Assembly: GCF_030065545.1 (NCBI RefSeq)
Contig: NZ_JASJNC010000001.1
Location: 1-64,000, forward strand
DNA from: Marinicella marina
Lineage (GTDB): Bacteria; Pseudomonadota; Gammaproteobacteria; Xanthomonadales; Marinicellaceae
DNA: 64,000 bases
Reading direction: 5' to 3'
Below the pieces are notes generated by a model that was given only the letters and a program-made list of their open reading frames with translations, ran no database searches and was not told where the DNA came from. Of this stretch, positions 1 to 64,000 are shown piece after piece. Position numbers and translations under genes: made by a program. Every line of letters starts with the position of its first letter. The first letter of the stretch is position 1.

Positions 1-64
1 CACCTGACTCATGCTGTTTGATGGCGCCAATGATTTGTTCTTCTGTATAACGTTTCTTTTTCAT
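1..64 (-). CDS. IS3-family transposase OrfA, N-terminal fragment (runs off window)
   Basis: Reading leftward from an ATG at 64, the 21 visible residues begin MKKKRYTEEQIIGAIKQHES, the typical N-terminus of IS3-family OrfA (IS407-like group), the helix-turn-helix subunit that binds the element ends. A purine-rich ribosome binding site (AGAGGA) lies just upstream. The rest of the element is outside the window, so whether it is intact cannot be judged. Confidence 0.85.
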   Translation of the reverse strand, partial: MKKKRYTEEQIIGAIKQHESG

Positions 65-138
65 AATGAGATATCCTCTTTCTTAGTTTAATTGGAAATC
101 TCATCCTTGTCATGGGTCTGTTTTTGGGGGAAAGGTCA
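1..138 (-). mobile_element. Left (transposase-proximal) end of an IS3-family element
   Basis: The element reads leftward. Its outer end on the complementary strand is TGACCTTTCCCCCAAA, starting at 138. This fits the TGACCT...CCCC inverted repeats known for IS407-type IS3 elements. About 74 bp separate this tip from the OrfA start codon. The other end and the target duplication lie outside the window, so the boundary at 138 is inferred from the terminal motif. Confidence 0.7.
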
Positions 139-592
139 CATTATATCTTGTTTGACATTAACAGCTTTAATGTTTATTGGAGCTTTCTTTACGCTATTAA
201 ATGCTATGCTCGCAATAGCATGGGCATCGATCACGATACTTGATATAATTCAATATCAGCTCAGACTTGTTCTTCTTAGGCCTGTATATCACGAAAATTA
301 TTCACCATATTCAGCTGAACGTACTTTAATAATATTAATTCTTCAATATCTGCAATTAATTGGATGCTTCTCGTTGCTTTACTTTTTTGCATTTAATAGT
401 GACTTTTGCGGCGGCTTAAATGTTTGCCAGTCTATTGAATTTTCTATTGTAACTATTACTACTCTTGGCTATGGAAATATTGTTGCACAGCCAGGTTCAT
501 TAGGTGCTTTGGTTGCTTCATTACAAGCATTGATAGGTGTGTTTTTTCTTGGCTTAATAATTTCTACAGCTATTGGTCGAGCAAAGTCTTGA
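92..592 (+). CDS. Two-TM ion-channel protein, 5' end replaced by IS sequence
   Basis: The 166-aa reading frame opens with TTG inside the IS end; about 16 residues are IS-encoded, so the native N-terminus is probably lost. The rest has hydrophobic segments at about 20-50, 78-101 and 138-160. A pore-loop signature TITTLGYGN at 121-129 matches the selectivity filter of potassium-channel-type (Ion_trans_2) proteins. A possible internal start is the ATG at 170. The gene ends in a 4-nt overlap (TTGA) with the nucleotidyltransferase gene, which suggests translational coupling. Its natural partner may be that gene, with the channel acting as a membrane effector (inference). It could be a non-functional remnant if the lost N-terminus was essential. 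Confidence 0.65.
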   Translation: MEISSLSWVCFWGKGHIISCLTLTALMFIGAFFTLLNAMLAIAWASITILDIIQYQLRLVLLRPVYHENYSPYSAERTLIILILQYLQLIGCFSLLYFFAFNSDFCGGLNVCQSIEFSIVTITTLGYGNIVAQPGSLGALVASLQALIGVFFLGLIISTAIGRAKS

Positions 593-1923
593 CTGCTTTA
601 GAATCTATTACAAATATAGGCCCACTAAATTGTAAATGTATGAAGCTTTTATCAAGTTATGGTTATGATTCTAGTATTCAAAAATTAGCCACAACTCTTT
701 CTGGGAATCTCTGGGTCGTGGGTGGATGGGTTAGAAACTCAGCACTTAATTATGATTACGTTGGAGATGTAGATTGCCTCACAACCTTAGAACCAAATGA
801 GCTTAATCAACTTCTGAGGAGCGCCAAATATGAATATGATTTAAATCGATTTGGTACTAGAAGATTTCTTTTGCCAGATGGAAACCATTTAGATCTGAAT
901 ACAACAATAGAACAGGCAAATACTTCAGATATTGTTATAGCATTAAAAAATTTTAACTTTTCTATTAATTCAGCTGCAATAAATTATTCATCAGGCCAAC
1001 TAATCTATACTGAATCATTTGCAAGAGACTTTCAAGAAAAGAAGTTTCATGTCACATGCGAAGAAAAACTCAGGACAGGAGAATACGAAGTTAACGTATT
1101 AAAGGATATGGAAGTACTTGAGCAATATTACTGTATAAAGCCTGTAATTGATGTGGTTTCTAATCAATTAATTAAATCCCGTAAAGCTCTTGATGAAAAT
1201 TTGAGAAGCATTTCTAATAAACTGGCATTAAAAAGAATGTCTGAGCACATAGAAAAACTATTGCCATCAGGTACTTCCTCATGGATTGTTCGCGGATATC
1301 CTCGTTGTGCTTATTTAGGAGAATTGAGATATTGGGATGACGTAGATGTGATTGTTGATTGTAGTCAAGAGGAACTGACCAAACACTTATCGCGGTCTAG
1401 AATTAATTGGTCCTACAATTATTTTAGAACACCTAAAATATTCCATTTCAGTGGGTTAACTTTGGATATTTGGCCCTTAGAAAAAAACCAATCAATTCAT
1501 GAAGCAATTTCAAAATTTACCCATAACCTTGACTCCACAGCGTGGCCAGTTGGGGGAGATTCTTTACTAGCTGAAAATATCGTTCTACAGTCATTAGATA
1601 AAAGGATATTGAGCGTAAACATTCCTGTTATTGAAAGTATGAGTAAATTTGATTCATCTTATGCAGCCATCAAGTCTTTATACCTTATTTTTCGTCACAA
1701 TCTTGATATTGATGACAGTATTGCATGGTTACTAAACCGCGAATTTCATGATACGTCGCTAATGAGAAAACATGTGATTAGGTTAGTGAAAGAACTTTAT
1801 ATTTGCGGGATACTTGAATTATCAAATAAAGCAGAATACATATTCTCTGAATGTGGAAATAATGTTCCTACTTCTTATATGTTGAAATATTGGGAACTGC
1901 CTCTTCGAAGAAAAAACTGTTAA
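589..1923 (+). CDS. Protein with two poly(A)-polymerase-head-type nucleotidyltransferase domains
   Basis: This 444-aa protein contains two copies of a class II nucleotidyltransferase fold. Copy 1 (about 40-150) has VVGGWVRNS, then GDVDC (D-x-D) and HLDLN (third carboxylate), followed by an FNFSINSAAI segment like the second conserved block of the PolyA_pol head family. Copy 2 (about 225-345) has VRGYPRC, WDDVDVIVD and LTLDIWPL with an analogous later block. Both copies keep the metal-binding acidic residues, so both could be active. There is no recognisable tRNA-binding CCA-enzyme tail. The start is TTG at 589, overlapping the channel stop; ATG at 640 is an alternative. Substrate unknown. Base composition is AT-rich like the rest of the island. 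Confidence 0.7.
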   Translation: MTALESITNIGPLNCKCMKLLSSYGYDSSIQKLATTLSGNLWVVGGWVRNSALNYDYVGDVDCLTTLEPNELNQLLRSAKYEYDLNRFGTRRFLLPDGNHLDLNTTIEQANTSDIVIALKNFNFSINSAAINYSSGQLIYTESFARDFQEKKFHVTCEEKLRTGEYEVNVLKDMEVLEQYYCIKPVIDVVSNQLIKSRKALDENLRSISNKLALKRMSEHIEKLLPSGTSSWIVRGYPRCAYLGELRYWDDVDVIVDCSQEELTKHLSRSRINWSYNYFRTPKIFHFSGLTLDIWPLEKNQSIHEAISKFTHNLDSTAWPVGGDSLLAENIVLQSLDKRILSVNIPVIESMSKFDSSYAAIKSLYLIFRHNLDIDDSIAWLLNREFHDTSLMRKHVIRLVKELYICGILELSNKAEYIFSECGNNVPTSYMLKYWELPLRRKNC

Positions 1924-1948
1924 GGCCTGAGAATAATGGGCGCAAAGT

Positions 1949-2003
1949 GTGGGAAAGGTCAAAAACTCCACTTCATACTGGTAGAAGTTTGGGGGAAAGG
2001 TCA
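1949..2003. repeat. Two solo IS-end-like sequences (same motif as the IS tip at 126-138)
   Basis: GTGGGAAAGGTCA at 1949-1961 and GGGGGAAAGGTCA at 1991-2003 are direct copies of the motif at 126-138 (GGGGGAAAGGTCA), which is the tip of the IS3-family element. No transposase lies next to them. They look like remnants of excised or decayed copies lying between the nucleotidyltransferase and the next gene. They could instead be short dispersed repeats unrelated to transposition. Confidence 0.55.
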
Positions 2004-2018
2004 AAGAATTTGAAAGCT

Positions 2019-3296
2019 ATGCATAATACTAATAAAACTGAAAAAATACTCAAACAAATAATTGTTAATCAGTGGAGTAAGTCTCAAGAACTCTACCCAC
2101 AAGGAATAGATGTTTTTGAGTGTTCAAAATCGAAAGAATTTAAAACAATAATACTGGAAGTAGATGAGAATTTCTCATTCTATAAAAAGTACCTCAGGGT
2201 TCTTATTTCTAAAGACATTCTTGATGGTGCGACCAAAACATTTAGTTTTATACTAAGTTCAGCTTTTAACAACCAAAAAAGCTTAGAATTTATTAATAAG
2301 CACCTAAAAAGCTCACTTGGACTTACTATTTCAAATAACGAAATTGTGATGGCACAAAAGTCTCCGGCAAGCGTTGTTAAATCTAAGTTAGATGTTAGTT
2401 CTGACCAAGCAATCCAAGATAGAATTGACGAATTGATATTGGCTTATGACCAATCTCAACATCAAAACTTGAACTACATCTCACACAAAGAATCTTTTGT
2501 TCTAGCTTTGTATTTACTTGAAAGTGAAATTATGAAACTAGACAACCCAATTGAAGATATTTCAAACGACTACTCTCTCTTTGAAAAACATTTCAAAGAG
2601 AGAAATGCGACTTTAGTGGAGGGACAATTTTCCAAATATAAATTGGTGGAAATTGATGACAATGTACAAATTGTCAAAGGCGCCACAGCCAGGATACATG
2701 ACATAATAAGTGATACAACAATATTTCTTTGTGGTGTTGAAGATTATTTGCTGGATTATTTAAGTGAGTTAAAAAATATTAATTTATCACTGAAACCAAG
2801 TTCTTTATATTTTGTTAATGGTAAATTTGATAAGAGTTTTATTATAGAACATCTTGAAATAGGTGAATATTTTGATGTTAAAAACCTTGATAAGGAACTA
2901 ATTACTAAACTTTATGATAATCAATACGACAATCTATGGGTTAACATTGATGGCTCGAATATTACTTTTGAAGAGATTCTTCAAGACGCCAGCACTTTTA
3001 ATAATATGTACATCAGCCAGGTGATTCATGCTGAATATGTAAGTAATTGTAAGGGCTTATTCGTTACGCACATTGATCATGAGTTTATTTTCTATACAGC
3101 TGAAGAATTTAAAAGAAGGCAATCAGATGTTTGCCAAAAAGGACAAGCCCAAAAGCGAATTAAAACATTTAAAATAGACAATAGTGAAATTCCTATCACT
3201 GATAGTGACAATATATTATTTTTAATTTTAAAAATCAAATTTGAAAATCAAATGTTGCTAGAAGAGTACTTTAACAAAGTAGGTGAATTAAATTAA
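2019..3296 (+). CDS. Orphan protein of unknown function, island-encoded
   Basis: The 425-aa protein is read from ATG 2019. The frame is open further upstream to 1890, but that part runs through the two IS-end remnants and the end of the previous gene, so I exclude it. No family was recognised. It is soluble in appearance, with no signal peptide or membrane segment. Lysine, asparagine and isoleucine are abundant, as expected for an AT-rich acquired gene. The C-terminal third contains a THIDHEFIFYTAEEF segment that might be part of a structured domain. It follows the channel and nucleotidyltransferase genes on the same strand, but the IS remnants between them make a shared operon uncertain. Confidence 0.6.
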   Translation: MHNTNKTEKILKQIIVNQWSKSQELYPQGIDVFECSKSKEFKTIILEVDENFSFYKKYLRVLISKDILDGATKTFSFILSSAFNNQKSLEFINKHLKSSLGLTISNNEIVMAQKSPASVVKSKLDVSSDQAIQDRIDELILAYDQSQHQNLNYISHKESFVLALYLLESEIMKLDNPIEDISNDYSLFEKHFKERNATLVEGQFSKYKLVEIDDNVQIVKGATARIHDIISDTTIFLCGVEDYLLDYLSELKNINLSLKPSSLYFVNGKFDKSFIIEHLEIGEYFDVKNLDKELITKLYDNQYDNLWVNIDGSNITFEEILQDASTFNNMYISQVIHAEYVSNCKGLFVTHIDHEFIFYTAEEFKRRQSDVCQKGQAQKRIKTFKIDNSEIPITDSDNILFLILKIKFENQMLLEEYFNKVGELN

Positions 3297-3366
3297 GTTA
3301 GCACCTTAGTGATGTCATATTGCTTAAATAATTTTGAGATCACAAAAGCCACAATAATGGATAAAA

Positions 3367-3514
3367 AGTTAAAGACTTTGGTTGTAAACATCATTGTTAA
3401 CTATTTTTTTAGAAAATTATCAAAAATTAAAGACTTTCGTTGTGAAATGAATTTACATAATACAATAAAATCAACAACTTATGTTTTTACGAAATTAAGC
3501 ACTTTGGTTATCAA
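3367..3514. repeat. Three degenerate copies of a ~20-bp repeat
   Basis: TTAAAGACTTTGGTTGT (from 3369), TTAAAGACTTTCGTTGT (from 3427) and TTAAGCACTTTGGTTAT (from 3495) resemble each other and are spaced about 60-67 bp apart. The last copy falls in the 3' end of the winged-helix gene. The purpose is unknown. They may be regulator-binding sites or decayed duplications, and in AT-rich DNA chance similarity is possible. Confidence 0.35.
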
Positions 3515-3811
3515 TCCACCCTTGTCCGTTATGGTTATAATGTTAGATGAAAGATTACTGCTATCCTGCACAATGTCCAGTAAACCAAAGCCCTCACGTT
3601 TATTATAAGAATCATATTTAGAATACATTCTTAGATGTTTTGATCCTGCTGCTGTTTTTAACCCTGCTTTTTTGATTATTGTTGTTTGGTCAGCACCATC
3701 ATTTTCAAAAGCAACAAGAAAAATAAGAACCTGTTGAACTGTTATACTCTTTTTCAATTCTTGAAAATTATTCAATACCTCAATCACATTCCTAATTTCT
3801 TTATAAGTCAT
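3479..3811 (-). CDS. Small MarR-like winged-helix DNA-binding protein
   Basis: The 110-aa protein looks like a compact winged helix. A helical N-terminus (VQQVLIFLVAF) is followed by DQTTIIKKAGLKTAAGSKHL, a helix-turn-helix with recognition helix. A wing then ends in LLDIVQDSSNLSSNIITITD and a terminal helix GGLITKVL. This is the organisation of MarR-type regulators found on phages and plasmids. It is transcribed against the upstream island genes and may regulate itself or its neighbours (inference). No partner gene is attached. Confidence 0.6.
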   Translation of the reverse strand: MTYKEIRNVIEVLNNFQELKKSITVQQVLIFLVAFENDGADQTTIIKKAGLKTAAGSKHLRMYSKYDSYNKREGFGLLDIVQDSSNLSSNIITITDKGGLITKVLNFVKT

Positions 3812-3915
3812 AAAGTAGCCTCCAATAATACCTTTTTTTGTTTCTAGATATTTTCATACCACCTGTCACCATAGCGAATATCTGCCCGGCCCTTCTCCAT
3901 AATATTGTTGCAATT

Positions 3916-4215
3916 TTAGGCATTGACTACTGGCATTGACTGATCGGCTTGAATATCTTTATAGTTGTTCATGTCCAATTGAGCCAAATCAAAGCTGTTT
4001 TGCATGCCAAGCCAAAATCGAGCTGATGTTGAAGTCATTTTGCTGATCCTTGCGGCCATGTCAGCACTGACACTGGCTTTGCCATTAGTGATACCTGACA
4101 AGTGTTTTCTACTACACCCTAAGGTTTGTGCTGCTTTGGTGACTGAGATGGCTGAAGGCTTGAGGTACATCTCTAAAAAGACCACCCCTGGGTGTGCTGG
4201 GTTTTTCATGTTCAT
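3916..4215 (-). CDS. higA: HigA-type antitoxin (XRE family)
   Basis: This 99-aa protein has the HigA/VapI layout: NPAHPGVVFLEMYLKP near the N-terminus, then the helix-turn-helix VTKAAQTLGCSRKHLSGITNGKASVSADMAARISK. It ends with SARFWLGMQNSFDL, conserved in this antitoxin family. It would bind and neutralise the HigB mRNA interferase and repress the operon. The start codon overlaps the toxin stop codon by one base (TGATG), the usual toxin-first order of higBA. It lies in the accessory island. Confidence 0.9.
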   Translation of the reverse strand: MNMKNPAHPGVVFLEMYLKPSAISVTKAAQTLGCSRKHLSGITNGKASVSADMAARISKMTSTSARFWLGMQNSFDLAQLDMNNYKDIQADQSMPVVNA

Positions 4216-4493
4216 CAGTGATAATCCTCATAATTAACTATTTCAGCAAACCCATCTATAAATCGAAAAGTGATTCGCCAATTTCCACTTACCCATACAG
4301 ACCAAATGTCATTACGTTGCCCAGAAAGTTTGTGTAACCGGAATCCAGGTAAGTTCATGTCTTGAACATTTATTGCATTGTCTAAAGCTGAAAGAATTAT
4401 TTGAATTTTAAATTCATGTTCAGATTGAATGCCAGCTGTTGACCCATTCAAATAAAACTTCTTTAAACCTTTGTGTTTAAATGATCTAATCAT
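4215..4493 (-). CDS. higB: HigB-type toxin (RelE superfamily mRNA interferase)
   Basis: The 92-aa protein begins MIRSFKHKGLKKFY and contains LPGFRLHKLSGQRNDIWSVW followed by GNWRITFRF and EIVNYEDYH, the hallmark blocks of the HigB/RelE-like plasmid maintenance toxins. The arginine in GNWRITFRF belongs to the catalytic region of the family. It is normal length and looks intact. It is expected to cleave mRNA at the ribosome when free of HigA, and it is cotranscribed with the antitoxin directly downstream. Confidence 0.9.
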   Translation of the reverse strand: MIRSFKHKGLKKFYLNGSTAGIQSEHEFKIQIILSALDNAINVQDMNLPGFRLHKLSGQRNDIWSVWVSGNWRITFRFIDGFAEIVNYEDYH

Positions 4494-4569
4494 TCGTATT
4501 GTAACCTATTGGGTGACACAAAGCAACATATATCAGCCACATATCTAGACGGCTTAGTGATGTTTTGTT

Positions 4570-4848
4570 TCATAAGCCATAATAATCATTGAAAAAACTA
4601 ATCAATTCTGCAACTTGGGGCTGAGTAAAAGTAATTCTTGCATCACGGTGTATCAATACAATTCTTGCAGACACCTCAATAAAACCCTTATCTGAAGACT
4701 TATTATAATTTTTAAGGTACTCAGCAAAAGTATCTGCTAGTATCGGAACAGACCAACCAGAATCAATTGTGATACCACTTTCCGATGCGGTTACTGTTAT
4801 CCCATACTTCTCATTAGTTAGGTCAATAGTTTTCATTTGTTTTGCCAT
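4570..4848 (-). CDS. Small hypothetical protein
   Basis: The 92-aa product has no signal peptide or membrane segment and no family I recognise. It starts MAKQMKTIDL and ends FFNDYYGL. It sits between the higBA pair and a truncated nucleotidyltransferase gene on the same strand, with a plausible start preceded by GAGATTG. The predicted mix of beta strands and a C-terminal helix is only an impression. Function unknown. Confidence 0.5.
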   Translation of the reverse strand: MAKQMKTIDLTNEKYGITVTASESGITIDSGWSVPILADTFAEYLKNYNKSSDKGFIEVSARIVLIHRDARITFTQPQVAELISFFNDYYGL

Positions 4849-4887
4849 ATCAATCTCATTTATTAATTGTAAAAGTGATGTATTGCT

Positions 4888-5316
4888 TCATTTTGTAATA
4901 TATTCCCTTAGAAATTGGATGTCATATTTAAGTTTGTTTAATTTATCGTATTCGTTTGATTGAGATTGGTTATTTTGCGTAAATTTTAACATTTTGATTA
5001 AATCATTTGGAGATGCCACATGCACTGGCAAACCAAAAATCTGTCTTTTTTCAGAACCTTTCAAAATTAAATTGAAATTAAATTGTTCTGAAACTGGTGT
5101 CATTAAATCTGTGAGAATTGACCCTTCATTAAGTTTGAATAGTTGTTTTATATTTTTAAAAGTATCAATGAACCGTTTAACAACTTTTTGATCAAAATCA
5201 ACTTCAGTAATTGAAATCAATGATTCTGCAATGTTTGATGCATTTCTCTTCGAGTTATTAACTAAAATATCCATATCTTGGGTTTTTCTGTTTGGATTAT
5301 AGCAACGTACAGCCAT
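4888..5316 (-). pseudogene. AbiEii-like nucleotidyltransferase, N-terminus lost
   Basis: The 142-residue frame begins at MAVRCYNPNRKTQDMDILV. This matches the middle of the motif GG-x-A-...-R-x-T-x-D-x-D-(I/L)-L-V in AbiEii/Nucleotidyltransferase-substrate proteins, with the catalytic D-x-D at DMD. The residues normally before it (a helix and the rest of the GG motif) are absent. The frame is cut by a stop exactly where the repeat of the RAYT element begins (5322). The C-terminal part (LPVHVASPNDLIKMLKF) fits the family. It is therefore probably a fragment left by a rearrangement or insertion at the element edge. Confidence 0.65.
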
Positions 5317-5321
5317 GCCAC

Positions 5322-5425
5322 GAAACTAATCAAGGACAGGCATCCCTTTCAACAAATTCTTACACGCTCATCAGAAACTAATCAAGGACAGGCATCCCTT
5401 TCAACAAATTCTTACACGCTCATCA
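5322..5425. repeat. 52-bp perfect tandem duplication at the left end of the RAYT element
   Basis: Unit 5322-5373 is repeated exactly at 5374-5425. Each unit starts GAAACTAATCAAGGACAGGC and ends CGCTCATCA. The first ~22 bases reappear inverted at 6613-6634, on the far side of the transposase. The duplicated left end is most simply an end sequence recognised by the transposase. Confidence 0.85.
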
Positions 5426-5488
5426 GACATTTGCCACAGATAATTTCCTGCAAGTCCTACAAAATAGTATTTTTAAATGAAATTAATC

Positions 5489-6424
5489 ATGACTATTGCC
5501 AGAAACCAGCAAATTTGTGTAGAAGAGACCCCCTATTACCATGTGGTATCGAGATGTGTAAGAAGTGCCTTTCTTTGCGGCGAGGACAAGGTGTCAGGAA
5601 AGTCGTTTGAACACCGCCGCCAGTGGCTCATAGATCGCATCAAACAAGTCACTTCTGTGTTCGCTATTGATGTGTGTTCATATGCCATTATGAGTAACCA
5701 TTTTCATATTGTCTTGCGCGTAAATTCAACCAAAGAATGGAACGCCGCTCAGGTACTCATGACTTGGTGCTCTTTGTACTCTTTACCTGTGTTGTGTGAT
5801 CGTTATCTGAAAGGCCAAATCAGCACCGAAGCTGAGCTTAGGCGAGTGAGAGAATATGTCGCTGAGTACCGCGCTAGATTAGCATCAGTTTCGTGGTACA
5901 TGAAGGCAATTAATGAGTACATTGCTCGCATGGCCAATGAAGAGGATAAGTGCACCGGTCACTTCTGGGAATCTAGGTTCAAGAGTCAAGCCCTACTTGA
6001 CGAACGCGCCCTATTGACTTGTATGGCTTACGTCGACCTCAACCCAATAAGAGCAGCAATTGCTAAAGACTTAAAAGGCTCTGACTTCACCTCAATAAAA
6101 GAAAGAATTGAAAACTCAAACACGTGGCTTTCAGGCTTCGGCAAAGGTGATAATGACCTACCATTTTACCTATCTAGCTATATTGATTTAGTTGATGAAA
6201 CTGGTCGATGTTTAAGAGGAGATAAGCGAGGTTTTATCTCAGAAAAAACAGCCAAGGCCATTGATGAAATCGGTATCAATCCTGATGACTGGCTTGACGA
6301 ATTAAAGGGCTTCAAATCCATCGGATTCAGTGCTGTTGGAACAGCTGAACAACTCAAAGAATACTCGAAGAAAACTAAGCGAAAATGGACGCTCGGAATT
6401 AAGCTTACACCTGCTTTGGAATAG
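5489..6424 (+). CDS. REP-associated tyrosine transposase (Y1_Tnp, HUH)
   Basis: The protein is about 311 aa when started at MTIARNQQIC; four more codons are open upstream to ATG 5477. It has the Y1 transposase hallmark NHFHIVLRV (HUH) at about residues 74-82 of the longer form. The probable catalytic tyrosine lies in NEYIARMAN (about 148), followed by GHFWESRFKSQALLD and YVDLNPIRA, typical of RAYT proteins. These enzymes cut and join single-stranded DNA at REP-like hairpins. The C-terminal third (after about 230) is beyond the usual RAYT core and unassigned. The gene looks intact and may be active. Confidence 0.9.
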   Translation: MTIARNQQICVEETPYYHVVSRCVRSAFLCGEDKVSGKSFEHRRQWLIDRIKQVTSVFAIDVCSYAIMSNHFHIVLRVNSTKEWNAAQVLMTWCSLYSLPVLCDRYLKGQISTEAELRRVREYVAEYRARLASVSWYMKAINEYIARMANEEDKCTGHFWESRFKSQALLDERALLTCMAYVDLNPIRAAIAKDLKGSDFTSIKERIENSNTWLSGFGKGDNDLPFYLSSYIDLVDETGRCLRGDKRGFISEKTAKAIDEIGINPDDWLDELKGFKSIGFSAVGTAEQLKEYSKKTKRKWTLGIKLTPALE

Positions 6425-6612
6425 CTTAAAAATCAACAAAACCAGACCGGCAGATTAATTCTGCAACCATCCAACTCGAATACATTTCAGTAAACCAACC
6501 TCAAAAAACTTATCCAACCAATTTGATTCAAAAAAGCACTCAGTATATGCCTTAGACAATCCATTTAAAGCTTCGATAATCCACTAAAACATCAACAGAA
6601 CTTCCTCAGTTA

Positions 6613-6634
6613 ATGCCTGTCCTTGATTAGTTTC
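6613..6634 (-). repeat. Inverted right-end copy of the RAYT-associated repeat
   Basis: The reverse complement of this stretch matches the first 22 bases of the 52-bp left-end repeat. Its outer end contributes the last two bases of the yaeQ stop codon (TGA), so the element abuts the coding region exactly. Confidence 0.8.
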
Positions 6635-7169
6635 AAGCTTTCAGCTCTAGAACAACCACTTCATAGCTTTCTTCACCAGCAGCAACATACACTGTATCGC
6701 CACTGATGCTCACTGACCAATCCATGTTGCGTTCAGCGCAGGTAGCCAGCTGTTGAATCTGTGACCAATCAAGCTGGTAGTAGGAAACATTTTCGAAGGC
6801 CTTTATTTTCGGCATGGTTTGTTGCCACCAGGTATCTGATTTGCTGTTGAAACTGTAAATTTTTACTACATTGGCTTGGCGGCTGGCTTTTTTGATTCGA
6901 TCAGGCGAAGGTTCGCCCATATCAATCCACAGTTTGATTTGGTCATCATAAGTTTTAAGCCAAATATCAGGCTCATCAATTTCAGAAAGGCCTTTGGTAA
7001 AAGTTAAATCTTTATCGGCATTGAGGCAAAAAGCCACTACTCTGGCCATCATCCTTTCGATAGTCTCTGATGGATGCAACGCCACGGTCAAGTTGAATGA
7101 GTCGTAGTAATCACGATTCATGTCAGAGATAGCAATGCGTAATTTATAGATGGTTGGCTTCAAAGCCAT
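6633..7169 (-). CDS. yaeQ: YaeQ family protein
   Basis: The 178-aa protein starts MALKPTIYKLRIAISDMNRDYY, and contains LTVALHPSETIERMMARVVAFCL, GLSEIDEPDIW and IDMGEPSPDRIKKASRQA. These are conserved blocks of the YaeQ family, which has a PD-(D/E)xK-nuclease-like fold and an uncertain role. Length is close to the E. coli protein (about 181). It is the first chromosomal-type gene right of the accessory island. Its stop codon is formed partly by the RAYT repeat, so the last residues may differ from the ancestral ones. Confidence 0.9.
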   Translation of the reverse strand: MALKPTIYKLRIAISDMNRDYYDSFNLTVALHPSETIERMMARVVAFCLNADKDLTFTKGLSEIDEPDIWLKTYDDQIKLWIDMGEPSPDRIKKASRQANVVKIYSFNSKSDTWWQQTMPKIKAFENVSYYQLDWSQIQQLATCAERNMDWSVSISGDTVYVAAGEESYEVVVLELKA

Positions 7170-7263
7170 AGTTAAGTACTCTTGTTACATTCATTTTAGT
7201 GAAAACCATTTTACAGCGTGTGCCTGACATATAACAATCACTCAAATCTGACTTGGCCTTATT

Positions 7264-8103
7264 TCACTTGAACCGGTTGATCCAGTCAGTCACTGTGGCA
7301 AAAGTCTCTACCATGTTATTGTGCCCTAAGGCTGAAAACAACACATACTCGATGGGCTTGCCTGTTTGTATTAAGTCTTTGATGCGACTGATGGAAAGGT
7401 TTACTGGAATGCTGCCGTCTTGGGCACCAAATACCCACAGGCTGGGTACCTGCAACTTCTCTAAGCTGTCTTTGGGGTTGGTATCTACACCCAAAAAATC
7501 TGGCCACACATAAGGCGATTTTCGAGCCGCCAACGCTTCAGCAAAACTGGGCAAATCAGCACCATCATGGTCTTGGGTGTATTTGCTGTATATGTCTTCT
7601 TCACTGACTTTGGTTACCGGCCCACTCCACACCACCATAAAGTCCACAGCCTTGGCTTGTTCAGCTGCCAATGGCACAATCCAGCCGGCTTGCGAAATAC
7701 CGCTCAAGCCAATGCGAACTCCTTTGAGTTTTGGGTGCTGTTGTAGCACCTTCAGGGCCGCCAAAGCATCATCAGCCAACAGCTTGATGTTATGACCACT
7801 GACACTTTGTTGTGCTTCATATTGACCACCCGATTCACCCACACCGCGTTTGTCATAGACCAGTGCGGCAATGCCGTCTTGAGCAAAACGTTCAGCTATC
7901 TTAATGTTGCGGGTTTGTTTTCCAGAGCCATGTACAAACACCACGGCAGCGGTGATTTTTTCTGCTGGCCAAAGGATAGAACCGGCCAAAACATCTCCAT
8001 TCGATTCAAAGGTAACCTGTTCCTCAACCGCCGCTGCTGGCAGCGCTGTAGCAAGCATTAAAAGCGAAATAATCCATAGATTTATAAACTTGAGTTGAAA
8101 CAT
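7264..8103 (-). CDS. Secreted alpha/beta hydrolase (DUF/BAAT-like serine hydrolase)
   Basis: The 279-aa protein has a signal peptide (hydrophobic 8-25, ending LPAAA). The hydrolase core contains FVHGSGKQTRN (oxyanion region), YDKRGVGESGG, nucleophile GISQAG with Ser137, acid Asp229 in FGAQDGSIP and His261 in ALGHNN. The catalytic triad is therefore complete. It is expected to hydrolyse an ester or related bond in the periplasm; the substrate is unknown. It is a monocistronic-looking gene read away from yaeQ at a gap of about 90 nt. Confidence 0.85.
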   Translation of the reverse strand: MFQLKFINLWIISLLMLATALPAAAVEEQVTFESNGDVLAGSILWPAEKITAAVVFVHGSGKQTRNIKIAERFAQDGIAALVYDKRGVGESGGQYEAQQSVSGHNIKLLADDALAALKVLQQHPKLKGVRIGLSGISQAGWIVPLAAEQAKAVDFMVVWSGPVTKVSEEDIYSKYTQDHDGADLPSFAEALAARKSPYVWPDFLGVDTNPKDSLEKLQVPSLWVFGAQDGSIPVNLSISRIKDLIQTGKPIEYVLFSALGHNNMVETFATVTDWINRFK

Positions 8104-8192
8104 AATTAATTATTCTTAAAGAGATTTAATTCATTCTAATAACGAATGTGCATGGGCTGTGTTACATAATTATCGTCATTAGCCGATGTACT

Positions 8193-8567
8193 TCAGCCGC
8201 GAATAAAAAACACCCGCTGGATCAAACCACCTTTCACTTCATACATCGCTACCACATCCATCGGTCCATCAGGCAAACCGTACACGGTCTCTCGATCAAT
8301 GGCAAAATCACCGATGTCATTGGTGGCATGTACTTTACAGTGTAAATCTGGCGTAGCAAAGCGCCTCTTATACATCTCACGAATGGCCGTTATTCCAGTC
8401 GCCACCACTTGGCCCGAGGGCAAATCGGTTAACACCGCATCTGCAGCAAACAAGGCACAAAACGCATCTAAATCACAGTTGTTATAGGCAGCCAGCTGTG
8501 CAATGGCTATGTCTCTTGGCGTTTTAGTCATTGTTTTGTTCAGTGTTATGTTCTGGTCTTCAGTCAT
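8193..8567 (-). CDS. SnoaL/NTF2-like protein (nuclear transport factor 2 fold)
   Basis: The 124-aa protein shows the SnoaL-like pattern AIAQLAAYNNCDLDAFCALFAADA, then GITAIREMYKRRF, and a closing strand VVAMYEVKGGLIQRVFFIRG. This small cone-shaped fold includes isomerases and proteins of unknown role. No catalytic assignment is possible. The start overlaps the stop of the diguanylate cyclase gene by 4 nt (ATGA), so the two are translationally coupled. A nearer start at the second Met (residue 12) is possible. Confidence 0.8.
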   Translation of the reverse strand: MTEDQNITLNKTMTKTPRDIAIAQLAAYNNCDLDAFCALFAADAVLTDLPSGQVVATGITAIREMYKRRFATPDLHCKVHATNDIGDFAIDRETVYGLPDGPMDVVAMYEVKGGLIQRVFFIRG

Positions 8568-10702
8568 GGCTTAGATATGGTTTTTAATTGTCTGGATTGA
8601 ACCAAGCCATCAATGTCAGATAGTTTGTCGTAACTGATTTCTGCATCCATCAACTCAAAACCATACCAACTGTCCTTGCCGGTGTTCTTGACTTGATACA
8701 AACCGTGATCAGCCAAAGCCAATGCCGCCTCCCAATCTTCGAAATTCAATGAGACCAACGGGAAGCTCGAAAAACCGATGGAACAAGTTACTTGTTTGTT
8801 GCCCTCTCTGAACCAATGGTTGTTGGCCAGATTATCTTGCAAGCGTTGACATTTTTGTGGGCCTTGGTCCAATTCATCGATGACAGCCAACCATAAAAAT
8901 TCCTCACCACCCCAGCGTGCCACCACATCTTTTTCTGCTGCCGTGTCTTGCATCACTTGAGCAAACTGTTTCAAAACTTCATCACCCCTTTGGTGTCCAT
9001 ACTGATCGTTGATCTGTTTGAAATCATCGATATCTAGCATGATCAGGCACCAGTTGTTTTTCACAGTGTCTTGTTTGGCCATGGTTTCAGCAATCAACTG
9101 GGTCACATAGCGGCGGTTTTTTAAGCCAGTGAGGTTATCATTCTCGGCTTGTTTCTTTAACTTTTCATTGAGCTCTGATAATTGTAGGTGTTGTTGTTCA
9201 ATACGTGCATTGTTGGTCAACAAAATCTGGTTCACTTTGCCTCGGTAACGCAAGGAACGAAACACCAACAACAAAACAATCGCCAGAGCTGCCAATAGCA
9301 CATACATCAGCAGACGTATCCTCTGTTCGAATGCACTTTGTGAATTGAGCAGTTCAATACTGGCTTGTTGTTTTTCCAAAGCCAATTCAGATTCAATCAA
9401 GGCCCGTTCTTTTTTCTCAACATCAAAAGAAGTGAGGATTTCATTGAGTTCTTTCTTTGCTGCGACCGAATTGATCTCATCTTCCAATGCTTTGTATTCG
9501 ACCATCATTTCATAGGCCCGCCGGAAGTTACCCACCTTAACCAAGACCTCAACCATTTTGGGGTAAAGCTTTATGCGTTCGTGTGTTAAATCACTTTCTT
9601 GGAATTTAAGGTATGCCTGTTCATAAAAATCTATGGCTTTTTGATGCTGACCCATATTGGCATAGACATCAGCCCTCGATTTAAGTGATACCCCCCTGAT
9701 TTCAGCATTTTCTATGTCATCCAACTCTGAGGCACTTAATTCATGTTGTTCTAAGGCTTTTTCATACTGGCCGGTAAGGTTATATAACTCGCCGAGATTC
9801 AGACGTGCCGTTGAAGTCGTCGAGCCCAAATCGGTGCTGATCTTGATTGATTTTTCAAAGGCCTCGATGGCCATTTCATTTTCACCAATCTTGACGTAAG
9901 CTGTGGCTAAATTGTTGTAAGTTGAGGCCACTGCAGGTGTGGCTTCTGGAGTCATAGCAAGGGATTTAAGACTGTACTCAATCGACTGTTCAAAATCATT
10001 CAGAAGAAAATACAAAGACCCTAAATTGCGGTATCGATCGGCTGTAACTTCCAGGCCGTTATTCTCCAGCAGCTTGATGGCATCCAGCATGTATTGAGCA
10101 CCTTGCGCCAATTTGGCTTGTTGCGCGTTGATCACACCGATGGTATTCAGTATTTTGCTGCGCCCCACTATATTATCCGGGTTTATTTGTGACAGCGCTG
10201 CCAAAAAATATGGCTCAGCCTGTTCGAATTTCGCTTGGTAATACAGGTTAAAACCCAGCTGTTGATTCAACATTTGTAATGGCCTTCCAGCTGATTCAGA
10301 ATCAGACTGACTCAATTCGGCTATGAGCGATTCAGCCCGCGCAGTGGCTTGTTTAAAACCTGTTTCGATTTTTCCAGCTCGCAATAGCTCTAATTCTCTG
10401 GCAACCAACAGAGCTTCTTGTTCAGTTGTTAATCCATCCAGTCCTGCAAATTGGGCATGTAGCGCCAATGCTTGTTCAGCTTCACTGTTTTTGGATAAGA
10501 CATACATCTTGAGTAGTGCTTTTTCAAAATTATCCAGTTCGACAGTCTGTTCAGGCCAATAAGCATCCATCGCCTCTAAAGCGGCTTGAGGACTTTTATG
10601 CAGCAGTAACTCAATGTTCACAGCAGCCTGATCGGCAGCACCGGCCTGCATAACTGCCAATAACAACATCATTAAGTATTTGGTTTTTAGCATCACACTC
10701 AT
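8564..10702 (-). CDS. Membrane diguanylate cyclase with periplasmic TPR sensor region
   Basis: The 712-aa protein has a signal peptide (LLLAVMQAGA), then a long alpha-helical TPR array (about 100-420, for example YRNLGSLYFLLNDFEQSIEYS and YNNLATAYVKIGENEMAIEAF). A coiled coil and a TM helix (about 462-484) follow, then a GGDEF domain (about 515-690). The domain has DNLTGLKNRRY, MLDIDDFKQIND and the active GGEEF motif at about 599. No RxxD inhibitory site precedes it. It should make c-di-GMP in response to a periplasmic ligand. It is coupled to the SnoaL-like gene downstream. Confidence 0.9.
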   Translation of the reverse strand: MSVMLKTKYLMMLLLAVMQAGAADQAAVNIELLLHKSPQAALEAMDAYWPEQTVELDNFEKALLKMYVLSKNSEAEQALALHAQFAGLDGLTTEQEALLVARELELLRAGKIETGFKQATARAESLIAELSQSDSESAGRPLQMLNQQLGFNLYYQAKFEQAEPYFLAALSQINPDNIVGRSKILNTIGVINAQQAKLAQGAQYMLDAIKLLENNGLEVTADRYRNLGSLYFLLNDFEQSIEYSLKSLAMTPEATPAVASTYNNLATAYVKIGENEMAIEAFEKSIKISTDLGSTTSTARLNLGELYNLTGQYEKALEQHELSASELDDIENAEIRGVSLKSRADVYANMGQHQKAIDFYEQAYLKFQESDLTHERIKLYPKMVEVLVKVGNFRRAYEMMVEYKALEDEINSVAAKKELNEILTSFDVEKKERALIESELALEKQQASIELLNSQSAFEQRIRLLMYVLLAALAIVLLLVFRSLRYRGKVNQILLTNNARIEQQHLQLSELNEKLKKQAENDNLTGLKNRRYVTQLIAETMAKQDTVKNNWCLIMLDIDDFKQINDQYGHQRGDEVLKQFAQVMQDTAAEKDVVARWGGEEFLWLAVIDELDQGPQKCQRLQDNLANNHWFREGNKQVTCSIGFSSFPLVSLNFEDWEAALALADHGLYQVKNTGKDSWYGFELMDAEISYDKLSDIDGLVQSRQLKTISKP

Positions 10703-10859
10703 CTCATTTCGGACCTGATTGATTTTATCGGATTATGCAGTTGAATGCTTATATTTCAATCAGTTGTGCGGACTTATTTGTTAAGCAAGCTGTTAGAACA
10801 GCATCAATCACATTCACAGCTGTTGTGCTAAATTTCAGTTTTTTTCATGTTGATAAAAA

Positions 10860-11714
10860 ATGATGAAATATTTAATTCTAGCGATGATTATCTTATTGAT
10901 GTTCAGCACGGTCAAAGCAGGTGTCGGTTCCAGCTTGTTTAACACGGCCTTAAAAGTCACCCGTCCTGTAGATTCAATCAAGGACATTTACTATGGCAAT
11001 GAAGCGTGGCAAACACTGAATATCTATCCTGCTGAAAACCGCAGCAATGCGCCGGTGATTGTTTTTATTTATGGCGGCGCTTGGTACAAAGGCAGTAAAG
11101 AACAACATCATTTCGTGGCCGATGGCTTGGTGAGATTAGGCTACACTGTAGTGATTCCTGATTACATTAAGTATCCCGAAGGTAAATTCCCCACCTTTGT
11201 TGAAGACATTGCGCTGGCGACTGCTTGGGTCAAAAACAACATCATTAATTACAACGGCAACCCCAATCAAATCTTTTTGGCAGGCCACTCAGCAGGTGCC
11301 CATACCGGTGCCTTATTAGTGACTGACAACCAGTACCTAAATACGGTAGGCATGTCAAAAAACGAAATCAAAGGCTTTGTTGGGCTGGCAGGGCCTTATA
11401 ACTTCACGCCCAAAAACCCCAAATACATAGAAACCTTTGGCAGTGAAAATTTCGAAATCATGAAAGCCAATCACCATGTGGATGGTTCTGAACCACCCAT
11501 CAAGCTGATGCACAGCAGCGGTGATAAAACTGTAGCTTTGTTTAATTACCAAACATTCCGAAATAAATTACGCTCAGAGGGTGTACAGGTCGAAACCAAG
11601 CTATTTGAGGACATTGGACATGTTTCCATGGTTCTTAAGATTCACCCGTGGTTCGCTGATGAAATTGATCTGGCAAAGGAAATCGATCATTTTTTCTCCA
11701 AAATAATCAATTAA
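10860..11714 (+). CDS. Exported alpha/beta hydrolase (BD-FAE / HSL-like esterase)
   Basis: The 284-aa protein has a signal peptide (LILAMIILLMFSTVKA). The core shows IYGGAWYKGSK (HGGxW-type oxyanion loop with Tyr in place of His), then nucleophile GHSAGAH (Ser144), Asp222 in HSSGDKTV and His254 in IGHVSM. This is a complete triad of the esterase/lipase type. The substrate is unknown. It diverges from the diguanylate cyclase gene and converges on the beta-helix lipoprotein gene. No obvious strong ribosome binding site was seen; the second codon is also ATG. Confidence 0.85.
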   Translation: MMKYLILAMIILLMFSTVKAGVGSSLFNTALKVTRPVDSIKDIYYGNEAWQTLNIYPAENRSNAPVIVFIYGGAWYKGSKEQHHFVADGLVRLGYTVVIPDYIKYPEGKFPTFVEDIALATAWVKNNIINYNGNPNQIFLAGHSAGAHTGALLVTDNQYLNTVGMSKNEIKGFVGLAGPYNFTPKNPKYIETFGSENFEIMKANHHVDGSEPPIKLMHSSGDKTVALFNYQTFRNKLRSEGVQVETKLFEDIGHVSMVLKIHPWFADEIDLAKEIDHFFSKIIN

Positions 11715-11767
11715 ACCCCATCAGCTTGGCATCCAAATTCAATGGTCAAATCTAAGACAATCCTTTT

Positions 11768-13954
11768 TTATTCAGGCTCACAATATTGTCTGATGTTAAT
11801 GTGACATTCACCACCTCGCCTGTCTCGCTCACTGCATTGATAGTTAAGTTGATTGGCTGTACCCACGTCATTGTAAGCATTCAATAGCCACGGCGTAATC
11901 AATTGATTACCTTGTGCTATAGCAGTACCGTCAACCTGGCAACTTCCTTCATCTACATTGTCAGAAGCCCTGACAACTGTGACGCGATTTAACAAAGCTT
12001 GATCTCGCTTCGCATCAGTCACTCGCCCAAACTCTAAATTACAAGCCGCTTGCACCCCAATTAATCGCCCTTCAGTACACCCTAAAAGATGAGCATCACT
12101 GCCAACCTCACCATCGTCACAGACGTTATTTGGTGCATCACAAGCAACCCCATCCTGCCCAAAGTCCTCAATTATTGGTGCCAAACATTCAGTCATAGGT
12201 TCACGACTGAGGATGTTATTTTGACATACCAAAGCTTGCCCACAAGACAATCGAACCGGCGGTTCAATGTTCCAAAAATATTTGACAACTTCACCATTCA
12301 AAATGTAGGGTAAATGCCCATTGCTGATTGGATCTAGGTAGGGTGGCTGCATACCATGTGTAATGCCTGCCAGCACAGCACATCCAGCACCCCTCTCTTG
12401 CATGATTCGTAAAGCTGTTTCAGCACTTCGGTCAGAGTCAGTCTCATTACTGATTAAATAATTGACCAATGCCTTATTTTTATCACTGCGTTTAATCGGT
12501 TTAAGGCTATCTGTCGGAATAAATTGGATCCATTGGTTTTCTGCAATCACATTGTTTTGTGCCCAATCATCATTGTCTTCGCTGCTGCTAAAGACTTCTG
12601 CTGTATCCCAGTATGTGCGATCGTCATTACTGGGATAGGCGCTTCCATCACTCGCCCTGTCATCACCACAGTAACGCTTAACACCTCCCAGTGTGTCCAG
12701 GTCATCTCTGGACCCCAAAATAATAGTTGGTTTGTCTTGATCCCCTTCCGAGTAATCAAACACATTATTGATGATTTGGTTATATTGCGGTATGCGGTGA
12801 CGCACTGCTCCACTTTCACCACAGTTGCGGTACAAACGGATGGCACCATAAGGCATATCGCTGATGTGGTTGTTAACGATGCGATTATGTTCTGAGGAAT
12901 CTATGCTGATCACTTCTCGCTCTTTACCACCGAATAAAATGCCCCTTTTTCTCTGTCCAGTAATGCGATTATTTTTAATCACATTCCATCCACCATCAGC
13001 CGGTAAATGGATCGTCATGCTATGAAACCCACCCAAAATCTCAGAATCTTCAATAGTGAAATGATGAACACCCGGTAACAAATGCACTGCGCCTTTGAGG
13101 CGGCCTAAAATTTGTACATTTGAAAATGTGACGTGTTGTGCCGCACTGGCTTGAAGCCGCTCTACATGGTCTGCCCTGACCACCGACAGATCATGGTAAG
13201 GATCTCTTAATGAGCGCGCTGAAATATGGCCTCTAATGCGACAGTTTTTAATCTTGATGTTTTTCACCGGATCACAAAAACTTCGAACACCACCGTACTC
13301 ATCGACATACTGGCCACCACCATCAACCAAAGGCTTAATACCACAGTTGCTGGGTTGGAAAGTCAGCATGTGAATGACTTTATCACCTTGGCTCTTTAGG
13401 TATTCAGTGGAAGCTGGATTTCTTATTTGCGCGCGTTGTTGACCATCGCCTAAACACGCAACTTCAACGTTTGAAGATTTCGGGCCGATGAACCGAAATT
13501 TAACATGAATTTTATCCTCAGGCTGTAGCACCAAGTTGCACCGAAGATTGATTGACTTAATGTCTTCAGTCTCGGAATAAAACAAGTTTTCCAATTCATT
13601 TTGTCTGTCGTCAATGGTTTCTCGCAGTTCACGCTCTCGAGCAACACGCGCATCAGCATTTGAGAATACTTCTTCGCTCAATACTTTTTCTACATAGGTA
13701 TAAGAACCAATGTCCAAATAGACTTCTTTCGGGCATTCTGTTTTTGTGGTCGGCAATTCTTCATCGCCTTTGAAATCAAGATTCACTATTTTATCGTTGG
13801 CCAAAGTGACCATCAATTGGTTGTCAGTGATCACTGGCTCGATGTCTGTCCTGATTAAACTGATTTTATCAGCACAGGCTGTTAACAACAGAAGTGAACT
13901 CAGCAATAAAAAATGCCGTAGTTCGGCGAATTCAGTTGTAGCGTGTTTACTCAT
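11768..13954 (-). CDS. Large outer-membrane-type lipoprotein with parallel beta-helix repeats
   Basis: The 728-aa protein has an N-terminal lipobox LLLTAC after a hydrophobic stretch (Cys27). After a short unique domain with a helical segment (about 98-112), the middle (about 220-420) carries right-handed beta-helix repeats of the PbH1 type. Examples are KNIKIKNCRIRGHISA, HHFTIEDSEILGG, WNVIKNNRITGQ and HNRIVNNHISDM. The C-terminus is cysteine-rich with no recognised domain. It is likely surface or periplasmic and may bind carbohydrate, but no catalytic residues can be named. The next chromosomal beta-helix gene lies beyond lexA. Confidence 0.7.
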   Translation of the reverse strand: MSKHATTEFAELRHFLLLSSLLLLTACADKISLIRTDIEPVITDNQLMVTLANDKIVNLDFKGDEELPTTKTECPKEVYLDIGSYTYVEKVLSEEVFSNADARVARERELRETIDDRQNELENLFYSETEDIKSINLRCNLVLQPEDKIHVKFRFIGPKSSNVEVACLGDGQQRAQIRNPASTEYLKSQGDKVIHMLTFQPSNCGIKPLVDGGGQYVDEYGGVRSFCDPVKNIKIKNCRIRGHISARSLRDPYHDLSVVRADHVERLQASAAQHVTFSNVQILGRLKGAVHLLPGVHHFTIEDSEILGGFHSMTIHLPADGGWNVIKNNRITGQRKRGILFGGKEREVISIDSSEHNRIVNNHISDMPYGAIRLYRNCGESGAVRHRIPQYNQIINNVFDYSEGDQDKPTIILGSRDDLDTLGGVKRYCGDDRASDGSAYPSNDDRTYWDTAEVFSSSEDNDDWAQNNVIAENQWIQFIPTDSLKPIKRSDKNKALVNYLISNETDSDRSAETALRIMQERGAGCAVLAGITHGMQPPYLDPISNGHLPYILNGEVVKYFWNIEPPVRLSCGQALVCQNNILSREPMTECLAPIIEDFGQDGVACDAPNNVCDDGEVGSDAHLLGCTEGRLIGVQAACNLEFGRVTDAKRDQALLNRVTVVRASDNVDEGSCQVDGTAIAQGNQLITPWLLNAYNDVGTANQLNYQCSERDRRGGECHINIRQYCEPE

Positions 13955-14103
13955 AGCATTTTCCTCTCATTCTTTTCTGTAATTTTTGAGTTGATATAAT
14001 AGGTATACGAGAAATCCTGAGGAATCATGACACGATACCATTACAATTAATGATTAATTCAGTCAGTATCCCAAAAAATGACTCAAGAACAGAGTGATAG
14101 GCG

Positions 14104-14132
14104 TTGTATTTTCCCTTTTTGTTCCCTATAAT
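14104..14132 (+). promoter_or_regulatory. lexA sigma-70 promoter (predicts leaderless mRNA)
   Basis: TTGTAT at 14104-14109 and a perfect TATAAT at 14127-14132 are separated by 17 bp. Only 7 bp separate the -10 box from the lexA ATG at 14140, so transcription should begin at or next to the start codon. No SOS-box-like palindrome was found over it. Confidence 0.6.
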
Positions 14133-14139
14133 CAACAAC

Positions 14140-14751
14140 ATGCTGACCGAACGTGAACAAGATACTTTAAACTTTATTCAAAGTTACATGAACCAAAACC
14201 AAAAGCCGCCACGCTTGGTGGATATTGGTGAGGGCCTTGACATCAAAGCCATGGGGCACATCTCCAGGCTACTCAAAGCGCTGGAAGAAAAAGGCTACAT
14301 AGAACGCAGCAGTGCCAACAGGGGCATCAGCTTAATTCAACAAAAAACCCACACCATAACAAGTCAAACTACTGCACCGGGTTTGCCTTTGCTCGGTCGT
14401 ATCGCTGCTGGCACACCGATTGAGGCTTTGGCCGACGAGGACAGCATTGACATCAATGCCATGTTGGCTGGCAATGATCATTTTGTGCTTAAAGTGGAAG
14501 GCCAATCGATGCAAGATGTGGGCATCATGGATCAGGATTGGGTGGTGATTAAATCGGCGCAAAGTGCCCGCAACCATGAAATTGTCGCAGTCATGATCAA
14601 TGGCTGGGAAACCACCCTCAAGCGCATTCAATACATTGATGAGGAAACCACCCGCCTGATCCCCGAAAACAGCGAACTTGAACCGATTGATTACCACCCA
14701 AGCCAATTAACCATACAAGGTGTTCTGGTGGGTCAATTCAGGCGCTATTGA
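14140..14751 (+). CDS. lexA: LexA repressor (SOS response)
   Basis: The 203-aa protein is read from ATG 14140 (MLTEREQDTL), since LexA family proteins start just so; the open frame upstream to 14104 is promoter. The N-terminal winged helix (DIGEGLDIKAMGHISRLLKAL) binds DNA. The C-terminal S24 protease domain has the self-cleavage site Ala90-Gly91 (RIAAGTPIEA), nucleophile Ser123 (EGQSMQDVGI) and general base Lys161 (ETTLKRIQ). All functional residues are present. The spacing matches E. coli LexA (84/85, 119, 156). It ends at a strong terminator. Confidence 0.93.
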   Translation: MLTEREQDTLNFIQSYMNQNQKPPRLVDIGEGLDIKAMGHISRLLKALEEKGYIERSSANRGISLIQQKTHTITSQTTAPGLPLLGRIAAGTPIEALADEDSIDINAMLAGNDHFVLKVEGQSMQDVGIMDQDWVVIKSAQSARNHEIVAVMINGWETTLKRIQYIDEETTRLIPENSELEPIDYHPSQLTIQGVLVGQFRRY

Positions 14752-14774
14752 AACCCAACAGTGAATAACAACCA

Positions 14775-14803
14775 CACAGAGCCAAAGCGGCTTTGGCTCT
14801 GTG
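14775..14803. terminator. Bidirectional terminator between lexA and the beta-helix gene
   Basis: A perfect 13-bp stem (CACAGAGCCAAAG / CTTTGGCTCTGTG) with a 3-nt loop sits in a 62-bp gap between two convergent genes. It lacks a long T-run but is strong enough to serve both strands. Confidence 0.75.
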
Positions 14804-14813
14804 CTGCTTCATT

Positions 14814-16736
14814 TTATTGTTGAATGTAGCTTGAAATTGGCTCCATCAATGGCTGATTGTCGTATTGATTCTGTCCGGGAAGTCGATAAATACCATCACC
14901 CACGCCATCTCCATTTTGGTCAATTAAGTTAGCCTGGTTATAGTAATTACCCAATGATTGAGTATATTCATAACCACCAAACTGATAAGTCAATGGCAAC
15001 AAAGACTGCCAATCATTATAGCTGCCATCGTTGATACAAAACCCATCATCCGCTGTGAAAATAAAATCATTTAAATAGAGTTCATTGCTGTATGACTGAC
15101 TGATATCGATTTGACAGTTTAAAGCAAATGGGGTGCTGTAACTCATCTGATTTAACCTGATGGCATTATCTGATGAACGCTCCAATGAGATCATGGCATA
15201 GTTGTTATTCAATGAATTCTGCTCAAACAGACTGTCATTCACACGCCTTAACTCAATACCAAATCCATAGTTTTCTGAAAATTCATTTTCAGTTATGTGG
15301 GCGGCGTTGACACCTGACATCAGAAGACCAGCCTGTTGATTGTATTCAAACAGATTCTCTTTCACCACCACATCATCAACTCCAACCAAACTCAAACCGT
15401 AATTTTTATTGACAATGAAACGATTATTAATAAGCTGGACACCAACGGATTGGCCAACTGTCAGACCATTACCACTGTTGCCACTGAAACTGTTGTTTAT
15501 GACACTGATATCAGAAGTGCCAGTGATGATGCCACCCAGGCCATTGGCTTGTAACGCACGGGGGTTGAAACTGAAACTGTTATCAGCCACAGCAACAGAC
15601 TCTGAGTCTCTTATGATCAGACCGGTATAATTATTAGAAGTAGACTGATTACCTCTGATTTCAATGTCTTTGCCCGCTCGGACCTCAATAGCAGCCCACT
15701 CCATCAAATAAAAGGTATTATCAATGAATCGGCTGCCTTCAGTATTTTCAGCAAAAATACCATGGCCGCCTCGAAACTGACAATCCAAACCAGAGACCAC
15801 TATGCGATCAGAGTTTTTGATGTGTATGTTGTTGTGTTGGTCACTGTTATCCGTACTGAGACCACATGCCAAATCAACAACCTGACCATCGTGAGAACCT
15901 GTATCAAACAAAATACCGGCATCAAACTGATTGCTGCGGCCATCCAGACTGAAGCCACTGATGGTCACATTGGGAGACTGTACCCATATATTAGGCCTAA
16001 AAATATTACCTGTAATCTGAGTTCGGTCTCTGCCATTAACAGAAACCAAGCTCAATGCTTTGCGAATGATAACGTATTCATCATAAATACCATCATTGAC
16101 CAATACGGTACCACCAGTAGTGGCCGCATTGACTGCATCTTGTATCCGATCATATTCCTCAGGAACCAACCAAGTGGTCTTAATCGGTGGGGTGATGGTT
16201 ACGCTATAATCTTCCACCTCACCATGACCGATGGAACCACACACTGGTGAATTTTCGTAAAAACTGGCTGATATTCGCAATCGTGTTGTCACCTCACCCT
16301 CAATGTCAAGCCCTGATAAATCAACGGTCGCTGCTTCTGAAGCAAAGCCACTGGCCGCCCATACGCGCTCATCTGCAGTGAAATCATAGTCACTGTTAAG
16401 ATCAATCCACACTTGCCAATGTGTCGGATAATCAACCATAATCGGATGCTCGAGCCTGCCTGGATTCAGTGTCAGCTGATTCAATCCCACTTGCCAGTTA
16501 AGGTTTAAGTTTGAATAATCAGCATAACCAATGTAAAGGTGATCTTGATCACCGTATTGATTATTAAACGGACCTGTTTGATTATTGAATGGATCACTTG
16601 CAACGGATTCCACCCACATCAATTGATTACCGTATGAACCATTTTCACAATATTCTTGTGACGCTGCATTGAATGACAGAGAGCCACCCATGATGACCGA
16701 AAACAACCAGATTTTTAAAGTTTTTTGCATATACAT
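14814..16736 (-). CDS. Secreted protein: GEVED domain plus NosD-like parallel beta-helix
   Basis: The 640-aa protein has a signal peptide (hydrophobic 8-26, AASQEYC). Residues about 30-190 form a GEVED-type domain, judged by WQVWIDLNSDYDFTADERVW, TRLRISASF and SIGHGEVEDYSV. The rest (about 195-560) is a right-handed beta-helix with many short repeats (NNIHIKNSDRIVVSGLDCQF, GNQSTSNNYTGLIIRDSES, NNSFSGNSGNGLTVG), typical of NosD/PbH1 proteins. A tail near 615 reads DQNGDGVGDGIY, a calcium-type loop. The substrate is unknown; a polysaccharide-related role is plausible (inference). Confidence 0.8.
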   Translation of the reverse strand: MYMQKTLKIWLFSVIMGGSLSFNAASQEYCENGSYGNQLMWVESVASDPFNNQTGPFNNQYGDQDHLYIGYADYSNLNLNWQVGLNQLTLNPGRLEHPIMVDYPTHWQVWIDLNSDYDFTADERVWAASGFASEAATVDLSGLDIEGEVTTRLRISASFYENSPVCGSIGHGEVEDYSVTITPPIKTTWLVPEEYDRIQDAVNAATTGGTVLVNDGIYDEYVIIRKALSLVSVNGRDRTQITGNIFRPNIWVQSPNVTISGFSLDGRSNQFDAGILFDTGSHDGQVVDLACGLSTDNSDQHNNIHIKNSDRIVVSGLDCQFRGGHGIFAENTEGSRFIDNTFYLMEWAAIEVRAGKDIEIRGNQSTSNNYTGLIIRDSESVAVADNSFSFNPRALQANGLGGIITGTSDISVINNSFSGNSGNGLTVGQSVGVQLINNRFIVNKNYGLSLVGVDDVVVKENLFEYNQQAGLLMSGVNAAHITENEFSENYGFGIELRRVNDSLFEQNSLNNNYAMISLERSSDNAIRLNQMSYSTPFALNCQIDISQSYSNELYLNDFIFTADDGFCINDGSYNDWQSLLPLTYQFGGYEYTQSLGNYYNQANLIDQNGDGVGDGIYRLPGQNQYDNQPLMEPISSYIQQ

Positions 16737-16932
16737 TCCTCATAGATTTAAGACGAAAAAGACCGCCAACCAGCCACCAAAAATAAACCATCAAATAACA
16801 TCAATATGATGGCTTATCCTGGTGCACTAAAGAATCAGTTAATCAGATTTTTATGATTGGTTGGATGAGTTAATTATCGCCCAAAGGCTTCTCATTTCTT
16901 GCGAATAGGAACTATATATTTTTATTATTATC

Positions 16933-16981
16933 AATACCTTAAGCTATTATTACAGCCCTAAAAAAACAGCCTTAAGGTATT
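16933..16981. terminator. Inverted repeat downstream of the prolyl aminopeptidase gene
   Basis: AATACCTTAAG (16933-16943) and CTTAAGGTATT (16971-16981) form an 11-bp stem with a 27-nt loop, just past the pip stop (minus strand). It may be a terminator or protein-binding palindrome; it has no T-tract, so the call is weak. Confidence 0.4.
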
Positions 16982-16992
16982 AAATTCAGCGT

Positions 16993-17934
16993 TTATAGTT
17001 GGCTCAACATCTCATCAGTTGCGCTGACCAAAGCATCTACCATGGCAGGCTCTTTCGATGCATGACCGGCGCGATCTACAACTGTCAGTTTTGATTCTGG
17101 TAGTGCTTGATGCAGCTTATAGGCTTTGATGGGCGGACACAATAGGTCATAACGGCCATTAACTATGTACACCGGCATGCCCTTGAGTACATCAAGATGT
17201 TCAACAATGGGCCGATCTTCAATAAAACAATTGTGCACACAGTAGTGGGCTTCCAACATGCCTTGATGCCAGTTACCATCATCTGGGTTGGCCGTGGATT
17301 CATAGTCCTGCATGGTAAAACCCGCATCCTCCCAACGCATCATTTCAGCCGCCGCCAGATTGCGCTTGGTGTCATCACCGCTGGTCATCATCTGATAATA
17401 GTATTTGAGGATGTGATCACGCTGATCGACTGGTACCAACGACTGGTAGCGTTCATAAGCTTCCGGATTAAATCGGCTCAAGCCTTCTTGCCAAAGCCAT
17501 TTATTTTCCTCAGGTGTGCCAAAAAAAACACCCCTAACGATCAAACCCAGAACCCGCTCACGGTGGGTCTGAGCATAAACCAGACTTAAGGTCGATCCCC
17601 ATGAACCGCCAAACACCACCCATTGCTGGATAGCTAGATGTTGACGAATGGTTTCAATGTCTTGTACCAAATCTTGGGTGGTATTTTCTTCGATGTTACC
17701 AAGAGGCCTTGAACGGTTACAGCCCCTTTGGTCAAACAAAACAATGTGGTATTTTTCCGGATTAAAGAAACAGCGGTCATCCAAGCCACAACCGGCTCCA
17801 GGTCCACCGTGGACAAATACCACTGGCACCCCATCCGGATTGCCACAGGTTTCTACATATATCTCATGGGTGTCATTGACTGATAAATGAAATGATTGAT
17901 TCGGTTCGATGCTTGGGTACAGTTTTTTCATCAT
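16993..17934 (-). CDS. pip: Prolyl aminopeptidase (S33 family)
   Basis: This is read from the ATG at 17934 (MMKKLYPSIEP), giving 313 aa; an upstream in-frame start at 17967 adds 11 residues. The family signature is complete: HGGPGAGC (oxyanion hole), FDQRGCNRS, nucleophile elbow FGGSWGSTL, Asp in NGRYDLLCPP and His in RAGHASKE. It removes N-terminal proline from peptides in the cytoplasm. It appears monocistronic. Confidence 0.93.
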   Translation of the reverse strand: MMKKLYPSIEPNQSFHLSVNDTHEIYVETCGNPDGVPVVFVHGGPGAGCGLDDRCFFNPEKYHIVLFDQRGCNRSRPLGNIEENTTQDLVQDIETIRQHLAIQQWVVFGGSWGSTLSLVYAQTHRERVLGLIVRGVFFGTPEENKWLWQEGLSRFNPEAYERYQSLVPVDQRDHILKYYYQMMTSGDDTKRNLAAAEMMRWEDAGFTMQDYESTANPDDGNWHQGMLEAHYCVHNCFIEDRPIVEHLDVLKGMPVYIVNGRYDLLCPPIKAYKLHQALPESKLTVVDRAGHASKEPAMVDALVSATDEMLSQL

Positions 17935-18017
17935 ATTACTTTCAGTTGAGTTACCGATAAATGGCATTATTGTTAGGTTTTAAATGTCGTGATTAAGGTC
18001 GTTTAGAACTGTTCTGT

Positions 18018-18182
18018 TTATTTTTTACTTTTAAACAAACTGGCACTGACTGCACCAGCAACACCACCAGCCACACCGCCACCGATGACCGCTGGGTTTT
18101 CGTAACCAATGTATTTCAATATAACCACTGATACAATCGCTGATTAGGCAGATATCATACACACTTTTAATATGGGGTTCAT
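18018..18182 (-). pseudogene. Small glycine-rich membrane protein gene interrupted by an in-frame stop
   Basis: From ATG 18182, preceded by a good AGAGGTG ribosome binding site, the frame reads MNPILKVCMISA, then TAA (18144-18146). It continues SAIVSVVILKYIGYENPAV and a Gly/Ala/Val-rich helix ending SASLFKSKK. The C-terminal part would be one membrane segment. The good ribosome binding site and typical small-protein composition argue that this was a 54-codon gene with a later nonsense mutation. The stop may also define a separate shorter protein from a downstream codon. Confidence 0.55.
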
Positions 18183-18342
18183 TTATAACACCTCTTTTTT
18201 TCAAACTTTCAACACGAACAGTATAGATGTCCTATTTTGGTTTGAGAATAACTTTTGCTTTAATTTGAGTCTTTAGATACAGGCTATCTCAAGCCGTAAA
18301 CACTTGACCTGTGTCCAAGGCGTTGTTAAATTCTCAATTAAC

Positions 18343-19017
18343 ATGCCCATCTTAATCATCCTAATTTTACTGATTGTATTTGGCCCACAGCTCTGGGTGA
18401 AATACATCTTGCGCAAACACCAAAAGCACATCGAATCATTGGATGGTACGGGCAGTGAGCTGGCTCATCACCTGGTTGAACGTTTTGAGTTATCCGGTGT
18501 TGAGGTCATTAAAGGCGCTGAAGGTGCCGATTACTATGATCCACAAAACAAAATCGTCAGTTTGAGTCCTGAAGTCTACGAAGGAAAATCTCTCACCGCT
18601 GTGGCGGTGGCTGCCCATGAAGTGGGACACGCGATTCAGTTCAACAAAGGAGAACCAGTCAGTCGACTGCGACAGAAATATTTACCCACCGCACATCGCA
18701 TCAAGCAATTGGGAATGATGTTCCTGATGGCCTCGCCCTTTGTTGGTTTGGTTTTTAGAATTCCGCAGATGGCATTGTTGACCATCGTTATAGGTGTGAT
18801 AACTATGTTGGTCTCGGTGCTGATGCATGCGGCTGTGCTGCCTGAAGAGTTCGATGCCAGTTTCAACAAAGCCATGCCGATTCTCTCTGAAGGTTACATC
18901 AAAGAGGAAGAGTTACCCAAGGTCAAACAAATCTTACGTGCTTGCGCCCTGACCTATGTTGCTGCAGCGCTGGCTGATATCCTCAACCTGTGGCGCTGGA
19001 TGCGCTTTATGCGTTAA
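18343..19017 (+). CDS. YugP-type zinc metallopeptidase, membrane-bound
   Basis: Read from ATG 18343 (MPILIILILLIVFGPQLW), the product has 224 aa; the frame upstream to 18304 is not needed. The first helix is a membrane anchor. The zinc motif VAAHEVGHAIQF (HExxH) is followed by a membrane segment at about 120-165, and an acidic residue further on could be a zinc ligand. This is the layout of the neutral zinc metallopeptidase family 2 (DUF/YugP). The natural substrate is unknown. It is a self-standing gene converging on the next small membrane protein. Confidence 0.85.
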   Translation: MPILIILILLIVFGPQLWVKYILRKHQKHIESLDGTGSELAHHLVERFELSGVEVIKGAEGADYYDPQNKIVSLSPEVYEGKSLTAVAVAAHEVGHAIQFNKGEPVSRLRQKYLPTAHRIKQLGMMFLMASPFVGLVFRIPQMALLTIVIGVITMLVSVLMHAAVLPEEFDASFNKAMPILSEGYIKEEELPKVKQILRACALTYVAAALADILNLWRWMRFMR

Positions 19018-19022
19018 TCTAC

Positions 19023-19439
19023 CTAACTGTTTTTTACACCGGTTATTTTGGCACCTAAATAGGCCATGGGTATATAGGCCACAACTAAATCAGCCACAAT
19101 GAACCACATGGGCCCGCCGACCAGATAAACCATGGTGATCCCACCAGTCAGGAATACCAAACCGACCAATAAAGCACAAGCCAGTTTGTTACTGACTGCA
19201 ATTTTTACTGCCACAATAGCACCCACCAAGGTGCCTAAAGCATGCGCCAAAAATGGAAAAATAAAGTGCTTGGGCTCAAACAACTTCATACTCGCTTTTA
19301 AGGTTTCCATGTCCGTCACATCAGCCCCACCCGGTGGCGGTATGACAGATGGACCCACATTCACCAAGCCCATATTCACCACAGCCCCAATCACCACACC
19401 AATGACAATCGCTAAAATATTTCGTGTCATGTTATTCAT
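19023..19439 (-). CDS. Small four-helix integral membrane protein of unknown function
   Basis: The 138-aa product has about four hydrophobic segments (7-27, 60-82, 87-107, 112-132) with glycine patterns such as GVVIGAVVNMG and ALGTLVGAIVAVKIA. A short periplasmic or cytoplasmic loop of about 30 residues (PSVIPPPGGADVTDM) follows helix 1. No family name could be assigned. It is convergent with the zinc protease gene, with a 5-nt gap. Confidence 0.65.
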   Translation of the reverse strand: MNNMTRNILAIVIGVVIGAVVNMGLVNVGPSVIPPPGGADVTDMETLKASMKLFEPKHFIFPFLAHALGTLVGAIVAVKIAVSNKLACALLVGLVFLTGGITMVYLVGGPMWFIVADLVVAYIPMAYLGAKITGVKNS

Positions 19440-19684
19440 AATTTCACCCTTTCATAAATTTTTCAATATACAGTTTAGCCGATTGGGTGATTATTTTCAT
19501 GTCACCTAGGTGCGATATTCTCAGCCGCCTATATCTGTTGTGAACCTCGTGAAATTAGGAACCACATCTTAACTGATTGATCATTCATGTACTTTGCAAA
19601 GCCACAGGCAATATCAATATTTAACAAATTTCGAATGCCTATCACGTATAATTAAAAACTCAATTATCTATGCAGGGAAAAGCA

Positions 19685-21142
19685 ATGAAAAAATATTTAT
19701 TGATGGGGTTGTTATTGATTTCACTCAATGTATCAGCAGTCTATATCAACCACAAAGGATTGGGCGAGGTTTTAATCCTTCCATATTACACCGTAAATAA
19801 TGGTTTAAACACCTTAGTCACTGTAACCAACTCTACGTCTTATGGCAAAGCCATTAAAGTCAACATACGTGAAGGATTACACGGTTATTCAGCACTTTCT
19901 TACAATATCTATTTAGATGCTTATGATGTGTGGACTTTTGCTCTGGTGCCTACTGCATCCAGTATTGAGGGTTATCAGGGTCAACTTTCGGCGATGCAAA
20001 TCTCAAATGACACATCATGTGCACCTGGTTTAAGAAAATCCGGTCAAGAGTTTCTACCTAATGAGATCATTGATGGATCCAATGACCTTGAACGAACACG
20101 CGAAGGATTCATAGAAGTCATCGAAATGGCAACATTTTTCAATGGATCCAATGTTTTTGGCGTCGCTGAGCATGGTGTCACCGGGGTTCCTCAAGATTGT
20201 GATTCTCTGGCATCGTTTTGGCAAGAAAATGGCATGTGGCACGAAGAAACTGGTGGCAATGTACAATCAGAATTGTTAACCACAACTGGCGGATTGATGG
20301 CAGATGCACAAATCATTGATGTGGCCCAAGGCATTAACTACTCAGTACCGTCTTTGGCATTCGACGGTTTTCATGCTGAAAACACCATAGCTCATGTTAA
20401 CCCTGAAGATTCATCTTTATCGTTGGATTCAGCAAATCCGATGGCTGATATCATGGCACATGGTCAATCTTATAAGCTGGCCACAGCAACGGGTATTGAT
20501 GCGGTCACTGCTGTTCTAATGGCGGATAAATTGGTGGCGTCATATGCCTTAGATACTGTTGTGGCCGGAATCAATGAATCCATATTCACCCAACCCACCC
20601 GGCGTTTTTATGTGAACAGCAATGACACCAATGCCACCAGGCCATTTAATTCGAATACCCAAGACAACGATTTAATCTGTCAAAATACTGCTTATGGTGG
20701 CATCGAAATAAAACAATTTATTTTCGACAGAGCATCTCAAGAGAAGGACTTTAATAGTTGTAACTTTGGTGCGCCTTGTCCAGTTTTATTTACTCCTGCT
20801 ATTTGTGGCAGTGTTTTTGTTCAGGGTTACGATTTAGGTACTTCAATTACAGACTCGCCAGATAGGCCTTTGATTACAAATTCTAAAAATTCCACAATTA
20901 CAAAGACACCAGCAGCAATTCATGCTACTGAAAATGGTTTTGTTGTTACTTCATTTCCAACAGCAAGAACACTACCAGCAACTGAAACAAACACCGGTTC
21001 AACTGTCAATATCCATGGTATTCCTGTCACTGGAATCTCTCTACAACGTTTCACCAATGCAGGGGCAGGTGAGGGCTTGTTAGCCCAATACGGCGGCTCT
21101 GAAATCATTAAGTCATCAGTGACTGTTACAGAAGATAATTAA
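19685..21142 (+). CDS. Secreted protein of unknown function
   Basis: The protein of about 485 aa (from MKKYLLMGLLL at 19685) has a signal peptide ending at about SAVYI. The mature part is beta-rich with many Thr, Ser and Asn. It begins with a segment resembling a repeated extracellular domain (GLGEVLILPYYTVNNGLNT). Cysteines occur at several positions, probably in disulfides. No known domain was recognised. It is probably surface-exposed or extracellular. It ends at a strong terminator shared with the ATP synthase operon. Confidence 0.6.
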   Translation: MKKYLLMGLLLISLNVSAVYINHKGLGEVLILPYYTVNNGLNTLVTVTNSTSYGKAIKVNIREGLHGYSALSYNIYLDAYDVWTFALVPTASSIEGYQGQLSAMQISNDTSCAPGLRKSGQEFLPNEIIDGSNDLERTREGFIEVIEMATFFNGSNVFGVAEHGVTGVPQDCDSLASFWQENGMWHEETGGNVQSELLTTTGGLMADAQIIDVAQGINYSVPSLAFDGFHAENTIAHVNPEDSSLSLDSANPMADIMAHGQSYKLATATGIDAVTAVLMADKLVASYALDTVVAGINESIFTQPTRRFYVNSNDTNATRPFNSNTQDNDLICQNTAYGGIEIKQFIFDRASQEKDFNSCNFGAPCPVLFTPAICGSVFVQGYDLGTSITDSPDRPLITNSKNSTITKTPAAIHATENGFVVTSFPTARTLPATETNTGSTVNIHGIPVTGISLQRFTNAGAGEGLLAQYGGSEIIKSSVTVTEDN

Positions 21143-21176
21143 ATATATCATCAGTGTCACCTTTTCGAAAAGTAAA

Positions 21177-21204
21177 AAAAAGCCGACTGAGCAGTCGGCT
21201 TTTT
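21177..21204. terminator. Bidirectional terminator at end of the atp operon
   Basis: A 12-bp stem (AAAAAGCCGACT / AGTCGGCTTTTT) with a 4-nt loop has A- and T-runs on both sides, so it can stop transcription in either direction between the secreted protein gene and atpC. Confidence 0.9.
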
Positions 21205-21227
21205 AATGCTATTATCAGCAGTTCAAA

Positions 21228-21650
21228 TCAGCGTTTCAACTGTTTCTTCAAACGGGTGATGGCTTGGATTTGCGCCACGGCTTTGGCCAAATCGGCTTGT
21301 ACCCGTGCCAAATCCTGTCGCTTGTCGGTGTCTTTCAACAACCTTTCGGCTTCTTCTTTGGCTTGAATCGCTGCCGCTTCATCGATGTCATCGGCACGCA
21401 CTGCTGTGTCGGCCAAGACCGAAACCAAGTGTGGTTGTACCTCTAAAATGCCACCTGAGACGTAAAAGTCTTGCTCAGTGCCATCTTCAAACAAAACCCG
21501 CACTTCGCCTGGCTTTAATTGGGTGATGAGCGGGGCGTGCCTGGGCGCAATACCCAATTCACCGGCTACACCACTGGCCACAACCATGGCAACTTCACCA
21601 GAGTATATGGCTTTTTCAGCACTGACTATGTCACATTGAATGGTTGCCAT
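21228..21650 (-). CDS. atpC: ATP synthase F1 epsilon subunit
   Basis: The 140-aa protein has the N-terminal beta-sandwich (CDIVSAEKAIYSGEVAMVVA, ELGIAPRHAPLITQLKPGEVRV) and a C-terminal helical hairpin, normal for epsilon. It joins the rotating stalk and can inhibit ATP hydrolysis. Last gene of the atp operon, 11 nt after atpD. Confidence 0.95.
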   Translation of the reverse strand: MATIQCDIVSAEKAIYSGEVAMVVASGVAGELGIAPRHAPLITQLKPGEVRVLFEDGTEQDFYVSGGILEVQPHLVSVLADTAVRADDIDEAAAIQAKEEAERLLKDTDKRQDLARVQADLAKAVAQIQAITRLKKQLKR

Positions 21651-21661
21651 AATTATTTACC

Positions 21662-23089
<1,428 letters not shown>

Positions 23090-23950
23090 CTATACTGCGG
23101 CCGCGCCGCCGACGATTTCTGAAATTTCTTGGGTGATGGCTGCCTGTCTTGCTTTGTTGTAAATCAACTGCAGGTCTTTGATCAGGTCTGACGCGTTGTC
23201 AGAGGCTGATTTCATCGCCACCATTCTGGCCGCATGCTCGGAGGCCAAATTCTCTAATACGCCTTGGTAAACCAAAGACTCAACGTAACGGGTCAACAAA
23301 TGATCCAAAACATCTTTGGCATCAGGCTCATACAGGTAATCCCAGTTATCTGAGATTGCCTCTTCTTCTGTTGCTGGTAAAGGTAATAACTGGTCGATGG
23401 TGGGCTTTTGACTCATGGTGTTAATGAAGTCATTAAAGACCAAGTACAAATGACTCAATTCGCCGTTCTCAAAGGCATCCAACATCACTTTAACCACACC
23501 AATTAATTTGGTCAGTTCTGGGTTATCACCCAATGATGAGATATTGGCCTTCAAGTTCACATTGGTCGATTTGAAAGTACTGGAGGCTTTATTACCAACG
23601 GTTACCACATCAATCTCGGAACCTTTTTGTTCCCATTCACGCATGTGAATGACTGCATTTTTAAACAAATTTGAGTTCAAGCCACCACACAATCCACGAT
23701 CAGTAGAAAGAATGATATAACCCACACGATTGGCTTCTTGTTCCATCATGAATGGGTGTTTGTACTCTGGTCTGGCTTTTGCCAAATGACCAATCATTTG
23801 TTTGATTTTATGCGTGTAAGGTCGAGAGGCATTCATTTGATCTTGAGCCTTCTTAATCTTACTGGCTGAAACCATTTCCAAAGCAGTAGTCACCTTGCGG
23901 GTCGACTTTACGCTTTTTATCTTGGTTACAATTTCACTACCAACTGCCAT
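23090..23950 (-). CDS. atpG: ATP synthase F1 gamma subunit
   Basis: The 286-aa protein begins [26 protein letters not shown], contains [18 protein letters not shown] and ends with the long helix ([18 protein letters not shown]). These are the conserved ends of the rotating gamma stalk. Length matches the family. It sits between atpA and atpD. Confidence 0.96.
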
Positions 23951-23994
23951 ATTAAATACCTGTTATGTTATTAACAAACGCTATTTATAACGTT

Positions 23995-25542
23995 TTAATA
24001 AGTACCGTTCTTTTTAAAATCTTCCACACCAGCTTTCAACTGACCTTCGATTTCTTCATTGAAGTCACCACTTTCATTCAGTGAATTCATGAAGCCTTCT
24101 TGGGTGTTGTTCATGTGATCAATCAGAGCTGCTTCAAAGTCTTGGATTTTGTCCATGTCGACATCATCCATATAACCCCTATCAATGGCATACAAAGACA
24201 CAGCCATCTCAGCCACACTCATAGGCGCGTATTGTTTTTGTTTCATCAATTCGGTCACACGTTGACCACGCTCTAATTGCGCTCGTGTCGCGTCATCCAA
24301 ATCAGATGCGAACTGGGCGAAAGCCGCCAACTCTCGGTACTGTGCCAGTGCCAAACGAACACCACCACCTAATTTTTTAACAACTTTAGTCTGTGCCGCG
24401 CCACCCACTCGAGATACCGATAAACCTGCATCAATCGCAGGACGGATACCTGAGTTAAATAAGTCTGTACCTAAGAAGATTTGTCCATCTGTAATCGAAA
24501 TCACGTTGGTAGGTACGAAAGCTGATACGTCACCCGCTTGTGTCTCAATGATCGGCAAAGCCGTCAATGAACCGGTTTTTCCTTTGACTTCACCATTGGT
24601 AAAGCGCTCAACATAGTCGGCGTTGACACGTGCAGCACGCTCAAGTAATCTTGAATGCAAGTAGAATACATCACCCGGGTAGGCTTCACGACCTGGAGGA
24701 CGTTTCAACAACAAGGAAACCTGACGGTAAGCCACGGCTTGTTTTGATAAGTCATCATAAATGATCAAGGCATCTTGACCACGATCACGGTAGTATTCAC
24801 CCATCGCACAACCAGAGTAAGGAGCGATGTATTGCATAGCCGCTGATTCAGAAGCTGTTGCCGCAACGATGATGGTGTGATCCATTGCACCGTGCTCTTC
24901 CAACTTACGTACCATGGCAGCAACCGATGAACGTTTTTGACCAACTGCTACGTAGACACAGACCACGCCGGTGCCTTTTTGGTTGATGATGGCATCAATC
25001 GCAACGGCTGTTTTACCGGTTTGACGGTCACCAATAATCAACTCACGCTGACCACGTCCAATTGGCACCATCGCATCAATTGATTTCAAACCAGTTTGAA
25101 CTGGCTCATCAACTGACTGACGATCAATCACACCCGGTGCGATTTTTTCAATCGGAGACAATAATTTAGATTCAATCGGGCCATTACCATCAATTGGATT
25201 ACCCAACGAGTCGACCACGCGCCCAGTTAATTCAGGTCCAACAGGCACTTCAAGAATACGACCAGTACATTTGGCTTTATCACCTTCTGAAATGTGGCCG
25301 TAATCACCCAAGATTACCGCACCTACTGAGTCTCTTTCCAAGTTCAATGCCAAAGCAAAGGTATCACCTGGTAATTCAATCATTTCACCTTGCATCGCGT
25401 CGGCCAAGCCGTGGATGCGTACAATTCCGTCTGAAGTACTGACTACAGTACCCTCTGTACGGGCCTCTGACTGAACTTTAAAGTCTTTAATTCGATCTTT
25501 AATCAGTTCACTGATTTCTGATGGATTCAATGTCGTTTGCAT
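23995..25542 (-). CDS. atpA: ATP synthase F1 alpha subunit
   Basis: The 515-aa protein has the Walker A GDRQTGKT at 171-178, the Walker B segment [10 protein letters not shown] and the alpha signature [22 protein letters not shown]. It forms the noncatalytic sites and contacts beta. Full length and conventional; the start is [11 protein letters not shown]. Confidence 0.97.
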
Positions 25543-25580
25543 TGTATTTCCTCGTATTCTCTTAAGTCTGTTGACTTAAA

Positions 25581-26108
25581 TTAATTAAAAAGCTGTGTCT
25601 TCAATCGCTCTACTTTGCCGCGCAAAGTGCCATCAATCACCAAATCTCCACAGTGAATTCTGGCGCCGCCCATCAGACTTTCATCGATGTGCGTGTTCAA
25701 GCTGATCTGTTTACCGGTTCTCTTGTTGAGTGCTGCGGTCATGGCTTGTTTTTGGGCATCAGTTAACTCGATGGCAGAATACACATCCACACTCAGTGAT
25801 TGGGCATCTTTTTCGAGGTAATACTGATACAACTCGGCCACTTCTGGCAACAAGCTCAAGCGGTTATTCATGGCCAACAACAACACAAAATTCTTGTATT
25901 GTTCGCTGGCATCATCACCACTGACTAACTGAACCAAATCTTCGTCCAGAACTTCTGGTTGGTTGAAGTAATCCAGAATTTGATTGTTTTGAGCTAACCC
26001 AGCAGCCACCATCAAGTTTTGAGCCCATTGTTCAACAACAGCCTCACTTTTGGCGAACTCAAATGCCGCTTTGGCATAAGGTCTTGCTAATGTGATTGGT
26101 TCACTCAT
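25581..26108 (-). CDS. atpH: ATP synthase F1 delta subunit
   Basis: The 175-aa protein shows TLARPYAKAAFEFA at the N-terminus, LSVDVYSAIELTDAQKQAM in the middle and MGGARIHCGDLVIDGTLRGKVERL at the C-terminus, the delta-subunit pattern. It links the F1 head to the b-subunit stator. It is separated from atpF by a single base. Confidence 0.95.
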   Translation of the reverse strand: MSEPITLARPYAKAAFEFAKSEAVVEQWAQNLMVAAGLAQNNQILDYFNQPEVLDEDLVQLVSGDDASEQYKNFVLLLAMNNRLSLLPEVAELYQYYLEKDAQSLSVDVYSAIELTDAQKQAMTAALNKRTGKQISLNTHIDESLMGGARIHCGDLVIDGTLRGKVERLKTQLFN

Positions 26109-26109
26109 C

Positions 26110-26580
26110 TCAAATCTCTTTGATTAAATCGTCCAACAATTCGGCGTGTTTCTGGGCATCCACTTCTTTTGAAAGCAACTGCTCAGTGCCCGCAATAGCC
26201 AAAGCAGAGACCTGTTGTCTCAGTGCTTCTTTTGCGCGGTTCGCCTCTTGTTCTATTTCAGCCTTAGCTGCATTCAACTGACGCTCTTTTTCAGCAAGGG
26301 CGTCAGATTTTGCTTGGTCTTTGATTTTGGTTGCCATTTGTGAAGCCTGATCCTTGATATGGATGGCTTGGTCTTTGGCGTCAACAATCAAAGTGTCCAC
26401 TTTGGCTTGGGCTTGACTCAATTCTTTTTCAGCACGATCGCCGGCGGCTAAGCCATCAGCAATCTTCTTTTCGCGCTCTTCCATGGCGCCCAAGATTTGC
26501 GGCCAGATGTACTTCATTGTTAACCAACATACGGCCAAGAAAGCCAATATTTGGATAATAATTGTGACATTTAAACTCAT
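26110..26580 (-). CDS. atpF: ATP synthase Fo b subunit
   Basis: The 156-aa protein has one N-terminal TM helix (IIIQILAFLAVCWLTMKYIWP), then a long charged coiled coil with typical Ala/Glu/Lys/Gln pattern. It forms the peripheral stalk. Usual length for the family. Confidence 0.95.
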   Translation of the reverse strand: MSLNVTIIIQILAFLAVCWLTMKYIWPQILGAMEEREKKIADGLAAGDRAEKELSQAQAKVDTLIVDAKDQAIHIKDQASQMATKIKDQAKSDALAEKERQLNAAKAEIEQEANRAKEALRQQVSALAIAGTEQLLSKEVDAQKHAELLDDLIKEI

Positions 26581-26629
26581 GTTTCGTACTCCGACTGGTT
26601 AGTTAAAGAATGTAATTAAATTAATTTAA

Positions 26630-26932
<303 letters not shown>

Positions 26933-26974
26933 CTATAGTAAGTAAAAAATTAGTAAAAAATTTAAAGTTATAAA

Positions 26975-27838
<864 letters not shown>

Positions 27839-27847
27839 TTAACTCTC

Positions 27848-28228
27848 TCATTTAAAAGCCGTTAACAGTGCCACCCAAAACGTTACAAAAGTGGCGATAA
27901 ATCCAAGCAATAATGGCAACAATGCCAGCTTGAGCAAAACAATGGCCACGTAAAATAACACCGCCACTGTGAAAATTTTGAGGATTTCTCCTGTCATCAT
28001 GCGAGATTTTATCTGCCGCTCATCACGAACAGGTGACAAAAAAACCATGGATGCAAACACCAAAGAACCCACTGTACTGATTAATGCGCCTGCAAAAGCT
28101 GCATAGGCTGCTGACTGGCCTTGAACAAAGAAAAATATAGCTGCGACAAATAAACCAATGAGCAATTGCTGCAATGGAATTTTAAACACAATTTTTTTGA
28201 CTTCTTTGTAGGATAGTTCAGCTGTCAT
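27848..28228 (-). CDS. atpI: ATP synthase accessory protein I
   Basis: The 126-aa protein with about four hydrophobic segments is the first gene of the operon, 9 nt before atpB. AtpI helps c-ring assembly and is weakly conserved; recognition here rests on position, size and hydrophobicity (e.g. QLLIGLFVAAIFFFVQGQSA). Confidence 0.85.
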   Translation of the reverse strand: MTAELSYKEVKKIVFKIPLQQLLIGLFVAAIFFFVQGQSAAYAAFAGALISTVGSLVFASMVFLSPVRDERQIKSRMMTGEILKIFTVAVLFYVAIVLLKLALLPLLLGFIATFVTFWVALLTAFK

Positions 28229-28301
28229 TTAGAGTCTCGAAAGACCCAATCTTGCGGCCTTTTAATGTAACAAATACAGTGCCTTCGATAAAAGCGGGTG
28301 C

Positions 28302-28330
28302 ATTATAATGGCAAAGTGGCACCAAAGCAA
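28302..28330 (-). promoter_or_regulatory. Promoter of the atp operon
   Basis: Read on the minus strand: TTGCTT (28330-28325), 17-bp spacer, perfect TATAAT (28307-28302). It lies about 75-80 bp before the atpI start. It is the only clear sigma-70-like site seen in the gap. Confidence 0.6.
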
Positions 28331-28470
28331 CGCTTTAACAACAAATATCGAGACCACCGCGCCATGGCTGGGTTTCTCAATCAACTGCAATGTTTGGGCT
28401 CTGGGTCAAAACTCAATAGCTGTTGAACACAAAAACTCCCGGCACAATGAAGGCATACCCTGTGGCTTAC

Positions 28471-29160
28471 TTATGACGTGGCTTGTGCTTCCTCAGCGGC
28501 TTGTGTTTGTTGGAGGTAAGTGGCCAAAATATCGGTCAATTTTTGTAACAGATCAGTGGCTGAATGGGGATGAAATTTTTCTTGATCAACACTACCAAAG
28601 ACCATGATGCCATATTCAGCAGCCTCACCAATGGGTAAAACCACAGCAGACTTGATGTCATCAGCAGTTGGAAACACGCTTTTAAGCTGTTCTTGTCTCA
28701 ACCGACCTGAAATCGGTGCTGACTTGGATTGAAACACAGAAAAATGGTTTTGTTGGTTGGCAGTGTAGGGCGCCAAGTTATCGCTTTCCTCATCAATGAA
28801 TGCTTTTTCAGCCAACATGATTTTGAAATAATCTGCTTTAAAGTTGGCTGCCACAAAATCAATAAAACGATCGATGAAATCGCTGCCATCAACCACCGAT
28901 AGCTGCAACAGCAAGTTAAACAAACGATCCATCACAGACTCGCTTTGTTGGGCGTTTTGCATCAACGCGGTCATTTTTTGCTTCAGTTCACGGTTTTCCT
29001 TTTGTAAGGAGCGCAGCTGATGACTGGTTAAATCGGTCAATTCACCGTTGGGCTGTGCAACACTGAGTTGATTGATTAACTCTGGATGCTGAGCAAAATA
29101 TTGGGGGTTTTTTAGCAGGTAATTTTTAATCGCTTTTTGAATTTTTAGATCATCACTCAT
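28471..29160 (-). CDS. DUF484 family protein
   Basis: The 229-aa protein starts with IQKAIKNYLLKNPQYFAQHPELINQL, the hallmark of DUF484, followed by a coiled coil and a GAF-like C-terminal part. DUF484 genes normally follow dapF and precede xerC in gammaproteobacteria. Here dapF lies directly upstream (gap 18 nt), but downstream is the atp operon, so xerC is not adjacent. Its function is unknown. Confidence 0.9.
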   Translation of the reverse strand: MSDDLKIQKAIKNYLLKNPQYFAQHPELINQLSVAQPNGELTDLTSHQLRSLQKENRELKQKMTALMQNAQQSESVMDRLFNLLLQLSVVDGSDFIDRFIDFVAANFKADYFKIMLAEKAFIDEESDNLAPYTANQQNHFSVFQSKSAPISGRLRQEQLKSVFPTADDIKSAVVLPIGEAAEYGIMVFGSVDQEKFHPHSATDLLQKLTDILATYLQQTQAAEEAQATS

Positions 29161-29178
29161 TATATAGTGTCACTCTCA

Positions 29179-29958
29179 TTAAATGGTGTCAGGTGATAAA
29201 GTACCGCTGTAGACGGCTCTGACCGGACCAGTCAGGGTGATTTTGTCACCTGCCAAATCATAACTGACCTGCACATCTCCGCCCAACATTGATACCGTCA
29301 GTGGTGTGGTGGTTTGTAATAAAGTGGCACTGGCAATGGCCGCGGCACAGGCGCCACTGCCACAAGCTTGCGTTTCTCCCACGCCACGCTCAATGACCCT
29401 CAACTGGATGTGATGGTCGTTGATTTTTTTTACTGCCTCCACATTGGCGCCTGTCTCAAAGGCATTGTTAACCAAATGACTCAAAGGTTTTAAATCTTTG
29501 GCCCTCAAGTCTGGTTCATGATAGACCCAATGGGGGTTGCCCATTTCAACGTAGTAACCATCTACCCCAGCCACCTGTGATTCTTTGACCTTAATAGATT
29601 GGTTGAAGGTAACTGCAATGTTGTCTTGGTCTTTGTAGTTCAAAATGACTTCACCGCCCAAACCAGTTAATTTTAAATTTTTCGCGGCTGTTCCATGGTG
29701 CTGCAAGTAATGTGCTATGGCTCTCTGACCATTGCCGCATTGTTCAGCCTCGCCACCATCGGCGTTGAAAAAACGATAAGACAAACCAGATGGTTTTTGT
29801 TCAATCACAATTAATTGATCAAAACCCACACCGGTGCGCCGGTTAGCCCACTCAACGATTTGCGAGGTTGCCACATCGAAAGCTTGTTGACGACAGTCCA
29901 ATAACATGAAGTCATTACCCAGCCCATGCAATTTTTGAAAGTGTAATTTATGACTCAT
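29179..29958 (-). CDS. dapF: Diaminopimelate epimerase
   Basis: Read from the ATG at 29958 (MSHKLHFQKLHGLGNDF), it is 259 aa; an upstream frame extension is the lptM overlap. The two catalytic cysteines are Cys74 in AEQCGNGQRA and Cys199 in TQACGSGACAA. It converts LL- to meso-diaminopimelate for lysine and peptidoglycan synthesis. The start overlaps the last 11 nt of the lptM gene, so the two are likely cotranscribed. Confidence 0.94.
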   Translation of the reverse strand: MSHKLHFQKLHGLGNDFMLLDCRQQAFDVATSQIVEWANRRTGVGFDQLIVIEQKPSGLSYRFFNADGGEAEQCGNGQRAIAHYLQHHGTAAKNLKLTGLGGEVILNYKDQDNIAVTFNQSIKVKESQVAGVDGYYVEMGNPHWVYHEPDLRAKDLKPLSHLVNNAFETGANVEAVKKINDHHIQLRVIERGVGETQACGSGACAAAIASATLLQTTTPLTVSMLGGDVQVSYDLAGDKITLTGPVRAVYSGTLSPDTI

Positions 29959-30112
29959 CTGACTGTTGTTCTTGCGATTCGTTTTCCGGCAAATACAATT
30001 CACCCTTGTTGCCACAAGCACCGAGCATGAAAGCAGCCACGAGCAACAGCACCAATATTTGAGACTGTTTGTGTTGTTTAGGCTTTGCCGCGCGTTCGGA
30101 TTTGGTCGCCAT
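29948..30112 (-). CDS. lptM: Small LptM (YifL)-like lipoprotein
   Basis: This 54-aa gene was found by translating the short frame before dapF. It has a basic N-terminus (ATKSERAAKPKQHKQSQ), a hydrophobic segment and lipobox LGAC at 30-33. The mature sequence begins CGNKGELYLPENES. The CG-x-KG-x-LYLP pattern right after the lipid cysteine, and the position just before dapF, match LptM, a lipoprotein helping the LptDE lipopolysaccharide translocon. The long N-terminus is unusual for a lipoprotein, but no shorter in-frame Met is found before the hydrophobic stretch. Confidence 0.85.
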   Translation of the reverse strand: MATKSERAAKPKQHKQSQILVLLLVAAFMLGACGNKGELYLPENESQEQQSDES

Positions 30113-30138
30113 AATGCTTTGTGTGAATGAGAAAAACG

Positions 30139-30144
30139 CTATAA
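30139..30144 (+). promoter_or_regulatory. Possible -10 box upstream of the esterase gene
   Basis: TATAAT sits 57 nt before the start of the carboxylesterase gene. A good -35 match (for example TTGTGT) is too close (15-bp spacer), so this is only a partial promoter call. Confidence 0.35.
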
Positions 30145-30201
30145 TAGAACGCTTTTAAACGGATAACAAGTCACAACGGCTTAAAAAACACTCATTCCCC
30201 T

Positions 30202-30852
30202 ATGTTAGATTTCATAACCCAAAAAACCGGTGAAAACCCAGAGATTTTAGTCATCTGGCTGCATGGACTTGGCGCAGATGGTCATGATTTTGAACCGGTG
30301 GTGCCACAGTTCAAAAACCCCGACAAAGCCATTCAATTCATTTTCCCACATGCACCGATTCAACCAGTGACCATCAACGGTGGTATGGAAATGCGTTCTT
30401 GGTATGACATCAAAATGATGGACATCGGCAAAATGCCTGACGAAGCCGGCATTCGCGAATCCGAACAAAAAGTCTTGGCCTTAATTGAGGCACAAATTAA
30501 GGCAGGCTTTAAGCCCGAACAAATCGTCTTGGCTGGTTTTTCCCAAGGCGGCGCAATCGCGCTGCACACCGCAACACGAACCCAACATAAACTGGCTGGC
30601 GTGGTGGCCTTGAGTTGTTACTTGCCCATCACTGAAAAATTGGCCGATGAAGAATCAGCTGTGAATAAAAACACACCGTTTTTTATTGGCCATGGCAACT
30701 ATGATCCAGTGGTGCCATTCCAGTTAGGCCAAAGCTCTTTTGAAGCCCTCAAAACAGCTGGCTATGCAGTAAGCTGGCATGAATACCCATTGCAACATGG
30801 TGTATCGATGGATGAGCTGGAAGACATCAAAAGATTCATTTTAAGCTTGTAA
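30202..30852 (+). CDS. Carboxylesterase / acyl-protein thioesterase-like hydrolase
   Basis: The 216-aa protein is a typical EstB/YpfH-type alpha/beta hydrolase: WLHGLGADGHDFEPVV near the start, then nucleophile AGFSQGGAIA (Ser114), Asp168 in GNYDPVVPF and His199 in LQHGVSMDE. All triad residues are present. It cleaves short acyl esters in the cytoplasm; the natural substrate is unknown. The birA gene follows 11 nt later, so they probably share a transcript. Confidence 0.9.
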   Translation: MLDFITQKTGENPEILVIWLHGLGADGHDFEPVVPQFKNPDKAIQFIFPHAPIQPVTINGGMEMRSWYDIKMMDIGKMPDEAGIRESEQKVLALIEAQIKAGFKPEQIVLAGFSQGGAIALHTATRTQHKLAGVVALSCYLPITEKLADEESAVNKNTPFFIGHGNYDPVVPFQLGQSSFEALKTAGYAVSWHEYPLQHGVSMDELEDIKRFILSL

Positions 30853-30863
30853 CTCAAAACGCG

Positions 30864-31616
30864 ATGGAAGCCATAGACATTGATGCCATACGGCGTCATT
30901 TCAAGCACCTCAAGTGTGACTATGTTGACACAATAGCCTCAACCCAGAACAGCGTCAAATTGGGCGGGCTGTTAATTGCAGAGGAACAAACCTCTGGGCA
31001 AGGGCGGCGCGGCAACCAATGGCTGACACCTCATGGCCAATCCATTTGCTTGTCTTACAAAATCCTCTGTGGCATGCCAGCAAGCCAGTTAGCGGGCTTT
31101 CAAATGGCAGTGGCTATGGCCACTTTAGTCACCATCGAACAGTTTGAACCTGCAGCTGATGTGCAGCTGAAATGGCCCAATGACTTATATACCAACGGGC
31201 AAAAGTTTGCTGGGATTTTGATTCACCTGACGCCCAAACAAGCGGCCAATACAGAAATTAACATTGGTATCGGTATCAATTGGACCTTGAGTGAATCAGA
31301 ATTGGCAGCAGTTGACCGACCCATAAGCAACATCCCGTTACAGCAGAAACCCACAAGAACCGAATTTATCATTGCATTGATTAAGCACCTCAATGACCAC
31401 ATCCAACAATTCGAACAACAAGGTCTGGATGCACTGTTACCAAAATGGCAAAAGCATGACCTATTAACTGGTCAATCAATAGAGTTACTGGGGCACCAAC
31501 AAGCCATCCATGGCCAATACGTCGGCATCAGCCCACAGGGCGAACTGCTGCTTGATACTTCGGAGGGCGTCAAACCATTCAACAGCGGGCAGGTCACACT
31601 GCGCTTGAATCACTGA
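30864..31616 (+). CDS. birA: Biotin--[acetyl-CoA-carboxylase] ligase (BirA without the DNA-binding domain)
   Basis: The 250-aa protein has SGQGRRGNQW at 44-53 (biotin/ATP loop; family usually GRGRRGR.W, here Q for the first R), KWPNDLY at 103-109 and QKFAGILIH, the catalytic core. A C-terminal SH3-like domain follows. It lacks the N-terminal winged helix of E. coli BirA, so it is a monofunctional ligase attaching biotin to the BCCP and would not repress the biotin operon. Its 3' end overlaps the stop of the opposite-strand gene by 7 bp. Confidence 0.9.
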   Translation: MEAIDIDAIRRHFKHLKCDYVDTIASTQNSVKLGGLLIAEEQTSGQGRRGNQWLTPHGQSICLSYKILCGMPASQLAGFQMAVAMATLVTIEQFEPAADVQLKWPNDLYTNGQKFAGILIHLTPKQAANTEINIGIGINWTLSESELAAVDRPISNIPLQQKPTRTEFIIALIKHLNDHIQQFEQQGLDALLPKWQKHDLLTGQSIELLGHQQAIHGQYVGISPQGELLLDTSEGVKPFNSGQVTLRLNH

Positions 31617-32953
31617 CCAGTGGTTTCAGTCTCTTTGTTCATCAGGTAATCTGCAACGGCTTGATAAGCCGGTAGTGAGGTGGGGTCGATGTAACCGTTT
31701 TTGGCTTGCGGAAACGATGAAAGACGCACAATCACCATTTCAGCAGTGGGGTCGACATAGATGGTCTGGCCGTGCACCCCGCGAGCAGCAAATGCCTGGT
31801 TCTTGTTATGCAATAACCACCACATGCTCTAATAACTGCCACCGGGCAATGTGCCATAACCAGCCTGAGCAAAGTGGTCTTTATCAGCACCTTGTTTGAT
31901 GCTTTGAATGGCGCTGCTTGGAACCACTTGCTGGCCATTGATTTGACCCTCATTGAGCATCAATAAGCCCACCCGGCCTAAATCGCGCAAACCCGCACTC
32001 AATCCACCGCCAGCAAAAGGCGTACCGATTGCATCAACCGTAAAATAAGCATCTTGTTCTGCACCAATTCTGCGCCAAATTTTCTCGGCAAAAAGGTCAG
32101 CCACAGATTGACCTGAAGTTCTCGCTATGATCCAGCCCAATGTATCTGTGTTGATTGTTTTATAGGCAAACCCCTGTCCATGAGAACCCTGTGCTTTGAC
32201 CGTTTGTAAGTATTCATAGTAACCAACAGGACCTTTATATTCAGGCGGTTTGGTCATTGGATTTGCCGCTGCCGAATAAACCCAAATATCGGCTTTGGGA
32301 TCTGAATAATCTTCGCTGTAATCCAGTGAGGTCGTCATATCCATCACCTCTCTGACCGTGGCATCACCAAAAGCACTCTCACTGAGCTCAGGAATGAGGG
32401 TTGCCACTTCAACATTCTCATCCAGTGCCCCCTCGGCAATCAACACCTCAGCCAAAAGTCCGGTCATTGATTTGGTCATTGACATGGCCGCATGTTTTCC
32501 AGCCTCATCCAAACAACCACTGTAATATTCATAGACTACTTTGCCTTGGTGCATGATCAACATGCCATCTGTGTAATTAACTGCCAATGATTCTTGCCAA
32601 CTCATGGGCGTGTCTTTCCCTATGGGCTTGAAGGTCACATCATTGATGGCTGGGTCCGGTTGATAAGGCAGAGGAACGGGATTTCCAAGCCCTCTGCTGA
32701 CTTGTTTGGTTGGCATCAACTCACGGATATGACAGACCGTCCAACGCATTTTGGGAAAACTGAAAAAATTTGAGTCCGGCTGCATCACTCGCTTTTCAAC
32801 CGGTGGTGGAAAGCCTTGCATCATACCTAGTTTTTGAGGGTCTGATGCTGCATCATCTAAGTTGTTGGCGGCCAAAGATGAAGAACCGATTACAGCAAGC
32901 ATTGAGTAGACTATCAATGCCAGGTTACGGCCTTTATACTTTACTTGGTTCAT
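31610..32953 (-). pseudogene. Class C beta-lactamase-like serine hydrolase, in-frame amber stop
   Basis: The gene reads from ATG 32953 with signal peptide (LIVYSMLAVIGSSSLAANN). It shows the beta-lactamase fold: SMTKSMTGLLAEVL (S-x-x-K), DYSEDYSDP (YxN-type region) and GGGLSAGLRDLGRVGLLML. It stops at TAG (31829-31831) after AQAGYGTLPGGSY, yet the frame continues (SMWWLLHNKNQAFAARG, GQTIYVDPTAEMVIVRLSS). The HGQTIYVDP-type segment is the normal C-terminal motif. This is therefore one 447-codon gene interrupted near its end; it resembles 6-aminohexanoate-dimer hydrolases. Possible sequencing error or true mutation. Confidence 0.75.
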
Positions 32954-32977
32954 GCTTCTTTACTCCTATATAAACTG

Positions 32978-34392
32978 TTAATAATTGATGACTATATTGA
33001 CGAATCCGCCCATCCAGTTTGGTAAATTCCTCGAAGCAGCTGCATCCAATCCCTCACCAGGCATAGACACGCTGAAACCAGCGGTTAAATATTTATTAGG
33101 GGTCAGTATCCTACTGTATTCTATAAAAACATCATCAGCCAGATGGGGTTTCGTTACCCCAGCAACAATGTTGTCATTACCAGCAAGTTCAAACCTAACT
33201 GCTTGACCGAACTGAACTGGGCTTCTTATTTTATCCACTCGTATGTGAGCATAACGCAATGTCAGGGTATCTTTGATAGACGGCTTGAGTGACCATTCGA
33301 GTTGATGTGATTTGACATTGGAATTGATGAAAGTCATGGCAGATTTTGTACCGGTAGCCCAGCTGCTCGGTGAGCCTTCAAAAAACAATGGATCAAAACG
33401 CTCTTGTGATGGCGTGTTAGGGTCGTCACCAGAGAATGTTTGATGGCTGTACATCATTCTGGGCTGATACTTTTTGCTGCGGAATACATACCTCGCCTGG
33501 ATTCTACCTGCCCAAGCTTCCATATCAATTCGACTGTTTTTTTGGTGGGCATAATCAGCAGAGAAATACCACCCTTGTAACATGCCATCAGTAAAGTGAT
33601 GCTTATAATAAACGTTGAAAAAAGACATCCCTCGCCTATTGCCGGGGGTGACACTGGGCGCTCCAGCGCCGCCGGTAGCCGCTTGAGGATAGGCGGCGTT
33701 TGAAGTCAGGATGTTGGCATAAGTCACACCAAGAAAAGATTATTGGCCCAGCACATAATTCACATCCACTCCATTCAAAGTGGTATTGGTGTCATTGGAT
33801 GGTACTTCATTGGCATCCAAATAAAGACCTGTGATGTCAAAATCACTGACGTTAAAAGTACCCATGGCGGCCATTTCCCAAGCTTTTCTGGGCCCAAACT
33901 TCAACGCACCCCGTTCGAAGCCACTAGAACCGCCGTTGGCAATCAACATGCCTGTTCCCAGTTTTTTCTCCCTGGGTCCCACTGAGAAGTCAAATGACAC
34001 ACCATCATTCAAGACATAGTTTATACCCAGATAAGCCTCCTCTAAAGTCAGCCTACCACTGTCACCTTTATCATAAGCGTCTTGCTCCGCGGTGGCTGAC
34101 AACACCACCGAGTAGTTGCCATAAAAATTTAACTGATCGTTTCGCGTTTTGAAGCTGATGGCCGGCTTGATATACCCCTCCAACCAAGTTTTATCAGGAT
34201 TGAATTCCACCGAAGCGGCGAAGGTATCAGCCAAGCTTGAAAATGCCATTGAATGGCAGCATGATCATTTTCAAATAGTATTTTTTCGTCCGGTGTTTGT
34301 TTGGCATGGGTATCGGTAAAGAGCACACTCAAAAAAAAGCAAATAAACAACTTTGAACCATGATTGGTTGTGTTTGATGGTCGTTGATACAT
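32978..34392 (-). pseudogene. Porin-like outer-membrane beta-barrel gene, broken by a frameshift and an in-frame stop
   Basis: The coding pieces lie in order on the minus strand. Piece A (34392 to about 34250) has a signal peptide (LFICFFLSVLFTDTHA). Piece B starts MAFSSLADTFAA (34249) in a different frame and ends at an in-frame TAA (33740-33742) after VDVNYVLGQ. Piece C runs on in the same frame (SFLGVTYANILTSNAAY) to 32978, ending in an aromatic C-terminal strand FVNIVINY, typical for outer-membrane barrels. Alternating hydrophobic and polar strands in pieces B and C fit an alginate/anion porin-like barrel. Two lesions suggest decay; the neighbour (31610-32953) is also broken. Confidence 0.7.
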
Positions 34393-34655
34393 TGGCTACC
34401 CTCATAGTTTGAGCTCAAAAAACAATGATGATAATACCATGCTTTACTTTTGTTTTTGATGATCACATAAGCCAAAGCAAGACATACTAATAGCAATCAA
34501 TCGACTCCACCGATTGGCCCAACAACAAATCAAGCAAGTCTAATCAGTTTGGATTCAAACAACCATTCATCAATCAGTGGCGAAGTTGCTGGCTAAGACG
34601 TATAATCCAAAACCATTATCCATAACAACCAGCAAGCACGGACACAATCACAACA

Positions 34656-35309
34656 ATGCGTTATTTCTTTATTCTGTTACTATTGGCAAACATCGCTTTT
34701 TTCGTCTGGTCAAAGCGCATTTCGCCAGTGGTAAAAACCGAATTCACCGTGGTTGATGAGGGCGTAGAGAAATTGGCCTTAATTGCTGAGGTTGAACCGA
34801 ATAAACCTGCCACTACAAGTGAAGTGACCATCAACAGTGATGTACAACAGTTGTGTTACTCGGCAGGACCCTTTGATGTTGAGGCCAATGTGCACGCCGC
34901 CAGAGAAACACTGGATGCGGTGGTATTGAAAACCAACATCCGTAAAATCACCACCACTCAAGAGGCTGGGTATTGGGTCTATTTGCCAGCGCTTTCATCG
35001 CGCACCGAAGCATTGAAGAAAGGCCGTGAACTGGCTGCTGCATTTGTTAAGGATTATTATGTTGTGACCTCAGGTGATAATGAAAATTCGATCTCGCTGG
35101 GCTTGTACCGCGAATCCTTCAACGCCGATAACCGCATTGCTGAATTGTCAAAAAAAGGCTTCAAAGTCAGCAAAGAAATACGCATCGAACAATGGCCTGA
35201 GTTTTGGCTGGACTTCAGTATCACTGAATCCCAAATTGACACCTTGCCTGATTTGAAAGTCAATTACCCAGACATCAGCCAGAACGAAGTCATCTGTAAA
35301 AGCAATTAA
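34656..35309 (+). CDS. SPOR-domain-containing membrane protein
   Basis: The 217-aa protein has one N-terminal membrane segment (FFILLLLANIAFFVWS) and a periplasmic region. The region around 65-175 fits the SPOR peptidoglycan-binding pattern: LCYSAGPFDVEA, YWVYLPALSSRTEALKK, DYYVVTSGDNENSISLGLY and FKVSKEIR. SPOR domains bind denuded glycan at the division site. Its start follows a 263-bp gap in which I see nothing else. It overlaps the glycosyltransferase gene by 1 nt (TAATG). Confidence 0.8.
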   Translation: MRYFFILLLLANIAFFVWSKRISPVVKTEFTVVDEGVEKLALIAEVEPNKPATTSEVTINSDVQQLCYSAGPFDVEANVHAARETLDAVVLKTNIRKITTTQEAGYWVYLPALSSRTEALKKGRELAAAFVKDYYVVTSGDNENSISLGLYRESFNADNRIAELSKKGFKVSKEIRIEQWPEFWLDFSITESQIDTLPDLKVNYPDISQNEVICKSN

Positions 35310-36325
35310 TGGCGCACATCTTTTTCGCTGACACCACTCACCCCAAACCCTACGGTTTTGCCGAACTGGCAGCTCAAGCCATGGGTGGTACCGAATCCAG
35401 TGTGTTGCGAACAGCAGCAATCTTGGCAAAAAATGACCACGCAGTCACCGTGTTTCAACAAGCCCGCGATGGCGCAACTGAGCACAGCGGCATCCAATTC
35501 ATTGGCCCACAACAATTAGCCACCATTTCAGCGCCAGATCACGTGGTGGTTTTGCGTAAATTTCCGCAATTAAAAGTATTCGAAAAACATTTTCCCAAGG
35601 CATCATTCCATTTGTGGATACACACTTATAAAAACTGGGAATACAGCTTAAAAAGGGCAATCACGTTCAAACCAGGCTGGCAGCTGATTACCAACTCCAA
35701 AACCCATGCTGCTGATTGTGACCGCCTGTTGAATCGAGGTCTGCTTGGCCAATTGTTTAACCTGTTCAAAGCAAAAATAGACATTAAAACTTGCTACAAT
35801 CCCATTCCAGCCTCACTGGCTGATTACCCAGCACAAGCCAGAAACACCAACAAGTTATTGTTCTTATCAGCACCGAACAAAGGTTTGGCGCAAACTTTGC
35901 GCACTTTCCAACAAATCAACCGCCACCTCAAAGATTTAAAACTGTACGTGGCCAACCCTGGCTACCGCGATGACCAACCTGAAGACATCCCCAATGTGCA
36001 TTACCTCGGTGCCCTGCCTGCCGCTGAAGTCAAAGCCCACATCGCCAGCAGCTTGTGTGTGTTTTACCCACAAAACAGCTTCGCCGAAACCTTTGGCTTG
36101 ATTTATGCAGAGGCCAACGCCTTGGGCACTCCTGTTTTGGCCCATGACATCGGCGCCGCCCGCGAAATCTTGCACCCGAGTAATGTGCTGATTGATGCCG
36201 AGGATAACTACCAAATAACCAAAACTTTGGTCAATTGGCAGCGTGAATTGCCACAGGTCAGTTACCGACACATGTTTGATGATGAAAGCGTTTACAGCCA
36301 ATGGCTTGATGCCTTGGGTTTGTGA
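35309..36325 (+). CDS. Glycosyltransferase family 4-like
   Basis: The 338-aa protein has the GT-B pattern: an N-terminal segment with MGGTESSVLRTAAILAK, and in the C-terminal half LFLSAPNKGLAQTLRTFQQI, VHYLGALPAAEVKAHIASSLCVFYPQNSFAETFGLIYAEANALGTPVLA. The PQNSFAETFG...E-A-x-A motif is the nucleotide-sugar binding signature. It transfers a sugar, possibly to a surface glycan or lipid; the acceptor is unknown. It is coupled to the SPOR gene. Confidence 0.85.
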   Translation: MAHIFFADTTHPKPYGFAELAAQAMGGTESSVLRTAAILAKNDHAVTVFQQARDGATEHSGIQFIGPQQLATISAPDHVVVLRKFPQLKVFEKHFPKASFHLWIHTYKNWEYSLKRAITFKPGWQLITNSKTHAADCDRLLNRGLLGQLFNLFKAKIDIKTCYNPIPASLADYPAQARNTNKLLFLSAPNKGLAQTLRTFQQINRHLKDLKLYVANPGYRDDQPEDIPNVHYLGALPAAEVKAHIASSLCVFYPQNSFAETFGLIYAEANALGTPVLAHDIGAAREILHPSNVLIDAEDNYQITKTLVNWQRELPQVSYRHMFDDESVYSQWLDALGL

Positions 36326-36378
36326 AAACAGAATGGCTTGGCGGACTATTTGTAGCAGATTCAACTAGAGTTTGTTGA

Positions 36379-36780
36379 TTAAAACGTGGGCAGCGGATTA
36401 TTTTTTTTCTTGTAATATCGGGCTTCATCGTCATAGCCATAAGGATCAATCAATGTATCGGCTTCAGGCACACAAGCATGGTTTAAGTTCATCTGTTTCA
36501 TCACCTTTCGCATCACTGAAGGTGGAGGCTTATTGAATACCACAAAAAACACCGAATCAACCTCATCTTCAGTTATCATTACATCCAGATAAGGTGTTGT
36601 CTGACTGCTCAAGCCCACAACTCCCTTGTTGTGAGGCTGCCACTGGATGAGAGGGAAGAGCTGGCTCAAATGTTTTTTCACCTCTGCCGCATTACCCAGT
36701 CGTTCGGCTTCCATTTTCTGCCAAGAAGTGATGGGACCAGTACCTTCGGGCGCTCGATACAAATAAAACTGCAAGCTCAT
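36379..36780 (-). CDS. Hypothetical protein
   Basis: The 133-aa product has no signal peptide or membrane segment. It is rich in charged residues at the C-terminus (YDDEARYYKKKNN). The middle (IQWQPHNKGVVGLS) looks like a beta strand and loop. No family recognised. It is on the minus strand, ahead of the GNAT gene in the same direction, with a gap of 37 nt. Confidence 0.5.
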   Translation of the reverse strand: MSLQFYLYRAPEGTGPITSWQKMEAERLGNAAEVKKHLSQLFPLIQWQPHNKGVVGLSSQTTPYLDVMITEDEVDSVFFVVFNKPPPSVMRKVMKQMNLNHACVPEADTLIDPYGYDDEARYYKKKNNPLPTF

Positions 36781-36817
36781 AAAAATTTCGAAGGCTGATT
36801 GTTTTTCGTCATCCCTT

Positions 36818-37360
36818 TCACCAGAACTCAGGCCGATTCAAAGCATCGACACAGCGGGTCTTGCCAGGCATTGGCAGCAATGGCTGGTCAGTCAAGGATT
36901 GCGCCAACCAGCCATCAGGGTAAGACAGGGGTTGAGGCGCCTCGATGAAGTCTTGTGATATGACTTCAAAGCCAACTTTTTGGTAGTAATTCGGATCACC
37001 ATAAGTCAATAACACTTCAACACCCTGCGCTTTTAAAGCGACGAGACCGTGATTAATCAACGCCTGTCCCAAGCCTTTGCCTTGTTGGTCCGTTGCGATG
37101 GCCATGGGCGATAAAATAAAAGCGGTTTTATTCACGGGTAATTTAAAGCGACTGAACAACACACCACCTGCCAATACATCACCTTCTACAGCGACGAAAC
37201 CAGACAAGTCTTTGGCCGCCGTTTGTTGCAACATATCGGCCACCAATTGTCCAATCAACTCACCTTCAGCGGCGCCCTCAGAAGCGCTGAAGACGATGGT
37301 GAATAAATCTACTTTGGCTTGGGTTTGGAGAATTTTATGATCCCGAAATTGCAATGCCAT
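36818..37360 (-). CDS. GNAT-family N-acetyltransferase
   Basis: The 180-aa protein shows the acetyl-CoA motif SPMAIATDQQGKGLGQALINHGL (R/Q-x-x-G-K-G), then VEVLLTYGDPNYYQKVGFEV, typical of the YhbS-like GNAT subgroup. It transfers acetyl from acetyl-CoA to a small-molecule or protein amine. It lies close to a secreted protein gene (37363) with only 2 nt between, so an operon is likely. Confidence 0.9.
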   Translation of the reverse strand: MALQFRDHKILQTQAKVDLFTIVFSASEGAAEGELIGQLVADMLQQTAAKDLSGFVAVEGDVLAGGVLFSRFKLPVNKTAFILSPMAIATDQQGKGLGQALINHGLVALKAQGVEVLLTYGDPNYYQKVGFEVISQDFIEAPQPLSYPDGWLAQSLTDQPLLPMPGKTRCVDALNRPEFW

Positions 37361-37362
37361 CC

Positions 37363-37896
37363 CTATTTACTGCTCGTTTTTTCCTTGATGATTGCAATCA
37401 CCTTCTCGACGAACAATTGATGGTCTGTTACATCTGAAGGTGAGGCGACCGTGAGCCAATAGTTTCGATAGAACACAATGCGTTTGTTGATTTGGGTGCT
37501 GTCAAATATGGCCAGGTCATCATGCTCACTGAATTCATAATGTTGCTGCCAGTCTTCATAGCCATATTTCTCTTTTTTCCAGGCCGTTGCTGCAGCTGAG
37601 GACTCAAAAACAAAAAACTTTAATTCAACCTGATGCATCACATTGGTTTTTTTGCGATAAGCCAAATTGGCCATGCTGGTCACGCCAATTGACTTGAACT
37701 GATTGATGGTTGTTGCCATGGATTGAGCAAAAAATGCCGGTGGGTTGTTCATGTCTTCAATCACCACGCCTGTGCCACCCTCCCACTGCGGCCCAATTTG
37801 TGCCGGTTTGAGCACCATTGATTTGAAGTCAGCTTGCACCGCCGATGCCATCGACACAAGCAGCAAAACCATAACAAAGCGTTTTATCAATTGCAT
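37363..37896 (-). CDS. Exported protein of unknown function
   Basis: The 177-aa product has a signal peptide (FVMVLLLVSMASAVQA). The mature part looks like a small compact domain with FFVFESSAAATAWKKEKYGYEDWQQHYE, and a C-terminal helix ending VIAIIKEKTSSK. Related proteins of this kind are periplasmic; no name could be assigned. It is followed by the GNAT gene on the same transcript. Confidence 0.55.
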   Translation of the reverse strand: MQLIKRFVMVLLLVSMASAVQADFKSMVLKPAQIGPQWEGGTGVVIEDMNNPPAFFAQSMATTINQFKSIGVTSMANLAYRKKTNVMHQVELKFFVFESSAAATAWKKEKYGYEDWQQHYEFSEHDDLAIFDSTQINKRIVFYRNYWLTVASPSDVTDHQLFVEKVIAIIKEKTSSK

Positions 37897-37940
37897 ATAG
37901 TCCTTGCCATTTGATTCATACTTTTTCCACTTAGATAGTC

Positions 37941-38327
37941 TTAAGCTTCCTCAAAATCAACCGAAACTGAATTAACACAGTAGCGCAAGCCGGTGTCCGT
38001 TGGGCCGTCATTGAACACATGACCCAAGTGGCCCTCACAATTGGCACAGACCACTTCAACGCGGCGCATGCCATGAGAATCGTCAAACACTTCTTTGATC
38101 TTGCCGGCCTCAATTTCACGATCAAAACTGGGCCAACCACAACCCGCATCGAATTTTGAAGCGCTGTCAAACAGCACCTCTCCACAGGCTTTACAGCTGT
38201 ACTTTCCGTCTCTGAAGTTCAGGTTGTAATCGCCGGTGTGCGGTCTTTCAGTGGCTTTGTTGACAATCACTTCATAGCTCACCGGATCAAGTTTTTCTTT
38301 CAGTTCTTTTTTTAAGTCTTCTTTCAT
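37941..38327 (-). CDS. msrB: Peptide methionine (R)-S-oxide reductase
   Basis: The 128-aa MsrB has both zinc-binding CxxC pairs (Cys45/48 in YSCKACGE, Cys94/97 in VCANCEGH), and the catalytic Cys117 in RYCVNSVS. The HLGHVFNDGP block is the family signature. It reduces methionine-R-sulfoxide in proteins. A gap of only 14 nt separates it from the upstream Do-type protease gene, so cotranscription with a periplasmic-stress gene is likely. Confidence 0.95.
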   Translation of the reverse strand: MKEDLKKELKEKLDPVSYEVIVNKATERPHTGDYNLNFRDGKYSCKACGEVLFDSASKFDAGCGWPSFDREIEAGKIKEVFDDSHGMRRVEVVCANCEGHLGHVFNDGPTDTGLRYCVNSVSVDFEEA

Positions 38328-38341
38328 TCAATTACCTTAAT

Positions 38342-39697
38342 CTAATCACCTTCCAGCAACAACAAATAATTCCTGCCATTGCGGTAGATGTTCAGCAGCG
38401 GTGTTTTCTTACTGGCATCAATGTTTTGGGTCATTTGCTTGAGGCTGTTAATCTCACGTTTGTTAACCGAGGTGACTAAATCACCAGCACGCAAACCCAA
38501 TTCCCAAGCACTGGAACCGCGTTCAATTTCTTCAATCAAAACCCCTTGAAACCGGTCGCGGTATTGCAGCGGCAAATTACTTAGCAAAGTGCCTTTGAGC
38601 AAAGGGTGCAATTCTTGGCCTTTGAGCTCATTGCGATCGGCTTCAGTAATCAGAGTCATCACCTGTTTGGCCGCATCATCGCGCAGGTAATCGATTTTCA
38701 CTTGGCTGTCTAACTCAATCAGTCCTTCGTAATTTTGAAATTGCTTCTGATTACTGATCTTATCACCATTCAGTCGAGTGATGATGTCACCAGCTTGAAT
38801 GCCAGCACGATCTGCTGGCGAATCTGGATCAACTGAAGTCACCAAAACACCTTGTTTTTGGCCCACATCAAAGGCCCGCGCCAGGCGTTCGGTGATGTCT
38901 TGAACACCCATGCCCAGAGAGCCACGACGCACCGTACCAAACTCCACCAACTGGCGCATCATGCGTTTGGCGAGGGATGATGGGATGGCAAAACCAATAC
39001 CGACGTTACCGCCAGAGGGTGAAAAAATAGCGGTGTTGATACCGACCAAAGCACCATTCAAATCAATCAAAGCACCACCTGAATTTCCCGGATTAATCGA
39101 AGCATCGGTTTGGATGAAATTCTGATAACCCAAACCACTCAAACTGGTCCTTCCCAGCGCGCTGACAATGCCCGAGGTTACGGTTTGACCCAAACCAAAA
39201 GGATTACCCACAGCCACCACAAAATCACCCACACGCAGTTGCTCCGAATCAGCCAGAGGCAAAGCAGTTAAATCATCCGCTTCGATTTGAATCACCGCCA
39301 CATCAGTGCCTTCATCCGAGCCGATCAGTCTGCCGTTATAAGTGCGACCATCATGCAGCACCACAGAAATGTCATCGGCATCACCTACCACATGGTGATT
39401 GGTCAGGATTAAGCCTTTGACTGCGTCAACAATCACCCCAGAACCCAGTGACTGAGTCACCCGTTCTCGCGGTGTGTTAGGCAGACCATAAAACCAACTG
39501 TAAAACTCACTGTTGCGTGAGCGCACATACTGAATGGATTGGGTATTGATATTAACCACCGCAGGTGTCACTTGCTCCAAAATGGGCGCCAATGAGGGGA
39601 CTGGCTGGCCATTAACAGCAGCCGGCAAGCTCGCTTGTGATGTGGCAAACACCATCAAGCCACAGCATATAACAAAGATAGATTTAAATTTTTTCAT
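38342..39697 (-). CDS. degQ: Do-type periplasmic serine protease (DegQ/DegP family)
   Basis: Read from ATG 39697 (MKKFKSIFVICCGLMV), with signal peptide ending SQA; an in-frame start at 39721 is also possible. In the longer numbering the catalytic triad is His110 (ILTNHHVVGD), Asp140 (GTDVAVIQ) and Ser214 (PGNSGGAL). Two PDZ domains follow (about 270-350 and 380-455). It is about 451 aa, near DegQ size. The symbol is by family; Q versus S or P cannot be separated reliably. Confidence 0.9.
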   Translation of the reverse strand: MKKFKSIFVICCGLMVFATSQASLPAAVNGQPVPSLAPILEQVTPAVVNINTQSIQYVRSRNSEFYSWFYGLPNTPRERVTQSLGSGVIVDAVKGLILTNHHVVGDADDISVVLHDGRTYNGRLIGSDEGTDVAVIQIEADDLTALPLADSEQLRVGDFVVAVGNPFGLGQTVTSGIVSALGRTSLSGLGYQNFIQTDASINPGNSGGALIDLNGALVGINTAIFSPSGGNVGIGFAIPSSLAKRMMRQLVEFGTVRRGSLGMGVQDITERLARAFDVGQKQGVLVTSVDPDSPADRAGIQAGDIITRLNGDKISNQKQFQNYEGLIELDSQVKIDYLRDDAAKQVMTLITEADRNELKGQELHPLLKGTLLSNLPLQYRDRFQGVLIEEIERGSSAWELGLRAGDLVTSVNKREINSLKQMTQNIDASKKTPLLNIYRNGRNYLLLLEGD

Positions 39698-39771
39698 AAC
39701 AGTTCTGATTCGTTGATTCAATCAAAGTTCCGTTGTTGTAAAATAGCCTTTTTCCTGATAATTTCAAGCCC

Positions 39772-40575
39772 ATGTTCATACAAAAACTAGAACAAGCCCA
39801 ATCAAACAACAACTCATTGGTATGTGTCGGTTTGGACCCCAATCAAGAAAAAATTGCCCCGCTTGGTGTGGATTTAATCACCTGGCTGAAAGGTATTGTC
39901 GATGCCACCGCGGCACATGTCTGTGCCTTCAAACCACAAATTGCTTATTTCTCCGCACTGCAAGCCGAATCAGAACTGACTGAAATCATCAACTACATCC
40001 ACCACAAATACCCCAATGTGCCGGTGATTCTGGATGCCAAACGCGGCGACATTGGCAGTACCGCTGAACAGTATGCCAAAGAGGCCTTCGAGCGCTACCA
40101 AGCCGATGCCGTCACCGTTAATCCTTACATGGGTGGTGACACCATTGAACCCTATAGCTCACAGGCAGATAAAGGCGTGGTGGTGTTGTGTAAGACATCC
40201 AATGCGGGTTCCGGCGAATTACAAAACCTGAAACTTGATAATGGCCGAACCCTGTTTCAAGAAGTCGCCCACAAAGCCACCACCAGCTGGAATACAAACA
40301 ACAACATACTCTTGGTGGTCGGTGCCACATACCCCGAAGAATTGGCTCAAATCCGCCAAACTGTGGGTGACATGCCCTTACTGATCCCTGGCATCGGTGC
40401 CCAAGGCGGCGATGTCAAAGCCACCTTGAATGCCGGTTTACGCAGTGACGGCAAGGGCCTGATCATCTCCTCATCGCGCGGCATTATTTTCGCTGGTAAG
40501 GATAAAGACAATTACGCCGCAGCGGCTGAACAAGCTTGTATAGAATTAAAGAATTTAGTCAATCAGTTCAGATAA
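39772..40575 (+). CDS. pyrF: Orotidine 5'-phosphate decarboxylase (type 2)
   Basis: The 267-aa enzyme has the type-2 pattern: CVGLDPN near the N-terminus, ILDAKRGDIGSTAEQYA (Asp88, Lys90 in the catalytic array), VTVNPYMGGD, and PGIGAQGGD. It catalyses OMP to UMP in pyrimidine synthesis. It diverges from the Do-type protease and converges with a small membrane-protein gene. Confidence 0.94.
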   Translation: MFIQKLEQAQSNNNSLVCVGLDPNQEKIAPLGVDLITWLKGIVDATAAHVCAFKPQIAYFSALQAESELTEIINYIHHKYPNVPVILDAKRGDIGSTAEQYAKEAFERYQADAVTVNPYMGGDTIEPYSSQADKGVVVLCKTSNAGSGELQNLKLDNGRTLFQEVAHKATTSWNTNNNILLVVGATYPEELAQIRQTVGDMPLLIPGIGAQGGDVKATLNAGLRSDGKGLIISSSRGIIFAGKDKDNYAAAAEQACIELKNLVNQFR

Positions 40576-40589
40576 GCTTCTTCCGCCGG

Positions 40590-40844
40590 TTATTGAAGTG
40601 TTAAACCCCGCTCATCCATCAAGGCATTAACCAGTTTTCGCTGCGCCATGTTCCGCGCTGCAATAGGTGGGTATATCAAAGGCAAGAAAGTGAGCAAGCC
40701 AAAACCATTTTTGATGGTACTGAACAACGCCACCCCAACCAAGAACCCCATAATAAAAGTATCGTAACGTTTGGTCTTTTTCATGATTTCGGCGTGTTTA
40801 ATCAGTTCATCATCGGATAACTGAGAAAGGTCTTGTTTGGACAT
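40590..40844 (-). CDS. Small two-helix membrane protein of unknown function
   Basis: The 84-aa product has a polar helical N-terminus (LSQLSDDELIKHAEIMKKTKRYD), and two hydrophobic segments (about 30-45 and 49-62) separated by a short turn (TIKNGFGL). Similar small proteins occur in related bacteria, but none with a role I can name. It ends 14 nt from the pyrF stop on the other strand. Confidence 0.6.
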   Translation of the reverse strand: MSKQDLSQLSDDELIKHAEIMKKTKRYDTFIMGFLVGVALFSTIKNGFGLLTFLPLIYPPIAARNMAQRKLVNALMDERGLTLQ

Positions 40845-41045
40845 TTGATTATATTAATTATGGCATATCATTAATTTACAGGAACATGCATCAAAGCTGC
40901 ATGAAAAGTCCTAGAAAAATAGCCCTAATGTGCTATTTTATATTCACAGGCATAAGAGTAAAATGGCATTAAAAGAAGCACAACATCTGTCCAGCACTCG
41001 GGGGCTTGCTGACAGATAAAGACCACAACAAACCTGGGATAAGCC

Positions 41046-42284
41046 ATGGAAAAAATCAGTCACCAACAAGAACAAAATACATCACTGCTGAGACGAATAT
41101 TGCCTGTCTTGGTTGTTTTAGCAGTTGTTTTTCTGCTCCTTCAATTTATGGCCTCGATGAAAACCGAACCAGCTAAACTGCCCGAGCAGCCGCAAGGATT
41201 TTTGGTTGAGACCCATAGCTTAGAGCCGACAGATTTGACCTTGACCATCTCATCACAAGGCACTTTACACGCCAAACGACAAATCGCGCTGTTAACCGAA
41301 ATCAGTGGTAAAGTGTTAACAATGAGTCCAGCTTTTACCGCCGGTGGTCGCTTTGATGCAGGCGATGTTTTGGTCACTTTGGATCCTGCCGATTACCGCG
41401 TCGCAGTGGCCAGGGCCGAGGCCAATTTAGCCAGCGCCCAAGCAGCACTGGATTTGGAACAGGCCAAATCTGATCAAGCGCAGAAAGATTGGGACTCTTT
41501 TGGTAAAAAAGGCCAGCCCAGTGATTTACTGCTGAATAAACCACAATTGGCCGGCGCCAAAGCCAGTTTGAAAGCCGCTCAGGCAGATTTGATGAAAGCG
41601 CGCCGTGATTTAGAAAAAACCGAAATCAAAGCACCTTTTGCTGGTACCGTACTTAGTAAGGCTGTGGACTTGGGGCAGTATGTTGGTTTATCTGGTCAGC
41701 TGGGTATGCTGGCTGGTACCGAAGTGGGTGAAGTGCGTTTACCGTTGAGCAATTCGGACATCAGTAAATTGAATTTGAAAAACCGTGACTTAACTGAGCA
41801 ACCACTCTCGGTGGTTTTCAGCGACGATACAGGCCAACAAATCCAAGGCACCATCAAACGTTTAGAGGCACAAAAAGACAGCCGCACTTTGATGAATTAT
41901 GCGGTGGCAGAAATCAATCAGCCATTTGCAGAAAACATTTTATTCAACACCTTCCTCCAAGCTGAAATCACAGGATCGACTTACCAAGACGTTTACGCCA
42001 TCCCCTCGGCATGGATGATGCCCAATGACCAAGTGGCGATTTATGCTGATGATAAGTTGACAATAAAATCCTTGGATGTTTTTCATAAAACCGATACTTA
42101 TTTCTACGTCAACCAAGGCCTCAGTACCAGCGACCAGGTCATCACCACGCCGATTCAAGCACCTGAAAACGGCATGTTGCTGCGGCGCAAGACAACAACC
42201 GAAGATGATAAAGCCAATCAAGCAGCCAGCGAAACCGTGGGTGCAGTGTTGCATGAGCAACTGACGGCAGAGACTGAGTTGTGA
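41046..42284 (+). CDS. RND efflux periplasmic adaptor (MFP/HlyD-like)
   Basis: The 412-aa protein has an N-terminal membrane anchor (LPVLVVLAVVFLLLQF), a lipoyl/barrel-sandwich part (SSQGTLHAKRQIALLTEISGKV ... FDAGDVLVTLDPADY), an alpha-helical hairpin (ARAEANLASAQAALDLEQ), and KAPFAGTVLSKAVDLGQYV. It bridges the inner-membrane RND pump with an outer-membrane channel. The pump gene follows after 10 nt, and no outer-membrane gene is seen in the cluster. No ribosome-binding anomaly. Confidence 0.93.
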   Translation: MEKISHQQEQNTSLLRRILPVLVVLAVVFLLLQFMASMKTEPAKLPEQPQGFLVETHSLEPTDLTLTISSQGTLHAKRQIALLTEISGKVLTMSPAFTAGGRFDAGDVLVTLDPADYRVAVARAEANLASAQAALDLEQAKSDQAQKDWDSFGKKGQPSDLLLNKPQLAGAKASLKAAQADLMKARRDLEKTEIKAPFAGTVLSKAVDLGQYVGLSGQLGMLAGTEVGEVRLPLSNSDISKLNLKNRDLTEQPLSVVFSDDTGQQIQGTIKRLEAQKDSRTLMNYAVAEINQPFAENILFNTFLQAEITGSTYQDVYAIPSAWMMPNDQVAIYADDKLTIKSLDVFHKTDTYFYVNQGLSTSDQVITTPIQAPENGMLLRRKTTTEDDKANQAASETVGAVLHEQLTAETEL

Positions 42285-42294
42285 GGGGCTTGTC

Positions 42295-45200
42295 ATGAAA
42301 AAACAATGGGATCAAGGCATCATTTACTGGTTCGCCAGTAATCCAGTTGCCGCTAATTTAATGATGGTCTGTTTGCTCATCGGTGGTTTGTATTCAGCCT
42401 GGACAATGAAAAAAGAAATGTTCCCGGCCACCTCGGTCAACCAAGTGCAAATCACCATGGCCTATCCGGGTGCTGCACCTGATGAAGTCGAAAAGGGCAT
42501 TTGCGTTAAGGTCGAAGACGCGGTGACCGGCTTGGAAGGCATTGATAAAACCACTTGCGTGGCCAATGAGGGATTCGCTAACGCCAGTATCGAAATAGGC
42601 AATGATTACGATGTCAAAAACGTCATGGCCGAAATCAAAAACCGCGTCGATGGCATCAATTCATTCCCGGAACAAGCGGAAAAGCCCATCATCAGCGAAA
42701 TCCTAATCCAACAGCCTGTGCTGTTTTTATCGGTTTACGGCAACGTACCTGAAGACAATCTGTTGCAAGCCACCCGTGATGTCCGCGATGACCTGATTGA
42801 TTTACCTGATGTGTCGATGGCCAGTTTGGTTGGTAGCCGAGACTATGAAATTGCCATTGAAGTGCAGGAGAACACCTTGCGCCAGTATCAAATCACTTTT
42901 GATGAGATTGCGCAAGCACTGCGTGCGGCATCGATTGATTTACCAGGTGGCTCTATCAAAACCGACCGCGGCGATGTATTATTGCGCGCGGTTGGACAAT
43001 CCTACACCGGAGTGGAGTTTGCTAACACCATCATTCGCACCAACCCTGATGGCTCACGCTTGTTACTCAAAGACATCGCAAACATCAAAGACGGCTTTGT
43101 TGAAACTGCTGATATTGGCACCTTTGATGGCAAACCAGCCATCAGCATCCAAGTCAATGCAGTGGAAAATGAATCGGTGTTGATCATTTCTGACCAAGTC
43201 AATGCCTACGTCGATGAGATGCAAAGCAAACTGCCCCCGAACATGTCCATGGCCAGTTGGTCTGATACTTCACACTATGTGCGCGGTCGCCTCGACATGA
43301 TGGAACGCAACATGCTGCAAGGGGCCGTTTTGGTGTTACTCACTTTGACCTTATTTTTGCGCTTGAAAGTGGCTTTCTGGGTGATGTTGGGTTTGCCGGT
43401 GGCATTCTTGGGCGCCTTTATGTTTTTGCCTTTGACTGGCATCAGCATCAACATGCTCAGCATGTTTGGTTTCATTTTAGTCTTGGGTATTGTGGTCGAT
43501 GATGCCATTGTTATTGGTGAAAGCGCTTATTCTGAGATTCAACACAAAGGCCACTCGTTAAAAAACGTGGTGGTGGGTGCCCAACGGGTGGCCACACCAG
43601 CGACTTTCGGGGTGTTAACCACCATTGCAGCATTTGCGCCGATGTTGTTTGTTGGGACCTTATTCGGCTCATTTTTTGAGGCCATCGGCTGGGTGGTGAT
43701 TTTGTGCTTGCTGTTTTCATTGGTGGAGTCAAAACTGATCTTGCCAGCACATTTGGCGCACATGAAGTCTGATGACATTGGCACCAAAAACCCAGGCCCA
43801 TTACTGCGCCTACAACGCAAGGTCAACAGCGGTCTTGAATACGTCATCACCCACTGGTATAGGCCTACCATTGGTCGCGCCATCAATCGACCCGGGCTGA
43901 CATTAACGGTCTTTGTCGGAATCTTTGTACTCAGTTTGGGCTTGATTCAGAACAATTTGGTGCGCTTTGTGATGATGCCAGATTTTGTTGCTGATTTTGT
44001 GCAAGCGGATTTTGCCATGGCCCAAGGCACCCCACAAGAAACCACTGAACAGGTCTTGAACCAGGTAGAGGAAGCTCTGGTGCGCTTGGACAAAGACGTC
44101 AGTGAATCTGTGGGCTTGGAAAACGGCGCGGTTTATAACCATCGCCTCTCTTTCATTGATTCTCAAGTCTCTGGCAAAGTCATTGTGGAATTGGTGAAAG
44201 AAGAAAATACCGTGATCGATGGCAAGGAAATGCTCAAGCGTTGGACCGAATACATTGGTGAAATACCGGGTGCCACCCACATCGGCACCATGTCATTGAC
44301 CGGTCCGGGCCAAGGTCCTGATGTCAGTTTAAAACTGGTCGGCAGCGACACCGAAGAACTGCGCCTGGCGGCGGATATCTTAGCCAATAAATTGGCTGAT
44401 TATGAGGGCGTATCAGACGTGCGTAATTCAATTGAGGCCGGCAAGGATGAGATTGAATTTTCAATCAAACCACTGGGGGAAAACCTTGGCCTCAGCCAAA
44501 ACGACATCGGGCGACAAATACGCCAGGCCTATTATGGCGAAGAGGTCCAGCGCCTACAACGCGGCAATGACGAGGTGAAAGTGATGTTGCGCTATGACCG
44601 AGCCACCCGTGAATCACTGAAATCGCTGGATGAATTACGCGTTCGCACCGCCCAAGGCGATGAACTACCTTTGAGCACAGTGGCCGAAATCAACCTCGGC
44701 AAAGCCGCCAACTCCATCGAACGGGTCAACCGCAAACGCGCGGCCAGAATCACTGCCATGGTTGATAAAGCCATCGCTGATCCACAAACCATCATTAGTG
44801 AATTGATGCCTGAAATGGGCCAACCCATCGTGCCAGAATACCCTGAAGTGACTTATGACTTGGATGGCATGAGTAAAGAGATGACTGAGTTGATGCAAAA
44901 CCTTGGTGTGGGTATGCTATCGGCGGTGATTTTGATTTATGTGCTGTTGGCGATTCCATTGAAATCATACCTACAACCATTGATCATCATGTTAGTGATT
45001 CCTTTCGGTATCACCGGCGCGATTGTCGGTCATTTATTACTGGGCATGACTTTCAGTATGATGTCCATTTTTGGGGTGATTGCGCTGACTGGCGTGGTGG
45101 TGAATGACTCGCTGGTGATGGTCGATTACATCAACAAAGAACGCAATGAAGGCATAGACATCATCAGCGCGGTTAAACATGCAGGCGCCAAACGTTTCCG

Positions 45201-45450
45201 GGCCATTTTATTGACTTCACTGACCACCTTCTTTGGCTTACTACCGATCATGTTTGAAACCTCCTTACAAGCCAAAGTGATCATTCCCATGGCAGTGTCG
45301 TTGGCTTTTGGCATCCTGTTCGCCACAGTAATCACCTTGATTCTGATCCCCTCACTGTATGCCATATTGGAACGTTTCAAGTACCGTTTTATTAGGGTTG
45401 ATGGTTACCAACGCAAAGGTGGAACCACTGCACCGGTTATGAATGAGTAA
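42295..45450 (+). CDS. RND-family efflux transporter permease
   Basis: The 1051-aa inner-membrane transporter has the usual duplicated architecture. Two groups of TM helices (about 330-480 and 860-1030) and two large periplasmic loops are present. GIVVDDAIVIGE in TM4 carries the proton-relay Asp pair, and the second half has GVVVNDSLVMVDY. It probably exports hydrophobic or amphipathic compounds using the proton gradient. Substrate range cannot be predicted. Complete and standard length. Confidence 0.95.
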   Translation: MKKQWDQGIIYWFASNPVAANLMMVCLLIGGLYSAWTMKKEMFPATSVNQVQITMAYPGAAPDEVEKGICVKVEDAVTGLEGIDKTTCVANEGFANASIEIGNDYDVKNVMAEIKNRVDGINSFPEQAEKPIISEILIQQPVLFLSVYGNVPEDNLLQATRDVRDDLIDLPDVSMASLVGSRDYEIAIEVQENTLRQYQITFDEIAQALRAASIDLPGGSIKTDRGDVLLRAVGQSYTGVEFANTIIRTNPDGSRLLLKDIANIKDGFVETADIGTFDGKPAISIQVNAVENESVLIISDQVNAYVDEMQSKLPPNMSMASWSDTSHYVRGRLDMMERNMLQGAVLVLLTLTLFLRLKVAFWVMLGLPVAFLGAFMFLPLTGISINMLSMFGFILVLGIVVDDAIVIGESAYSEIQHKGHSLKNVVVGAQRVATPATFGVLTTIAAFAPMLFVGTLFGSFFEAIGWVVILCLLFSLVESKLILPAHLAHMKSDDIGTKNPGPLLRLQRKVNSGLEYVITHWYRPTIGRAINRPGLTLTVFVGIFVLSLGLIQNNLVRFVMMPDFVADFVQADFAMAQGTPQETTEQVLNQVEEALVRLDKDVSESVGLENGAVYNHRLSFIDSQVSGKVIVELVKEENTVIDGKEMLKRWTEYIGEIPGATHIGTMSLTGPGQGPDVSLKLVGSDTEELRLAADILANKLADYEGVSDVRNSIEAGKDEIEFSIKPLGENLGLSQNDIGRQIRQAYYGEEVQRLQRGNDEVKVMLRYDRATRESLKSLDELRVRTAQGDELPLSTVAEINLGKAANSIERVNRKRAARITAMVDKAIADPQTIISELMPEMGQPIVPEYPEVTYDLDGMSKEMTELMQNLGVGMLSAVILIYVLLAIPLKSYLQPLIIMLVIPFGITGAIVGHLLLGMTFSMMSIFGVIALTGVVVNDSLVMVDYINKERNEGIDIISAVKHAGAKRFRAILLTSLTTFFGLLPIMFETSLQAKVIIPMAVSLAFGILFATVITLILIPSLYAILERFKYRFIRVDGYQRKGGTTAPVMNE

Positions 45451-45581
45451 GCTTTTGGAGTAATAAATCAGTATTTTTAGGAAATTAAGGACATTTTTTT
45501 TAACTTTTGGTGTCAGCGTGTAAAAGAAGTGAAATTTTGAGGTATGATACGCTTTTTTTAACGTCTAGGAATTAATAACCC

Positions 45582-45863
45582 ATGAAAAAATCTATAACCT
45601 TAATTGCAATCTTCATATCAATGAGCTCTGTCTTTTATTTTAATGATTCTCAGGCACTCAACGAAGGACCCCCACCAGCTGTACGTGAGTGTATCCATTA
45701 TATTGATGGCTACCCTAATCCTTATGGTTTAATTGGACCAAATTCCAGTTGCCCTTCACCACCTCATAACGTACCACAACTATTCAAAAATGCTCAAGGC
45801 GTAATCCAACTAGACGTTCCTGGTGCACATAATTGTGAAGTCAAAGACCTACCAATGTATTGA
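45582..45863 (+). CDS. Small secreted cysteine-containing peptide, unknown
   Basis: The 93-aa product has a signal peptide (SITLIAIFISMSSVFYF ... SQA) and a mature part of about 65 residues with Cys37, Cys57 and Cys85, proline-rich (GPPPA, SCPSPPHN). No family was recognised. It sits just upstream of a strong terminator and the hybrid regulator gene, and belongs to the same neighbourhood as the other secreted Cys proteins, although it lacks their shared ATTTTGATAACTA upstream element and C-E-I ending. Confidence 0.6.
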   Translation: MKKSITLIAIFISMSSVFYFNDSQALNEGPPPAVRECIHYIDGYPNPYGLIGPNSSCPSPPHNVPQLFKNAQGVIQLDVPGAHNCEVKDLPMY

Positions 45864-45885
45864 TAAAAACTGATAACCACACGTT

Positions 45886-45920
45886 AAAAGCCAGAGCTTC
45901 GTTCAAAGCTTTGGCTTTTT
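45886..45920 (+). terminator. Terminator after the small secreted peptide gene
   Basis: A stem AAAAGCCA ... TGGCTTTT with inner pairs AGCTT/AAGCT closes over a short loop and runs into a T-rich stretch (GGCTTTTTTATT). Confidence 0.85.
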
Positions 45921-46035
45921 TATTGGATACTCTTACTTATAAGATTTTAATTAAAGCTTGAGGAAAAGGATTACTAGATAATTGAATTTCACTAATAAAA
46001 AAATTGAGTTAAACTAGATCAATCTTTTTCGCTTA

Positions 46036-49000
46036 ATGAGTATGAGATATTTAACTTGCTTCCTTATTTGTATTTCATTCAATTCACTGTCCTTAACTTA
46101 TAACTTTCAACATCTGAATGATTTTCAAGACCTGAATGATTCTCGAGTAATTGATTTTGAAGAGGATAAACATGGTTTCATCTGGCTTGCGACTAGCTCT
46201 AACTTATATCGGTACGATGGCTATGAGTACCTTAATCTAAACCAAATTTTACATACTGATCAAAAAAAAATAGAAGGTATAACTGATATCGGTTTATCCT
46301 CTGATAACCGCATATGGATTCTTACCAAGGAAAAAGGGGTTTTTGTCTATGATTATAGCACCATTCAAAAGTTACAATTAAATCGAAACGGCCTCATTGA
46401 AGATTTAACACCTTCTCACATGACATTTCACAATGACAAAGCATGGATGGCTGATTCTGATGTTTTATTTTCATTGGATGAAACAGGCCTTAACAGGTTT
46501 TCACTGCCAGAAAATACTCAGAAAAAATATCATTCAATCAAAACAATAGCGTCGGTCAGAGACAGCTTAGCTCTTGTTACATTGAATGATGTTTTTATTT
46601 TTGACACTGTAAATTCAAAATTCAAGAACATTAGTTTTGATGCTGCGACAAAACCTCTGATATGGAATGCTCATATAGATGATTTCGATAACATGTGGGT
46701 TGCCACAGATTCTGGTGTGTTTTTAATGGAATATGGCCAAAAACAATTATCTCCATTTCAACCGGGTCTGATTCCATCAATTATCGTGTCTATAGAAAGC
46801 GACCAAAGCGATATCTGGTTTGCATCAGCCACTACAGGTCTTTTTCAATACAGGAAAAAAACTGGTCAAATATATCAACATCAAAAGTCTTTAGACCAAA
46901 ACTCAATACCTGAGAATGAACTAACATCTTTGTTTAAAGATGAAATTGGACAAATTTGGATCTCAACTTTCACCGGATTACTGGCTAAGTTCAACCCCAC
47001 TTTTCCAAAACTTAAGCAAAACCTGAATTGTGATACAACGGCTGCTATTTATGAGGTTATTGAATTTGAAAACAAATTATTTATTGCTGCCGAGGATGGT
47101 ATTGCCATTGCATCTACAGATTTAAATACTTGTCATTTTATTCCAACCAAACCCACTGCTTTTGACGATGAGGGTTTTGTTCCAACATCTTTTTTTGTGG
47201 ATTCACAAGAAAACTTTTGGATTGGTAGTGAAGTTGGATTACACCAGTTGGACTATGATGGCAAAACCATAAAAAGTAACATAAAAGCAAAAGAACTATC
47301 TGGAGTCAGCACTATATTGGGGCAGGTTGATGAAGAGCATCTTCTCATAGCCAGCGGCTTTGAATTATACCTTTTCGAAATACTGACTAAAAATTTCATC
47401 GAATTAAAAATTATTTCAACCAAAGAAAATAATTTAAACAAAATCAAACATAATGGCTCGATTAAATTCAAGGACCATTTCTTTTTAGCTTCTAATCACG
47501 GTATATTAATTTTTAATACCAAATCAAAAAAATTAGTTTTAGCTGACTTAATTAACTCTCAGCTTCCCACTCAGCAAACAACAGCAATTTCATACAATAA
47601 TGACTCTATTTATATAGGAACAATGAATTATGGGTTGTTTGAACACGACACAATAAATCAGATCACTAAACAACTTATTCCTGAATCTATTTTACCTTCA
47701 GAAATAAATAATGTTGTTGCTGATAACAATGGAAACGTATGGTTATCTAGTAACATAGGGCTTATTAAGTACAACCACATTTCGCAAGCAGCCAGCTTAT
47801 TTAATGCAAATAATGGCGTTCCAAAATTCAAAGCTGTATCTAAATCAAGCTTTATCGATAGCAAACAAAACATTTATATTGGCACTAGGGATGGCTTACT
47901 TAAATTCAGTTCAAACTTATCAGAAAACTCAAACAATATTTTAAAACCTGTTTTGACACATTTAAAACGGTTCAATGAGCAAGTAAAAATTGGTCAGTCT
48001 TATGATGGGTTTGAAATTAACAAAGATATAAATTTATTGGAAAAGTTAGAGTTATCTCATTTGGACTATGTAACTAGTTTTAACTTTTCTGCTACAAGTA
48101 ACACAGACCCAGAAAACACCACGTACTCTTATCAACTTCAAGGATTTGATCCTGATTGGAACACAGTTGGTTCTGATAATCGTTTCGCTACATACACAAA
48201 TTTGCCAAGTGGTGATTATGAACTGAAGATAAGAGCTGCACATTTAGACGGGGGTTTCAGTCAAAAAATTAAAACTTTAAGTATACAAGTCCTTCCTCCG
48301 CCCTGGCTGACATGGTGGGCCATCAGTGCCTATGTATTACTGGCTTTGTTTTCAATTTATTGGTACGTACAAAGAAAAATCAAAACCAACAAAGCCATCG
48401 CTGAACAATTGCGCTTAGAAGTGGCAGAAAAAACCAAAGAACTCAACATCCAGAAACAGACAGTTGAGTCTTTGTTGGTGAAAAAGAACGAACTCTTTTC
48501 TAATGTATCACATGAGTTTCGCACGCCCCTGACATTAATTTTAGGGCCAATCAAAGAATTGATTAACAAGCAAGTAGATCAAGAGGACACCCGCAGCCTG
48601 AAGATGATCAACCGCAGCGCCAATCGACTACTTTCCTTGGTTGAGCAGTTACTACAAATCGCGCGGGTCAGCGACACAGAACAAGTCAACACCACACCCC
48701 AAAACACCCAAAATCAAGTGGCGTCACTGGTTGAGTCATTTCAGTATTTAGCTGATTCAAAACACATCAAGCTCGATTTAAAGCACAATGACCAAGCCAC
48801 CATCGATGTCACTGATCAGTTCATTGATGCAGTTTTAGGTAATCTGGTTTCTAATGCCATCAAGTACACCCAGTCTGGTGGTCACGTAGAGGTTACTTCT
48901 AAAACCACTGATGATTCATTGGTGTTGTCAGTCAGTGACAACGGCGCAGGTTTAACCGCTGAACAACAAAAGGACATTTTCAAACGTTTCAGAAGACTGG

Positions 49001-50013
49001 ATTCACACCAAGCAATCGAAGGCATCGGTATTGGTTTATCGGTGGTTGAGGAAGTGGTTAAAGTCAACAATGGCGAAATCCAAGTCAGCAGTGAGCTCGG
49101 GGTGGGTAGTGAATTTATCGTACGCATACCACTGGCTGAAGCTGTGGCTGAGATCGAATCATCACACATCAGCACTTTAATCGAACAATTACAAAATGAA
49201 TCAATAGAAGCCAAAGATGAATCGACAGTGGCAGTTAATAACGTGGAAAACAGAGACCTAAACACCGTATTAGTGATTGAAGACAATCACGACATGCGCG
49301 AACACATCGTCTCTATTGTTAGCCCATTTTACAACTGTATTACAGCTGAAAACGGTGTGAAGGGTGTTGCGACAGCAATTGAACAAGTCCCTGACATCAT
49401 CATCAGTGATGTGATGATGCCTGAAATGGATGGCTTCAAAGTGGCCAGGGTCATTCGTGCTGATCAGCGGACTTCCCACATACCACTGATGTTATTGACC
49501 GCTTTGAATGACAAAGTCAGTCGCATCAAAGGTTGGCGTGAAAATGTTGATGCTTATATGGCTAAACCATTTGATCGTGATGAATTATTGGTGCAGCTGG
49601 AGAACATGCTGACCATCAGGGATATTTTAAAAACCAAAGCAGGACAAGAAGTTAAGTCCGGTAAGTCAACATCCAAGGTATTGCCTAAAAAAGACCAAGA
49701 ATTTGTCGACCAACTGATTCAGGTGATTGAAGAAAACTACATGGATCCCATTCTGAACCGTGCCAAGATTGCCAGTAAAATGGCTGTTTCAGACCGCCAA
49801 CTTCAAAGGAAAATCAAAGCCTTAATCGACCAAAATCCGATGGACATGCTGCGAGAGTATCGCTTGAACAAATCAAAAGAATTACTCAAAGATGGCTACC
49901 AAGTTGGCATTGTTGCTGATAATTGTGGATTCAACTCTGTGTCTTATTTTTCACAGTGTTTCAAGGCACAATTCGGTATGACCGCAAAAACCTACCAACA
50001 AACTGCCAAATAA
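46036..50013 (+). CDS. Hybrid two-component system regulator (beta-propeller sensor, kinase, receiver, AraC output)
   Basis: The 1325-aa protein has a signal peptide, then a periplasmic two-component-type propeller (Reg_prop repeats such as GFIWLATSSNLYRYDG and IWISTFTGLLAKF). A Y_Y_Y domain (YSYQLQGFDPDWNTVG) and a TM helix at about 756-776 follow. Cytoplasmic part: HisKA with phospho-acceptor His in FSNVSHEFRTPLTLI (about 825), HATPase with NLVSNAIKYT and SDNGAGL, receiver with Asp in ISDVMMPEMDGF (about 1126), and a C-terminal AraC helix-turn-helix (RQLQRKIKALIDQNPM, FNSVSYFSQCFKAQFG). It should sense an extracellular ligand and regulate genes directly; the neighbouring secreted-protein genes are obvious candidates (inference). 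Confidence 0.92.
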   Translation: MSMRYLTCFLICISFNSLSLTYNFQHLNDFQDLNDSRVIDFEEDKHGFIWLATSSNLYRYDGYEYLNLNQILHTDQKKIEGITDIGLSSDNRIWILTKEKGVFVYDYSTIQKLQLNRNGLIEDLTPSHMTFHNDKAWMADSDVLFSLDETGLNRFSLPENTQKKYHSIKTIASVRDSLALVTLNDVFIFDTVNSKFKNISFDAATKPLIWNAHIDDFDNMWVATDSGVFLMEYGQKQLSPFQPGLIPSIIVSIESDQSDIWFASATTGLFQYRKKTGQIYQHQKSLDQNSIPENELTSLFKDEIGQIWISTFTGLLAKFNPTFPKLKQNLNCDTTAAIYEVIEFENKLFIAAEDGIAIASTDLNTCHFIPTKPTAFDDEGFVPTSFFVDSQENFWIGSEVGLHQLDYDGKTIKSNIKAKELSGVSTILGQVDEEHLLIASGFELYLFEILTKNFIELKIISTKENNLNKIKHNGSIKFKDHFFLASNHGILIFNTKSKKLVLADLINSQLPTQQTTAISYNNDSIYIGTMNYGLFEHDTINQITKQLIPESILPSEINNVVADNNGNVWLSSNIGLIKYNHISQAASLFNANNGVPKFKAVSKSSFIDSKQNIYIGTRDGLLKFSSNLSENSNNILKPVLTHLKRFNEQVKIGQSYDGFEINKDINLLEKLELSHLDYVTSFNFSATSNTDPENTTYSYQLQGFDPDWNTVGSDNRFATYTNLPSGDYELKIRAAHLDGGFSQKIKTLSIQVLPPPWLTWWAISAYVLLALFSIYWYVQRKIKTNKAIAEQLRLEVAEKTKELNIQKQTVESLLVKKNELFSNVSHEFRTPLTLILGPIKELINKQVDQEDTRSLKMINRSANRLLSLVEQLLQIARVSDTEQVNTTPQNTQNQVASLVESFQYLADSKHIKLDLKHNDQATIDVTDQFIDAVLGNLVSNAIKYTQSGGHVEVTSKTTDDSLVLSVSDNGAGLTAEQQKDIFKRFRRLDSHQAIEGIGIGLSVVEEVVKVNNGEIQVSSELGVGSEFIVRIPLAEAVAEIESSHISTLIEQLQNESIEAKDESTVAVNNVENRDLNTVLVIEDNHDMREHIVSIVSPFYNCITAENGVKGVATAIEQVPDIIISDVMMPEMDGFKVARVIRADQRTSHIPLMLLTALNDKVSRIKGWRENVDAYMAKPFDRDELLVQLENMLTIRDILKTKAGQEVKSGKSTSKVLPKKDQEFVDQLIQVIEENYMDPILNRAKIASKMAVSDRQLQRKIKALIDQNPMDMLREYRLNKSKELLKDGYQVGIVADNCGFNSVSYFSQCFKAQFGMTAKTYQQTAK

Positions 50014-50014
50014 A

Positions 50015-50041
50015 AAAAGCAGCCATAAAAAGGCTGCTTTT
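50015..50041. terminator. Terminator of the hybrid regulator gene (both strands)
   Basis: AAAAGCAGCC / GGCTGCTTTT forms a 10-bp stem with a 7-nt loop, with A-run before and T-run after, in the gap shared with the convergent small-peptide genes. Confidence 0.88.
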
Positions 50042-50072
50042 AAAAGACAGGTGAAACTGGAATAATTAAGGT

Positions 50073-50378
50073 TTACTGTATTTCACAATAATATACTTCA
50101 CTTCCTACTGCACCAGATCGGTGACAACCAGCTGGTATACCAGGCCCACCCATTTCCCACATTCTAGTTAACATATTACAAAGTCTAGCTGAACCAAAAC
50201 AGCTTGGTGCAGGGTAGTTAACCTCAATGGGTGGTAGTTCAATGTCGACCAGTAATTCTGACCAGTTTATACTAACTACTTTCTGTTCAAACTCAAAACT
50301 CATAGCCTCTCCGTCTAAATCAGTCGCCAAGGCGTTTAAAGATATTGTCGCCATCAATAAAATCATAATTTTTTTCAT
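50073..50378 (-). CDS. Secreted four-cysteine protein, paralogue of the next gene
   Basis: The 101-aa product has a signal peptide (MILLMATISLNALA) and a mature part with Cys60, Cys67, Cys85 and Cys98 (spacing C-x6-C-x17-C-x12-C). It ends GIPAGCHRSGAVGSEVYYCE then I-Q. The second half matches the 102-aa product encoded just upstream in the operon. Function unknown; two disulfides are likely. It is the second gene of a two-gene unit (gap 34 nt). Confidence 0.75.
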   Translation of the reverse strand: MKKIMILLMATISLNALATDLDGEAMSFEFEQKVVSINWSELLVDIELPPIEVNYPAPSCFGSARLCNMLTRMWEMGGPGIPAGCHRSGAVGSEVYYCEIQ

Positions 50379-50412
50379 ATCATTTTCCTTTTGTTTATTT
50401 TCAATAAATCGT

Positions 50413-50721
50413 TTACTTAATCTCGCAATAAACTACTTCACTACCAACGGCACCAGATCTATGACAACCTGCAGGAATATCTGTACGGCCCATCTCCCAA
50501 AGTGTCAAAACAAGATTACACAAAGGCAGATTTCCCAGACACCTTGGGGGATCAATCGGTGGATCCATTGGGTTTGGGAAAGCCAGTAATTGATTCATGT
50601 CTATGGCGTATTCGACCTGTCCAATCTCAAATTCAAATAGGTTGGCATTTTTTTCACCTTGTTCTTGAGCCATTAAGCCCAAAGACACTAGCAACATCAT
50701 AACAGTCATAATTTTTTTCAT
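50413..50721 (-). CDS. Secreted four-cysteine protein, first of a tandem pair
   Basis: The 102-aa product has a signal peptide (MTVMMLLVSLGLMAQ), and cysteines 61, 68, 86 and 99 with exactly the same spacing as its neighbour. Shared pieces include LCN, LWEMG/MWEMG, IPAGCHRSGAVGSEV, YCEI. The region between signal and first Cys is variable, as in diversifying secreted proteins. It is preceded by the ATTTTGATAACTA element 83 nt before the start. Confidence 0.75.
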   Translation of the reverse strand: MKKIMTVMMLLVSLGLMAQEQGEKNANLFEFEIGQVEYAIDMNQLLAFPNPMDPPIDPPRCLGNLPLCNLVLTLWEMGRTDIPAGCHRSGAVGSEVVYCEIK

Positions 50722-50803
50722 ATTTCGATCTCCATTAGAGGTTAATTAATAATAATTTCATGTGATTGAAATCAGTGCCTAGTTTATAAAGGTTGGTTGA
50801 AAT

Positions 50804-50822
50804 TAGTTATCAAAATTAGGAC
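50804..50822 (-). promoter_or_regulatory. Shared upstream element 1 (GTCCTAATTTTGATAACTA)
   Basis: On the minus strand, 83 nt before the start of the four-Cys gene pair. The central 15 bases (TAATTTTGATAACTA) are identical to those at 50903-50917 before the divergent gene. Likely binding site of a common regulator. Confidence 0.65.
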
Positions 50823-50902
50823 AAAAAAATCAAGTTTTTAGCCGCTACCATCTGATGAGTTTTTGTAATCAAATACTGGGATGAAAGTTAAAAAAAATGA
50901 CT

Positions 50903-50917
50903 TAATTTTGATAACTA
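50903..50917 (+). promoter_or_regulatory. Shared upstream element 2 (TAATTTTGATAACTA)
   Basis: Located 76 nt before ATG 50993. The same 15-mer lies on the opposite strand 83 nt before the divergent four-Cys genes. Both face outward from a 271-bp gap. Confidence 0.65.
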
Positions 50918-50992
50918 GTTTTTTGATAGATCAAGACAATGTTCAACATGAGTTTTTACTCATTTTTATCAATAATTAATTTTGGAGAAATC

Positions 50993-51862
50993 ATGAAGAA
51001 CATATATTTTTTATTATTAACGACCATCCTGACCGGATTTTCACTTCCTAGTTCAGCAGTCGAAAAAGATTACGGCTTTTGCTACAGTTGTACGGAATCA
51101 GACAAGCAACGTGTTGCTAGATCAAAAATAGGGTATCACAACAATAAACATGTCACTGTTGTGAACAGATACACCAGACAAGCCACAACATACAATGTTT
51201 ACAAAATAGTTGAGCCTGGCTTATTTCAAGTCTTGACATCAAGAATGAATACAAGCCAACAAGCTCAAAATTTTGTTAATGATGCATTTGAAATTATCGA
51301 TGCCATTAATTCAACTCAAGAAGGAATCCCTGTTAACCTACTTCCTGGTTCTGGATCAGCAGGCTTTCCTAATACTGTTCATGATTTGGTTGGAAACTTT
51401 AACGGACAGCAAAGGGTTTTAAGGGCTTTGCAAGATTACGTCACTTCTCAATCAGGAGTACGATTCACCACTTGGACGAATAAAGTGGCAAAATTTTTGG
51501 ATGAAAGTGGCAATCTAGATAGCAAAGAGTGGACTGTTTTTTTCAATGACAGCAGCAGTGTAACTTTTGATTTTAGCGGCACAACTCAAGATGGGACAAC
51601 AGGGTCATTCAAGATTAAAGTTAAACAGTCACCAAACTCAATGGTTGACTCAGATGGCAACACACTTCCTGATATTGGCTTGAGCGGTTTTCCAGGAAAC
51701 ACCTTTACTGTAACTGGTGGCGGTGGCGGTGGTAATATCGTTTCATGGTTGAGCATGATAAGCCGATTGAGGATTCAGGCCGATTTAGAAAATGACAGTG
51801 GAAATTTCACCCTTCACTGTTACTGGACTTCAAACAACACAGTCCAATGTGACCCACTGTAA
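50993..51862 (+). CDS. Secreted protein with CxxC and C-terminal Cys pair, unknown
   Basis: Read from ATG 50993 (RBS GGAG), 289 aa; the frame further upstream to 50939 runs through the promoter. It has a signal peptide (FLLLTTILTGFSLPSSA). The mature N-terminus has CYSC (Cys30, Cys33), and the end has two Cys (276 and 286, in LHCYWTSNNTVQCDPL). Between are beta-rich stretches (SVTFDFSGTTQDGTTGSFKI) and a glycine-rich linker VTGGGGGGN. No known family. It is part of the regulator's neighbourhood. Confidence 0.65.
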   Translation: MKNIYFLLLTTILTGFSLPSSAVEKDYGFCYSCTESDKQRVARSKIGYHNNKHVTVVNRYTRQATTYNVYKIVEPGLFQVLTSRMNTSQQAQNFVNDAFEIIDAINSTQEGIPVNLLPGSGSAGFPNTVHDLVGNFNGQQRVLRALQDYVTSQSGVRFTTWTNKVAKFLDESGNLDSKEWTVFFNDSSSVTFDFSGTTQDGTTGSFKIKVKQSPNSMVDSDGNTLPDIGLSGFPGNTFTVTGGGGGGNIVSWLSMISRLRIQADLENDSGNFTLHCYWTSNNTVQCDPL

Positions 51863-51893
51863 TATAATCTGACATATACATTAATTGTCAAGG

Positions 51894-51924
51894 CCATCAA
51901 CCCATCAGGGTTGGTGGTTTTTTT
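51894..51924 (+). terminator. Terminator after the CxxC secreted-protein gene
   Basis: CCATCAACCC / GGGTTGGTGG (one G-T pair) closes a 4-nt loop and is followed by a run of seven T. Confidence 0.9.
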
Positions 51925-52206
51925 ATTCAGGCTCTGAAGTTACTTTCCAATAAAATGAACTGATCAAGCATTTCTGTTCTCGTCAATTATTCAACCAAAC
52001 CTTTTCACAAATTGATTGAAAGCCCATGTATCTATAACTGATACATTTCACCTTTAAAAAATTTAAACACTTTCCCTCCCTGCAAGAGGGCTTCAAGACA
52101 GTATGCCTGTTTGATCAATCAAACACCTTGTCTTTATCAGCTTGTATCAATGGTGAAAGCATTCTCAAACTTAAAATATCTAGAATTGTCATTTTTTATA
52201 TTTATG
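51925..52206. other. AT-rich intergenic stretch
   Basis: No coding region is convincing here. It lies between the terminator and the shared upstream element of the next gene. Nothing else of note was seen; it may hold the promoter region of the following operon. Confidence 0.5.
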
Positions 52207-52225
52207 GTCCCTATTTTGATAACTA
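52207..52225 (+). promoter_or_regulatory. Shared upstream element 3 (GTCCCTATTTTGATAACTA)
   Basis: Located 77 nt before ATG 52302. The core ATTTTGATAACTA (13 of 13) matches the two others; with the preceding GTCC it matches element 1 at 17 of 19 positions. Confidence 0.65.
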
Positions 52226-52301
52226 AAAAAATTGAGTATCCCGATAATAGGCGACGTGTATTAATCACATTTTATTAAATCATTCAATTATGGAGAACAA
52301 C

Positions 52302-52874
52302 ATGAAAACTTTATATATGGCATTTATGATGATGCTGCCCTTAACCACTCTGGCTGAAGCGAAGCCTGATTTTAATCATCAAATGACGGATACTGGTTTT
52401 GATATTCAGTGGCAACAAACTGGTGACACGCTTTATTTTTCACAAAGCTACAAAGATCAATTCTCAGGTCAACAAATGGTCATCACAAAACGCATCGATA
52501 CAGTTACGAAAAATCAGAACAATCAAATGGAAGTGTCCATCTTTTCAGACAATGGTTTCATGGTTTTTAAGCCCACTCAACTTGTAGATGAAATGCTGAA
52601 TGACAAGTCAACAGGTGAAAAATCTGAAGAATTACAATTATTCCTGTCTGTGGTTCACAGCCAAATGGTTGCAGATGTCAATCGTCAGCTTACTGAAGAA
52701 GTTTCAGTCAGTTTAAAAAGGGGCGCATGTTCTGCAGCAACTTCTTATGTCGCTTTTACTTGGAATCAATTCATGCAAGCAGTTATTGCCGGGAACAATG
52801 GTGCAGCTAATTATTGGATGTTTGAAAACCAATGGGCTATTTCAGAAATGCGAATCTTTTGCGAAATACGTTAA
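52302..52874 (+). CDS. Secreted protein, C-x43-C family, first of tandem pair
   Basis: Read from ATG 52302 with RBS GGAG, 190 aa. It has a signal peptide (LYMAFMMMLPLTTLAEA) and a middle domain of beta strands, then LKRGACSAATSYVAF (LKRG at 138-141, Cys143) and an ending FCEIR with Cys187. The two Cys are 43 residues apart, as in the next gene. Alanine/glycine-rich helices lie between. Function unknown; the sequence after LKRG may be a released peptide (inference). Confidence 0.75.
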   Translation: MKTLYMAFMMMLPLTTLAEAKPDFNHQMTDTGFDIQWQQTGDTLYFSQSYKDQFSGQQMVITKRIDTVTKNQNNQMEVSIFSDNGFMVFKPTQLVDEMLNDKSTGEKSEELQLFLSVVHSQMVADVNRQLTEEVSVSLKRGACSAATSYVAFTWNQFMQAVIAGNNGAANYWMFENQWAISEMRIFCEIR

Positions 52875-52904
52875 TACTACTTAATAAATAAAAAGGAAAA
52901 TAAA

Positions 52905-53495
52905 ATGAATATATTCAAAACACTAATCACCATCACTCTATTTGGAGTGATGTTCCAAGTGGCTGCCAAAAAGCCTACTGAACTGAATCAAGTCGCTGAA
53001 AACCGTTATGAACAAAAACAATTAAACCTGAAGGACTCGACAGTTGTAAACCACAGTTTTGTCGATGCTGAATCAGGTGAATTCTTGAACATAAGCAGTC
53101 GTACCAGCTTTGCAAGTCAAAAGAAAGGCGAAAATAACACTGAATTTCATATCAGCAGTAATCGCGGATCATTGATTATCAACCAACAAGGCATAACCAT
53201 TCAGATGGACGGTCACATTGAATTGATTCAACACCATGAGAAATCACTTAAAAAGATAACTTCCCAGGCTGTATTGAATCATGATCTGTTATTGCAAATG
53301 CAAGAGGAAATCGAACAGCAGGCACTTGGATTGAAACGAGGATCTTCGTGCGATGCTGCAACAACCGGCGCTGCACATGCCGTCGGCATGTATGCACGCG
53401 CATTATTCTCCGGTGATTGGGACGGTGCAAACTTTTGGTACAGTGTTTATCAAGGGCATGTTTACAACATGCGTACTTTCTGTGAAATTCAATAA
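52905..53495 (+). CDS. Secreted protein, C-x43-C family, second of tandem pair
   Basis: The 196-aa protein has a signal peptide (TLITITLFGVMFQVAA), a beta-rich middle and LKRGSSCDAATTGAAH (LKRG 143-146, Cys149), ending FCEIQ with Cys193. C-x43-C spacing is identical to the upstream paralogue. Segments shared are LKRG, GA-NFW/NYW, E/NMR and FCEI. It lies 30 nt after the first gene with RBS AAAGGAAAAT, so both are one operon, closed by a hairpin at 53512. Confidence 0.75.
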   Translation: MNIFKTLITITLFGVMFQVAAKKPTELNQVAENRYEQKQLNLKDSTVVNHSFVDAESGEFLNISSRTSFASQKKGENNTEFHISSNRGSLIINQQGITIQMDGHIELIQHHEKSLKKITSQAVLNHDLLLQMQEEIEQQALGLKRGSSCDAATTGAAHAVGMYARALFSGDWDGANFWYSVYQGHVYNMRTFCEIQ

Positions 53496-53511
53496 GAAAA
53501 TGATATTGTTA

Positions 53512-53541
53512 TCACAAGCCACTCTATACGGTGGCTTGTGA
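53512..53541 (+). terminator. Hairpin ending the C-x43-C operon
   Basis: TCACAAGCCAC / GTGGCTTGTGA forms an 11-bp stem with an 8-nt loop. It lacks a T-run, so it may act as an mRNA-stabilising end or weak terminator. Confidence 0.6.
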
Positions 53542-53945
53542 AATTAAGACCAAACAAATCTGAATCCGAAACTTGAAATTTAGCCACCTGAGAATCAATC
53601 AGTTGTGGATACCCCCATAAGTCGATTCATACAGTATCTGAGGACAAAATATAATAGCTGGTTCACCTGAATGGGCTAATATGATAGGAATACATTGCAA
53701 TTATAAGAATGTAAAGATCTCATGGTTTGTTTGTTTTGTGGTATTATTGTTTTATTGACAATGTATTTGTCCAAAAGATATAAATATAAAACCCAATCAT
53801 TCGAATCTTATTTTCACTGAAATCAATATTCCTTAATACAATAATGAAGGTTCTTGATTAACAATTATTATTTTTTACATACTTAAGCTTACTTTTTATA
53901 TTTTTCTCGAACAAATAACCAACTAAGCTTAAAGTGAATTCTTGT
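53542..53945. other. AT-rich intergenic region
   Basis: The region is about 400 bp between the secreted-protein operon and rmuC. No open frame of believable quality or RNA gene was recognised. It is clearly more AT-rich than the flanking rmuC gene. Confidence 0.5.
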
Positions 53946-55373
53946 TCATTCTTTATCAAGTAACTTGCTATTTCTGGCACCCAATTGCTTCAATTTGTCG
54001 GCTTGAGAAATCAGATTGCCGCGACCACTCTTAAGTTTGTTTTCAGCTGCATACCAGGCTTCATCGGCTTGTTTCAGGCGGAATTTGATGTCATTGAGGT
54101 TCTCGACAAAACCAACCAGTTTGTCGTACATTTTACCGGCGCGATCAGCGATGAGCTGGGCGTTTTTGTTTTGGTTTTCGTTTTGCCACAATACCATCAC
54201 AGTGCGTAAGGTGGCCAATAAATTACTGGCTGATACCACCAACACATTTTTCTTATAGGCGTCTTCCAGTAAGTTTGGTTGGGCGTTTATGGCGTCCAGA
54301 TAGGCCGACTCAATCGGTACAAACATCAACACAAAATCCAATGAATCCAGCTGTTCAATGTCGTGGTAGGATTTTTTGGTCAAGCCATCGATGTGGCTTT
54401 TCATGCTTTGCACATGTTGTTTCAGTTGTTTTTGGCGTTCGGTATCGGTCTCTGCGTTGACGTATTGTTCAAAAGCGGTGAGTGACACTTTGGCATCCAC
54501 AATCATGGTTTTATTTTGTGGTAAGTGAATCAATACATCAGGGCGCAGACGTTTGTTGTCATCGGTTGAAAATGACACTTCGGTTTCGTATTCACGGCCT
54601 TTTTCTAGCCCGGCCACATCCAACAATCGATGGAGCACCATTTCACCCCAATTTCCTTGGGTTTTACTCTCTGAAGTCAACGCTTTGGTCAGATCCTCGG
54701 CTTTCTTATTCAGCTCCTGATTGAGTTGATAAACTCGCTCGATTTCAGATTTCATTGACTTTTGTTGCGCCAAGCCTTCAGTCGCATTGCGGTTGATCAG
54801 GGTTTGAAACTCTTGCAGCTGCTTCTGTAAGGGCGTGACCACTTGATTCATTTGTTCTTTGTTGCGGTCTGTGAATTTGGCGGTTTTTTCTTCTAGAATT
54901 TTCTGTCCTAATGTACTGAAGTGATCGGACATGGTGGCTTGAGAATTTTTGATGAACTCGGTTTGTTCCAAAAACCGCTGTTGTTGGTGCTCCACTTCAG
55001 ACTTTAACTCAGTCAGCTGTTTTTCTGCTTGGATCAGGGCTTGTTGACGCTCATCGGCGAGTATGGCTTTTTCTTGGCTGTATTTATGTTGTTCGGCCAA
55101 CTTAACCGTCAATTTATTTAAGCGCATCAACTCGCGATCTTGCTGCTCATTTTCTTGTTCTGTCTTTTCCAGTTCGTGCTGGATTTGTGTCAGTTGTTGG
55201 TTCAGCATTTGTTCCACAGCTTGGCGCTTTTCTGCGGCCAAATCTGCAATCTGTTGGTGGGCTTTGCGCCACAACAACCAAGCCATGAGGGCGGTTAAAA
55301 CAACACCCAAAAACAAACTCGCCAGCAGGCTTTCTAGCAAGTAATTTTCTGCAAAACTCAAAAGGTTATTCAT
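53946..55373 (-). CDS. rmuC: RmuC family DNA recombination protein
   Basis: The 475-aa protein has an N-terminal TM (LASLFLGVVLTALMAWLLW), a long coiled coil (about 30-210) and the RmuC domain with LTSESKTQGNWGEMVLHRLLD, NKTMIVDAKVSLTAFEQYV, ALMFVPIESAY-like segment (LDFVLMFVPIESAYLDA). RmuC is thought to limit inversions by acting as a nuclease. Length and order are normal. It diverges from the SRPBCC gene. Confidence 0.92.
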   Translation of the reverse strand: MNNLLSFAENYLLESLLASLFLGVVLTALMAWLLWRKAHQQIADLAAEKRQAVEQMLNQQLTQIQHELEKTEQENEQQDRELMRLNKLTVKLAEQHKYSQEKAILADERQQALIQAEKQLTELKSEVEHQQQRFLEQTEFIKNSQATMSDHFSTLGQKILEEKTAKFTDRNKEQMNQVVTPLQKQLQEFQTLINRNATEGLAQQKSMKSEIERVYQLNQELNKKAEDLTKALTSESKTQGNWGEMVLHRLLDVAGLEKGREYETEVSFSTDDNKRLRPDVLIHLPQNKTMIVDAKVSLTAFEQYVNAETDTERQKQLKQHVQSMKSHIDGLTKKSYHDIEQLDSLDFVLMFVPIESAYLDAINAQPNLLEDAYKKNVLVVSASNLLATLRTVMVLWQNENQNKNAQLIADRAGKMYDKLVGFVENLNDIKFRLKQADEAWYAAENKLKSGRGNLISQADKLKQLGARNSKLLDKE

Positions 55374-55420
55374 GCGTTATATGCTATCATCTAGTGCATT
55401 CAAAACCTAGGGTATTTAGC

Positions 55421-56434
55421 GTGAGAGTTTTCAAATATTTATTTTTCGCCTTGCTGTTTTTGGTTGTTGCTTTTTATGCCTATGGCTTCTTTTTCTTAGA
55501 AGATGAAGTACAAGTTTCACGATCAGTGACCATCGATCGTCCGGCTAAAAAAGTATTCAAAGCAGTTAACTCAATGCATCATTTCAACAAGTGGTCACCA
55601 TGGGCAAAATTAGATCCCGAGGCCAAATACGATTACGAAGGACCTGAGTTCGGCGTTGGTTCTTATATGTCTTGGACTGGTAACGAAGAAGTCGGCAGCG
55701 GCAGACAAACCATCATCGAATCGGTACCCAATGAACGGGTCAAAACTAAACTCTATTTTGATGGTCAAGGCGATGAACCTTCGTACGCCACCTACCTGAT
55801 CAAAGATCTGGGTAATCAGTCGGAAGTGACATGGGTTTTCGATGCCGACTTCAATGGCGACATTCTCGGTCGTTATTTTGGCATGATGATGGATGACATG
55901 TTAGGGCCAGAATACCAAAAAGGCTTGAATAACCTCAAACAATTGGTTGAGTCACAACCGGTGTATGATTTCAGTGGCTTCAGTACAGAAAATGTACAAC
56001 CACAAAGCATTCTGTATGTCAGCACCTCAGCCAATACCAACCAAGATGTGGCGCCTATTATCCAAGCGGCCTATGATGAAATTACCACATTCATGTTTGC
56101 TAATAACATTGAGTTTGCTGGCCAACCGATTGCCATCACACGCAGTTGGGAAAATGATGTGTGGGAGTTTGATGCCGCAATCCCAGTAAACATCAGCAGC
56201 ATCGAGGGTGACACCGGTGATGTTATGTTAGGCCAAACCTATGCAGGCACTGCGGTAAAATACGTACAAATGGGTTCCTATGACCAAGGTGAAGCATCAT
56301 ACGCTTTGATGGATGCTTATTTGGTTGAAAATGAACTACAGATCAATGGTGATCTCTGGGAAGTTTATGTCAATGACCCACAAAATGTCGCTGAGGCAGA
56401 TATCATCACCCATTTTTACCAACCGATTAAATAA
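55421..56434 (+). CDS. Membrane-anchored SRPBCC / GyrI-like protein
   Basis: Read from GTG 55421 (RBS AGGGT), about 337 aa; an earlier GTG at 55394 is also in frame. It has an N-terminal membrane segment (YLFFALLFLVVAFYAYGFF). An SRPBCC (polyketide-cyclase-like) domain (VSRSVTIDRPAKKVFKAVNSM, FNKWSPWAKLDPEAKY, SYMSWTGNEEVGSGRQTI) and a C-terminal GyrI/AraC-effector-like domain (about 200-337) follow. Likely binds a hydrophobic ligand; unknown role. Confidence 0.8.
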   Translation: MRVFKYLFFALLFLVVAFYAYGFFFLEDEVQVSRSVTIDRPAKKVFKAVNSMHHFNKWSPWAKLDPEAKYDYEGPEFGVGSYMSWTGNEEVGSGRQTIIESVPNERVKTKLYFDGQGDEPSYATYLIKDLGNQSEVTWVFDADFNGDILGRYFGMMMDDMLGPEYQKGLNNLKQLVESQPVYDFSGFSTENVQPQSILYVSTSANTNQDVAPIIQAAYDEITTFMFANNIEFAGQPIAITRSWENDVWEFDAAIPVNISSIEGDTGDVMLGQTYAGTAVKYVQMGSYDQGEASYALMDAYLVENELQINGDLWEVYVNDPQNVAEADIITHFYQPIK

Positions 56435-56473
56435 AAAGCCTAAAAACAGCCAGAAACAAAACACCAGACACCT

Positions 56474-58495
56474 ATGACTGATAACATCAATAACGCCCAA
56501 GAACTTTTCAGGACTGGAGAAATTCAAGAGGCACTCAATCTATTAGCCACTGATTCATCTGATCAAGCCATCAGTCTGTTGCGAGAGTACCATCTTGGTG
56601 AAGGTCAAACTGAACTGGCCAAACCATACATAGAACAGTTAGCAACAAAAGCAAGTGCCGAAGGCCTGGTCAGCCAATCGATTCAAGCGTTTTTAAAGCA
56701 TGATTTTAATCAAGCCATCCAACTGGCTGAAATGGCCGTTCAAAGCAACCCACAATCAGCCACAGCTCACAACCATCTAGGTCGTGCTTTACAGAATGCA
56801 GGACAATCTGGACGGGCCAGCAAAGCATTCAAATCAGCCGTGAGGCTGGATGAAGACTATGCCCAAGGCTGGCATAACTTGGCACATACCCGTCGTGCCA
56901 TTGGAGCGCTTGATGAAGCCATAGGCTTTTATCAAAAAGCCATTACTGCAGCCAAGAGCTATCAGTCGGCCTATTTTAATTTGGGTGTCACATTAGCCGC
57001 CATGGAACGACACGACGAAGCGCTGAGTACTTTTAAAAAATTAATCAAAATTAATCCAACTCATGCTTTGGCATGGGTCAATGCCGGATTAGCTCACCAC
57101 GCCAAAGGTGATTTCAAAAGCGCCATAAATTGTTACGACCAAGCCATGGACATCGCTCCCAAAATGGCTTTGCCATTTACCTATAAAGGCATCCTTCTTA
57201 ATGAGCTGCAAGAGACTGAACAAGCCATTAAATGTTTGAAACATGCTTTGAGTCTTGATGCCAATGAAATTGATGCATGGTGTGAATTGACCAATTTGTA
57301 TGAAAAAACCAATGACCTCAAGCAGGCTGCAGCTGCCAACCAACAGGCCCAACAGTTAGATTCAACACATCCGACTGTAATGATTGATGCTGCACGCATC
57401 GCAAGAAGACAAAAAAATACAGAACAAGCCTTGGATTATTTGAATACCATTGAAGTATCCCAATTACCATTCAGAAAAGCCGTCGAATATTGGTTTGAGC
57501 GAGCCACCATATTGGATCAAGACGGTCAATTTAATGCAGCCTTCGCCTCCTATCAACAAGCCAATCAATTGGCAGCACAAAGCCCTAGAAACAAACAATT
57601 TAATCCCGATGCTCTGGATAAAAGATTGGCCACCATTGATGCAGGATTAGATCACATAAAAACACCCTCAAAACCGGGTATATTTTCTCGGCTGTTTGGT
57701 GCGCGTGACTATGCACCAAATACAGCTAAACGTGAATTGGGCAGTCATTTATGTTTTCTTATTGGCTTTCCTCGTTCCGGAACCACGCTCATTGACACCA
57801 TTCTCAGCGCCAATAATGACGTCACTTCAATTGAAGAAATGCCAACGATCGAGACAGTAATTAAATACCTGTCCGAAAACAAACAAAACCCTTGGTGGCC
57901 AGATTTTAAAAATAAGGCTGATTGGCCTGTGCTCAGATCGTTGTATTTTGACCAAATTGATTCACACCTCGATCAAGGCCAGCCGCAGTTGGTTATTGAT
58001 AAATTGCCTTTTAGGTTCCTGCAAGCGCTGTTTATAAAAGATTTATTCCCTCAAGCGCGTTTCCTGTTCATGGCAAGACAGCCAGCAGATGTGATTCTCA
58101 GCAATTTCATGCAGAATTACGCACCAAATGAAACCTTCATTCATTTCAATGCTTTCGATGAAACCGTTAATACCTATGATCGAAGCATGCAGTTGTGGTA
58201 CCGCATACGTGAGCACTTGGGCACCCAATTGATGACTGTTAAATATGAAGATTTAGTGACTTCACCGGAGCAAACCACACAAGATGCCTGTCAATTTTTA
58301 GGAATTGATTACAAGGCTGACATGTTGAACACCCAAAAAAGACTGGCTTCAAGGGCGCGAGTCAGCACCAACAGTTATGCTCAGGTAGCTGAAGATTTGT
58401 ATCAAAAATCTGTCAATCGTTGGCAACATTATAGACAAGCTTTTGAACCACACAAAGCTTTACTCGAACAACACCGCAAAGCACTTAAGTATTAA
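56474..58495 (+). CDS. TPR-repeat sulfotransferase
   Basis: The 673-aa protein has at least eight TPR units in the first half (for example AHNHLGRALQNAGQSGRASKAF and AYFNLGVTLAAMERHDEALSTF), and a C-terminal sulfotransferase domain with the PAPS-binding 5' loop IGFPRSGTTLIDTIL at about 428-442. The segment QARFLFMARQPADVILSNF is probably the 3'-phosphate-binding block. It would transfer sulfate to an acceptor presented by the TPR scaffold. No signal peptide. The acceptor is unknown. Confidence 0.88.
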   Translation: MTDNINNAQELFRTGEIQEALNLLATDSSDQAISLLREYHLGEGQTELAKPYIEQLATKASAEGLVSQSIQAFLKHDFNQAIQLAEMAVQSNPQSATAHNHLGRALQNAGQSGRASKAFKSAVRLDEDYAQGWHNLAHTRRAIGALDEAIGFYQKAITAAKSYQSAYFNLGVTLAAMERHDEALSTFKKLIKINPTHALAWVNAGLAHHAKGDFKSAINCYDQAMDIAPKMALPFTYKGILLNELQETEQAIKCLKHALSLDANEIDAWCELTNLYEKTNDLKQAAAANQQAQQLDSTHPTVMIDAARIARRQKNTEQALDYLNTIEVSQLPFRKAVEYWFERATILDQDGQFNAAFASYQQANQLAAQSPRNKQFNPDALDKRLATIDAGLDHIKTPSKPGIFSRLFGARDYAPNTAKRELGSHLCFLIGFPRSGTTLIDTILSANNDVTSIEEMPTIETVIKYLSENKQNPWWPDFKNKADWPVLRSLYFDQIDSHLDQGQPQLVIDKLPFRFLQALFIKDLFPQARFLFMARQPADVILSNFMQNYAPNETFIHFNAFDETVNTYDRSMQLWYRIREHLGTQLMTVKYEDLVTSPEQTTQDACQFLGIDYKADMLNTQKRLASRARVSTNSYAQVAEDLYQKSVNRWQHYRQAFEPHKALLEQHRKALKY

Positions 58496-58506
58496 TTCGG
58501 TGAGAA

Positions 58507-59496
58507 TTAAGAGAATTCAGGCCTGACCTTACGATCCATCAGTGCCGACAAAGCCTCAACGGTGGTCATTTGCCCATGTACCACTTTCCAAACATGCTCT
58601 GTGATGGGCATATCGACCCCGTGCTTTTGGGCCAGGCGCATCACTTCATCGGTGGTGCCAATGCCCTCAACCACTTGACCGATGTTGGCCTGTGCTTCAG
58701 CTATTGATTCACCGCGGCCTAAAGCCAATCCCATGCGTCGGTTTCTTGATAAATCACCAGTGGATGTCAAAACCAAATCACCCAAACCTGATAAACCCAT
58801 CAAGGTTTCAGGACGACAGCCAAGGGCTTCACCCAAGCGCATCATCTCTGCCATGCCTCGGGTCATCAATGCAGCACGGGTATTATCACCCAGCTCCATG
58901 CCATCGGCGATACCAGTGGCTAAGGCCAATACATTTTTTACTGCCCCACCCAATTCAGCACCTATCACGTCAGTTGATATGTAAGCGCGAAAATTATTGG
59001 TCTTCAAGGCTTTGCTGACTTCCATCGCAAAATCTTCATGCTGCGATGCAACCGCTACCAAGGTGGGTTTATCCATGGCCACATCTTTGGCAAATGAAGG
59101 TCCAGTTACCAGCGCCATTGGCACCGCATCACCGATGATTTCTTCAGCCACTTCATGCAAAAATCGACCGGTTCCAGGCTCAAAACCCTTACTGGCCCAA
59201 GCCAATGGACGCGCCCCAAGCAGTGGTTTTATTTGCCTTAAAATATCACCAAAAGCATGTGATGGACAAACTACCAAGACCGCTTCGCATTGTGCTATGG
59301 CTGCATCAAGATCAGTCTCTATGATGAGTTTTTCTGGAAAAACAATACCGGGCAGGTATTGTTCGTTGGTTCTGGATTGTTGCATGGCTTCCATGCCAGC
59401 TTGATTGCGTCCCCAGAGAACGGTCTCGTGGTTGCGCGATAGTTGCATCGCCAACGCCGTTCCCCAGGAACCTGCACCAAGTACAGCAAATTTCAT
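58507..59496 (-). CDS. gpsA: Glycerol-3-phosphate dehydrogenase [NAD(P)+]
   Basis: The 329-aa enzyme has VLGAGSWGTALAMQL (dinucleotide-binding), GPSFAKDVAM and GGAVKNVLALATGIADGM with the catalytic Lys. It makes sn-glycerol 3-phosphate for phospholipids. The start codon overlaps the secB stop by one base (TAATG). Confidence 0.95.
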   Translation of the reverse strand: MKFAVLGAGSWGTALAMQLSRNHETVLWGRNQAGMEAMQQSRTNEQYLPGIVFPEKLIIETDLDAAIAQCEAVLVVCPSHAFGDILRQIKPLLGARPLAWASKGFEPGTGRFLHEVAEEIIGDAVPMALVTGPSFAKDVAMDKPTLVAVASQHEDFAMEVSKALKTNNFRAYISTDVIGAELGGAVKNVLALATGIADGMELGDNTRAALMTRGMAEMMRLGEALGCRPETLMGLSGLGDLVLTSTGDLSRNRRMGLALGRGESIAEAQANIGQVVEGIGTTDEVMRLAQKHGVDMPITEHVWKVVHGQMTTVEALSALMDRKVRPEFS

Positions 59497-59981
59497 TATT
59501 GCTTGGTACTTGAAGCAGCTTGTTCTTGTGCTTGACGCATTTGTTGTGCGTACATTTGCTCGAAATTAACTGGCTGTAACAACAACGGTTGGAAACCACC
59601 AGCCAAAACCATGTCGCTGATTTGTTGTCTGACATAAGGAAAGATTACATTCGGGCAGTAAACACCTAAAGTTTGGTGCAGGGCTTGATCATCAAAATTT
59701 TGCATACCAAAGATGCCAGCGCCACATACTTCAACCAAATAAGCAGTCTTTTCATTAACCGTGCAAGTTACTGTAGCTGTCAACGCCACCTCAAAGTTGT
59801 TCTCATCCAACTTATTGACTTTTTGGTTCATGTTCAACTTGATGTCAGGCTGTCCTTGCTCATTAAAAACCTGTGGTGCATTAGGTGCTTCAAACGACAC
59901 ATCTTTGGTGTAGATTTTTTGCAAAGACATGGTTGGTGCTTGTTGTTCTGCCTGTGCAGCTACTTTGTTCTCTTCTGTCAT
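59496..59981 (-). CDS. secB: Protein-export chaperone SecB
   Basis: The 161-aa protein has LQKIYTKDVSFEAPNAPQVF, VCGAGIFGMQNFDDQALHQTLGVYCPNVIFPYVRQQISDMVLAGGFQPLLLQPVNFEQMY. These are the SecB signatures. It holds pre-proteins unfolded and passes them to SecA. A glutaredoxin (grxC) is not present between it and the rhodanese, unlike E. coli. Confidence 0.96.
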   Translation of the reverse strand: MTEENKVAAQAEQQAPTMSLQKIYTKDVSFEAPNAPQVFNEQGQPDIKLNMNQKVNKLDENNFEVALTATVTCTVNEKTAYLVEVCGAGIFGMQNFDDQALHQTLGVYCPNVIFPYVRQQISDMVLAGGFQPLLLQPVNFEQMYAQQMRQAQEQAASSTKQ

Positions 59982-60041
59982 AATATCTTCCTATGTTTTG
60001 GCAGGATAATGATCCCGTTAAATGATTGAATAATGTTTGGA

Positions 60042-60467
60042 TTAGGCTTTGCTCAATGGCAACTTCTCACTGATCCAGCTGTTGATACCACCTTGTAAAT
60101 TAAACACCGATTCGAAGCCTGCTTCAGCCAAGTGCTTACCAGCTTGCGCTGAACTTTTACCGACTTGGCAATAGACCACAACCGGTTTTTTCTTCAGCTT
60201 CTCTAGTTTGGCTTTACCCGCAGTGATATCAGCCAAGGGTGCGTTGATGGCGTTCACGATGTGGCCTTCATTGAAAGCTTCTTTGGGACGCACATCGATG
60301 ACTTGAGCGTTTTGTTGGTTCACCAGTCGCGTCATTTGGTCTGTGCTAACATTCTGAAAAGCTTTACTTTGTTCTTTGTATAACGCATTCAGAAATAAAA
60401 ACAATGCGATAAAAAACAGCGACACCAAAAAAGGATGGTTGCCAACGAACTCGACCAGTTGCGACAT
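60042..60467 (-). CDS. Membrane-anchored rhodanese-like sulfurtransferase (YibN type)
   Basis: The 141-aa protein has an N-terminal TM (HPFLVSLFFIALFLFLNAL) and a single rhodanese domain with AQVIDVRPKEAFNEGHIVNAIN and active loop VVYCQVGKSSAQAG (Cys100). It is the first gene of a rhodanese-secB-gpsA set. Its role in secB regulation or sulfur transfer is unproven. Confidence 0.9.
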   Translation of the reverse strand: MSQLVEFVGNHPFLVSLFFIALFLFLNALYKEQSKAFQNVSTDQMTRLVNQQNAQVIDVRPKEAFNEGHIVNAINAPLADITAGKAKLEKLKKKPVVVYCQVGKSSAQAGKHLAEAGFESVFNLQGGINSWISEKLPLSKA

Positions 60468-60495
60468 GTTTATTACCTAAAAATTCAAAAGGGAC

Positions 60496-60523
60496 AATAT
60501 AAGGTATAAGCACAAAAAATCAA
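60496..60523 (-). promoter_or_regulatory. Likely promoter of the rhodanese-secB-gpsA operon
   Basis: On the minus strand TTGATT (60523-60518) and TATATT (60501-60496) are separated by 16 bp, placed about 29 nt before the rhodanese start. A good but not perfect sigma-70 match. Confidence 0.45.
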
Positions 60524-60619
60524 GTTAAAAAGCCTGAAAACCAATGATATGGTAGAGTTTGCTCTGGTTTACCCCTTAAAACTGTTTTTTCTGTGCCATG
60601 AGTTTGTTATCATGACTCG

Positions 60620-61792
60620 TTGTTTAACCCCCCGAGCCCACTTAAGTTGATCATTCGTTGTTACTTAATTTTGTTGTTTGTATGTTGCATGAACCACCAA
60701 GTCATGGCACAGGATGGCATGAGCGAAGAAGAAATCAGTGACAAGCTCATACAAATTCGTGAACGACTGTCAGTTTTAAAAGATGAGCTGAACCAAGCCC
60801 AAGGTGAAGAGTCAAAATTACTCATAGAGCTGGAAGCACAAGACCAAAAAATCAACCAGCAAAGAAAGTTGATACGCACCACCAAAACACAAATCGAAAC
60901 AGCCAGCCAACAAATTGAAGTACTCGGTCAACAAATCGAGGAAAAAGGTGCCAGCATCAGTAATCAAAAAAACCAAATGGCTGAATTATTACGCCTGCAT
61001 GTTTTTATCAATCATGACCGCATACTGAAGATGATGTTGCTGAACGCCACCACCAAGAGTGCTGAAATCACCCAACACCAAATCAAATACCTACAATACA
61101 AGCTGTATGACCTGATCAAAAGCATCGCCGAACAAATCATTCAGTTGGAGGCCTTTCAGCAACAAATCAACGAACAAAAAAGCAACTTAGAACAACAACA
61201 AAACAAGCTGCTAGCAGAACAACAAATCATGCTTGACCAAAAGCGCCAAAGGGCCTTGGTTTTGAATGATTTGCGCCGCACCATTAAAACCTACCGCAAT
61301 GAAAATGAGTCGCTCAATAAAGACAATGAAAGACTCAATCAGCTGCTGCTACAACTCACTCAATTCCTTGATGATTTGCCAGAGAATTTGGGCGAAAACC
61401 TGTCCTTTGCGCAACTCAAAGGACAACTGAGCAAACCGCTGGTGGGTCAAGTCATTCGTTCCTACCGCTCACTGCGAGCCGGTTACAGTCGCTGGGACGG
61501 CGTGGTCATCGGCAATCAAGCCGGAGAAAATGTGGTGGCCTCGGCCTATGGGCGCATTGCATTTGCGGACTGGCTCAGGGGTTATGGCTTATTGATAGTG
61601 ATTGATCATGGCGATGATTACATGACGCTCTATGGTCACAATGAAAGTCTATTGGTTGAGGTGGGCGATTGGGTACAGGCCGATCAAGTCATTGCCACCG
61701 CAGGCAACTCCGGCAACATCGACCCGACCGGGGTTTATTTTGAAATCAGAAAAGCCGCCGACCCAACCAATCCATTGCCTTGGTTTAAGTAG
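60620..61792 (+). CDS. envC: Murein hydrolase activator EnvC-like
   Basis: The 390-aa protein starts at TTG 60620 (a TTG at 60644 is an alternative), with a signal-like hydrophobic segment (LIIRCYLILLFVCC). A long coiled coil (about 35-250) follows, then a C-terminal LytM/M23 domain (GYSRWDGVVIGNQAGENVVAS to the end). In place of the HxH zinc ligand, the last block reads GVYFEIRKAADPTNPLPWF, as in EnvC, so the domain is a non-catalytic activator of AmiA/B-type amidases. Normal domain order and length. Confidence 0.85.
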   Translation: MFNPPSPLKLIIRCYLILLFVCCMNHQVMAQDGMSEEEISDKLIQIRERLSVLKDELNQAQGEESKLLIELEAQDQKINQQRKLIRTTKTQIETASQQIEVLGQQIEEKGASISNQKNQMAELLRLHVFINHDRILKMMLLNATTKSAEITQHQIKYLQYKLYDLIKSIAEQIIQLEAFQQQINEQKSNLEQQQNKLLAEQQIMLDQKRQRALVLNDLRRTIKTYRNENESLNKDNERLNQLLLQLTQFLDDLPENLGENLSFAQLKGQLSKPLVGQVIRSYRSLRAGYSRWDGVVIGNQAGENVVASAYGRIAFADWLRGYGLLIVIDHGDDYMTLYGHNESLLVEVGDWVQADQVIATAGNSGNIDPTGVYFEIRKAADPTNPLPWFK

Positions 61793-61931
61793 TTGGTTGG
61801 CTTGCCATTAGCCCCACCTCCCAAAAAACAACCCCAGCTGTTTTGTATATACTGAATTCACACTACATTCAGTTTCGTAGAAGTATCATGGTATCACAGT
61901 TTAAAACCCACTTATTAACCAGGAGCAGAAC

Positions 61932-62339
61932 ATGAAAAAAACAACATTAATCTTATCGCTGCTTGTCAGCGCCAGTGCTTTCAGCTTTGATTTTCCATCA
62001 CCCAGTGACGCAACGGCCAAACTGGTTTTCAATCACAGCAGTGGTGCCAAGCAAATGTTTCCTGTGAAATTACTTGAGGTGAATGGTGAAAACGTGATCG
62101 TTCGAGACAGCGCAGCCTGGTTCAATGCCGGTGAGTATATTTTGAATTTTGCTTCCAATGTCGATACCCGATACACCAAAGCGTTTTTGACACCACAAGA
62201 ACGTCGAAACAGCCAACTACAAGATTGGAATACAGAATTGAGAATAAAAGTTGAGTCTGGCAAAACCTACTACATTGGTTTTGATGCATCTAGCAGTGAT
62301 TCGAAAGAATGGCAGCCGGTTATCTATAAAGTAGAATAA
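61932..62339 (+). CDS. Secreted protein of unknown function (DUF2057-like by impression)
   Basis: The 135-aa protein has a signal peptide (TLILSLLVSASAFS). The mature part, with FPVKLLEVNGENVIVRDSAAWFNAGEYILNF and VESGKTYYIGFDASSSDS, resembles small periplasmic beta proteins binding or extending sugars, but I cannot name it with confidence. It is followed by a strong terminator. Confidence 0.6.
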   Translation: MKKTTLILSLLVSASAFSFDFPSPSDATAKLVFNHSSGAKQMFPVKLLEVNGENVIVRDSAAWFNAGEYILNFASNVDTRYTKAFLTPQERRNSQLQDWNTELRIKVESGKTYYIGFDASSSDSKEWQPVIYKVE

Positions 62340-62367
62340 CTAACAGCCATCGATTCATCCATAATAG

Positions 62368-62402
62368 GACTGTGATGCAGCGATGCCTCACAGTCTTTTT
62401 TT
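62368..62402 (+). terminator. Terminator after the small secreted protein
   Basis: GACTGTGA / TCACAGTC forms an 8-bp stem with a 12-nt loop (which may pair further through GCA/TGC), followed by seven T. Confidence 0.88.
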
Positions 62403-62418
62403 ATGCTGAAGTAACAGC

Positions 62419-63465
62419 TTACTCATCACCATAAATAGCCACTTTGGATTCTTTACTGGTTTTGAAACCACGATACATACCAGGTGTGTTGAACACCATC
62501 ACCGGCTTACCCGCAGGGTCCATACCGATGATGCCACCTGAACCACCAACACCTTTGAGTTCTTGCATGATTACTTCTTCGGCTGCTTGTTGCAGGTCCT
62601 TGTCTTGGTAACGAACCCGAGCACAAATGTCATGAGCCACCGCATACCTGATGAAAAACTCGCCATGGCCTGTGGCTGATATGCCACAACTGCGGTTATC
62701 GGCATAAGTACCTGCACCAATCACCGGCGAATCACCGATGCGGCCCCAAGCCTTATAAGTCATGCCACCGGTTGAGGTGCCAGCGGCTAAATTGCCATTG
62801 ACATCGACTGCCACGGCGCCCACCGTGCCAAATTTAAATTCCGCATCCAGCACATCTTGTTCTGAGGCTTGATCGGCCTGCTTTGCCTTGGTTTTCGCAT
62901 CGACTTCTTGCCATGCTTTGAATCGTGCTTCGGTGTCGAAATAGTTGTTCTCGACCTGCTCCAAGCCTTTGAGTTTTGAGAAAGTGTCAGCACCTGAACC
63001 TGCCAACATCACATGCGGCGAATTGAGCATCACTTGCTCTGCGGCTAAAATGGGGTTTTTGGTGAACGAAACACCGGCTACAGCGCCAGCTTCTAAATCA
63101 CTGCCACGCATGATAGATGCATCCAGTTCATGTTTTCCAGGTTTGGTATATACCGCTCCTTTACCGGCATTAAAGTGTGTTGAGTTTTCTAGCACTTTAA
63201 TCGCTGCGATGATGCCTGCGGTAGAATCACCACCTTGCTCCAGCACAGCATAGCCAGCATCCAGTGCTGCTTGTAAATCTGCTTTGATCGACTGTTCCTG
63301 TTCGTCACTTAAATTCTCTCGCATGATGGTACCCGCACCACCGTGGATAACAATGGCGATGTTGTCTTTTTTGCTCTGTGCTTGTTCAGCCATCGCCACA
63401 CCCCCAGTCATGCTTATAGCAAATAAGCATATCAATATAATTATTATTTTCATAGAGTTTCTCAA
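62419..63465 (-). CDS. iaaA: Exported isoaspartyl peptidase / L-asparaginase (Ntn hydrolase)
   Basis: The 348-aa protein has a signal peptide (IIIILICLFAISMTGGVAMA), VIHGGAGTI near the start, LDASIMRGSDLEAGAVAGV and the self-cleavage site KFGTVGAVAVD with Thr214 as the new N-terminal nucleophile. GTYADNRSCGISATGHGEFFIR is the C-terminal signature. It removes isoaspartyl residues or asparagine in the periplasm. It ends convergent on the terminator at 62368. Confidence 0.92.
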   Translation of the reverse strand: MRNSMKIIIILICLFAISMTGGVAMAEQAQSKKDNIAIVIHGGAGTIMRENLSDEQEQSIKADLQAALDAGYAVLEQGGDSTAGIIAAIKVLENSTHFNAGKGAVYTKPGKHELDASIMRGSDLEAGAVAGVSFTKNPILAAEQVMLNSPHVMLAGSGADTFSKLKGLEQVENNYFDTEARFKAWQEVDAKTKAKQADQASEQDVLDAEFKFGTVGAVAVDVNGNLAAGTSTGGMTYKAWGRIGDSPVIGAGTYADNRSCGISATGHGEFFIRYAVAHDICARVRYQDKDLQQAAEEVIMQELKGVGGSGGIIGMDPAGKPVMVFNTPGMYRGFKTSKESKVAIYGDE

Positions 63466-63525
63466 TTCTTATCAACATTCCCATACAATAGCAAAAAAAC
63501 AGAGCTCATTGGTCATAAAGATGCC

Positions 63526-64000
63526 ATGAATAAAAAACCCAACAAACAGCAAGTCATCCAATGGTTGAAACACCATTACGGCATTACTGGCCAACTCTCA
63601 GAATTAGTCGGTGATGTCGACCACAACTACAAATACCAAGGTGAACAACAAACTTTTACAGTCAAAATCAGTCGTGTAACTGACTTGGCTTGTTTTGAGT
63701 TTGAAAATGCATTGATGATTCATTTGTCAAAGCACCAAGCCGCTGGTTTGAATCTACCTCAACCTATACTGAATCAGCACAATCAGTGGTTAACCACATG
63801 TGACAACATCGATGGGGAATTGATCATCATGCGTGTTCTGACTTGGGTCAGTGGGGTGTTGTGGTCAGACTACCTGCCTCATAGTCCAATGATGTTGTGC
63901 CAACTGGGTCAACAAGCCGCCGCACTTGATACGGCCTTGGAAACTTTTTCACACCCTCTTGCCGAGCGAGCCTTTGAATGGGATTTGGCTCAGTCTTTGT
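63526..64000 (+). CDS. APH-family kinase / possible N-terminal part of a fused aminotransferase (runs off window)
   Basis: From ATG 63526 the 158 visible residues begin MNKKPNKQQVIQWLKHHYGI. They include the phosphotransferase N-lobe pattern ELVGDVDHNYKYQGEQQ and TFTVKISRV with the ATP-binding Lys. Later segments such as FEFENALMIHLSK and FEWDLAQSL fit APH/hydroxylysine-kinase proteins, which in many bacteria are fused to a class III aminotransferase. The C-lobe and any fusion partner are beyond the window. Confidence 0.65.
   Translation, partial: MNKKPNKQQVIQWLKHHYGITGQLSELVGDVDHNYKYQGEQQTFTVKISRVTDLACFEFENALMIHLSKHQAAGLNLPQPILNQHNQWLTTCDNIDGELIIMRVLTWVSGVLWSDYLPHSPMMLCQLGQQAAALDTALETFSHPLAERAFEWDLAQSL

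What the first reader, a model, noticed from the sequence alone, without database searches (positions are those of the whole stretch)
45582..53541. A hybrid two-component regulator next to a cluster of secreted cysteine proteins with shared upstream elements: candidate new system
The 1325-aa HTCS-type regulator lies beside five small to mid-size secreted Cys-containing proteins: a 3-Cys peptide, two 4-Cys paralogues, a CxxC protein, and two C-x43-C paralogues. None resembles a family I know. Three transcription units carry the same ATTTTGATAACTA core at 76-83 nt before the start codons. HTCS proteins usually control polysaccharide utilisation genes, but here there are none. The picture fits a secreted-peptide system under one regulator, possibly competition, signalling or surface interaction (inference).
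Basis: partly seen in the sequence, partly recalled or inferred. Interest (0 to 1): 0.85.

Follow-up and report, generated by a model that had tools for sequence, protein, structure and literature searches.

The report
Peptide-paired sensor controlling secreted cysteine proteins
A marine bacterium carries a membrane sensor-regulator that travels with a small secreted three-cysteine peptide and appears to switch on a changing set of secreted cysteine-rich proteins, a layout reminiscent of the peptide-signal systems that control antibacterial peptides in other bacteria.

Summary
ATTTTGATAACTA occurs exactly three times in the 3.46-Mb genome (very probably a Marinicella species), each 75-82 nt before the start of a secreted-Cys transcription unit here. 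A 29-nt matrix from these sites and two in a second species found strong sites before secreted 6-Cys genes in two further species and weak candidates before two lanthipeptide-synthetase genes and a small Cys gene. In 7 of 9 sites a -10-like hexamer lies exactly 21 nt downstream.

The 3-Cys peptide is a steady partner of this regulator subfamily: it precedes 13 of 14 assessable genes in the genus, and the 7 non-seed profile hits in the family all lie 5' of such a gene. In nine comparisons among six species the sensor is 24-30% identical, the kinase 66-86%; a related propeller kinase gives 44-61%.

Most likely: a peptide-paired HTCS activating exchangeable secreted Cys effectors at a gain/loss site. 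The regulon is well supported by comparison; peptide sensing and antibacterial function are inference. The peptide gene lacks the motif, so autoinduction is unsupported. The CxxC protein belongs to a family found in 35 of 398 genomes of the order.

The parts
45582..45863 (+). secreted 3-Cys peptide, 93 aa (C-x-H ... C ... H-N-C ... P)
   Evidence: family alignment; 25 of 26 members carry C-x(1,2)-H and 25 of 26 have exactly three Cys after residue 20
45886..45919 (+). terminator-like hairpin with T-rich 3' arm between the peptide gene and the regulator gene
   Evidence: fold -18.8 kcal/mol, z -5.4; not listed by the consensus scan
46036..50013 (+). HTCS: periplasmic propeller sensor, Y_Y_Y, HisKA, HATPase_c, receiver, AraC-type HTH
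50073..50378 (-). secreted 4-Cys protein, 101 aa (second gene behind the 4-Cys promoter)
50413..50721 (-). secreted 4-Cys protein, 102 aa (first gene behind the 4-Cys promoter)
   Evidence: homologue in G004, E 6e-26 with a profile of the two
50804..50832 (-). 29-nt promoter element of the 4-Cys genes (core ATTTTGATAACTA at 50804-50816)
50889..50917 (+). 29-nt promoter element of the CxxC gene (core at 50905-50917)
50993..51862 (+). secreted CxxC protein, 289 aa from the corrected start (CxxC near the N-terminus, C-x9-C near the C-terminus)
   Evidence: family in 35 of 398 genomes of the order
51890..51921 (+). terminator-like hairpin after the CxxC gene
52197..52225 (+). 29-nt promoter element of the C-x43-C genes (core at 52213-52225)
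   Evidence: best 29-nt match to the G004 4-Cys promoter is 25 of 29; 700 random windows gave at most 23
52302..52874 (+). secreted C-x43-C protein, 190 aa from the corrected start
52905..53495 (+). secreted C-x43-C protein, 196 aa
   Evidence: a distant, low-identity (17-18% to the first) tandem pair lies beside another HTCS in L040

Best explanation
This is a peptide-paired hybrid two-component system. (1) The HTCS protein, when active, binds a 29-nt element that covers the -35 region of its target promoters (TTGATA, 21-nt spacer, -10-like hexamer) and activates secreted-Cys genes next to it: well supported by comparison, not shown by experiment. (2) The small secreted 3-Cys peptide encoded just 5' of the HTCS, apparently as its own transcription unit in this genome, is the dedicated partner of the sensor, acting in the periplasm or outside as ligand or modulator: inferred from steady linkage and from the strong divergence of the sensor relative to kinase and DNA-binding domains. 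(3) The outputs (4-Cys, CxxC, C-x43-C, 6-Cys proteins, perhaps lanthipeptides in two loci) are exported and exchangeable; their most likely use is interference competition or self/non-self interaction with close relatives: inferred. It works like the inducing-peptide/kinase/regulator arrangement of bacteriocin loci, with kinase and regulator fused and a propeller as the receptor, but autoinduction of the peptide is not supported.
For: Regulon: exact 13-mer 3 times in the genome, all here. A matrix built only from this genome and G004 scores 38.6 before the 6-Cys gene beside the G006 HTCS (above all five training sites) and 24.4 before a 6-Cys gene of G016 (there on another contig than the HTCS); in 218 other loci (1,465,155 bases) 3 hits reach 15 and the best is 19.2. 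Weak candidates: 19.5 before the G006 lanthipeptide dehydratase, 17.3 before a 104-codon Cys gene in G003, 17.2 before the class II lanthipeptide synthetase of L043. A 19-nt pattern, drawn up after the G006 site was known, with up to 2 mismatches gave 29 hits in 18 genomes (19 for the reversed control); the four with 0-1 mismatch are the three here and the G006 site. At exactly 21 nt after the -35-like part a hexamer matches TATAAT at 4-5 of 6 places in 7 of 9 sites; about 5% of places do so by chance. 8 of 9 sites end 75-94 nt before the ATG, the ninth 144. Pairing: of 17 HTCS matches in the genus 3 are cut by contig ends; 13 of the other 14, the window's own included, have the peptide directly 5'. 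The peptide profile hit 25 places in 12 of 33 genomes; 18 are seeds, the 7 others all lie 5' of an HTCS. Diversification: in nine pairs among six species sensor 24-30%, kinase 66-86%; control propeller kinase, 8 comparisons, sensor 44-61%, kinase 66-78%; flanking genes 69-82%. Output: small secreted Cys ORFs within 2.5 kb of the block 16 of 53, further away 11 of 102, P 0.004. Gain/loss: of 16 RND loci, the module follows RND in 4 and rmuC follows directly in 6. Lanthipeptide-type genes sit beside the module in G006 and beside a second copy in G017.
Against: No motif was found before the 3-Cys gene (best 4 mismatches in both species), so positive feedback of a signal is not visible. The peptide/sensor distance correlation depends on one close pair (L083/L084) and vanishes without it (partial r 0.07, P 0.28). 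Three further HTCS pairs are less extreme or opposite: L041/L044 sensor 43, kinase 67; L042/L043 36 and 53; L083/L084 87 and 79. 10 of 20 paired loci have no small secreted Cys ORF within 2.5 kb by my crude caller. The matrix finds no site above 12.3 in L033 (G016 contig with the HTCS), L034 (G017) or L036 (G007); in the other paired loci the hits of 15-21 (L035, L039, L043, L045, L046) are mostly inside or behind genes and look like chance, which weakens the three weak candidates. The link of motif to HTCS is by position only. No immunity gene, outer-membrane exporter or known toxin domain was recognised, but only part of the neighbours was scanned. AlphaFold models were too poor to use (mean pLDDT 56 and 44).
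Confidence: 0.52

Rival explanations
1. The 3-Cys peptide is a periplasmic accessory regulator (repressor, redox or metal-responsive adaptor) of the HTCS, in the manner of CpxP with CpxA; the system is an envelope-surveillance response and the Cys proteins are periplasmic or surface protectants rather than weapons.
For: Steady adjacency to one sensor; C-x(1,2)-H in 25 of 26, a His within nine residues before the third Cys in 23 of 26, exactly three Cys in 25 of 26, which would suit a metal site or one free thiol; no motif before the peptide gene.
Against: A generic stress sensor should not fall to 24-30% in the sensor while its kinase stays at 66-86%; output genes change from species to species and lanthipeptide-type genes sit at the same place.
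Confidence: 0.22
2. The HTCS senses an external ligand (glycan or prey/competitor wall fragment) like Bacteroides HTCS; the 3-Cys peptide is only one more secreted product that stays linked for other reasons.
For: Architecture matches carbohydrate-sensing HTCS, with solved relatives 4a2l and 3v9f; Bacteroides HTCS regulate adjacent genes (PMC3404733, passages). HTCS sensors may diverge with their ligands.
Against: No carbohydrate genes recognised at the locus; peptide next to 13 of 14 assessable HTCS of this subfamily and, among the 25 profile hits in 33 genomes, none away from an HTCS. Of 80 named HTCS loci only M. sediminis and one MAG match the peptide profile at E below 0.001; 12 of the 80 have under 700 nt of upstream sequence.
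Confidence: 0.2
3. The motif is the site of another factor or an ordinary promoter feature, and the HTCS neighbourhood is coincidence.
For: TTGATA plus a -10-like hexamer resembles a promoter; no binding data; no strong site beside several paired HTCS.
Against: Exactly three genome-wide copies of the 13-mer, all at the locus; the strong sites in other species belong to genomes whose HTCS has an 81-88% identical HTH; 21-nt spacing is not that of an ordinary sigma-70 promoter (16-18 nt, recalled).
Confidence: 0.06

Closest known systems
Hybrid two-component systems (HTCS) of Bacteroides, e.g. BT1754, BT0366, BT4663
   Same: Same domain order and AraC-type HTH; regulate neighbouring genes (PMC3404733, passages) through motifs near promoters (PMC3878776, passages).
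   Different: No polysaccharide genes recognised; dedicated secreted peptide gene; likely targets are secreted Cys proteins; the tandem-repeat motif with on average 21 bp between sites reported for Bacteroides is only weakly visible here (7 of 9 matches 21 nt upstream in 2 of 5 sites, 4-5 of 9 at best in the others).
Inducing-peptide/histidine kinase/response regulator systems of bacteriocin loci (nisin, plantaricin, gallocin types) and ComC/ComD-type pherotypes
   Same: Peptide gene beside kinase, variable receptor and peptide with conserved kinase, secreted peptide outputs, exchangeable effector genes. (Papers seen only in search listings; details recalled.)
   Different: Kinase and regulator are one protein; receptor is a periplasmic propeller; Sec-like instead of double-glycine leader; no visible autoinduction; Gram-negative host; longer peptide.
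CpxP/CpxA-type periplasmic accessory regulators
   Same: Small periplasmic protein encoded beside its sensor kinase (search listing only; details recalled).
   Different: No family match of the 3-Cys peptide; hypervariable pair; likely outputs are secreted Cys proteins.

Membership tests
HTCS (hybrid two-component system) | Periplasmic Reg_prop/Y_Y_Y sensor, HisKA, HATPase_c, receiver and AraC-type HTH in one chain | tested here: met
HTCS (hybrid two-component system) | Regulates adjacent genes through a shared promoter motif | tested here: inconclusive
   Motif shared and found in further species, absent beside several paired HTCS; binding not testable here
HTCS (hybrid two-component system) | Direct-repeat motif, on average 21 bp between sites (PMC3878776, passages) | tested here: inconclusive
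   Second half-site 7 of 9 at 21 nt upstream in 2 of 5 sites, 4-5 of 9 at best spacing in the others
HTCS controlling a polysaccharide utilisation locus | susC/susD or carbohydrate enzymes beside the regulator | tested here: not met
   Neighbours are RND pair, secreted Cys proteins and rmuC by inspection; only seven proteins of the window were scanned with Pfam
Bacteriocin-type peptide pheromone system | Peptide gene linked to the sensor kinase | tested here: met
   13 of 14 assessable HTCS matches; 7 of 7 non-seed profile hits
Bacteriocin-type peptide pheromone system | Peptide gene carries the regulated promoter (autoinduction) | tested here: not met
   Best motif match 4 mismatches before the peptide gene in both species examined
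Bacteriocin-type peptide pheromone system | Multi-pass membrane receptor kinase and double-glycine leader on the peptide | tested here: not met
   Propeller sensor; Sec-like N-terminus on the peptide by inspection
Bacteriocin-type peptide pheromone system | Outputs kill relatives | not testable with these tools
   needs expression and killing assays
CpxP-type periplasmic regulator | Recognisable family domain | tested here: not met
   No Pfam or NCBIfam match for the window's 3-Cys peptide at E up to 1

The most novel reading that the evidence does not exclude
A Gram-negative pherotype system: each lineage has its own secreted 3-Cys peptide read by a matching propeller-type HTCS receptor, which switches on lineage-specific secreted Cys-rich or lanthipeptide weapons from a gain/loss site between two conserved genes. 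To my knowledge it would be the first case in which an HTCS propeller reads a self-made peptide instead of a sugar.
Probability: 0.33. Interest if true: 0.9.

Novelty: new variant of a known kind. Interest (0 to 1): 0.72.

Why it matters
HTCS are known mainly as sugar sensors of Bacteroidota. A subfamily tied to a tiny secreted peptide, with a sensor that in most comparisons diverges far more than its kinase, suggests that the same receptor architecture has been turned to peptide sensing. It also gives a handle on several uncharacterised secreted Cys-protein families and perhaps on the control of lanthipeptide-type genes in marine Gammaproteobacteria, and it allows direct tests: one motif, three promoters, one peptide, one receptor.

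Tried and rejected
Family libraries gave no match with E below 0.03 for the six small proteins of the window. Profile searches of solved structures: none up to E 1 for the 3-Cys and C-x43-C families; for the CxxC family 12 weak matches, the best (E 0.002) to a short stretch of a surface-protein repeat, not relied on. AlphaFold on the 3-Cys peptide (4 sequences) and on the C-x43-C pair (2 sequences) gave poor models, so no fold search was made. Peptide/sensor co-evolution by distance correlation: r 0.67 with all 18 loci, but it rests on one near-identical pair (0.17 and partial 0.07 without L084), so it is not claimed; L082 was left out of that test, L081 lacks a full HTCS, L089 has no 3-Cys peptide, and where two peptides exist the one nearest the HTCS was used. 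The 11-mer ATTTTGATAAC alone is too common to be useful. The first random control of the 29-nt promoter match drew on sequence that included the true region (maximum 25); it was repeated without that region. A plasmid search with one 4-Cys protein found nothing. The gene caller used for one search misses the two 4-Cys genes of the window, so its counts are rough. L039:4207-4593 was given with a wrong end and corrected; searches used the corrected alignment. Paper searches that bear on novelty: Marinicella with two-component (6 listed), HTCS with Gammaproteobacteria (1 listed, on xylan), propeller regulator with secreted peptide (none), Reg_prop/Y_Y_Y with bacteriocin and hybrid kinase (1 listed); judged by titles and abstract starts only, none describes this pairing, and the library is only part of the literature. 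G016 carries the HTCS (C15) and the RND and 6-Cys genes (C47) on two contigs; that they belong together is an inference and the contigs were not joined.
Full report
Observation. The regulator has the full HTCS domain order and its best solved relatives by sequence are HTCS pieces: receiver plus HTH of 12aw and the sensor ends of 4a2l and 3v9f. The six secreted Cys proteins have no family assignment. The motif ATTTTGATAACTA occurs three times in the window and three times in the whole 3.46-Mb genome, all at this locus; the reversed control occurs 0 times. With the start codons that have good ribosome-binding sites it ends 75, 76 and 82 nt before the three first genes.

Where it is.

A second species. 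In G004 the same order is found between the same flanking genes: RND pair, 3-Cys peptide, HTCS, 4-Cys protein divergent from a CxxC protein, another small Cys protein, rmuC. The CxxC promoter there carries ATTTTGATAACCG 82 nt before the start (2 mismatches) and the 4-Cys promoter ATATTAATAACTC 84 nt before it (3 mismatches); random 150-nt pieces have a match with 3 mismatches in 4%. The 4-Cys promoter of G004 and the C-x43-C promoter of the window, which drive unrelated genes, match best over 29 nt at 25 places; 700 random windows gave at most 23.

Test of the motif in other species. A matrix from these five sites was used on other HTCS loci. It scored 38.6 before a secreted 6-Cys gene beside the HTCS of G006, above all five training sites, and 24.4 before a secreted 6-Cys gene of G016, which lies on another contig than that genome's HTCS. 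In 218 other loci (1,465,155 bases, some of them picked for holding the 11-mer) 3 hits reached 15, the best 19.2, so these two sites are strong. Scores of 19.5 before the lanthipeptide dehydratase gene of G006, 17.3 before a 104-codon Cys gene in G003 and 17.2 before the class II lanthipeptide synthetase gene in L043 are only candidates: other paired loci show hits of the same size that lie inside or behind genes (L035 15.1, L039 16.3, L045 20.7, L046 16.8), and the HTCS loci L033, L034 and L036 give nothing above 12.3. Over 18 genomes a 19-nt pattern, drawn up with the G006 site known, gave 29 hits with up to two mismatches against 19 for the reversed pattern; the four with 0-1 mismatch are the three here and the G006 site. 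The pattern misses the G004 and G016 sites. The hexamer 21 nt after the TTGATA-like part, which is not in the matrix, matches TATAAT at 4-5 of 6 places in 7 of 9 sites (in the window's 4-Cys promoter a better hexamer lies at 19 nt); about 5% of places do so by chance. I noticed the spacing on the first four sites; of the five looked at later 3 fit. This places the element over the -35 region, as expected for an activator that replaces a -35 box.

The 3-Cys peptide is the steady partner. Of 17 matches to the HTCS at E 1e-200 or better in 9 of 18 genomes, 3 are cut by contig ends; 13 of the other 14, the window's own included, have one or two small secreted 3-Cys genes directly 5' on the same strand, L037 has none. 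A profile of 18 peptides searched in 33 genomes of the family gave 25 hits in 12 genomes of two genera; 18 are seeds. The 7 others, three of them weak (E 8e-5 to 0.004), all lie 5' of an HTCS: one is the outer member of a tandem pair, one faces only the first 178 codons of a propeller protein at a contig edge. Among 80 named HTCS loci only M. sediminis and a MAG (NORP309, E 2e-4; seven Cys) match at E below 0.001; 12 of the 80 have under 700 nt upstream. In Pleionea sediminis an 18-Cys secreted protein occupies the same place. The 26 peptides share little but three Cys (25 of 26), C-x(1,2)-H (25 of 26) and a His near the third Cys (23 of 26). In the window a strong terminator-like hairpin separates peptide and regulator genes, so the peptide is probably its own transcription unit. 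The four other Y_Y_Y proteins of this genome (one hybrid kinase, three GGDEF proteins) have no such peptide.

Hypervariable sensor. Between the window and G004, G016, G017, G006, G007 the sensor is 25-30% identical, the kinase 69-86%, the HTH 78-88%; four further pairs among these species give sensor 24-28%, kinase 66-78%. G016 is the extreme: sensor 26, kinase 86, HTH 88, RND gene 94. The control, a propeller hybrid kinase with orthologues in 17 of 18 genomes, has sensor 44-61% and kinase 66-78% in 8 comparisons. Three pairs of other HTCS of the subfamily are less extreme or opposite: sensor 36/kinase 53, 43/67 and 87/79. A direct co-variation of peptide and sensor could not be shown.

A gain/loss site. 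What follows the RND gene was read in 16 loci: the module in G000, G004, G007 and G017; rmuC directly in G001, G002, G003, G011, G012 and G013 (45-79% identical to the window's rmuC); a 6-Cys gene then a contig end in G016; C39-type transporter genes in G006 and G009; other genes in G010 and G015; no flank in G005. In G006 the interval to rmuC holds a class I lanthipeptide-type gene set (dehydratase, leader-like precursor by eye, HlyD, C39-peptidase ABC transporter; no cyclase recognised), then peptide, HTCS and 6-Cys gene. In G009 a C39 ABC transporter and a partial reading frame lie beside RND. In G017 a second peptide-HTCS copy lies beside a class II set (synthetase with LANC_like domain, short precursor by eye, C39 ABC transporter).

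Interpretation. Shown by comparison: one promoter element, in this genome restricted to this locus, before secreted-Cys genes in four species; a nearly inseparable peptide-HTCS pair; a hypervariable sensor; exchangeable neighbours at a gain/loss site. Inferred: HTCS binds the element; peptide acts on the sensor; outputs serve competition. The lack of the element before the peptide gene speaks against simple autoinduction. The CxxC protein is a member of a widespread unnamed family (35 of 398 genomes, 20 of 98 genera of the order; many hits are partial and weak), recruited here into the regulon.

Comparison with the known. In Bacteroides, HTCS motifs are direct repeats with on average 21 bp between sites (PMC3878776, passages) and 28 of 32 HTCS genes of B. 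thetaiotaomicron lie beside polysaccharide loci (PMC3404733, passages). Here the architecture is the same and the neighbourhood is not. The arrangement resembles inducing-peptide systems of bacteriocin loci but lacks three of their features: motif before the peptide gene, separate kinase with multi-pass receptor, double-glycine leader. It is therefore filed as a new variant of HTCS.

Noticed in passing
L035:8933-9199, L244:4764-5051, L046:2496-2795, L081:1352-1618, L085:4547-4897: A secreted 6-Cys family with a symmetrical pattern C-x3(4)-C-x6-C ... C-x6-C-x3-C recurs beside the peptide-HTCS pairs (in L244 the HTCS is on another contig); no Pfam match for the L244 member.
   Followed up: partly
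window:50993-51862 and loci L167-L196: The CxxC protein belongs to an unnamed family of about 300-aa secreted proteins (CxxC near the N-terminus, FPDGS-like stretch, C-terminal Cys pair) spread over the order.
   Followed up: partly
L261:720-7817 and L263:4761-9500: Lanthipeptide-type gene sets (class I dehydratase in G006, class II synthetase in G017) directly beside peptide-HTCS pairs.
   Followed up: partly
L089:376-1224: In Pleionea sediminis an 18-Cys secreted 282-aa protein lies directly 5' of a distant HTCS.
   Followed up: no
window:31829-34249: Three consecutive minus-strand reading frames read, by eye, like pieces of an outer-membrane-type protein; possibly one gene in several frames.
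   Followed up: no
window:5322-5427: A perfect tandem duplication of 52 bp.
   Followed up: no
L037:6839-8107 and L036:371-1749: Two HTCS loci share a neighbouring pair of secreted Cys-free proteins (111-128 aa and 261-276 aa) instead of Cys proteins.
   Followed up: no
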